Positions 1 to 36,536 are shown, counted from the stretch's first letter. The stretch is DNA of 36,536 nt from Candidatus Omnitrophota bacterium (GCA_023819605.1 JAMWCB010000003.1:1-36536); one strand, 5' to 3'. Program-made: numbers and translations. Notes: a model not told the origin generated them from the sequence alone.

Positions 1-725
1 CTGCCGCTGTTTTCCATCGCCGCATGGTTGGTCCAATTATTGATCAATTGTTTGCCGTTGACCCATAACCGCACCCCGTCGTCGCTGAGCGTATAAAACG
101 TATACTTCTGGCTAAACTGCGCCTGCAGCGTGCCCTGCCAGCGCACGCTGAACCCGTCGGCAGGCACCCCCGCACAGGGCGCCGCGCTGCCCCACGCGAA
201 ATCCACCGTGCCGTCAAGGCGTACCAGCGGCGTACCGCTAAGGTCAGCGGCGCGGTAATACCGCCCGGTCAAGCCGGTGCCGCTGCCGATTACCGGCGCC
301 GGATAAAGTTGCGACCGCGGGATAACCTGCTTATCCGTGCCCGGACAACTCCACAGCAACTGCAAGGTGGCATTGCCGACATTGTCGTAATATTCCAACA
401 CCAGCGCATATTCCTCTCCGGCGGTTAAAGTTATACTGCCGCTGTTTTCCATCGCCGCATGGTTGGTCCAATTATTGATCAATTGTTTGCCGTTGACCCA
501 TAACCGCACCCCGTCGTCGCTGAGCGTATAAAACGTATACTTCTGGCTAAACTGCGCCTGCACCGTGCCCTGCCAGCGCGCGCTGAACCTGTCGGCAGGC
601 ACCCCCGCACCGGGCGCAGCGCTGCCCCACGCGAAATCCACCGTGCCGTCAATACGAATCAACGGCGTACCGCTCAGGCCGGTGCCGCCGTAGTACTGCC
701 CGGTCAAACCGGTGCCGCTGCCGAT
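1..725 (-). repeat. Tandem PA14-encoding repeat, 435-bp period (position 1 corresponds to 436)
   Basis: The first ~129 nt of the window are identical to the stretch from 436, with high identity continuing to about 290/725. Confidence 0.85.
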
Positions 726-3359
726 TACCGCTTGTTCCGGCGTACGAATCTGATACGTAGCCGCTGCGGAAACATTTCCTACCGTATCGACGGCAAAAAC
801 GGTATATGTATAGAGTGTGTTTGCGGCAAGGCCGCTGTCGGTATACTGCGGCGCGCTGACCGCGGCGATCTGTACGCCGTTGCGGGAAATCCGATATTCA
901 GCGATACCGACCACATCGACGGACGGCTGCCAGGACAAGTGCACTTCCTTCGCCGAGACGGCGACACCGGTCACCTCTGCCGGCGTTGTCGGCGCGGAGG
1001 TATCCGCGGAACACGGACGGCCGTAGATACTCACCTCCTGAAATGCGCATTCCGTACCGGCGTAGTTTGCCGCGCCGCTCACCCGGAACCATACATACCG
1101 CGCTTTGATTTCCGGAAATTCATCGACTAAGGGATTCTCCGCCGTGCCGCCGGCCGTGTTCGCCTGGCGGTCCACGACTGTTCGGTACACATTATCCTCG
1201 GTCTTGACCTGCACGGCATATCGATACGCGCGCGCGCCGTACGGGATGATTTCCGCGCGGCTGACCAGATAATAATCCCCTAAATCGATTTTTACCCATT
1301 GCGGAAATCCGGCAGCCTTCCAGAGATCCGCCGGATTATCGCCGATCCCGTCAACCAGATTCGCTACGGCGCCGGTGGTTTCATTGTCCTGCGCGGAACA
1401 AACAACATTTTTTTTCAACGCCAGATTACTCCGTCCGTGAATATCCGAAGCGGAGGTTAGGTCAACGAGTTCCCCGGCGCTGAGCGCGTTATCCCAGAGG
1501 ATGCACCGGCGCGCTTTATTACTGGCACAGCGCAAACCCAAAAAAGGCCGGGAAAAATTCAACGTCTTGCCGGAAAGCGTCTGATATGCGCCGCAATCCG
1601 GGCTGGTGGCATGCGGCACATAATTAATCCCGATCCAACTCTGCGGCTCGTTCAGAGCGCGCACGTCCGCGCTCGCGGCGCCGATCGCCGGAGAACCGCT
1701 GCTCAACCGATAATTGCGATTCCGCCAGAGCGCGTCGAACGGGTCGACAAACAGCGGGTTTTTTCCCGCGACGCTGTTGAGGTCATACCCCAATGCCTGC
1801 CACTGCGCAAAGGTATAATTCACGTTAGTGCGCGAAAACCCGCTCAAGCCGGAATCATAATATACGTTGTAATCGTAACGCGCGGAAACCGGCGTTTGCC
1901 GTTGCTCGATAAAATTTGTCCGGACACGCGAAATAATATTATTCACCGCTTCGATTTTCAGCCGGGCGCCGTCATCGCAACGTATACCGCTGCCGGCCGC
2001 GCCGTTATCGCCGGCAATCTGATCTATCGTATTATTCCAATAATACAATTCCCACGCGCCGCCGCTGATTTCATTTTTATCGATGCCTTCTTCGGAAAAC
2101 CCGTAACGGCCGGCTTGCAGAACATTATGGTGCGCGCTGATCACCACGGTCCGGCCATTGGGCTGGCTGCAATGGTGGGCGGCATAGCTGGCGCCATAAC
2201 ACCGGTTACGGTAACTCATCGACGAACTGCGCGTTCTGAGGGCAGAGAGACTGCCGGCGCCGCTGATCACGTTATCATGGATACGGAATGCCGTCGCTGC
2301 CCCTCCCTGCCGTTCATAACCGATAATCGTATCTTTGCCGGTATTCAACGAACAACCGTACAGCTCTCCCGATTCCGCCGCCGACTCGCTGTACCAACCG
2401 GCATCGGCGGCGCGGGCGTCGGCCGCCCGGGCGTTACCGTCAAAATAACTGTACGCGCAGATAAAATAATAGTGTTGTCCGGCCAGGCGGAATCCGGACA
2501 AAGCAACGCCGGACCAGCCATTATTGCGGAATAAGCAATAGCGGAAACGCACGCCGGTACTGACGCCGTCGACCGCGCATCCGTTGCCCCGCGAATCGTT
2601 AAACACGCAATCGGTAAACGTAATATCTGTAGGATCGCCCTGCAGCCATACCGTTCCTTCGCCGGGAACAGCAGCCGCGCCGCGGCTGAATGCGAAACCG
2701 TCGAACCACAGATAATTTTGATTATTGGTGCGGCAGGCGTGCGGGAATATATATGCGGCATCGATCTGCGGACGTACGCCGGTGCCATAGGTTCCAAATT
2801 TGATTACTTGCGCGGCGTTGCCGGAACTTGAAACGACCAATTCTTCCTGCCAGACGCCGCTGCGCGCGAATAAGATTGTATCGCCGGGATTAAACAGCGT
2901 CGCATTGACCTTGGCGATTGTCCGCCAGGCCTGCGCTTGCGTCAAACCGCTGCGGGAATCGTTTCCGGACATGCTGTCCACATAAAAAATTCTTCCCCCG
3001 CCGCTGCGCGGCAGCGGAAATTCCGACGGATAGCGGTCAATAATCCGTCCATTTTCCGCCAGGACATATCCGGAACCGGTCCAGGCCATCGCGCGCAACG
3101 TTCCTTTGCCGTCATCCAGATACACCGTGCCGCGCGCATCATCCCAGAGCGGCAGACGTAATTGACTTACTGCCGACTGGTCACACAAAAGAGTCGTGGT
3201 TGCCGGAATAACCGCAAACGACCACGTTTCAATCATCTTATTTGTCCCGGCCGCCGCGCCGGCCGGCCGAGAAACGATAATCAGTCCAAACGCCGCCGAA
3301 AACAGCAGTAGTTGAACCATCCAACGCCACATTCTCCATTTTGTCCAAAGAAAACGCAT
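1..3359 (-). CDS. Large secreted multidomain protein, C-terminus truncated by the window edge: signal peptide, right-handed beta-helix-like region, F5/8 type C (discoidin)-like domain, FN3-like domain, at least two PA14 domains
   Basis: Minus-strand frame read by hand from ATG at 3359 (MRFLWTKWRMWRWMVQLLLFSAAFGLIIVSRPAGAAAG...) to position 1. PA14 signature YTFYTLSDDGVRLWVNGKQLINNWTNHAAMENSG occurs twice; FN3-like SAPTTPAEVTGVAVSAKEVHLSWQPSVDVVGIAEYRISRNG; F5/8C-like KIDLGDYYLVSRAEI. Not in the ORF track because it is open at the edge. Confidence 0.85.
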   Translation of the reverse strand, partial: MRFLWTKWRMWRWMVQLLLFSAAFGLIIVSRPAGAAAGTNKMIETWSFAVIPATTTLLCDQSAVSQLRLPLWDDARGTVYLDDGKGTLRAMAWTGSGYVLAENGRIIDRYPSEFPLPRSGGGRIFYVDSMSGNDSRSGLTQAQAWRTIAKVNATLFNPGDTILFARSGVWQEELVVSSSGNAAQVIKFGTYGTGVRPQIDAAYIFPHACRTNNQNYLWFDGFAFSRGAAAVPGEGTVWLQGDPTDITFTDCVFNDSRGNGCAVDGVSTGVRFRYCLFRNNGWSGVALSGFRLAGQHYYFICAYSYFDGNARAADARAADAGWYSESAAESGELYGCSLNTGKDTIIGYERQGGAATAFRIHDNVISGAGSLSALRTRSSSMSYRNRCYGASYAAHHCSQPNGRTVVISAHHNVLQAGRYGFSEEGIDKNEISGGAWELYYWNNTIDQIAGDNGAAGSGIRCDDGARLKIEAVNNIISRVRTNFIEQRQTPVSARYDYNVYYDSGLSGFSRTNVNYTFAQWQALGYDLNSVAGKNPLFVDPFDALWRNRNYRLSSGSPAIGAASADVRALNEPQSWIGINYVPHATSPDCGAYQTLSGKTLNFSRPFLGLRCASNKARRCILWDNALSAGELVDLTSASDIHGRSNLALKKNVVCSAQDNETTGAVANLVDGIGDNPADLWKAAGFPQWVKIDLGDYYLVSRAEIIPYGARAYRYAVQVKTEDNVYRTVVDRQANTAGGTAENPLVDEFPEIKARYVWFRVSGAANYAGTECAFQEVSIYGRPCSADTSAPTTPAEVTGVAVSAKEVHLSWQPSVDVVGIAEYRISRNGVQIAAVSAPQYTDSGLAANTLYTYTVFAVDTVGNVSAAATYQIRTPEQAVIGSGTGLTGQYYGGTGLSGTPLIRIDGTVDFAWGSAAPGAGVPADRFSARWQGTVQAQFSQKYTFYTLSDDGVRLWVNGKQLINNWTNHAAMENSGSITLTAGEEYALVLEYYDNVGNATLQLLWSCPGTDKQVIPRSQLYPAPVIGSGTGLTGRYYRAADLSGTPLVRLDGTVDFAWGSAAPCAGVPADGFSVRWQGTLQAQFSQKYTFYTLSDDGVRLWVNGKQLINNWTNHAAMENSG

Positions 3360-3669
3360 CCTAAGCCATAATACTTTCCCCCCTGTTTTCCCCCTGGTTA
3401 TGCTTTCCGACAGCCGGAACACCGCAGAGAAAAATAAAACCTCCCCCCCAGCCATCCGGACATCACCTGTTCCAGATGCTGAGATGAGAGGATCCATCCT
3501 CACGGCGCACTTCGGGCACCCCCGGCAATACCCGCTTTCCCCATCAAGCGGGATTAACCGTTGTTCAGCTCATCCGTGCATGAACCTAATCAGTTTTCGC
3601 GCGCGCCGAACCGATACCTGCCGTACGGCACGCGACCATTTTCCCCAACCCGCACCTCTCGGTACAAGC
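3360..3669 (-). promoter_or_regulatory. Long (~310 nt) structured 5' leader of the secreted multidomain protein; candidate cis-regulatory RNA
   Basis: Lies between the promoter and ATG 3359. Hairpins: CCCGCTT-gatgggga-AAGCGGG, TGCCGTACGGCA, GAGGA-tgga-TCCTC, GTTCA...TGAAC. Confidence 0.45.
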
Positions 3670-3675
3670 GGGCAA

Positions 3676-3704
3676 ATTATACTTTCCGAGACGGAAAATG
3701 TCAA
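3676..3704 (-). promoter_or_regulatory. Consensus sigma70-type promoter (TTGACA-17-TATAAT) with a palindrome in the spacer
   Basis: Minus strand: TTGACA (3704-3699), 17-nt spacer, TATAAT (3681-3676). Spacer contains TTTCCG-AGA-CGGAAA (3683-3697). Confidence 0.8.
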
Positions 3705-3755
3705 GCCTGAAAAATTTATCGACAGTAAAAATCCTGATCCGATATACGTGCACAC

Positions 3756-5021
3756 TCATTCAACGGCGCCGGCGGTCGTTTTGGCCAGCAGCGGATCAGT
3801 CCGAAAAACCGGCAGATGATAAAAAAAGAACGCCGCCGCAATCATGCAGCCCATGCCGCAAATCGTCAAGGTTGCCGCCGCGCCGACCTGCGCGGCCAAT
3901 GCCCCGGCCAACAAACTGCCGAACGGCGCCATGCCCATAAACGCCATCGTATACAAACTCATCACCCGTCCCCGCATCCGTTCGGAAACGATCGTCTGCA
4001 ACATAATATTCCCGGCGCTGAATAAAACCATCATCACAAATCCGCTGGCCAGGAGAGTTACCAGGGAAAACCAGAGCCGGTGTGAATGAGCAAACACGGC
4101 CATCCCGATCCCAAAAACAAACGCCGCAACGGCAACCCGCGTCTCCAAACCGCGCATTGATGACCGGCCGGCCAAATAAAACGCGCCGCCCAACGCCCCG
4201 ATTCCGGAAACGGACATCAACAAACCTAATAATTGCGGGCCGCCGCTAAAAATTTCCCGCACAAACACCGGCATCAAGACCGGATAGGCAACGCCCAGCA
4301 TGCTGACCAACGCCATCAAAGTCAGCAAGGCGCGGATTGAAACACTCCGATACGCGTAGTGCATGCCGTCGCGCATCTGGCGGATAAAATGCCGCGGTGA
4401 TTCGGCTACCGGACGCACGGAAATCTTCATGCGCAGCAGCGACGCAAGCACCGCGGTGTAGCTGAGCGCATTAAGCAAAAAACAAATTCCTTCTCCGGCA
4501 ACCGTAATGAGGATCCCGGCAAGGGCCGGCCCGACCAAGCGTGCCGCATTGACGATCGAAGAATTCAACGCGATCGCATTACTTAAATCTTCGCGATCTT
4601 CGATCATATCGATGGTAAACGCCTGGCGAACCGGAATATCAAAGGCGTTAATCAAACCCAGAAAAATACTCAAAACAATAACATGCCATATTTTCAGCAT
4701 TCCGGAAAAAAAAAGCACGGCCAGAGCCAACGATTGCAGCAGCGCTAACGTTTGCGTCAAAATGATCATATGATGCCGGTGGCAGCGGTCCGCGGCGACG
4801 CCGGCGAACGGCGCTACCAAAAATGTCGGGATTTGCCCGGAAAAACCGACCACCCCGAGCAAAAAAGGAGACTGGGTCAGGCGATACACCAGCCACCCCA
4901 GCGCCACCTGCTGCATCCACGTGCCGGTCAATGAAATACTTTGGCCGCAGACAAATAACCGATAATTACGGGACCGCAACGCCCGGAAAAACCGTTGGGA
5001 CATTCCATTAAAAAAACGCAT
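3756..5021 (-). CDS. MFS transporter
   Basis: Multi-TM protein with MFS-like N-terminus FRALRSRNYRLFVCGQSISLTGTWMQQVALGWLVYRLTQSPFLLG. Start placed at ATG 5021 (MRFFNGMSQRFF); the track extension to 5264 overlaps the GH38 gene. Confidence 0.85.
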   Translation of the reverse strand: MRFFNGMSQRFFRALRSRNYRLFVCGQSISLTGTWMQQVALGWLVYRLTQSPFLLGVVGFSGQIPTFLVAPFAGVAADRCHRHHMIILTQTLALLQSLALAVLFFSGMLKIWHVIVLSIFLGLINAFDIPVRQAFTIDMIEDREDLSNAIALNSSIVNAARLVGPALAGILITVAGEGICFLLNALSYTAVLASLLRMKISVRPVAESPRHFIRQMRDGMHYAYRSVSIRALLTLMALVSMLGVAYPVLMPVFVREIFSGGPQLLGLLMSVSGIGALGGAFYLAGRSSMRGLETRVAVAAFVFGIGMAVFAHSHRLWFSLVTLLASGFVMMVLFSAGNIMLQTIVSERMRGRVMSLYTMAFMGMAPFGSLLAGALAAQVGAAATLTICGMGCMIAAAFFFYHLPVFRTDPLLAKTTAGAVE

Positions 5022-5082
5022 GCCAGTTAGTATACCGCAAAAACCGCCGGCGCACCGTATTTTTTTCGCACGGGCGGATCCT

Positions 5083-7689
5083 TCAGTCCCGCGCTTTTTC
5101 CCGCAGATACAGTGTTTCAATGCCCCCCGGAGCAAAGGGTAGCGTAACCGTCCGAAATCCCAGAGCGGTGCGCGATGGCCGTTCGAGCATATCCGCCGAA
5201 AAACACCCCGCATGCGCTGGTGAAAACTCGATTCTGCCGAGCGTCTGCCGGCCGGCCGCTTCATAACAACGCAGCACGATTCCTTGCGCGTCCTCGGCGC
5301 GCTTCAGCGCCGTCACAATAAGCGATTCCGGCTGCGTCGCGCAAAAACTATAGGTTTCCGGCAATAAAAATCCGCGCGCGCTTTCCGTTCCGGCAGCCGC
5401 GATTAACGGGCTGTGCTGCTCCCAGCCGGCGCGCACCGCCGCGCTGCGATTAAAACCACCGGCGTAGGGACGGATGCTCCACTCATATACATGTGTCCCG
5501 GCCGTATCGAAAAAATACGGCTCCCCATAAAAATTCTGATCGGTGATCAACAGCGGCGCCGTAATCACCGTCATCGCCTCTTTTGCCTGGTTAACGTCAA
5601 AATATCCCCAACGACTGAGCACCGTGCAGCCGGAATCCGCGCTGGCCACATCCAGCCAGCTCTTTGCGAACAATCCGTACCTGCAGTGCGCCGCCGGCCG
5701 GGGCACCGCTTGACCGGCGCAGGTATGCGCGGATCCCCGGTAGGTTGCGACGGTGTATGGAATATCGTACCGCACTGCCGCTGCACTATCGGTGCGCAGG
5801 GCAAAAACACTCCCGACCCGCAACTTTGCCGCCCCGGCCCGCTTTTTCCAATTCGACAAAATTATCCGCACGTCAATCCGTTTTAATTGCGGATAGACGG
5901 TCACTTCCCGAATAAGCGCGCTGCCCTCCACAAATGCCGAAGTCATGCGCACGGTAGAACTAACCGGGCCGCAGTCTACCCGTTCGGTTTTCGTGTCATA
6001 ACGGGAACTGCGCTGCCATGCTCCCGTCATCGATGCCGGAGCTAAAATATGTTTAGAACGGAACGCCTGCGCGATAACTTCGGAAAAATCGAGAGCGTAA
6101 TCAGCGAGCAGCTGACGGCCGGTCTGTTTATCGATAATGCTCGACACGGCGCCGCGTTCCGGCTGGAACTCAATTTGAAAAAATTGATTTTCCAAACGAC
6201 GGCACGGTGTCGCGTCAACTGCTGTGGAATTCGGCGCGTCCACCGCGCGCACATAATACGTGGCGTACCCTAATGCCGGCACGCGCGCGACAAAACGAAC
6301 TTCCACGGTGCCGCCGCTGCCGCGGCGCTGCTGCGAATCAAGGATGGCGCCATCGGCGTCAACGATCTGCCAGCGCTGCCCTTCCCGCAACGGAAAAGCC
6401 GCCGGAATCGAAACCGTCGCTAAATCGACACGTTCCCAATTCATCGGATTAAATACTGCCACCGGAATTCCGGCATGCCGTTTATGAATATGCCGCAGCA
6501 GCGATTGCAACGCGGTATCGATCATCTGCCGCAGGTTTTGATTCAGCTGCCGGGCACGCCGGAATTTGACCGCATCGCTGCGCCTGCCCCCCTTGCCTCC
6601 CCAATTATGTTCGCGGTTCAACAGCCATCCTTTCCAAGCATCGCGGATTTCATTTGCCGGATACGCATACTCCGCCACCAATGCCGCCGTTATCGCCGCC
6701 AATTTTTCCCCATCCAGCAGCAACGATTCCACCTGCCGGCTCTCCCAGCCATAACGAGGCACATACAAATCCATCGCGTCCCACGCCGAAGGGATATCCC
6801 CCGTGCATCGCGGCAGCTCTTGCTTTTCCGCCTGTAAAAAAAATTCGGAACTATTCACTAATCGCAGCGAAATTCCGCTCGCGGGCTTCGTGCGATTGTA
6901 GGCGCGTATACGTGCCGGTATATTCGGATCCGGCAAGCGGCAATCCCCCCCTACGGCGGCGGCTAATAACGGCAGCGGTTGATCGTGCGCGCGCATGCGT
7001 TCGAACCGCTGAAAAAAAACGTCCGGCTCCCGATACGCCTGCCGGTTATTATAGCCGCCGGGCAATTCCAAGCGAAGCACCGCAGACCCATCCGGAGCTG
7101 CCCAACGCGACAGCCAGGGGCCGGAATAATCACGCCACGTCACGACGTAGTAAATGCCGGATTTTGCAAGAATCTGCGGCAATTGCGCTGTATGACCTGG
7201 AATATCGATATTCCAGGCAAAATCCGTATCATACGCAAAGGTATCCGCCAGCCATTTCTTTCCGAAATAGACATTGCGGATTAACCCTTCCGGCCCCGCT
7301 AAAGCTTCCGCGCACGCGGCGTACAGGCCGCCGCAGTCGATAATTCCCCGCCGCAGCAAATCCCGGATCGTTTCTTTGTAGTGTGGATAGTATTCCAGGA
7401 ATGCCTCAAGCGCCGCCGTAGTTTCAATCGTATAGCGAAAATCCGGATCGCGCCGGATTATGTTCAATACCTGCCGGATGATCTGCGCGTTTTTTTTCCG
7501 GCAATACCGCGGCGTTCCCACCCAACTCAAATCCGCATGCGTATGCGGGATAATATATAGTGTCCGGGGTGCCGCCGGCTCAGCATGACCGGGGCCTGCG
7601 TTGCCGAAGGCCGCCAGACACACAAACACCGCGCGCACCACGCCCGCCCAGAAACTTTCATTCCCAAAACACGTTGCGCGGATTTTCAT
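5083..7689 (-). CDS. Secreted glycoside hydrolase family 38 (alpha-mannosidase-like)
   Basis: Signal peptide then LYIIPHTHADLSWVGT and DTDFAWNIDIPGHTAQLPQILAKSGI, typical of the GH38 catalytic domain; long beta-rich C-terminus. Start chosen at ATG 7689. Confidence 0.85.
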   Translation of the reverse strand: MKIRATCFGNESFWAGVVRAVFVCLAAFGNAGPGHAEPAAPRTLYIIPHTHADLSWVGTPRYCRKKNAQIIRQVLNIIRRDPDFRYTIETTAALEAFLEYYPHYKETIRDLLRRGIIDCGGLYAACAEALAGPEGLIRNVYFGKKWLADTFAYDTDFAWNIDIPGHTAQLPQILAKSGIYYVVTWRDYSGPWLSRWAAPDGSAVLRLELPGGYNNRQAYREPDVFFQRFERMRAHDQPLPLLAAAVGGDCRLPDPNIPARIRAYNRTKPASGISLRLVNSSEFFLQAEKQELPRCTGDIPSAWDAMDLYVPRYGWESRQVESLLLDGEKLAAITAALVAEYAYPANEIRDAWKGWLLNREHNWGGKGGRRSDAVKFRRARQLNQNLRQMIDTALQSLLRHIHKRHAGIPVAVFNPMNWERVDLATVSIPAAFPLREGQRWQIVDADGAILDSQQRRGSGGTVEVRFVARVPALGYATYYVRAVDAPNSTAVDATPCRRLENQFFQIEFQPERGAVSSIIDKQTGRQLLADYALDFSEVIAQAFRSKHILAPASMTGAWQRSSRYDTKTERVDCGPVSSTVRMTSAFVEGSALIREVTVYPQLKRIDVRIILSNWKKRAGAAKLRVGSVFALRTDSAAAVRYDIPYTVATYRGSAHTCAGQAVPRPAAHCRYGLFAKSWLDVASADSGCTVLSRWGYFDVNQAKEAMTVITAPLLITDQNFYGEPYFFDTAGTHVYEWSIRPYAGGFNRSAAVRAGWEQHSPLIAAAGTESARGFLLPETYSFCATQPESLIVTALKRAEDAQGIVLRCYEAAGRQTLGRIEFSPAHAGCFSADMLERPSRTALGFRTVTLPFAPGGIETLYLREKARD

Positions 7690-7760
7690 GCCCCTGCCAA
7701 CGTTCCTTACCTCCTTGACACTGCCGCCGGCTCCATCCTCGGGCCGTTGCGGCACCCCCG

Positions 7761-8390
7761 TTATCCGGCACCCAACAACACACCGATACCGCCATAGATC
7801 AGCTGCTCCATAATACCGATCACCGGATTGAGCGCGCCGGTAAACAGCAAAAACGCAAGAATAAAAAAACCATACGGTTCCACACGCGCCAGGCGTTCCT
7901 GCGCCGGCGGAGAAAGAACACTCATTAAAATACGGGAACCGTCGAGCGGCGGAATAGGTATCAGGTTAAAGGCGGCTAAAATAATATTGATCCGCACCAG
8001 CAGCACAAGACCTGCGGTCAATCCCGGATTCATCTCCGCCAGCGGACTGCGCAGCACGATTATCCCGCACACCGCGATCAAAACATTTGCCAGGCACCCG
8101 GCTAAAGAAACGCAGAACAAAGCCAGGCGCGCATACCGCAAGCGGCCGTAATTGACCGGCACCGGACGCGCCCAGCCGAATCCGGCAACAAACAGCATCA
8201 ACGTTCCCACCGGGTCAATGTGATTGAACGGGTTCAGGGTCAAGCGTCCCTGCCGGCGCGCCGTATCGTCGCCGAAGCGCAGCGCCACCCAGCCATGCGC
8301 CACCTCATGGACGATCACCGAATACAGCAACAGCGCCGCCAGAACAAAAAAATACACGGGGTTCTGAATCAATAAAGATAAAAAACTCAT
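7761..8390 (-). CDS. Site-2 protease family (peptidase M50) membrane protein
   Basis: HEVAHGW (HExxH), [14 protein letters not shown], multiple TM segments. Start at ATG 8390 ([15 protein letters not shown]). Confidence 0.88.
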
Positions 8391-8560
8391 ACGCCATAGT
8401 CTCCGATCGCGCCGCAGCCGCGTTCCTCCGTGCGGATGCGCACACATTCCCGCACACCGAGCGCAAAGATTTTCCCGTCGCCGGTCTTTCCGCTTTTCGC
8501 GCCGGCGCCGCGCATCGACCACATTGAAACAAGACTGTTTGCGTTGCCGCCGGCGCGCCG

Positions 8561-9838
8561 TTACTCCCGAAGGATCGATTCCGCGCGCCGGGCATACGCC
8601 TGATACAATGCGCGCTCAGCCGCCGTCAACGCCGGATCCGGCGCGGCCGCGGTCCACCGGTCTAAAAATAAGCGATAATAACGCCGCGCCGGCGACGGCA
8701 TATTTTGCTTTTCCAAAAGCACTGCCGCCTGATACAAATCATAGGGTTCCTGAAATAAAATCACCGCCCGGCATACCCAGCGGAACGCCTGGAAATAATC
8801 CTGTTCTTCCCGCCAGAGGCCGTATGCCTGCCGCACTGCGCGCAACGCAATCGGATGCCGGGCGTCTTCGCCGGCCCGCGCCCATCCCTGGCTGAAATAA
8901 TCCAGCGCTTCCCGGCGCAAAAGGCGCGCGTGCGCAGGGTCAGCCACGGCGGCGGCCTGCGCCGCCGTGGTCAGTCCCAATCCGTACCAGGATTGGAAAT
9001 TCTCCGGCGCTTCCTGCCGCAGCGCGCTGAACAGCGATCCGGCCGGCGGCAGGCATTCGCCGCCGGCCATATACAACGCGTAGGCCAGCGAAAAACGAAT
9101 CTCCGGATCAGCCGGCGCCAGCTGCGCCGCGCGCAAATACTCGATAATTGCCGCCGGATATTCCCGACGGCCGGCATATTCGGCTCCCCGCGCCGCATAC
9201 GCCTGGCTGCCGGCTGCCGCATCCGCGCCATACAGCGCGGCCCGCTGCGCCAATTGATAACCGGCATACCGTTCATGCTCAAAAACACCGGGATGAGCGA
9301 GCAGCCACCGCGCAAACGCGGCCAGCGCATCGGCGTACTGCTGCACTGCTTCCGGAAAATAAAAAAAATGTTCTCTCTGTTCGCGCAGGGTTGTTCCGTC
9401 CGGCAAACGTTTTTGCTCCAGCACCGCCGCCACATTCGCCAAGGACCGTTCCAGACGCGCAGCGGCCTGCCCGAACGCGTCCCGCAATCCCTGCGCCGCC
9501 GGATCGTCGACGGAAATTTTCGCAACTTCCGCGGCAAACTGCCGGATCCATTTCTGCGCGTCGGCAACGCGCGACACCTTTTTATACGCGGCAATAAATT
9601 CACGCTCGGCGGTCGTTTCACGCAATTGCCTAACGGCCTCGAAATCCAAAAAAATTATACGCAAGCCGTTCTCTGCGCAGGAAAGCGAACGCCATAAATT
9701 TTGCAACGGTTCAACCACGCCCGCCTGCCGCGCGTCCCGGCCGGGCTCCAACGGCTGCAATTGCCCCGAAGCGATCCGTTCGCCACCGCACAACATTAAT
9801 CCACTCAGCACCAGCGGGACACAGTATTTCCGCAGCAC
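8561..9838 (-). CDS. Secreted TPR-repeat-like protein of unknown function
   Basis: Hydrophobic N-terminus (MLRKYCVPLVLSGLMLCGG), Ala-rich helical TPR-like repeats (EYPAAIIEYLRAAQLAPADPEIRFSLAYALYMAG). Confidence 0.75.
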   Translation of the reverse strand: MLRKYCVPLVLSGLMLCGGERIASGQLQPLEPGRDARQAGVVEPLQNLWRSLSCAENGLRIIFLDFEAVRQLRETTAEREFIAAYKKVSRVADAQKWIRQFAAEVAKISVDDPAAQGLRDAFGQAAARLERSLANVAAVLEQKRLPDGTTLREQREHFFYFPEAVQQYADALAAFARWLLAHPGVFEHERYAGYQLAQRAALYGADAAAGSQAYAARGAEYAGRREYPAAIIEYLRAAQLAPADPEIRFSLAYALYMAGGECLPPAGSLFSALRQEAPENFQSWYGLGLTTAAQAAAVADPAHARLLRREALDYFSQGWARAGEDARHPIALRAVRQAYGLWREEQDYFQAFRWVCRAVILFQEPYDLYQAAVLLEKQNMPSPARRYYRLFLDRWTAAAPDPALTAAERALYQAYARRAESILRE

Positions 9839-9851
9839 AAAACCCTCGTTA

Positions 9852-9891
9852 ACAAAAGAGCAATCCGTCCACCGAATTTCCGGATTGCTCC
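9852..9891 (-). terminator. Intrinsic terminator downstream of the lipoprotein gene
   Basis: Minus strand: GAGCAATCCG (9891-9882), 13-nt loop, CGGATTGCTC (9868-9859), then TTTTGTT. Confidence 0.6.
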
Positions 9892-9934
9892 CCTGCTTGG
9901 TTGGCTTATTGCAACGCTCGTCTCCGACCGCCGC

Positions 9935-10429
9935 TTAGTCTTCCTGTTTTCTTTGCCGGCGGCTGCGCGGCGTTGTCCGATCCGGTACCGCCGGGAGGTT
10001 TGGAGACGATTCGGCGATTTCGACATCTTCCGGATGAAAGACAATACCCTGTTCCCGCTCCAAACGCTCCAGTTCCGCTTTTCCCGGCCCGAATTTATAA
10101 AAATACAATGTTTCTTTCTGGTTGATCACTTCCGCATCGGCATAAGCCTGCGGAATTCCCCAAACAATCGAAACCGGCCAGAACAGCAAATTCACGACAA
10201 AGATACCCCACTGCCCTAAATACGCGTTGCCGATGCCCGGCAGAATATTCAACGCACCGGCAGTTGTCGGATTTTTTTCTTTTTCCGGCTCCAGGCCGAC
10301 CGTGGTGAGACGGGATTCCAATTGACGGTATTCGTACTTCTCATAGGTACGCAGCGATTCACATCCGCTGATGACCACACCGAAAAATACTGCCGTCACG
10401 ACCGAAATTAAACGAGCATGCTTCTTCAT
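9935..10429 (-). CDS. Small lipoprotein with a membrane-associated middle region, unknown function
   Basis: Lipobox VISGC after MKKHARLISVVTAVFFG; hydrophobic GIGNAYLGQWGIFVVNLLFWPVSIVWGIPQAY. ATG at 10429. Confidence 0.75.
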   Translation of the reverse strand: MKKHARLISVVTAVFFGVVISGCESLRTYEKYEYRQLESRLTTVGLEPEKEKNPTTAGALNILPGIGNAYLGQWGIFVVNLLFWPVSIVWGIPQAYADAEVINQKETLYFYKFGPGKAELERLEREQGIVFHPEDVEIAESSPNLPAVPDRTTPRSRRQRKQED

Positions 10430-10854
10430 GGTCCCTCCGCATCGAAACATAGTTTACACGATACGATTTCTCCGAACCGCTGTAAATTACTCCTTATTTT
10501 TTACCGGACGACCGACGCGCATCAACATGAAGACGCGTCGACTTCATCGCAGGACTAAAATGTCGTACCTCGACCAACGTGCCGCTCAGAAATTTGTGGA
10601 TTATGCCGGCAACGTATGTTTGATACGGCAAGCCCTCAGTTACTGCCCGTTTTTGCAATTCCGACAAATCTCTTTTTGCTTTTTTTCAGCATTCCAACGA
10701 AGGTGCTTCATTATCCGACCTACAGCACAATATTAACCCATTGTCGGCATTCTGGCAATATAATCTTCCCTTACAATTCCCCTGTATCAAAACGTATCAA
10801 AACTAAAAAAACTTTAGGGAACTTCTAAAAATTAATTTTGTTATGAGGTTCCCG

Positions 10855-11154
10855 TTACTTATGCAGAAACTGCATCACATGAATCGTGATAATACTCACG
10901 CCGATCGCGACCCGGATGCAGCGCAGGAATTGCCGCCGGGGCGGCAGATCTTTCTGCCGGAAAATCTCCGCCAACGCCTCGCCGCTGAGGAAAAACCCAA
11001 TCAAAAACGCGACAATATCTATGGTGATCGGATCAAGATAGCTAGCGCATTGCACGGTTTTATTCGCCTGGCTCTGAATCATATATGCGCACGCCGCCCC
11101 GCCTGCCGATAAACCGCCGGTCAACCAGAGTGTTTTTTTCAGATTATCCATCAT
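10855..11154 (-). CDS. Small membrane protein, unknown function
   Basis: 99 aa with about three hydrophobic segments (TLWLTGGLSAGGAACAYMI, IDIVAFLIGFFLSG, CIRVAIGVSIITIHVMQFL). Confidence 0.6.
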   Translation of the reverse strand: MMDNLKKTLWLTGGLSAGGAACAYMIQSQANKTVQCASYLDPITIDIVAFLIGFFLSGEALAEIFRQKDLPPRRQFLRCIRVAIGVSIITIHVMQFLHK

Positions 11155-11182
11155 CCCCCCTTCGCGATAGCGATCCGCCGCC

Positions 11183-11653
11183 TCAGATTATTTTTTTTGA
11201 AAAAATCAACAAATCATCGTGCGCGCTGTAAAAACCGGAAATGCGGCCGACCAGCGCATAACCGTTTTTCTCGTAGAGCTTACAAGCCGGACCATATTCC
11301 GCGCGCGAAGACGTTTCAATGCGCACCACGGATTGCTGCGCGAAGAGTTGTTCGCGCATATGCGCTTCCGCCTGAGCGATCAAGCGCGTACCGATACCGC
11401 GGCTCTGGATTTTTTTATCGACAACCACCCAATAAATATCCCAGGCTGCCGCCGTCAAGGGAGTGCGGCCATAAAGAATAAATCCGGCCGTGCGGCCGTC
11501 CACCGCTTCTTCCCGGTAAAAATATTTTTTTTCGCCGTTATTCCGGTAATCTTCCAGGATTTCCCGCAATATATCCGTCTCATGCGCGCCGAAGACGCCG
11601 GTTTCCTGCGCCATTTTTACCAAAGCAAAAATTTTCGCTTCATCGATGAGCAC
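11183..11653 (-). CDS. GNAT family N-acetyltransferase
   Basis: WVVVDKKIQSRGIGTRLIAQAEAHMREQ matches the GNAT acetyl-CoA motif V...(Q/R)xxGxG/A. Probable GTG start at 11653, overlapping the end of the upstream ATP-grasp gene; the longer track ORF runs antiparallel domain space into that gene. Confidence 0.85.
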   Translation of the reverse strand: MLIDEAKIFALVKMAQETGVFGAHETDILREILEDYRNNGEKKYFYREEAVDGRTAGFILYGRTPLTAAAWDIYWVVVDKKIQSRGIGTRLIAQAEAHMREQLFAQQSVVRIETSSRAEYGPACKLYEKNGYALVGRISGFYSAHDDLLIFSKKII

Positions 11654-12641
11654 CGCACACCGCCTGTTCAATAATTTTTTGAATGACCTCCGTAAATAAC
11701 CATCCCCGCGCGGCCGCCTGCCGCATAAAACCGCTGTCGTCGTTGATATCCGGATTGGGATTGACGTCGATGACCGCCAGCTCGCCGCCCCGCGCGCGCA
11801 GATCAACCCGGCAATACCCGCGGCAGCCCAACGCCTGCGCCGCCGCAGCGGCAAACCGCCCGATACGCTGCCGCGCCGCCGTTGGGATATCCGCCTGCGG
11901 CGAAGGCGTCAGCTTTCGATATTCCACACTGGCCGTATCCCATTTCGCGGCGTAGGTAAAAAACGGCCGGCATTGCGGCGCCGCCGCGAAATCCATCACC
12001 GAAATTCCCACCTGCTCGTACGGCGCGCTGCCGAGCAACCCGACGTTATACTCCACCCCGTCAAAAAATTCCTCCACGATCAAGCCGGCCGGGTGATTTT
12101 TTAATTTTTTTTCGATGCCGGCGCGGGCGGATTGCCGGTCGCCGGCCCATGATTCCGCGTCAATCCCGACGCTGCCGTCTTCGGCGCCGGGTTTGATAAA
12201 TAACGGGTACCGTAATTGCGTATCGCTAAACTCATCCAACCGCCGGACCAGCACGCCGGCGGGAACCGGGATACCCTGCCGGCGAAGCTCCTCTTTTGCC
12301 TGATGTTTCTGCAGGCACACTGCTAATGCGGCGGAACCGTTGCCGGTAAACGGAATCCGTGTTTCTTCCAGGAGGCGCGCAAAAACGACTTCCTGGCCGG
12401 AATCATCGCAAAACCCTTCAAAGAGATTAAAAATACACAGCGGCGAATTTTGCCGCAACCGAGCAACCAGCGACGCGCCGTTTTCTTTCAGATCATGCAC
12501 GCGCACGGCAAACAGCTCGGCGGCATACCCGCGCTGCCGCGCGGCGTCCAGCACATTGCGGGCGCAGCGCAGCGCGTCCGCCGTATCCGGACGAAATGCT
12601 TGCTCTTCGGCAACCGTGACTAAAAGCTTTTTCTTGTTCAT
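11640..12641 (-). CDS. D-Ala-D-Ala ligase-like ATP-grasp ligase (second copy)
   Basis: ATP-grasp motifs: YPLFIKPGAEDGSVGI, LIVEEFFDGVEYNVGLLG, CRVDLRARGGELAVIDVNPNPDIN. Confidence 0.85.
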   Translation of the reverse strand: MNKKKLLVTVAEEQAFRPDTADALRCARNVLDAARQRGYAAELFAVRVHDLKENGASLVARLRQNSPLCIFNLFEGFCDDSGQEVVFARLLEETRIPFTGNGSAALAVCLQKHQAKEELRRQGIPVPAGVLVRRLDEFSDTQLRYPLFIKPGAEDGSVGIDAESWAGDRQSARAGIEKKLKNHPAGLIVEEFFDGVEYNVGLLGSAPYEQVGISVMDFAAAPQCRPFFTYAAKWDTASVEYRKLTPSPQADIPTAARQRIGRFAAAAAQALGCRGYCRVDLRARGGELAVIDVNPNPDINDDSGFMRQAAARGWLFTEVIQKIIEQAVCGAHR

Positions 12642-13648
12642 GACCGCGCACAGCCGCAGCGAGCCAAGGAAAGCGCGAGCAATTCCTGCACAAAAACGCT
12701 GAAATCACGCCGGTGCAAGCCGCACATAAGCATCAAATCGCTATAGTTGGGGGAAAGCCCGGGCAACGGATTGATGTCGATAATTTTCGGAACGCCGGCG
12801 GCATCCAGACGAAAATCGATCCGGGCGATATCCTTAAGTTCCAACGCGCGGAACGCTGCCTGCGCGAACGCCTTGATCATCTGCGTTGTTTCGCGGGGCA
12901 AAATTTCCTCGGCCTTTTCATATTTTATTTTTTCCTGCCACGCGCGTTTATGTTCCAACGAATAGACAAAAAATGCGTTCGCGGTATGCCGCGGCGAAAT
13001 CCGCATCATGCCCACAATCATCGGCTCGGCATTGCCATACACCCCGACCGTCACTTCATCGCCGGGAAGAAATTCCTCGATCAGCGCCGGCTGGCCGTAC
13101 TGCTCCCGGATAAACGCCGTTTTTTTTTCGATGGCGGAATAGTCTGCCGCGACCGAATCCGAAAAAATCCCTTTCGACGATCCCTCCCAGCGGGGCTTGA
13201 CGATAAACCGTCTGCCGTCAAAACCGGCGGCCTGCCGTTTAAGATCGGCCGGCCCGGCAGCCATAACCATATCCGGCACCGGCACACCGGCGTGCTTAAG
13301 CATGACATTGGCCAGATATTTATCGAGGGCTATTCCCAAGGCAATCGCGTCGGAACCGAAGTAAGGTATCTGCAGCCATTCCAGAAGACAGGGGATTTGC
13401 GACTCCCGGCCGCGCGTTTTTCCGCGGCCTTCGGCAATATTCAAAACGAATTCCGGCTTTTCGCTGCGCAGGCGCGCGAACACCGTTTCATCCTGTTCCA
13501 GCCGGACCGCGGTATATCCCATTTTTTCAATTTGCCGCTGGAGGAATTCTATGGTTTCTATTTCGTCGTATTCCTCGTCGCAATCGCCGCCGGAATGTTC
13601 GCGGCGCAAATTATAGGTGATCCCGATACGGCGGATCTGTTTATTCAC
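12638..13648 (-). CDS. D-Ala-D-Ala ligase-like ATP-grasp ligase (first copy)
   Basis: IPYFGSDAIALGIALDKYLANVMLKHAGVPVP, RFIVKPRWEGSSKGI, LIEEFLPGDEVTVGVYG, RIDFRLDAAGVPKIIDINPLPGLSP. ATGA overlap with the next gene. Confidence 0.88.
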   Translation of the reverse strand: MNKQIRRIGITYNLRREHSGGDCDEEYDEIETIEFLQRQIEKMGYTAVRLEQDETVFARLRSEKPEFVLNIAEGRGKTRGRESQIPCLLEWLQIPYFGSDAIALGIALDKYLANVMLKHAGVPVPDMVMAAGPADLKRQAAGFDGRRFIVKPRWEGSSKGIFSDSVAADYSAIEKKTAFIREQYGQPALIEEFLPGDEVTVGVYGNAEPMIVGMMRISPRHTANAFFVYSLEHKRAWQEKIKYEKAEEILPRETTQMIKAFAQAAFRALELKDIARIDFRLDAAGVPKIIDINPLPGLSPNYSDLMLMCGLHRRDFSVFVQELLALSLARCGCARS

Positions 13649-13671
13649 CGGCTGCCTCCCTGATTCAGATG

Positions 13672-13700
13672 AAAGGGGAATGTCTCAGACATTCCCCTTT
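13672..13700. repeat. Perfect inverted repeat (14-bp arms, 1-nt centre) between kamA and the first ATP-grasp gene
   Basis: AAAGGGGAATGTCT-C-AGACATTCCCCTTT. Confidence 0.85.
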
Positions 13701-13729
13701 ACCTGCACACGAATCCTCATACGGCGTTC

Positions 13730-14899
13730 TTATCCCTGAGGATTATAGTACTGGATCACCTCATTTTTATAATTACGCAGGGTAACCTGATCTTTGGCCA
13801 GGGAGATCAGATAATTCGGCCCCAGCGGAATCTTGCCTTTGCCTTCGGTGCCGTCAACCACGAACGTCGGGATGCACATACCGCTGGTATGCCCGCGCAG
13901 CTTTTCGATAATCTCAATGCCCTGGTACACGGACGTGCGGAAGTGATTGGCCCCGACCACCGGGTCGCACTGATACAAATAATACGGCCGCACGCGAATG
14001 GCCTGCAGCTTCTGCATGAGCTGTTTCATGACGTCCGGATTGTCGTTGACGCCTTTAAGCAGCACCGCCTGGTTGCTCAACGGAATACCGCAACGCTGCA
14101 GTTTCCGGCAGGCTTCCGCCGCCTGCGGCGTGACTTCCGCCGGATGGTTAAACTGCACATTGATCCAGAGATTTTCATATTTTTCCAGGATACGGCAGAG
14201 CATGGCATCGATCCGCTGCGGATTGACCACCGGCGTGCGCGTGCCGATGCGCATGACTTCTACGCTTTTAATCTGCCGGATTGCCGAAAGAATATAATCC
14301 AAGCGTTCCGAATGCAGCGTCAACGGATCTCCGCCGGAGACAATAATTTCCCGGATCTGCGGCTTATCTTTGACATAGCGCAGCGCCTGATCGATTTCGC
14401 GCAGCGACGGCTCGGCATTTTTCGCTTTCCACAAACGCTTGCGGGTGCAATGCCGGCAATACATGAAACACCGCCCGGTAACCAAAAGCAGCGCCCGATC
14501 CGGATAACGATGGACCAGAAACGGCGTCACCGATGTTTTCTCTTCCGCCAACGGATCCATCGTTTCATGCTCGTTCTCCCGGATTTCCTCCAGGGACGGA
14601 ACGCATTGCCGGCGAATCGGGTCATGCGGATCCATAACATCTTTGATCAACGACAGATAATACGGCGTAATCAGCATTTGGTACGATTTTATCACCTGCT
14701 TGAGCGCGATTTTTACCTGTTCATTTAACGGGAGATACTTGGCAAGTGCTTCGATACTGGCGATAGGATGCCGAACTTCTTGGGTGGACGAAGGTATTTC
14801 TTTTAGGCAAAGCTTCGTACTCGGAGGCTCTTCAAAGTTAGGCTCCGGAGGTTCCTCTGACTTCTGTTCTGTTTTTTTCACCAACTTTTCATTTTCCAC
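13730..14899 (-). CDS. kamA: KamA-family radical SAM lysine 2,3-aminomutase-like protein
   Basis: Radical SAM CFMYCRHC (CxxxCxxC); IIVSGGDPLTL; RIGTRTPVVNPQRI; RVRPYYLYQCDPVVGANHFRT; GHTSGMCIPTFVVDGTEGKGKIPLGPNY. Confidence 0.92.
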   Translation of the reverse strand: MENEKLVKKTEQKSEEPPEPNFEEPPSTKLCLKEIPSSTQEVRHPIASIEALAKYLPLNEQVKIALKQVIKSYQMLITPYYLSLIKDVMDPHDPIRRQCVPSLEEIRENEHETMDPLAEEKTSVTPFLVHRYPDRALLLVTGRCFMYCRHCTRKRLWKAKNAEPSLREIDQALRYVKDKPQIREIIVSGGDPLTLHSERLDYILSAIRQIKSVEVMRIGTRTPVVNPQRIDAMLCRILEKYENLWINVQFNHPAEVTPQAAEACRKLQRCGIPLSNQAVLLKGVNDNPDVMKQLMQKLQAIRVRPYYLYQCDPVVGANHFRTSVYQGIEIIEKLRGHTSGMCIPTFVVDGTEGKGKIPLGPNYLISLAKDQVTLRNYKNEVIQYYNPQG

Positions 14900-14955
14900 A
14901 GTTTGCTCCTTGGTTAGTTGCTTTCCCTGCGCACTTCCTGTGCGCTCAAGAATAG

Positions 14956-14983
14956 ATATTAATTATTTTTAATTAATTGTCAA
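14956..14983 (-). promoter_or_regulatory. Candidate promoter of kamA with a palindromic spacer
   Basis: Minus strand TTGACA (14983-14978), 16-nt spacer, TAATAT (14961-14956); TTAATTA-TTTT-TAATTAA palindrome at 14959-14976. Confidence 0.6.
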
Positions 14984-15017
14984 GCATTTCAAAAATTTTT
15001 TCCGTCCGGCTGCCGCA

Positions 15018-16748
15018 TCAACGCGCCGGCCGATCCCGGCTAACCGTGGGAACGAACGGTTCCGGCATCGCCGCCGCCGGCAGGCCGAGTATTTCGCGCG
15101 CCCGGTGCAACGCATGATCGATATGGCTGGTAATATTTTCCTGTCCGATGGTATCCAGCAATCCCGCTTTGGTCATCGCGAACAACGGCTGGGTATGCAC
15201 ACCGGAAAGGACCAGCGCCGTTCCATCCCGCCGCGCAGTATCATATAAATCCTCCAGCGCTTTCAAACCCGAGGCATCGATGGACAAAACATCGCGCATG
15301 CGCAAAATAAAAACCTTGGGTTTTTCCCGGTCAAACCGCACCATGCTCTTAAACGTATCGACCACCCCGAAGAAAAACGCGCCGTAGATTTCAAATACTT
15401 CCACCCCCGCCGGAATCACTCGTTTATCCACGGCATTGGGGTCTTCGGCGTCATCCTCTTCCTGCAACGACTTCGTGATATACCCGGCTTGCGTGACCTC
15501 CGACATGCGGTACATGAACAGGAACGCCGCCAGCACCACGCCGGTTTGAATCGCCACGGTCAGATCAATGAGCACGGTCAGAAAAAATGTCAGCAGCAAC
15601 AGCACAATATCGCTGCGCGGGCAACGGAACAACTTAATAAATAAATGCAGTTCGCTCATGTTGTAGGCAACGATGATCAGGATAGCGGCAAGCGCCGGCA
15701 TCGGAATAAGTCCGGCCAACCGCCCCAAAAAAACCATGATCAACAGCAACGTCACGGCATGCACGATACCGGCCACCGGGGTCTGAGCGCCGTTTTTAAT
15801 ATTCGTCGCCGTACGCGCGATCGCGCCGGTAGCGGGAATCCCCCCGAAAAACACCGACGCGATATTCGCAATCCCCTGCGCGAGAATTTCCGCATTGGAA
15901 CGATGCCGGCGGCCGGTCATCCCGTCAGCCACCACGGCGGAAAGCAAGGATTCAATGCCGGCAAGCAAAGCGATCGTCACCGCCGGATGAAACATTTTCC
16001 GGATCAATTCCCCGGTGATGACCGGCAGCTGCGGCACCGGCAGGGAATTCGGCACGCCACCGAAACGCGACGCAATGGTTTCCACCGGCAAATGAAAAAC
16101 CTGCACGACGAGGGTAGTCAAGACAATTGCCGCCAAAGAACCGGGCAGTTTCGGAACAAAACGCGGCCAGTAAATAATCACACCCAGGGCCAGCGCACCG
16201 ATAACCAGCGCCCAGGGATTGGCTGTGTGGCTGTATTCAAGATACACGGTAATTTTGTCGAGAAACTCAGCCGGAACCTGCTCGATCCGCAAGCCAAAAA
16301 AATCTTTCACCTGGGAAGTAAATATGATCAACGCGATACCGCTGGTAAACCCGATGGTCACCGGATACGGGATAAATTTAATGAACGAACCGACGCGCAT
16401 CATGCCCATAATGATCAATATCATGCCGGCGAGCAATGTCGCCACCGCCAATCCCGCATAACCGTACTGCGCAACAATGCCGTACACAATCACGATAAAC
16501 GCGCCGGTCGGACCGCCGATTTGGAACCGGCTGCCGCCGAGCGCCGAGATAATAAAACCCGCGACGATCGCCGTATAAAGCCCCTGCTCCGGCCGCACGC
16601 CGGAGGCGATCGCAAACGCGATCGCCAGCGGCAGCGCGACAATCCCGACAATAACGCCGGCGCCCAAATCCGCGATGAATGTTTTTAACGAATAGCCTTC
16701 CCGGATAACCGTAACCAATTTCGGCAATAACGATGAATGGTATTGCAT
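15018..16748 (-). CDS. SulP family anion transporter with C-terminal STAS domain
   Basis: LGAGVIVGIVALPLAIAFAIASGVRPEQGLYTAIVAGFIISALGGSRFQIGGPTGAFIVIV; STAS-like IDASGLKALEDLYDTARRDGTALVLSGV. Confidence 0.92.
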   Translation of the reverse strand: MQYHSSLLPKLVTVIREGYSLKTFIADLGAGVIVGIVALPLAIAFAIASGVRPEQGLYTAIVAGFIISALGGSRFQIGGPTGAFIVIVYGIVAQYGYAGLAVATLLAGMILIIMGMMRVGSFIKFIPYPVTIGFTSGIALIIFTSQVKDFFGLRIEQVPAEFLDKITVYLEYSHTANPWALVIGALALGVIIYWPRFVPKLPGSLAAIVLTTLVVQVFHLPVETIASRFGGVPNSLPVPQLPVITGELIRKMFHPAVTIALLAGIESLLSAVVADGMTGRRHRSNAEILAQGIANIASVFFGGIPATGAIARTATNIKNGAQTPVAGIVHAVTLLLIMVFLGRLAGLIPMPALAAILIIVAYNMSELHLFIKLFRCPRSDIVLLLLTFFLTVLIDLTVAIQTGVVLAAFLFMYRMSEVTQAGYITKSLQEEDDAEDPNAVDKRVIPAGVEVFEIYGAFFFGVVDTFKSMVRFDREKPKVFILRMRDVLSIDASGLKALEDLYDTARRDGTALVLSGVHTQPLFAMTKAGLLDTIGQENITSHIDHALHRAREILGLPAAAMPEPFVPTVSRDRPAR

Positions 16749-16769
16749 AACCTGTTCCGCTCCTTCCTC

Positions 16770-16803
16770 AAAAAAACACCTCGCAGCATACCAGCTGCGA
16801 GGT
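16770..16803 (-). terminator. Terminator-like hairpin just upstream of the sulP RBS; candidate attenuator
   Basis: ACCTCGCAGC (16778-16787), ATACCA loop, GCTGCGAGGT (16794-16803); on the minus strand it is followed by G then U7. Confidence 0.7.
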
Positions 16804-16945
16804 AAGAATAGTTTATCGCATCACGTTTTATTTTTCCAGTATTTTTTGTGTTTTTTTTGTATTTCCCTTGCGCTACCCCCGGCTCTACTATATACTTTTA
16901 ACGTCGATTGCCTGAAGCATGTTACGTAACAGACGCCATCGGATT

Positions 16946-17782
16946 ATGAAACGCTGCGCAATTATCCTCATCGGTGGTTTATTCTATGCGGCGGCCGCGC
17001 CGGCCGCCCAAGCGCCGACAACAGCGAAAGAGCCGCTGCCGTCCGGCGAATGTGCAACCCTTGCGCCACAATTGACCATCCAGCCGATCGCAACAACGTT
17101 CACACGTTCTGCCCGGCGCGGCCGTCCGGCGCCGGAATTTCAAAACCCCTCCGTTTCAAAAACTTACCGCAGAATTCTCAGCGCGCAAGAAAGCAAGATT
17201 TTGCGCCAGGTGGAAAAAATGTTGATCGATTGGTTCAACACTGCGGCAGAAAAAGAATCGCTCGCGGCGCTAACAGATAGTTTCGAGAATGCGCGCGCCG
17301 GTAAACGCAGAGAGTCGTTATTCAACGAACTTGCCGACACGACCCGGCATTATTATCAAACAATTTTTCAAAAAATATTTTATTACCATGCGCAGCGCAT
17401 TTTGCATCGCTACGGCACCGTACGCACTCTACCCGCGGACGCCACGGAACTCGCCCGCCTGCTCGACCGAGAAGACCAAACGCCTCTATCCGATCTTGCC
17501 AAAGAAGCCCCGGAACAACTCATTCGCGAAACACTTACCCAGCGCATCGATTATTCCCGTTCGCAGCCAGGCAAAGTTCAGAGCAAAAAACTACAATCGA
17601 TCGTAAAAACCATTACCATCGACCCTAACGCATCTTTTGACCTATTGCTCGCGCTGCTGCCGGCGGACGAAGCCGCACGATTACGCCGGGAGCGTGACCA
17701 CGGGAACGGCACCAACAAAAAAATTTCTCCGCAAGTACTATCCCCTCTCCAGGCGAACCACGTTGTGGAAAAATCTCTATAA
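16946..17782 (+). CDS. Secreted protein of unknown function
   Basis: ATG at 16946, signal peptide MKRCAIILIGGLFYAAAAPAAQA; helical charged body; no family recognised. Confidence 0.7.
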   Translation: MKRCAIILIGGLFYAAAAPAAQAPTTAKEPLPSGECATLAPQLTIQPIATTFTRSARRGRPAPEFQNPSVSKTYRRILSAQESKILRQVEKMLIDWFNTAAEKESLAALTDSFENARAGKRRESLFNELADTTRHYYQTIFQKIFYYHAQRILHRYGTVRTLPADATELARLLDREDQTPLSDLAKEAPEQLIRETLTQRIDYSRSQPGKVQSKKLQSIVKTITIDPNASFDLLLALLPADEAARLRRERDHGNGTNKKISPQVLSPLQANHVVEKSL

Positions 17783-17793
17783 CCAAAAAAATA

Positions 17794-19005
17794 TCACAAC
17801 CGTACTACGTCGTTTTCATAATACATGGACAAGAACAGCAAGAGGTAATCCCGCACATGACGGGTCAAGAGAAAATTATTCCGCACATGCTCGCGCCCGT
17901 TTTTTCCCAACTGTTGCGCATAGGCCGGACTATTCAGCAACTGCTTTACGGCAAACGCCGCGCCTTCGATGGAATGGCAGAGCAGCCCGGAATATTTATG
18001 GGTAATCTGCAAGGGAATACCGCCGACCGCCGATGCGACGACCGGCTTGCCTTTCCAGAGGGCTTCCGAAACGGTAAGCCCGAAACCTTCCTTGAGGGAT
18101 TTTTGCATAATCACATCCGAAGCCCGCTGCAGCGCGTTAATTAATAAATCATCCTGCGGCAACAGGAGAATATGTATATCCGGATCCTTGCCCGCCTGTT
18201 CGCGGACTTCCGCCAAGACTTCCAATCCTTCCGGATCGTCGGCGGCAGTGCCGCCGGCCAAAATCAATTGACAGTCGATATGCTTTTTTACCAACTGATA
18301 AACCTTGAGGACTCCCAGCGGATCTTTTAACCGGTCGAAGCGGGAAATTTGGGTAATGATCGGTTTGTCCCGCACAAGACCGTGCTGCCGGATCATCCGT
18401 TCGACGGTTTCTTCCGGCAACTCACGATTTTTATCGCTCAACGGGTCTATGGACGGCGTAATCAAAAACTGCCGGATCGGCAGCGGCCGGGAAAACGACG
18501 GCGAAGAAAACACGCAGCCGTCGTACCGGCGGATAAATCCCATGAGAAACTGCCATACCCCGTCGTCCGGATGCGACACGTCCACATGGCAGCGCCAAAT
18601 CCATTTATTCGACTGTTTTTTTTCAACGAGCATGATCGGCTGGGGATCGTGGATAAACACCACATCGCCGTAAATATTCAACGCGGCGTTATTTTTTCTG
18701 CCGGTATCCAGAAAAATATCGAAATCATCGCGCGTGATCACTTCCGCGCGCCCGTGCAGCGCGTTATGAAATTTCTTCGTCACGCCGAAAAACTGCTCGC
18801 CGCCTTTAATCACGTCCCAACCCGCGCGCACACCCAATTCCTGCAGCAACGGCACCATGCGGTTTAAAATCTCCGCTACGCCGCCGCCCACGGCGGTCGA
18901 ATTGACATTCTGAACCGCCTTGCCGTCGAGCCGTTCGCCCAACCGGCGCAAATCATCGATCACCGCCTGCCCGACAATCGGGACATATTCCGTTAAGTGC
19001 GCCAT
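17794..19005 (-). CDS. GT4 glycosyltransferase, TreT-like trehalose synthase
   Basis: NVNSTAVGGGVAEILNRMVPLLQELGVRAGWDVIKGGEQFFGVTKKFHNALHG resembles archaeal/bacterial TreT; SLKEGFGLTVSEALWKGKPVVASAVGGIP is the GT4 C-terminal motif. Confidence 0.85.
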   Translation of the reverse strand: MAHLTEYVPIVGQAVIDDLRRLGERLDGKAVQNVNSTAVGGGVAEILNRMVPLLQELGVRAGWDVIKGGEQFFGVTKKFHNALHGRAEVITRDDFDIFLDTGRKNNAALNIYGDVVFIHDPQPIMLVEKKQSNKWIWRCHVDVSHPDDGVWQFLMGFIRRYDGCVFSSPSFSRPLPIRQFLITPSIDPLSDKNRELPEETVERMIRQHGLVRDKPIITQISRFDRLKDPLGVLKVYQLVKKHIDCQLILAGGTAADDPEGLEVLAEVREQAGKDPDIHILLLPQDDLLINALQRASDVIMQKSLKEGFGLTVSEALWKGKPVVASAVGGIPLQITHKYSGLLCHSIEGAAFAVKQLLNSPAYAQQLGKNGREHVRNNFLLTRHVRDYLLLFLSMYYENDVVRL

Positions 19006-19008
19006 CGG

Positions 19009-19671
19009 TCACCTCGCCGTTGTCTTTTGGATTATCTGAAGAATCGCCGCGCGCAACCCGTCCAGCGTGAACGTGTACGGATCTATCCGCGCTATTTTTT
19101 CCGCCGCCTCCGTCTGCCCCAAAGAATCGGCCAGCCAGTTTGAAAAATCGTTATTTCCTTTTTCAAGGCGCAGGCGCGCTTCAAACATATGGAAATAAAT
19201 CACCGGCAGGCTGACCGCCGCCAGTGCCGCGGTAAACTCCGCGAGCGTGCGCGCGAAAATTCCGGTCGGGACAATGAAACTTACGGATTTAATCACCTGA
19301 AACTCTTCCCCGCCGCGGCAGGCGCGCTCGCGAGCCGCCGGATTGCGCCCCAGATAATCTTCCAGGAGAAAAATAAACCGTTCGCGCACCGCGCGAATCG
19401 TCGGATAATCGATAATATTGACGCTGGCCAACTGCTCGGCCAATTCGTCTTCGCCCAACGCTTCCCGCACCCAGTACGCGAAATCATTCGGCGGCTCGGG
19501 CGAAACAAAGAGATGCTGCTGCAAAAACCGGTGCGTGTGATGATACATACACGCGCCCGGAACTTCCCGCAACAGGGCCAACAATTCTCCGGCGGTCGAC
19601 GCTTTCAAGCCGGTCAGTTCCGACAAATTAAACCGCGTGTAAAATTGAAACGGTTCCCGCTCCATATTCAC
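19009..19671 (-). CDS. DUF5752-like protein with an internal duplication
   Basis: Two ~100-aa halves share the pattern NDFAYWVREALGEDELAEQLASVNIIDYPTI / NDFSNWLADSLGQTEAAEKIARIDPYTFTL. Family name is recalled from operon context, not searched. Confidence 0.6.
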   Translation of the reverse strand: MNMEREPFQFYTRFNLSELTGLKASTAGELLALLREVPGACMYHHTHRFLQQHLFVSPEPPNDFAYWVREALGEDELAEQLASVNIIDYPTIRAVRERFIFLLEDYLGRNPAARERACRGGEEFQVIKSVSFIVPTGIFARTLAEFTAALAAVSLPVIYFHMFEARLRLEKGNNDFSNWLADSLGQTEAAEKIARIDPYTFTLDGLRAAILQIIQKTTAR

Positions 19672-20468
19672 CTCCGCATCGTTTCGCGCGCAAACATACG
19701 CAGCACTTCGATAACCTCCGCCTGCGTCTCAACGCAATACTGCGCCCCGGATCTTTTCTGCCGGCCGACGACAATTCCGACATCGCTTTCCCGCAAAATC
19801 CGGAACACGTCCTCGTCGGTGCGATCATCGCCGATATAGACCGCCACCCGCTCCCGCGGCGGTATCCCGCTCTGCCGCCACAGCCATCGCACCGCGTGCC
19901 CTTTATTCCAGGGGCGCGCCGGCCGCGCCTCCCGGACCAACGCGCCTTCGAGCGTTTCCAGCATTCCCTGTTCCCGCCACGGCCGAATACAGTGCTGGAA
20001 ACAGGATCTCACCGTACGCCGCCGCTGTGCCGCAACCGCGCGGTAGTGGAGCGCCACGGAAAACAGCTTGCCCTCGATCAACACGCCGGGAATATCGGCG
20101 CACACCCGCCGCAAACACCGTTCTACCGCAACCAGCGCCTGCGCGATTGCCGGCGATAATTTCCGCGTATAAGCGCCCTGCGGGGTCTGAATACACCAGC
20201 CGTGATCGCCGGCATAGGAAATATCCGGGATCGCCACCCGGCGGCGCAAATCCGCCAATGGCCGGCCGCTGACCACCGCGAGGCGGACGCGCGGCAACGC
20301 CGCGCACTGCCGCAGCACGCGACGCACCGCCGGCGCTAACCGCGCCTGTTCCGGCCGCGCGGCAAACGGCGCCAGCGTGCCGTCATAATCCACACCAAGC
20401 ATCACCTGCCGCCCGGCCAGTTTCCGACAAATCTCCGCTTGCGCGCGCCGGAAATCTTGAGGCATCAT
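19668..20468 (-). CDS. otsB: Trehalose-phosphatase (HAD superfamily)
   Basis: MLGVDYDGTLAPFAARPEQA (HAD motif I), VVSGRPLADLRRRV, NKGHAVRWLW, YIGDDRTDEDVFRIL. Confidence 0.9.
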   Translation of the reverse strand: MMPQDFRRAQAEICRKLAGRQVMLGVDYDGTLAPFAARPEQARLAPAVRRVLRQCAALPRVRLAVVSGRPLADLRRRVAIPDISYAGDHGWCIQTPQGAYTRKLSPAIAQALVAVERCLRRVCADIPGVLIEGKLFSVALHYRAVAAQRRRTVRSCFQHCIRPWREQGMLETLEGALVREARPARPWNKGHAVRWLWRQSGIPPRERVAVYIGDDRTDEDVFRILRESDVGIVVGRQKRSGAQYCVETQAEVIEVLRMFARETMRR

Positions 20469-22708
20469 GCGTCCCGTTTCAAAGCCATTAATTCATTAAA
20501 AATCGTCCCGGCCCAGCGGAAAATATTATTCTCTTTGACCAGCGCGCGCATCCGTTCCATACGGCGCTGTTTTTCCTCCACCGGCATCACGATCGCCTGG
20601 TGCACCCCCTGCGCAAATTCTTCGATCGAATAGGGGTTGATCTGCACCGCATCGGTCAATTCACGCGCCGCGCCGGTAAACTTACTGAGCACGAGCATAC
20701 CGTTCAAATCATCTTTTGCCGTCACGTATTCTTTAGCCACCAAATTCATGCCGTCATGCAGCGAACTGACGATGCAGATATCGCCAACCTGATAATAAGG
20801 CAATATCTCGTCCTGGGAAAAATGATGTTTAAGATAGATGATCGGTTTCCACGTTCCGTCGGAATAATTCCAGTTTATTTTCTCGACCAGCTCATCCAGT
20901 TCGCCGAGCAGGTCGTGATAGCGTTTAATATGGGTGCGGCTGGGCGCCGCCAACTGCAACAATACGAATTTTCCCCGGTACTCCGGATAGCGGGTCAATA
21001 AACGGTCAACGGCAAGCATTCGTTCGTTCAATCCTTTCGTATAATCGATACGGTCGACGCCGACCGCGACAATTTTACCCTCCAGCGAAAATTCTTCGCG
21101 CAGCCGGCGTACGCCGCCGCTCACCGCCGGCTGCCCACGTTCGGAACCGGCAACGGCCACGCTGATCGGAAACGGACGGACAAGGGTTTCGTGCCCGGCG
21201 CAATGCACGCTGAATTTTTCCGTATCGATCCGCGATTCTAAAAAACGGTTGGCGGTTTCCAAAAAATTATTACAATGGAACTGCAAATGAAATCCGATCA
21301 AATCGCAGCCGAGCATGCCGTCTAATATTTCCTGCTGATAGGGGCAAATCGCGAACACTTCCGGATTCGGCCAGGGGATATGCCAAAACAGAGCGACCGT
21401 CACGTCCGGCCGCCGCGCTTTAATCATCCGCGGCAAGAGCGTGAAATGATAATCCTGAATAAACACGAACGCATGCCCATCCTGCGGCAGTTCTTCGAGC
21501 AGAGCGTCGGCAAAACGCTGGTTAACTTTTTGATACATCTGCCAATCGGCACTGCGGAACAGCGGCCGCGTATGCGTAATATGACAGAGCGGCCACAGCC
21601 CTTCATTGGCAAATCCGTAGTAATATCCCTGCTCTTCCGCTTTCGAAAGCCAGACGCGTTTGAGCACGTAGCGGATATCTTCCGGCGGCACGCCCACCTT
21701 ATCTTTGGCATTGACAAAAGCGCGATCCGCGCTGCCGCTGCCGTGCGCCAGCCACATACCGCCGCAGGCGCGCAAAATCGGGTCAAGCGCGGTCACGACC
21801 CCGCTGGCCGGACGCACGCATACCGGACGGTTCGTCTGCTGATTCACGATATGCATATAAGGCTCGCGGTTGGACACCGCGAAAAACCCGTGGTCGCCGA
21901 GTTTAGCCACGACGATATCCCGCAATTTTTTCTCCGTCCATAATTCCGTGTTTTCCAGCCGCGCCGACGCGGTGTCCGCAACCGCCCGCCGCGCGACCCG
22001 CAAACTCAGCGCAACCTGTTCCACTTCTCCGGCCAACGCCCGCATCTCATCAGCGCCTTTAATCGACGAAAACGCGCTGGTTTCTCCGCGATGAAACCGG
22101 CGGAACCAATCGGTCAGCTGCCGCAGCGGAAAAATAAACAGCCGCCACTGCATGAGCACGCTCACGCAAAACAGCAGAATAACCAGCACGATTACCGGCA
22201 TACCGATGCGCTCCCAGAGCTGCGCTAAACGAAAAAAGACATAGGAGGTATCATAGACTACTTCCACCATGCCTAAGCGGCGGCCGGCAGCATCACTGAC
22301 CGGTAGGCGGTATCGGTACAGCACATACTCCTGATACCGTTCCAGCGAAGTAGCCGCGCCTGACTCCACCGATTCCGGAAGAGGCATGGCCGGCGAAAAT
22401 TGTTCCTGGAGGAAAGCAATCCGCCGAGTTATGGCGAAAATCTTGCCGGCTTCATCATACAGAACGCAGCCCTGAAAATTTTTCCGCGTTTCAAACCGCT
22501 CGACCAGCCGCTGCGCTGCCGGAACATCCCGCTGCGCCAGCACATACTGCGCGGACACTTCCAGGCTTTCCGCCACCGCGCGCGCTTTCCGCTGCAACTC
22601 GTCGAGCAGGCGGTTTTCTTCCCGGCGGACGTTCCAAATCCCGTAACCGATCAGAACCGCGCACACCACGATGAGAATGGGCAAAAAGAAAAGAATTAAG
22701 CGTTTCAA
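20465..22708 (-). CDS. Membrane sensor - HAMP-like - GT20 (trehalose-6-phosphate synthase-like) fusion
   Basis: TM ([22 protein letters not shown]), ~140-aa extracytoplasmic region, TM ([21 protein letters not shown]), HAMP-like linker ([17 protein letters not shown]...[13 protein letters not shown]), then GT20 ([106 protein letters not shown]). RBS AGGGGAGG favours a TTG start at 22708; the track start is GTG 22735. Confidence 0.9.
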
Positions 22709-22798
22709 AAAGCCTCCCCTGAATCTCCCCGACACTATCCGTTACGGCCGTCTGAAAATACCGTGAGAAGAACACTACTGGCGCACATCCGGAGTGAT

Positions 22799-22831
22799 AA
22801 AAAAACGCCATCCGGATAATTACGGATGGCG
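22799..22831 (-). terminator. Intrinsic terminator in the leader of the GT20 fusion gene; candidate attenuator
   Basis: CGCCATCCG (22806-22814), 8-nt loop, CGGATGGCG (22823-22831); followed by U7 on the minus strand. Confidence 0.75.
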
Positions 22832-22877
22832 GCCCGACCATCGACAATGCCTCCGAAGCGGTTGCTTCGGACCCTTA
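22799..22877 (-). ncRNA. Candidate short terminated leader RNA or sRNA upstream of the GT20 fusion gene
   Basis: Begins just after the promoter; hairpin TCCGAAGC-aacc-GCTTCGGA (22871-22852), 20-nt linker, terminator hairpin. Confidence 0.45.
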
Positions 22878-22883
22878 ATTTTT

Positions 22884-22911
22884 AGTATAACGCCGCTCAA
22901 CAAGATGTCAA
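22884..22911 (-). promoter_or_regulatory. Candidate promoter of the GT20/OtsB operon
   Basis: Minus strand TTGACA (22911-22906), 16-nt spacer, TATACT (22889-22884); the -35 overlaps the TGA stop of the inositol phosphatase gene. Confidence 0.7.
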
Positions 22912-23726
22912 GAAGTAATCCCGGTTTTTCCGCTTGTTAATGCCGGCGGACGGCGGTGCAGCACCGCCCGCATCGCCCGGTGCAGCCGCCCATTGGACGC
23001 CAGCATATTTCCCGCCGCATGGTCATAAGGTTTGCCGTCGAAACCGCTTATTTTTCCGCCGGCGCACTCGATAATCAAACCGGCCGCCGCCGTGTCCCAG
23101 GGCTTCAAATCCAGTTCCCAAAACCCGTCGAACCGGCCGCCGGCGACATAGCATAAATCCAGCGCCGCCGCGCCGGCGCGGCGCACGGCCATGCTGCGCA
23201 TGATAAACGCCGCGAAATGATCGAGATTATTTTCCTTTTTTTCCCGCACCTGGTAGGAAAAGCCGGTCGCCAAAAACGCGCGGTCCAAGCGCGCCTGGCG
23301 GGAAACCGCAATCCGCTGCCGGTTCAAACGCGCCGCTTCACCGGCAGCCGCGGTAAACAGTTCATCGCGCACCGGATCATAGACCACCCCCACCACCATG
23401 CGCCCGTCCTGTTCCAAGGCGATGGATACGCAAAAAAACGGGAACTGGTGGGCGAAATTCGTCGTGCCGTCCAGCGGATCGATAATCCAGCGTGCCGACC
23501 GGCCGGCCTCTGCCGGGCGCTCCTCCGCCAGTATCCCGTACGCGGGAAAATCTTTTTTCAACCTGCGCACAATCATTTCTTCCGCGCGCACATCGACATT
23601 CGTCACGATATTTATCGCGCCTTTATATTCAACCTGTTTTGGCCGGCGAAGATTTTTCCGGATAAACGAACCGGCATTTAAAGCCGCGGCGACCGCGGCT
23701 TTTTTTTCCTTCTGAAATTTCATCAT
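22908..23726 (-). CDS. Inositol monophosphatase family protein
   Basis: ILAEE, WIIDPLDGTTNFAHQFPFFCVSIAL, WDTAAAGLIIECAGGKIS. Confidence 0.9.
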   Translation of the reverse strand: MMKFQKEKKAAVAAALNAGSFIRKNLRRPKQVEYKGAINIVTNVDVRAEEMIVRRLKKDFPAYGILAEERPAEAGRSARWIIDPLDGTTNFAHQFPFFCVSIALEQDGRMVVGVVYDPVRDELFTAAAGEAARLNRQRIAVSRQARLDRAFLATGFSYQVREKKENNLDHFAAFIMRSMAVRRAGAAALDLCYVAGGRFDGFWELDLKPWDTAAAGLIIECAGGKISGFDGKPYDHAAGNMLASNGRLHRAMRAVLHRRPPALTSGKTGITS

Positions 23727-24961
23727 CGTTTAAGCCGTTGAATATCCGCCGTGAGCCGCTCCCCAATATCCGGGTGCAATCCCACATACACCGCGGCAAT
23801 CACCCCGTCCCGCCCGACCACGACCACCTGCGGAATCGACTCCACGCCTAATTGCCGGGCAAACGCCGCGCCGCCGTCGAAAAAAACCGGTAATTGATAA
23901 CCGTTCTGCGCGATAAATTCCGCGACCACGTCTTTTTCTTCCGCGCTCACCGCTAAAAATTGCACCTGCGCATCGGTTTTCCATTCCTGGTACCATTGAT
24001 CGAGCAACGGCAGTTCTTTCTGACAGGGCGGGCACCAGCTTGCCCAAAAATCGATGACCGCGATCTTATTTTTAATCTGCGCGCGCTTAAACAGCTGACC
24101 CCGCGCGTCGAGGAGCGTAAAATCCGGACAGGGTTTGCCGACCAGCGGATGCTCCGCGCCCTGCGGCGATTCCCCCGCGTCCGGCGCGCCGACCGCTGCG
24201 CTCATATCCATTACTTCCACGCCTTCCGGCGGCGTATAGGAAAACAGCTCGTCCGGCAATTCTTTATTTTGCGCGACCTCCGTATACACAACCTGCGATA
24301 ACCGCCGCTGCTGCGCATTATACACTTCGATTTTTTCGCAATACGCGCCGGCCGTATTCCAATAGTAACTCATCTTTTCCGGAATGGTCTCCGCGCCTGC
24401 CGGATTGCCTTCCGCCTGCAAACGCTGCTCTATTTTTTTCCGCGCGGCCTCGGTCATCTGCAGCCGCACAATCTGAACGCGATACCCGTCGGACTGCGAC
24501 TCCTCAACCTGCACCGGCGCGTAGGTCTCGAGCACTCCCCGAAACTGCGCGGCGGGACTGAACTGCGCCAGCAGCATTTTTCCCTGCTCGCTGTCCGGCG
24601 CGGTGAGCACCTTCATCGCCCGCACGGACTTTCCTTCCGGCGTGCGCTGTTCCTGCCAAAACGTCGCGCCGTCGTACACGGACAAACTGTGCACGGTTTG
24701 GCCGTCGGGCAAGCCGCTGACCGCAAGCTCGGCGCGGAATTTATCCGGGTATTTCTGGCGCACCGGGCCGCTGACCGTTATTTCCATGCCGCTCATCGAA
24801 TTCGTCTGGCGGATAGTCGCGGAAAAATTCCGCACTGTTTCATACCGGGCCTGTATTTCTTTGACCAACATCGCGGGGCTGATTTCTTCAGCGGCCGCCG
24901 CGTACCCGGTCCAGACCCCGACGACGATCACCGCGCTCACGCACAATTTCCGTATCTGCAC
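23723..24961 (-). CDS. Secreted two-domain protein: LolA-like lipoprotein-carrier fold plus TlpA/ResA-like thioredoxin domain
   Basis: N-terminal half ISPAMLVKEIQARYETVRNFSATIRQTNSMSGMEITVSGPVRQKYPDKFRAEL is LolA/DUF-like; C-terminal half GKPCPDFTLLDARGQLFKRAQIKNKIAVIDFWASWCPPCQKELP has the CxxC of TlpA. GTG start at 24961 with RBS GGAG; the track start overlaps the MBL gene. Confidence 0.8.
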   Translation of the reverse strand: MQIRKLCVSAVIVVGVWTGYAAAAEEISPAMLVKEIQARYETVRNFSATIRQTNSMSGMEITVSGPVRQKYPDKFRAELAVSGLPDGQTVHSLSVYDGATFWQEQRTPEGKSVRAMKVLTAPDSEQGKMLLAQFSPAAQFRGVLETYAPVQVEESQSDGYRVQIVRLQMTEAARKKIEQRLQAEGNPAGAETIPEKMSYYWNTAGAYCEKIEVYNAQQRRLSQVVYTEVAQNKELPDELFSYTPPEGVEVMDMSAAVGAPDAGESPQGAEHPLVGKPCPDFTLLDARGQLFKRAQIKNKIAVIDFWASWCPPCQKELPLLDQWYQEWKTDAQVQFLAVSAEEKDVVAEFIAQNGYQLPVFFDGGAAFARQLGVESIPQVVVVGRDGVIAAVYVGLHPDIGERLTADIQRLKR

Positions 24962-24992
24962 ACATACTCCTTTCTGCTTCCGTTCGCCGGCT

Positions 24993-25748
24993 TCACACGC
25001 ATATCCGCAACCCGTCGCGGGCCACCCGCGCCTGCGGAAAAACCTGCCGCGCCTGCGCCTGCGCCTGCGCCCGCTGCGCGGTCGTGCGATAAACCTGCGC
25101 GTCAAAATGCGTCAACATCAGTTGTTTGGCCCCGGCCTGCCGCGCCAATCCCGCCGCCTTATGCGGATCCAGGTGCGGCCACCCGCCGTCATCCTGCCCC
25201 AATTGCAGCGCGCATTCCGTAATTAAAATATCCGCGGCGCGCGCCAATTTCACCGCGTTTGCACAGATACCGGTATCCGTGCAATAGGCCAGCGTCCTGC
25301 CGGAGAGTTCGAAACGATAACCGAAACAGACGGACGAATGCACCAGCGGCAGCGCGATACCGCCGCCGCCCGGCAAGGAAAACCGCCGCGGCACCGAACG
25401 CAACTCCACGGGAAACGGCAACTGCGCCAGCGGCACCGTCAACGGCTGCGCGCACAAACGCCGCACCGCCGCGCGCAATGCCGGCGGCGTAAAAATCGTC
25501 AGCCCGCGCGCAAACGAAAATTTCGCCAACACGTGCAAACCGACGGTATGATCCAGATGGGCGTGGCTTAAAAACAAATACACCGGCTTCTGTTGATCGA
25601 TAACGCTGTCCAGCTTATGCAAGCCATAGCCGGCGTCGAGAATCACCACGCATTCCGGCGTATCGGCCACCGCGCAGACCGTACTGCCGGTGGGTGAATC
25701 AAACCAGCCGTTCGTCCCTAAAAACGTAATCTGTATCGCTTTTTTCAT
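24993..25748 (-). CDS. MBL-fold metallo-hydrolase (RNase Z-like)
   Basis: FLSHAHLDHTVGLHVL (HxHxDH), ITFLGTNG, LMLTHFDAQVY. Confidence 0.88.
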   Translation of the reverse strand: MKKAIQITFLGTNGWFDSPTGSTVCAVADTPECVVILDAGYGLHKLDSVIDQQKPVYLFLSHAHLDHTVGLHVLAKFSFARGLTIFTPPALRAAVRRLCAQPLTVPLAQLPFPVELRSVPRRFSLPGGGGIALPLVHSSVCFGYRFELSGRTLAYCTDTGICANAVKLARAADILITECALQLGQDDGGWPHLDPHKAAGLARQAGAKQLMLTHFDAQVYRTTAQRAQAQAQARQVFPQARVARDGLRICV

Positions 25749-25769
25749 TGCCTACCTTGCCGGACATCG

Positions 25770-26144
25770 TCAGCGCAAATCATCGGACAGGTCGTAGCGG
25801 ATCAGCGCCAGTATCGCCGCGTGCGGCACAATCACATATTTTACATTTTCGAATTCGAATTCCACCGCGGCGCTGCGCAGGAAAATCGCCCGGTCATGCT
25901 CGCGCGCCTGCAAAGGCACATAATGCGGCGTCGCCGCCTCGCGGGCTTCGGCCCACGGTTCTTTGTGCAAATCCTGAGGATCGGCCACCGGCGTACCCGG
26001 CCCGACGCTGACCACCTTGCCGCTATGGACTTTTTCCTTCTCGTACGTTCCCTGGGGAAGATAGAGCCCGGAATTGGTCATTTCCTTTTGATCATCGGGC
26101 TTGATCAGCACCCGATCGCCGACGATTATCAATTCGCGCTTCAT
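25770..26144 (-). CDS. GroES/Cpn10-like protein
   Basis: IIVGDRVLIKPDDQKEMTNSGLYLPQGTYEKEKVHSGKVVSVGPGTP is Cpn10-like; divergent extended C-terminal half. ATG at 26144. Confidence 0.82.
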   Translation of the reverse strand: MKRELIIVGDRVLIKPDDQKEMTNSGLYLPQGTYEKEKVHSGKVVSVGPGTPVADPQDLHKEPWAEAREAATPHYVPLQAREHDRAIFLRSAAVEFEFENVKYVIVPHAAILALIRYDLSDDLR

Positions 26145-26459
26145 GGTAGAGCGTATTATAACACACAATCATGGCAAGAAAAAAATTTTTTGGGCACTGT
26201 CTAAGCGGAAAGCAGGAATAATTTTCTGTGCGCCGACAGAGAAAGTTATCTTTGAAATGGCAATGCTAATGGTGGCCATACGCCAAACTGAGCAACCAGC
26301 AAAAAATAATCAACAAAAATGAGCAAAAATGTACTCTATCCGGTATAATTATTGCTGAAACTTGGATAACAATCGTGCCTAAAAGCGTACCCGTGAAATT
26401 ACGGGATCAACACATGTATTCACGTTAAACGAAATTATAAACACAACCATCGGTAACCA

Positions 26460-27299
26460 ATGAAAAAAAATACGTTAACAATTTTTACCTGCCTGCTTTT
26501 TACGGCCACCATTCCCCATCAAGCTCTTTGTGCGTCATTTCTTTCGCCTCGCCTATCAATTAATCAAAAAAATTTTAATAATACCATTGCCGCGCCTTAT
26601 CCAGATCGTGCGATAATAAATCCATCCTCTCTCCCTACCATGGTTGATCTGGATATTTTAGAAGACACGGTTTTTTCCGGAAAAACAGAAGAAGTTTATT
26701 TAATGATCCAGCAGGCGACCGCAGCCAATGATCATTTCCTATGGTTTATTCCGGAAGAAGATGACGACGATAGCTTTTTAAAGTATCAACCGGAATATAA
26801 TAATGTCGCTCTTTCCGTAAAGGGACAAATTTTTGCTGATAAAATAACCGCGCAGATACAACAATTCGCCGATCGGTATGATTTTTCTTAGGATATCTAT
26901 GAACATCCCTTCGCACAGATCGCGGAAGAACTGCTTTCCAACCTCTGGCGGCACTCTAACGCGTGGGGCATATTTGCCGTTCGGCTAATCCCCAAACCCG
27001 GACAAAGTGAAATAATTCTCGAAATCAGCCTTATTGACCATGGCGATGGCATTGATGATATCGATGCGATATTAGAAGGCGAATTTGAAAGGAAAGACAG
27101 TCCGGGAGAAGGGATTGCCAATTTAAAAAAAATATATAAAAATTTCGGAATACCCAGCGAGTTCATATTCAACAGCGAAACTCAAAAAAACTATCACGGC
27201 ACCGCCGTAACCATAAAACTATTTTCTCGACAAAAGATTAATACTCCTTTACTCAAAAAAGAAATAAACTATTCACATTTTTTTTCTTCTGCCGTTTAA
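26460..27299 (+). CDS. Secreted protein with a C-terminal GHKL (histidine-kinase-like) ATPase domain, interrupted by an in-frame TAG at 26889-26891
   Basis: Track ORF stops at TAG 26889; the same frame stays open for 135 codons to TAA 27297-27299: DIYEHPFAQIAEELLSNLWRHSNAWGIFAVRL...LEISLIDHGDGIDDI...SPGEGIANLKKIYKNFG...NYHGTAVTIKLF. N, G1, G2 and GT motifs of the Bergerat fold are visible. Confidence 0.7.
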
Positions 27300-27310
27300 T
27301 CTTCTGCTCA

Positions 27311-27541
27311 TCATTTCCCGGTCAACACATCAATGCGTTTTTTATCAAATCCGACAATGACTTCCCCGTCGATCACCACCACCGGCACGCCCATCTGTCC
27401 GGAAACTTCTACCATTTTCTGCGCTTCCGCCTCATCCTGGGAAACATCCACTTCGGTATACGCAAACCCCTTGGCGGAAAGGTACTGTTTGGCAAGTTTG
27501 CAATACGGACAGGTCGGCGTCGAATAGACGGTAATATCCAT
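27311..27541 (-). CDS. Glutaredoxin-like protein
   Basis: MDITVYSTPTCPYCKLAKQYL (CPYC), GVPVVVIDGEVIVGFDKKRI. Confidence 0.92.
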   Translation of the reverse strand: MDITVYSTPTCPYCKLAKQYLSAKGFAYTEVDVSQDEAEAQKMVEVSGQMGVPVVVIDGEVIVGFDKKRIDVLTGK

Positions 27542-27542
27542 G

Positions 27543-28040
27543 CTATCGCTCCTTGTTAAAATAACTTTTCAACTGGCACAATTTCACCAAATGTTTCTTT
27601 TCTTCGCGGATAATCCGGTCAATCACCGGCTGTTGTGCGTTCACGATACGATCGCGCAGCGCGCCATAAGCTAAAATGGAATCCTTTTCCAGCGCGATGC
27701 CGAACTCTACCGCGGCAATTTCCGTAGGAAAATGCTCTTTAATTTTTTGCGCAATCAGCTGCGGCGTGACGATAAACTCCGCGGCGATCGCCTGCATATA
27801 GAGCTCCCACTCCTGCGGACTGTTATCCACCACGACGTATTCCGTCAAATTATCAAGGATCTCTTCAAAAATCTCGCGGTGCCGCACTTCCTCGGCGCGC
27901 AAAAAATGCCAAATACTCCGCACCCGTTCGTCCATGGCGCGATGTTCCAGCGCCGCGTACAGCTGCTCGCCATTGTGTTCGACGTCCACGGCGATTTTCA
28001 GCAACTCCGCCGGACTGATACCCGCGGGAATCTTCTCCAT
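27543..28040 (-). CDS. Ferritin-like / rubrerythrin-domain protein
   Basis: Di-iron-type helices: EHNGEQLYAAL, RAEEVRHREIFEEI, EKDSILAYGAL, REEKKHLVKL. Uses a TAG stop. Confidence 0.82.
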   Translation of the reverse strand: MEKIPAGISPAELLKIAVDVEHNGEQLYAALEHRAMDERVRSIWHFLRAEEVRHREIFEEILDNLTEYVVVDNSPQEWELYMQAIAAEFIVTPQLIAQKIKEHFPTEIAAVEFGIALEKDSILAYGALRDRIVNAQQPVIDRIIREEKKHLVKLCQLKSYFNKER

Positions 28041-28055
28041 AGCTCCCTTCCTGCG

Positions 28056-29234
28056 TTACGTCGTTAAACGTTTTTTCACTTCCGCCGCCACGGCGCATAG
28101 TTGCGCCAACTCCGCGGCGTCGGGAATATAGCGCACATAGTGGCCGTCATCCATCGGCTCAATCCCGGCTTCGCGCAAAAAATCCGTCAACATTTTAAAA
28201 CCCACGGTTGACCAACCGTACGAACCGAATGTCACCCCATAGCGATTGCGCGGCTTAAGGCCGCGCACATAAGTCAGGAACGCGCCCACCGTCGGCAACA
28301 CATTATTATTCAAAATAGAACTGCCCACCAACACGCATTTGCTGCGCATCACCTCGGTTATCACATCGGACAAACCGCTGGTCTGCAGGCTCAGCAAAGA
28401 AACCGGGATATTCTCTTTTTCTATCGCGTAAAACAATGCCTGCGCCATTTTTTCCGTGGAATGCCACATCGAATCATAAATGATCACCGCGCGGTTTTCC
28501 GCTTCATAGCGCGCCCAGCGGCCGTACAAATCGACGATCCGGCGAATATCTTCCGGCCGGCGCCAGAACAAACCGTGCGACGGCAAAATCATCTCCAGCG
28601 GCAACGCTTGGAGCGCCTCCAACACTTTTACCACCTGGTTGCCGTAAGGCATGACGATATTCGCGTAATACTTCGCCGCCTGCTCGCAGACACGGTCAAT
28701 GCCGTATTCGTCGGCGAAACGTTCCGGCGAAGCGATATGCTGGCCGAACGCGTCATTGGGAAACAAAATGCGGTCTGCCGGCGAATAGGTGGCCATCGAA
28801 TCCGGCCAATGCACCATCGGCATCAGGAAAAACTGCAGGCTGCGGCGTCCGATGGACAGCGTGTCGCCGGTATTGACCACTTTAAATTTCCAATTTTTCT
28901 TAAAATGGCGCCGCAAGCCTTCTTCGCCTTTCGGCGAACAGACGACCTCCGCCTGCGGGCAATAGGCCAGCAGTTGCTCGATGGTTCCGGAATGGTCCAT
29001 TTCCGTGTGATTGGAAATAATATAGCGGATATTTGCCGGGTCAATGACCGCGCGGATCCGCGCGAGCATCTCGTCGAATCCGTAGGATTTTACGGTGTCA
29101 ATCAACGTCGGCTTTTCGTCGAGCACGATAAACGCATTATACGTCGAGCCGGCCGGCGTCGCGTAACCGTGAAAATTCCGCAAATTCCCGTCGATAAAAC
29201 CGACCCAATGGATCTCGTTTTTAATCAGACTCAT
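28056..29234 (-). CDS. Flavodiiron protein (FprA-type)
   Basis: MBL-like HTEMDHSGTIEQLL, NDAFGQHIASPERF; C-terminal flavodoxin IIYDSMWHSTEKMAQAL and GSYGWSTVG. Confidence 0.93.
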   Translation of the reverse strand: MSLIKNEIHWVGFIDGNLRNFHGYATPAGSTYNAFIVLDEKPTLIDTVKSYGFDEMLARIRAVIDPANIRYIISNHTEMDHSGTIEQLLAYCPQAEVVCSPKGEEGLRRHFKKNWKFKVVNTGDTLSIGRRSLQFFLMPMVHWPDSMATYSPADRILFPNDAFGQHIASPERFADEYGIDRVCEQAAKYYANIVMPYGNQVVKVLEALQALPLEMILPSHGLFWRRPEDIRRIVDLYGRWARYEAENRAVIIYDSMWHSTEKMAQALFYAIEKENIPVSLLSLQTSGLSDVITEVMRSKCVLVGSSILNNNVLPTVGAFLTYVRGLKPRNRYGVTFGSYGWSTVGFKMLTDFLREAGIEPMDDGHYVRYIPDAAELAQLCAVAAEVKKRLTT

Positions 29235-29266
29235 CTGCTCTGCCTCTGCGCCCGTACTGCCGCGTC

Positions 29267-29779
29267 TTAACGTTTTTTATCGCCGATCGTCAGCCGAATA
29301 TCGTCGCGAATCGCTTCCAAATCCTCTTCATGCATAATCTCATCCTGGAGGATCTGCAACACCACATCATACGTCACCGGGTCGCGATCTTTCGTATAAT
29401 CGATCAATTTTTTATACACGCCGATCGCGCACTGTTCGCCTTTAATATTTTGCTCCAGCAACAGGCGCACATCCGGATCATTCGGGCGGTCGTAGCCGCA
29501 ATTCGTATACTTCATCCACTCCGCCGGCTCAAGCAAGGGCGTGCCGCCTAATTGAATAATCCGGGTCGCGACCATACCGGCATGGCGCAACTCGTCCGCG
29601 GCGTGCTGCGTCAATTCCGCGACGACCGCTTCCCGCGGAATACCGCGCGCGACCTGCGCGCCGATCCAATATTGATAGTATGCCAGCCATTCATCGGCAA
29701 ACGCCCGGTTCAACAACGCAATCAATTCTTCGACATTGACGCCAAGACTTTCCAACAACGCTCTTCCTTTGGTACCCAT
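29267..29779 (-). CDS. Ferritin-like (bacterioferritin/Dps-like) protein
   Basis: NRAFADEWLAYYQYWIGAQ, HAADELRHAGMVATRIIQLGG, QDEIMHEEDLEAI. Confidence 0.85.
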   Translation of the reverse strand: MGTKGRALLESLGVNVEELIALLNRAFADEWLAYYQYWIGAQVARGIPREAVVAELTQHAADELRHAGMVATRIIQLGGTPLLEPAEWMKYTNCGYDRPNDPDVRLLLEQNIKGEQCAIGVYKKLIDYTKDRDPVTYDVVLQILQDEIMHEEDLEAIRDDIRLTIGDKKR

Positions 29780-29793
29780 GGCCTCTTCCTCCG

Positions 29794-29931
29794 TTATACC
29801 GGTTCAAACTGATCTTTGCCGACGCCGCATTCCGGACATACCCAGTCCGCCGGCAGATCGGCAAACGCGACGTTGTTGTTTTCCGCCGGATCATACACGT
29901 ACCCGCATACCACGCATCGATACTTCTTCAT
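29794..29931 (-). CDS. Rubredoxin
   Basis: [45 protein letters not shown]; two CxxCG motifs. Only the last 45 codons of the track ORF are the gene. Confidence 0.97.
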
Positions 29932-29959
29932 CCGTTGATTCCTCCTCTTCAGCGTCCGC

Positions 29960-30283
29960 TCATTTCGGCAAATACGGCCGGACGATCTGCGCCAGCTTAT
30001 CCTTCGACTGCGCGCCGACGTTCTGGGTAACCACGTTCCCTTTATCAAAAACCATCAGCGTCGGGATGCTCATCACGCCGTACTGCGAAGCGATCTCCGC
30101 CGCCTCGTCGACATTTAACTTGCCCACTTTCAATTTTCCCGCGTATTCCCGGGAAAGTTCGTCGATGGTCGGCGAGAGCATACGGCAGGGGCCGCACCAT
30201 TCCGCCCAAAAATCGACCAGCACCGGCAGAGATGATTGAATCACTTCTTTTTCAAAATTTTCCGTCGTCAGCGTAACTGCCAT
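29960..30283 (-). CDS. trxA: Thioredoxin
   Basis: [38 protein letters not shown]. Confidence 0.97.
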
Positions 30284-30338
30284 ACCCGACTCCTTTCTCT
30301 ACAAAACAGCGCGTTTCCGGCGCTGTTCGCGGTCAATG

Positions 30339-30833
30339 TCAATCGTCTTCGCCTCGCTTCGCCAATTGCCGGTCAATCATCAACAGCGCCGCCGAATCCG
30401 GTTTAACGCGCTTGAGCATCGCCACAATATCCGCGGCATTTTTCTCCTCTTCCACCTGCTCGCTGACAAACCATTGCAGAAAGACTTCTGCCGCCGGATC
30501 CGCGGTTTCCCGCGCCAATGCGTATAATTTATGAATTAAGGACGTTACTTTCGCTTCATGCGCCCGCACCTGTTCAAACAATTCCAAAGCCGAGCCGAAT
30601 TCCGCCGGCGGCTCGCCGATAGCTTTCAGCGCCACCGCCTGGCCGCAATCGTTAAGATAGGCAAATAATTTCATACCGTGTTCCGTCTCTTCTTTTGCCT
30701 GCGCTTGCAGCCAATGCGCCATGCCCGGCAAATCCTGGGTTTCCGCCCAGGCGGACATCGCTAAATAAAGATACGCGGAGTAAAACTCATGATTGATCTG
30801 CTCGTTAAACGCTTTCGCTAATTTTTTTTCCAT
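30339..30833 (-). CDS. Ferritin
   Basis: FNEQINHEFYSAYLYLAMSAW, KEETEHGMKLFAYLNDCG, EVFLQWFVSEQVEEEKNAADI. ATG at 30833. Confidence 0.93.
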   Translation of the reverse strand: MEKKLAKAFNEQINHEFYSAYLYLAMSAWAETQDLPGMAHWLQAQAKEETEHGMKLFAYLNDCGQAVALKAIGEPPAEFGSALELFEQVRAHEAKVTSLIHKLYALARETADPAAEVFLQWFVSEQVEEEKNAADIVAMLKRVKPDSAALLMIDRQLAKRGEDD

Positions 30834-30859
30834 ATGCTCCGACTCCTGTGTTGAACTGG

Positions 30860-31255
30860 TTATACAACGGTAATTTCTTTCGCATTCTCCCACGCCCCGT
30901 GAATATTGCAATACCCGCCGGCCAGCAAGACCCCGGATTTTTCCGTTTTCAGAGAAAAGACGGCGACGGGCTGCGTGAACACCGTACTCGTATCCGGCCC
31001 CTGGATCGATGCGCCGTGGCTGGAAAATTCACAACGGCCGATCTGATACGGAAACTTCTCCCCGTTCGGTAAAAAATACAATTCTACCGCCGCGATGTGA
31101 TGCGCGGCAGTGTTCGGATGCGCGATCTGTTTGCCGACGCTGACCGTTACCGTTACTGCCTCGCCTTTTTTCAGCGTATCCGCGCACTCGATGACCGGAA
31201 CGTGTTTTTCCGCTTTCCAATCCGCCGACTGATAAAGATCTTTCATCATTGCCAT
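30860..31255 (-). CDS. Superoxide reductase (neelaredoxin-type)
   Basis: EKHVPVIE, HPNTAAHHIAAVEL and C-terminal GGYCNIHGAWEN supply the SOR iron ligands; no N-terminal desulforedoxin domain. Confidence 0.92.
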   Translation of the reverse strand: MAMMKDLYQSADWKAEKHVPVIECADTLKKGEAVTVTVSVGKQIAHPNTAAHHIAAVELYFLPNGEKFPYQIGRCEFSSHGASIQGPDTSTVFTQPVAVFSLKTEKSGVLLAGGYCNIHGAWENAKEITVV

Positions 31256-31279
31256 GGAACGACCTCCTCGCCTCATCGG

Positions 31280-31792
31280 TTAAAACGATTTAAACACCGC
31301 CCGTTTCGCGCCGCATACCGGACAAAATTCCGGCGCTTCGCCCTCCACGGTGAACCCGCAGACCGGGCAAATATACATTGCGTTGAGCTTGATATCTTTG
31401 CCGTCGGCGGCGGCCTGCTTTGCCTGCTGATACATTTCCCGATGGATTTTTTCCGCCTCCAAGGCATAATGCGTTGATTTTTCCGCTTCTTTTTCCTGCT
31501 GGAACTGCGCGGCGTTTTTATACACCGGATACATTTCCTGCACCTCGAAATCTTCGCCGCCGATAGCCACTTCAAGATTTTCCACCGTCTTCTTGATGCC
31601 GGCTAAAACGCGCAAATGGTTCGTAGCGTGCACCTGCTCGGCATACGCGATCGCCCGGAACATGCGGGCGATGTTCGGCTTGCCTTCGCGCTCGGCGGCG
31701 TCGGCAAAAATCTGATATTTCATGTGCGCCTGCGATTCACCGGCAAACGCATTTTTTAAAAACTCCTCGGTCATTTTGTGCAGATGGTGCAT
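31280..31792 (-). CDS. Rubrerythrin
   Basis: AGESQAHMKYQIFADAAEREG, AEQVHATNHLRVL and C-terminal rubredoxin-like MYICPVCGFTVEGEAPEFCPVCGA. Confidence 0.95.
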   Translation of the reverse strand: MHHLHKMTEEFLKNAFAGESQAHMKYQIFADAAEREGKPNIARMFRAIAYAEQVHATNHLRVLAGIKKTVENLEVAIGGEDFEVQEMYPVYKNAAQFQQEKEAEKSTHYALEAEKIHREMYQQAKQAAADGKDIKLNAMYICPVCGFTVEGEAPEFCPVCGAKRAVFKSF

Positions 31793-31839
31793 GCCTTCCT
31801 CCTTTGTTCTTTCCCTGCCTGCCCAGCGGCCGCGCCGGT

Positions 31840-32556
31840 TCATTCATAACCGGTAAACATTTCGGTTTTGAGCAAATCCGCCGGACAGCCGGCTTCCTGA
31901 CAAATGCTCTTCATCGCCGCGACCATCGTCGGCGGCCCGAAAATAAACACCTGCCGCCGGCGGCAATCGGCAACTTCTTTTTGCAGCACCGCCAAATCCA
32001 AATAGCCGTGAATACAGGCAAAATCACGCGGCCGGCACTGCGTCATCATATGGACGACGCGCAGATTTTCCCATTGCGCGTCCCAGGCGGTCAATTCCGC
32101 GCGAAAGGCTATTTCTTCGACGAAACGGTTGGAATAAAGCAGCACTGCGTCCGGCTTCAAGTTCCGGTCGCCGAGGTATTCGAGCATCGAAATCACCGGC
32201 GTAATACCGATGCCGCCGACGATAAACGCGATTTCGCGAAACTCATCCTGAAACACGCACGTGCCGAACGGCCCGTCGAACTGAACACAGCCGCCGGGCT
32301 GTAACTGCCGCAGCCGCCCGGAAAAGGAACTTTCGCTCAACCGCTTGGTAACGTCAAAATAATCCCGTTGCGGCGAAGACGAAAACGACAGATATTTGTT
32401 CAAATCACGATTTTTCCGGTTTTCCGGATCAAATAAGGCCGCGGTAAACTGGCCGGGACGAAACGCCACGCGTCCGCGTTCCGGAAGAAAACGGAACGTT
32501 TCCACCGAGGGCGTGCGCGGAATCCGCTCAATCAGTTTTGCGGTAAAGTACGGCAT
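31840..32556 (-). CDS. FAD/NAD(P)-binding oxidoreductase (ferredoxin-NADP reductase-like)
   Basis: RPGQFTAALF, LSFSSSPQRDYFDVTKRL, GPFGTCVF, AFIVGGIGITPVISML, VFIFGPPTMVAAM. Confidence 0.9.
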   Translation of the reverse strand: MPYFTAKLIERIPRTPSVETFRFLPERGRVAFRPGQFTAALFDPENRKNRDLNKYLSFSSSPQRDYFDVTKRLSESSFSGRLRQLQPGGCVQFDGPFGTCVFQDEFREIAFIVGGIGITPVISMLEYLGDRNLKPDAVLLYSNRFVEEIAFRAELTAWDAQWENLRVVHMMTQCRPRDFACIHGYLDLAVLQKEVADCRRRQVFIFGPPTMVAAMKSICQEAGCPADLLKTEMFTGYE

Positions 32557-33011
32557 TATTTTCTCCTCACACCCGTTCTATCCGGTTTTTTTAATTCCCC
32601 GGAGACCGACTCGCGACAGCGGCGGCAGATGCCGTAAAAACAGCTGGAAAATTGTTCGATCCGGTGGCCTTCGATTTCACGGTCGCGCAGCGGCGGACAC
32701 GGATGCATCATTACATCAAAAATAGAATCACACGCGCGACAATAAAAATGATGGTGGGAATCCGTTCCAAGCTCAAACCGTGCCGTCAACGCGGCTGTCC
32801 GTAACTCGCGCACGACACCCTGCTTTTTCAGCAATTCCAACGTTGTATATACCGTCGCAAAGGACATGTGCGGCAACGACTGTTTTATTCTGCCATAGAT
32901 TTCTTCCGCCGTCAAATGCTTCTTCGCCGCGGCCAATACTGCATATACGGCTAAGCGCTGGGGCGTGATGCGCAAGCGTTTTTCTTGAAATACATCCACT
33001 GCTTCCCGCAT
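32556..33011 (-). CDS. Fur-family (PerR-like) transcriptional repressor
   Basis: RITPQRLAVYAVLAAAKKHLTAEEIYGRI, SFATVYTTLELLKKQGVV, HHHFYCRACDSIFDV, CRRC zinc motif. Confidence 0.92.
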   Translation of the reverse strand: MREAVDVFQEKRLRITPQRLAVYAVLAAAKKHLTAEEIYGRIKQSLPHMSFATVYTTLELLKKQGVVRELRTAALTARFELGTDSHHHFYCRACDSIFDVMMHPCPPLRDREIEGHRIEQFSSCFYGICRRCRESVSGELKKPDRTGVRRK

Positions 33012-33070
33012 CTGCTCCTCATGCTCCGCACATTTTCCCCTTGATCATCGATTCGGGATATCACCGGTGT

Positions 33071-33099
33071 ATCATAACACCACCGGATGTCATTGTCAA
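33071..33099 (-). promoter_or_regulatory. Consensus promoter of the PerR/oxidative-defence operon
   Basis: Minus strand TTGACA (33099-33094), 17-nt spacer, TATGAT (33076-33071). Confidence 0.8.
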
Positions 33100-33128
33100 T
33101 AATAATTATTACAAAATAATTATTATTG
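33097..33128. promoter_or_regulatory. Perfect AT-rich palindrome, candidate PerR/Fur operator
   Basis: CAATAATAATTATT-ACAA-AATAATTATTATTG; 14-bp perfect arms overlapping the -35 hexamer. Confidence 0.75.
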
Positions 33129-33146
33129 ATTTAATTCGGCCTATTG

Positions 33147-33180
33147 CTGCCGTGCTTTTTCAGCACGGCAGTTTTTTTTT
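33147..33180 (+). terminator. Plus-oriented intrinsic terminator with no obvious plus-strand gene upstream
   Basis: CTGCCGTGC-tttttca-GCACGGCAG then T9. Confidence 0.65.
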
Positions 33181-33189
33181 GTCCGTATG

Positions 33190-33222
33190 ACCGTTTCCAC
33201 AATGCGGGATTGTGGAAACGGT
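33190..33222. repeat. Perfect inverted repeat (14-bp arms, 5-nt loop)
   Basis: ACCGTTTCCACAAT-GCGGG-ATTGTGGAAACGGT. Confidence 0.9.
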
Positions 33223-33352
33223 CGCGCTCTTGCTCTTCGCGTCTTTCGTCCGTCATCCTTTGGTCTTTGCAGTATTCAGTTTTTTGTTTTTTCGTCCGTC
33301 GTCTCTCATCCATCGGTTTTTGCGGCCTGTAACTTGCAGCTGGCAGCGATTC

Positions 33353-34834
33353 TTATGCGGGAATCGTGCGCTCGGCCGCCCACTGGCGCAACGCCAAAAT
33401 TTCTTCGGCTTTAAGTATCGACAGCGGTTTCGTTTGGTTCATTTGATTTAAAATATGCGCCGGTGTTAAATCTTGCTTATCCGCGTGCGTGCGATACAGC
33501 GCCGCAATAATCACCTGTTCGATTTCCGCGCCGCTGAAGCCATCGGCAGCCCGCGCCAGCGCCGCGCAATTAAACGCTGCCGCGTGATAGCCGCGCTTAG
33601 CCAAATGAATGCGAAAGAGCTCTTCCCGGACCAGGGGATCCGGCAAATCGACAAAAAATATTTCATCAAAACGCCCCTTGCGTAAAAATTCCGGAGGCAG
33701 CCGAGAAATGTCGTTGGCCGTGGCCGCCACGAAACACCGTACCGTACGTTCCTGCATCCACGTCAAAAAAGTGCCCAGCAGCCGCTGGGATACGCCGCCA
33801 TCCTGTTCCGCGTTGGAAGCGGCAAAGGCTTTTTCAATTTCATCAATCCACAAACACAGCGGCGCGAGTTTTTCCATAACGGACAAGGCCTTGCGCAAAT
33901 TCTGTTCCGTTTCGCCGATATATTTACTGTACAATCTCCCTAAATCCAAACGGTACAACGGCACATGAAGCTGAGCGGCAATACACCGCACCGCCAGGCT
34001 TTTCCCGCACCCCTGCACCCCCATCAGTAACACACCTTTGGGGGCTGGCAGGCCGGGGGCGTTCTGCTTACCGACAAAAATCGCCTGTCGTTCCGCCACC
34101 CACCGCTTCAGGCGGGAAAAGCCGGCCAACGTATCTTCCTGGGCCATGCAAAATTCAAGCAAGCCCTCCTGATCGAAAAGAGTTTTCTTGCGTTCGATGA
34201 TTTTTGTAAAATCATGACCATCAAACATTCCGTCATCGAGCAGGCAATACGTGACCACGGAACGAACCTGCTGTACCGTCAAACCGCGCAGCAACGCCGC
34301 GGCTGAGGCTAAATCCGAATCCTTTACTCCCAGCCTGCCGCCGCGCGGCGATTCCCGCAACGTCTGCCGGATAAGCTCGCCGATCTCCGCTTCCGCCGGG
34401 TAACCGCCGACAATGCGCGCCGTATCCGCTTCAATTTCCCGCGGAATCACGGCGTCCGTACCGAGCAAAACCACGGTATCGCGCCGGCCTTTCACGGCGC
34501 TGATAAGATCTTTAAATAACCGCAACACCAACCCATCGGTCAGGTAACGCGCCAAATCCTTTAAAACATACAACCCCGGGGCGCCGGAAGCCTCGCCGCG
34601 CAACAGATAGATCAGCATATTTAACATCCGGGCCGGTTCTTTCGTTTGATAAAAAACCCCTTCCTGCCCGCTGCGCCGCAACCCCTCCGTCACTGACCAC
34701 TGAAAAAAAATCAAGCCTAACTGCGCCGCCACGCCTGCCAACTGGCGCAGCGAATAATCTTCATCCGGCGAATCCACAACCACAACCGGATAGTTCGATT
34801 GTATCAATAGCGCGATATCTTCCTCACAACGCAT
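33353..34834 (-). CDS. AAA+ ATPase, Ycf46-like
   Basis: Walker A GVLLMGVQGCGKSLAVR, Walker B LCLWIDEIEKAF, VAATANDISRLPPEFLRKGRFDEIFFVDLP. Start at ATG 34834 after a GAGGAGG RBS. Confidence 0.88.
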   Translation of the reverse strand: MRCEEDIALLIQSNYPVVVVDSPDEDYSLRQLAGVAAQLGLIFFQWSVTEGLRRSGQEGVFYQTKEPARMLNMLIYLLRGEASGAPGLYVLKDLARYLTDGLVLRLFKDLISAVKGRRDTVVLLGTDAVIPREIEADTARIVGGYPAEAEIGELIRQTLRESPRGGRLGVKDSDLASAAALLRGLTVQQVRSVVTYCLLDDGMFDGHDFTKIIERKKTLFDQEGLLEFCMAQEDTLAGFSRLKRWVAERQAIFVGKQNAPGLPAPKGVLLMGVQGCGKSLAVRCIAAQLHVPLYRLDLGRLYSKYIGETEQNLRKALSVMEKLAPLCLWIDEIEKAFAASNAEQDGGVSQRLLGTFLTWMQERTVRCFVAATANDISRLPPEFLRKGRFDEIFFVDLPDPLVREELFRIHLAKRGYHAAAFNCAALARAADGFSGAEIEQVIIAALYRTHADKQDLTPAHILNQMNQTKPLSILKAEEILALRQWAAERTIPA

Positions 34835-34867
34835 CCTCGCCTCCTCGCCGCGCACTGCCGCACATCC

Positions 34868-36454
34868 TTATGACTCTGACGCACCTGCCGGTAAAACGAG
34901 CGTAACCGTTGTTCCCTGGCCCGGCAGCGATTCCACCTCTACCGTACCCCGGTGCAATTGCGCGATTTCTTTCACAATCGACAACCCCAAACCGGCCCCC
35001 TGCGGATTTTTCCGGCGGACAGACGCGCTGCCGACTCTTTTAAACGGAATAAACAAAGCGTCTAAATCTTCGGCGGCAATACCACAGCCGGTATCCTGCA
35101 CACTGATCCGAATCATCTGCTCCCGGCAACGCGTTCGCAACGTAATCCTTCCGGTTTCAGTGAATTTGAACGCATTATTCACCAGATTAGTCACCGCTTC
35201 CACGATACGATCATGATCGAATGACAATAACGGCAGCGATTCCGCCAAATCCAAAACAAAATTGACCCGCGTGGCCAACGGCACCATTACCGTATACACT
35301 TCCCGCACGGCTTCATTAATGTTCGCCTGCTGCGCGGACAACAAATTCTCACCGCGGTGTATTTTTTGCAGCGACAAAACTTCATGGGCCAAGCGTTGCA
35401 GCCGGTCGGCATTCTTTACCGCAATCAAGAGGAATTCCTTCTGTTCCGGGGACAAAACTGTCGCGGACTCTTCGATCACCAGGGCAATACCCTCGCGCAA
35501 CGCGGTCAGCGGCGTACGCAGTTCGTGGGAGATGAACGCATTCAACTGCGCTTTCAACGCAATCGCCTCCTGCATTTTTTTCTCTGCCTGCCGGCGCGCG
35601 GTAATATCGACAACGCTGCCGCGGGTATTGATTAGCCGCCCCTGCTCATCATAACGCGCCGAAGCGTTTAACAGCACCTCCACCCGCGCTCCCTGCCGGG
35701 TAGCCACGGTATATTCCAAATTATGCACAACCCCGTGCCGCAGAATTTGCTGCCAATGCGCTTCAAACTGAGCGCGCTGCTCCGGCACGATCAAATCCGG
35801 CCACATTTTTTTGCCGACAATTTCTTCCCGCGCATACCCGAGCATCTGCAATTCCGCTTCATTAATATCAATGATCACCCGATCCGGGCCGAAAATATGA
35901 AACCCGACGGCGGCATGCATAAAAAAATCGCGAAAATATTCCTCGCTGCGGCGCAACGCCGCTTCCATACGCATGCGTTCGGTAATATCCCGGCTTACAT
36001 GTACAAACCGCGCGATCTCCCCCGTTTCCTCACGCAACGGATAAACTTTAATTTCAACATAATGCTCGTTGCCCTGCAAATCAATATGACGGTGCGTCGC
36101 GCTTGCCGGTTCGCCACGGCTCAACGCGGCTTGCACCGGGCAGCGATCGTCCGGAGATGAGCACGGTTCCGATAAATGGTGGGTTGTCGCATAACAATAC
36201 CGGCCGAGCAGTTCCGTCAACGGAACACCGGCCTCGGCGGCCGCTACCGGATTTGCCCAAATAATCTTGAAATTGCGGTCAATAAGCAAGACTCCTTCGG
36301 CAATGCCTTCCGCCACCGCCCGCAACAGGTGCGTCGAATCGCGCAACAGCGCCTGATCCTCCTCGCAGAGCTGATGTTTCCTTTCCAATTCCGCAAGCTG
36401 CCGGCGTAAGGCCGCCGCCTCTGCCTGCAATTCTGCCGTTTTCTGATTGCGCAC
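34868..36454 (-). CDS. PAS-domain sensor histidine kinase
   Basis: Two PAS/PAC-like regions (GVLLIDRNFKIIWANPVAA; IDINEAELQMLGYAREEIVG), H-box FISHELRTPLTAL, N-box VTNLVNNAFKFT, G boxes DTGCGI, GAGLGLSIVKEI. GTG start at 36454 preceded by GAGGAGG. Confidence 0.92.
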   Translation of the reverse strand: MRNQKTAELQAEAAALRRQLAELERKHQLCEEDQALLRDSTHLLRAVAEGIAEGVLLIDRNFKIIWANPVAAAEAGVPLTELLGRYCYATTHHLSEPCSSPDDRCPVQAALSRGEPASATHRHIDLQGNEHYVEIKVYPLREETGEIARFVHVSRDITERMRMEAALRRSEEYFRDFFMHAAVGFHIFGPDRVIIDINEAELQMLGYAREEIVGKKMWPDLIVPEQRAQFEAHWQQILRHGVVHNLEYTVATRQGARVEVLLNASARYDEQGRLINTRGSVVDITARRQAEKKMQEAIALKAQLNAFISHELRTPLTALREGIALVIEESATVLSPEQKEFLLIAVKNADRLQRLAHEVLSLQKIHRGENLLSAQQANINEAVREVYTVMVPLATRVNFVLDLAESLPLLSFDHDRIVEAVTNLVNNAFKFTETGRITLRTRCREQMIRISVQDTGCGIAAEDLDALFIPFKRVGSASVRRKNPQGAGLGLSIVKEIAQLHRGTVEVESLPGQGTTVTLVLPAGASES

Positions 36455-36536
36455 CCGAACCTCCTCGCCACGCATCGTTTTATAACGCAGTGCACCTCTT
36501 TCTGCATTATAATAATTTTTTCGGCAAAAAACTATA

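Follow-up and report, generated by a model that had tools for sequence, protein, structure and literature searches.

The question raised by this locus is what a KamA-family radical SAM enzyme, two different Ddl-like ATP-grasp ligases (AG1 and AG2) and a GNAT N-acetyltransferase, encoded side by side, make together. The genes lie in a 36,536-nucleotide stretch of DNA, hereafter the window, which represents contig C64 of a 2.26 Mb Candidatus Omnitrophota genome that is 92.7% complete. All four were located on the minus strand where the initial annotation had placed them (Table 1), and the two overlaps that it described were also observed: AG1 and AG2 share 4 nt (ATGA), and the GNAT overlaps the second ligase by 14 nt when it is read from its revised and most likely start, GTG 11653. 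The latter was assigned from homologues, and the mechanical ORF start at TTG 11854 was discarded. KamA and AG1 are separated by an 81-nt gap containing a strong hairpin, GGGGAATGTCTGAGACATTCCCC, which has one copy in the genome and a fold z-score of -3.0, and which has a possible role in attenuation or mRNA stability; tight coupling is thus confined to AG1-AG2-GNAT. A promoter-like site before KamA suggests that the cassette may be transcribed separately from the upstream SulP gene.

Table 1. Position of the cassette genes and associated candidate signals in the window
Feature	Coordinates	Strand	Description
KamA	14899-13730	minus	389 aa; KamA-family radical SAM lysine 2,3-aminomutase (predicted)
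AG1	13648-12638	minus	336 aa; NPLPGL-type ATP-grasp ligase with the Ddl fold; partner of KamA
AG2	12641-11640	minus	333 aa; second Ddl-fold ATP-grasp ligase, NxNPD type
GNAT N-acetyltransferase	11183-11653	minus	156 aa; GTG start
Candidate cassette promoter	14956-14983	minus	TTGACA, 16 nt, TAATAT; 10/12 consensus matches; consensus only
Perfect intergenic hairpin GGGGAATGTCTGAGACATTCCCC	13675-13697	minus	between KamA and AG1

A survey of 58 relatives, the genome of the window included and AG1 counted above 100 bits, revealed 26 genomes with both KamA and AG1, one with KamA only, none with AG1 only and 31 with neither (Fisher p = 1.2e-15, phylogeny uncorrected), and KamA adjoins AG1 in 26/26 of the AG1-bearing relatives. 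This profile excludes a chance association of the cassette genes, and the conserved synteny in related genomes, whose absence had been named beforehand as refuting a common pathway, is therefore present. A scan of species-level genomes identified 565 stretches encoding relatives of AG1, the best 80 of which originate from Omnitrophota, Auribacterota, Synergistota, Chloroflexota (Dehalococcoidia), Planctomycetota and delta-proteobacterial groups, with one labelled Actinomycetota; the cassette is conserved in at least six bacterial phyla. Among these best 80 of 565 loci, all four genes were identified in 47, at least two ATP-grasps in 74, KamA in 64 and a GNAT in 58, many of the incomplete loci being truncated by contig ends. 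For the 16 loci of this set without a linked KamA, a full-length KamA was found elsewhere in 13 genomes and a contig-edge fragment in one.

Gene order differs between lineages, from KamA-AG1-AG2-GNAT in the window to AG1-AG2-GNAT-KamA in many Synergistota and AG-AG-KamA in many Omnitrophota. KamA and AG1 form a single ORF in five genomes (L073, L079, L094, L097 and L100; proteins 52-63% identical) and, together with the conserved cassette, these fusions agree with the proposal that the genes constitute a unit. Four other apparent fusions (L118, L120, L129 and L141) owe their long N-terminal stretch to an ORF read in the wrong frame of GC-rich DNA and were not counted. The second ligase is a duplicate of AG1 in several Omnitrophota, and in five loci (L042, L043, L119, L140 and L142) a related protein of 330-354 aa follows, with residues that look ATP-grasp-like but no more than a sub-threshold Pfam match. 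Most Omnitrophota families other than that of the window have a cassette with no GNAT, and acetylation is thus not universal. The whole cassette is carried by Acetomicrobium hydrogeniformans (L110), a cultured member of the Synergistota, and is therefore directly testable.

Window KamA scores 311 bits against TIGR00238 (cut-off 199), and its best equivalog model is TIGR03820, lysine 2,3-aminomutase, at 456 bits (cut-off 525); the protein lacks the C-terminal region of the AblA model. The cassette KamA of Acetomicrobium, at 583 bits, exceeds the TIGR03820 cut-off of 525. The closest solved structure to window KamA is the lysine 2,3-aminomutase 2A5H, with whose cluster cysteines the CxxxCxxC residues C144, C148 and C151 align. 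Similarly, R153, D312, D349 and K356 align with R134, D293, D330 and K337 of 2A5H, which are the carboxylate Arg (R134), the epsilon-amine Asp pair (D293 and D330) and the PLP lysine (K337), and the positions of all seven residues, the three cluster cysteines included, are invariant in 85/85 cassette KamAs. Judged from its sequence, with the lysine-specific residues retained, the cassette KamA is very probably a lysine 2,3-aminomutase and would produce beta-lysine, as the initial annotation had predicted. It is the single KamA above cut-off in its own genome.

AG1 and AG2 match Dala_Dala_lig_C with 77 and 75 bits, respectively, and the nearest solved structures of both are Ddl enzymes. Their AF2 models have mean pLDDT values of 93.9 (AG1) and 94.4 (AG2) and resemble Ddl structures most closely, and AG1 displays a TM of 0.86 to E. 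coli DdlB (PDB code 1iow; target-normalised). The metal-site residues are retained by alignment, comprising D278, D291 and N293 in AG1 and D280, D292 and N294 in AG2. The modelled fold and these predicted metal-binding residues are those of ATP-grasp carboxylate-amine ligases, the class to which both proteins would belong. Against a curated Ddl cut-off of 243 bits, AG1 reaches at best 131 bits and AG2 127 bits, far under every curated Ddl cut-off. The N-terminal GGxSxExxxS motif, which in Ddl binds the first D-Ala, was found in 21/23 canonical Ddl versus 0/42 AG1 and 0/43 AG2, and distinct C-terminal signatures are present, NPLPGL in 39/42 AG1 and NxNPD in 41/43 AG2. A tree of 123 rows, built by a quick method with SH-aLRT only, divides into three parts, one each for AG1, AG2 and canonical Ddl, 25 Ddl forming one group with an SH-aLRT of 100. 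Two proteins first labelled Ddl (L033 and L178) cluster with AG2-like proteins and not with canonical Ddl. In the host genome, a separate canonical Ddl of 184 bits lies on contig C69, in a mur cluster with murG, which answers the call in the initial annotation to look for a separate mur-linked ddl. That annotation held a plain D-Ala-D-Ala role to be unlikely and named grouping of both ligases with housekeeping Ddl as an outcome that would refute the proposed pathway; AG1 and AG2 fall outside the Ddl group, lack the D-Ala motif and coexist with a separate Ddl, and the view stands.

The closest solved structure to the GNAT is 2R7H (E 2.5e-17 alone and 7e-41 when the family profile is used), which carries the annotation "putative D-alanine N-acetyltransferase". 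No tested function for 2R7H was found in the open-access literature, and its D-alanine label probably stems from a Ddl-like neighbour. NCBIfam searches with three cassette GNATs at a threshold of E 0.001 gave no match to an AblB model, a result that holds if the library includes one.

The reading preferred here, considered to have about an even chance of being correct, is that the cassette pathway ends in a small soluble N-acetylated beta-lysine peptide or amide and not in a peptidoglycan precursor. In such a pathway KamA would, with good reason from its retained residues, convert L-lysine to beta-lysine, after which AG1 may activate a carboxylate with ATP and join beta-lysine to a second amino compound. 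AG2 would then add a second unit or form a second amide bond, and the GNAT, in those cassettes that possess it, would acetylate a free amine and so lower the charge of the product. Ligase specificity cannot be read from sequence, and the use of beta-lysine by the ligases is a prediction. A wider reading, held tentatively and at somewhat less than an even chance, is that the two ligases left the Ddl family for a beta-lysine peptide pathway and that this is an undescribed, widespread primary pathway of Omnitrophota, Synergistota, Dehalococcoidia, Planctomycetota and delta-proteobacterial groups, yielding an N-acetylated beta-lysine di- or tripeptide that would represent a new class of compatible solutes or protective metabolites.

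A function of the product as compatible solute is speculative, and the genomic neighbourhood (the mechanosensitive-channel-like gene, trehalose/nhaA-I and SulP) weakly favours a solute role. A mechanosensitive-channel-like membrane gene adjoins AG-AG-KamA in five Omnitrophota loci (L046, L047, L049, L053 and L059), while SulP genes lie beside the cassette in the window and in L037/L068 (one same genome). In the window, a trehalose operon preceded by an nhaA-I riboswitch is located upstream of the cassette; none of the other loci compared shows this arrangement. Trehalose-6-phosphate synthase genes were noted with the nhaA-I RNA class by the authors describing the lithium riboswitch (PMC9646797). 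No common Rfam riboswitch was identified before the cassette in 23 loci and the window. The other neighbours vary (EF-G, SulP, MFS, MarC, GH77, PIG-L and GNAT-HDAC) but some recur. MarC-family genes follow the GNAT in four loci from two phyla (checked against Pfam for L100 and L137), and five loci have GH77 near the cassette (checked against Pfam for L071 and L081). PIG-L deacetylases are encoded in L074 and L127, and two phyla share a histone-deacetylase-type protein. Many of the hosts come, by their record titles, from groundwater, peat or lakes and are not halophiles.

The alternative that survives best, although itself unlikely, is that the product belongs to specialised metabolism, for example as a beta-lysine peptide antibiotic, a metallophore or a signal, and that a transporter encoded nearby exports it. 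Streptothricin- and capreomycin-type antibiotics contain beta-lysine, the window GNAT has a weak match to a putative streptothricin acetyltransferase (PDB code 3pp9; E 1.5e-4), and MFS or MarC neighbours are present in several loci. However, the transporter is not constant, no NRPS/PKS-type partners were identified among the neighbours examined, and the wide conservation in small-genome anaerobes, with 565 AG1 relatives in species-level genomes, resembles core or accessory metabolism more closely.

The presence of a KamA plus an acetyltransferase also fits the plain AblA/AblB logic (PMC1224877). As a description of the whole cassette this is improbable, given that the ligases are the most constant partners of KamA (74/80 compared with 58/80 for the GNAT, among the best 80 of 565 loci), that KamA is fused to AG1 and not to the GNAT, and that the GNAT matches do not include the AblB model. 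EF-P is beta-lysylated by EpmA/EpmB, some ATP-grasps modify proteins, and EF-G-like genes are found near the cassette in some Omnitrophota, all of which would accord with attachment of beta-lysine to a protein such as EF-P. EF-P beta-lysylation is also the subject of a prediction paper (PMC2821294). For the cassette, such attachment is very improbable: EpmA (TIGR00462) above the curated cut-off is absent in 15/18 genomes tested, including the host genome, where the best match reaches 232 versus 287 bits in a LysRS-length frame; KamA scores 247 bits against an EpmB cut-off of 369; and both ligases belong to the small-molecule Ddl type.

A role in the cell wall, in which the ligases would make D-Ala-D-X or modify stem peptides and KamA would supply wall beta-lysine, accommodates the Ddl fold of both enzymes and their nearest solved structures but is hardly credible in view of the Ddl that this genome encodes separately within its mur cluster, the position of AG1 and AG2 outside Ddl in the tree and the missing D-Ala motif. 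In addition, no match to murG was obtained in 14/14 cassette-bearing Dehalococcoidia/Chloroflexi draft genomes tested, and the same search detected murG in the window genome and four others; gaps are not a likely explanation for its absence in all 14 drafts. For four of these drafts (G066, G067, G068 and G071) the Ddl-type genes were listed, and the two cassette ligases are the only strong matches. Thus, a peptidoglycan role of the cassette cannot be general and is as such largely refuted, and the modified peptidoglycan product suggested in the initial annotation was abandoned; the small molecule appears to be made even by bacteria without a peptidoglycan wall. Least probable of all is that KamA, the first enzyme of clostridial lysine fermentation, serves that process here and is linked to its neighbours by position only, as the gene fusions and near-perfect KamA/AG1 co-occurrence argue against it and no lysine-fermentation genes were found among the neighbours examined.

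No description of the cassette was found in the open-access literature, outside which most subscription journals lie; the paper on ATP-grasp amidoligases by Iyer et al. (2009) may already mention this gene neighbourhood. If the cassette indeed makes an N-acetylated beta-lysine peptide or amide, this would point to a new beta-amino-acid metabolite, provide a testable function for genes of major uncultured phyla that are often labelled only "D-alanine--D-alanine ligase" or "GNAT", and account for the retention of Ddl-like ligases in genomes where murG is not detected.

Among known systems, the AblA/AblB pathway to N-epsilon-acetyl-beta-lysine in methanogens and some bacteria likewise employs a lysine 2,3-aminomutase followed by an acetyltransferase, and the AblA model is the one closest to cassette KamA. 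In contrast to AblA/AblB, the core partners in the cassette are two ATP-grasp ligases, the GNAT has no AblB-model match, and window KamA, below the AblA cut-off, lacks the C-terminal region of that model. N-acetylglutaminylglutamine amide is made by AsnO and the Ngg GNAT/ATP-grasp protein, a pathway that resembles the cassette in pairing an acetyltransferase with an ATP-grasp ligase, there to form an acetylated dipeptide solute. The compound is covered as a solute in PMC1224877. The cassette differs in its predicted building block, beta-lysine, in its Ddl-type ligases and in encoding GNAT and ligases as separate genes; no asparagine synthetase was observed among the cassette neighbours examined. 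D-alanine--D-alanine and Van ligases have the fold, ATP site and metal site in common with AG1 and AG2, which differ from them in lacking the D-Ala motif, scoring under the curated cut-offs, forming separate tree groups and occurring without detectable murG. In EpmA/EpmB, as predicted for the cassette, a KamA-family enzyme supplies beta-lysine, but the cassette uses ATP-grasps instead of an aminoacyl-tRNA-synthetase-like ligase, and its host genome lacks an EpmA above cut-off. What appears to be new is the conserved combination of known enzyme families with a predicted new product.

At some of the loci that encode relatives of AG1, the first of the two Ddl-fold ATP-grasp ligases of the cassette, the ligase pair is variously interrupted, substituted or supplemented. 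AG1 and AG2 are separated by an inserted PIG-L type deacetylase gene in L074 and L127, and an ORF of similar size occupies the same site in L077. In some Omnitrophota, a family of 330-354 residue proteins stands where AG2 would be; no Pfam family scores above threshold for these proteins, possibly divergent ATP-grasp enzymes. Three genomes with additional AG-type ligases, distant from KamA, hold the cassette too (L063, L064, L065).

Proteins of ~580 residues, located 3' of the cassette in two phyla, may remove the acetyl group, and the L066 protein displays a GNAT match in its N-terminal part. A small protein with mechanosensitive-channel transmembrane helices adjoins AG-AG-KamA in L046, L047, L049, L053 and L059; PF05552 was tested in L046.

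Within the window, the KamA-AG1 intergenic region contains a perfect hairpin found nowhere else in the genome. The 26001-28000 bin has a GC content of 0.44, versus 0.51-0.61 across the remaining 2-kb bins.

Features of the window and of the compared loci
Feature	Location	Strand	Detail
nhaA-I (lithium-I) riboswitch	window 22824-22874	(-)	RF03057, 47.4 bits
Trehalose operon	window 22735-17794	(-)	cache-domain GT20 (OtsA-like), trehalose-phosphatase, DUF5752, TreT
Perfect hairpin	window 13675-13697		
~580-aa proteins	L066 8432-10168; L137 9146-10885		C-terminal histone-deacetylase/acetylpolyamine-amidohydrolase domain
PIG-L type deacetylase genes	L074 7004-8302; L127 7030-8478		
330-354 aa family	L119 7029-8018; L140 7993-9054; L142 2790-3857; L042 6155-7144; L043 9889-10878		
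Additional AG-type ligases	L065 7789-8799; L063 8027-9277; L064 8469-9494		

The trehalose operon begins ~90 nt downstream of the nhaA-I riboswitch. Trehalose-6-phosphate synthase is an occasional associate of this riboswitch class, for which a Na+/osmotic variant has been proposed (PMC9646797).
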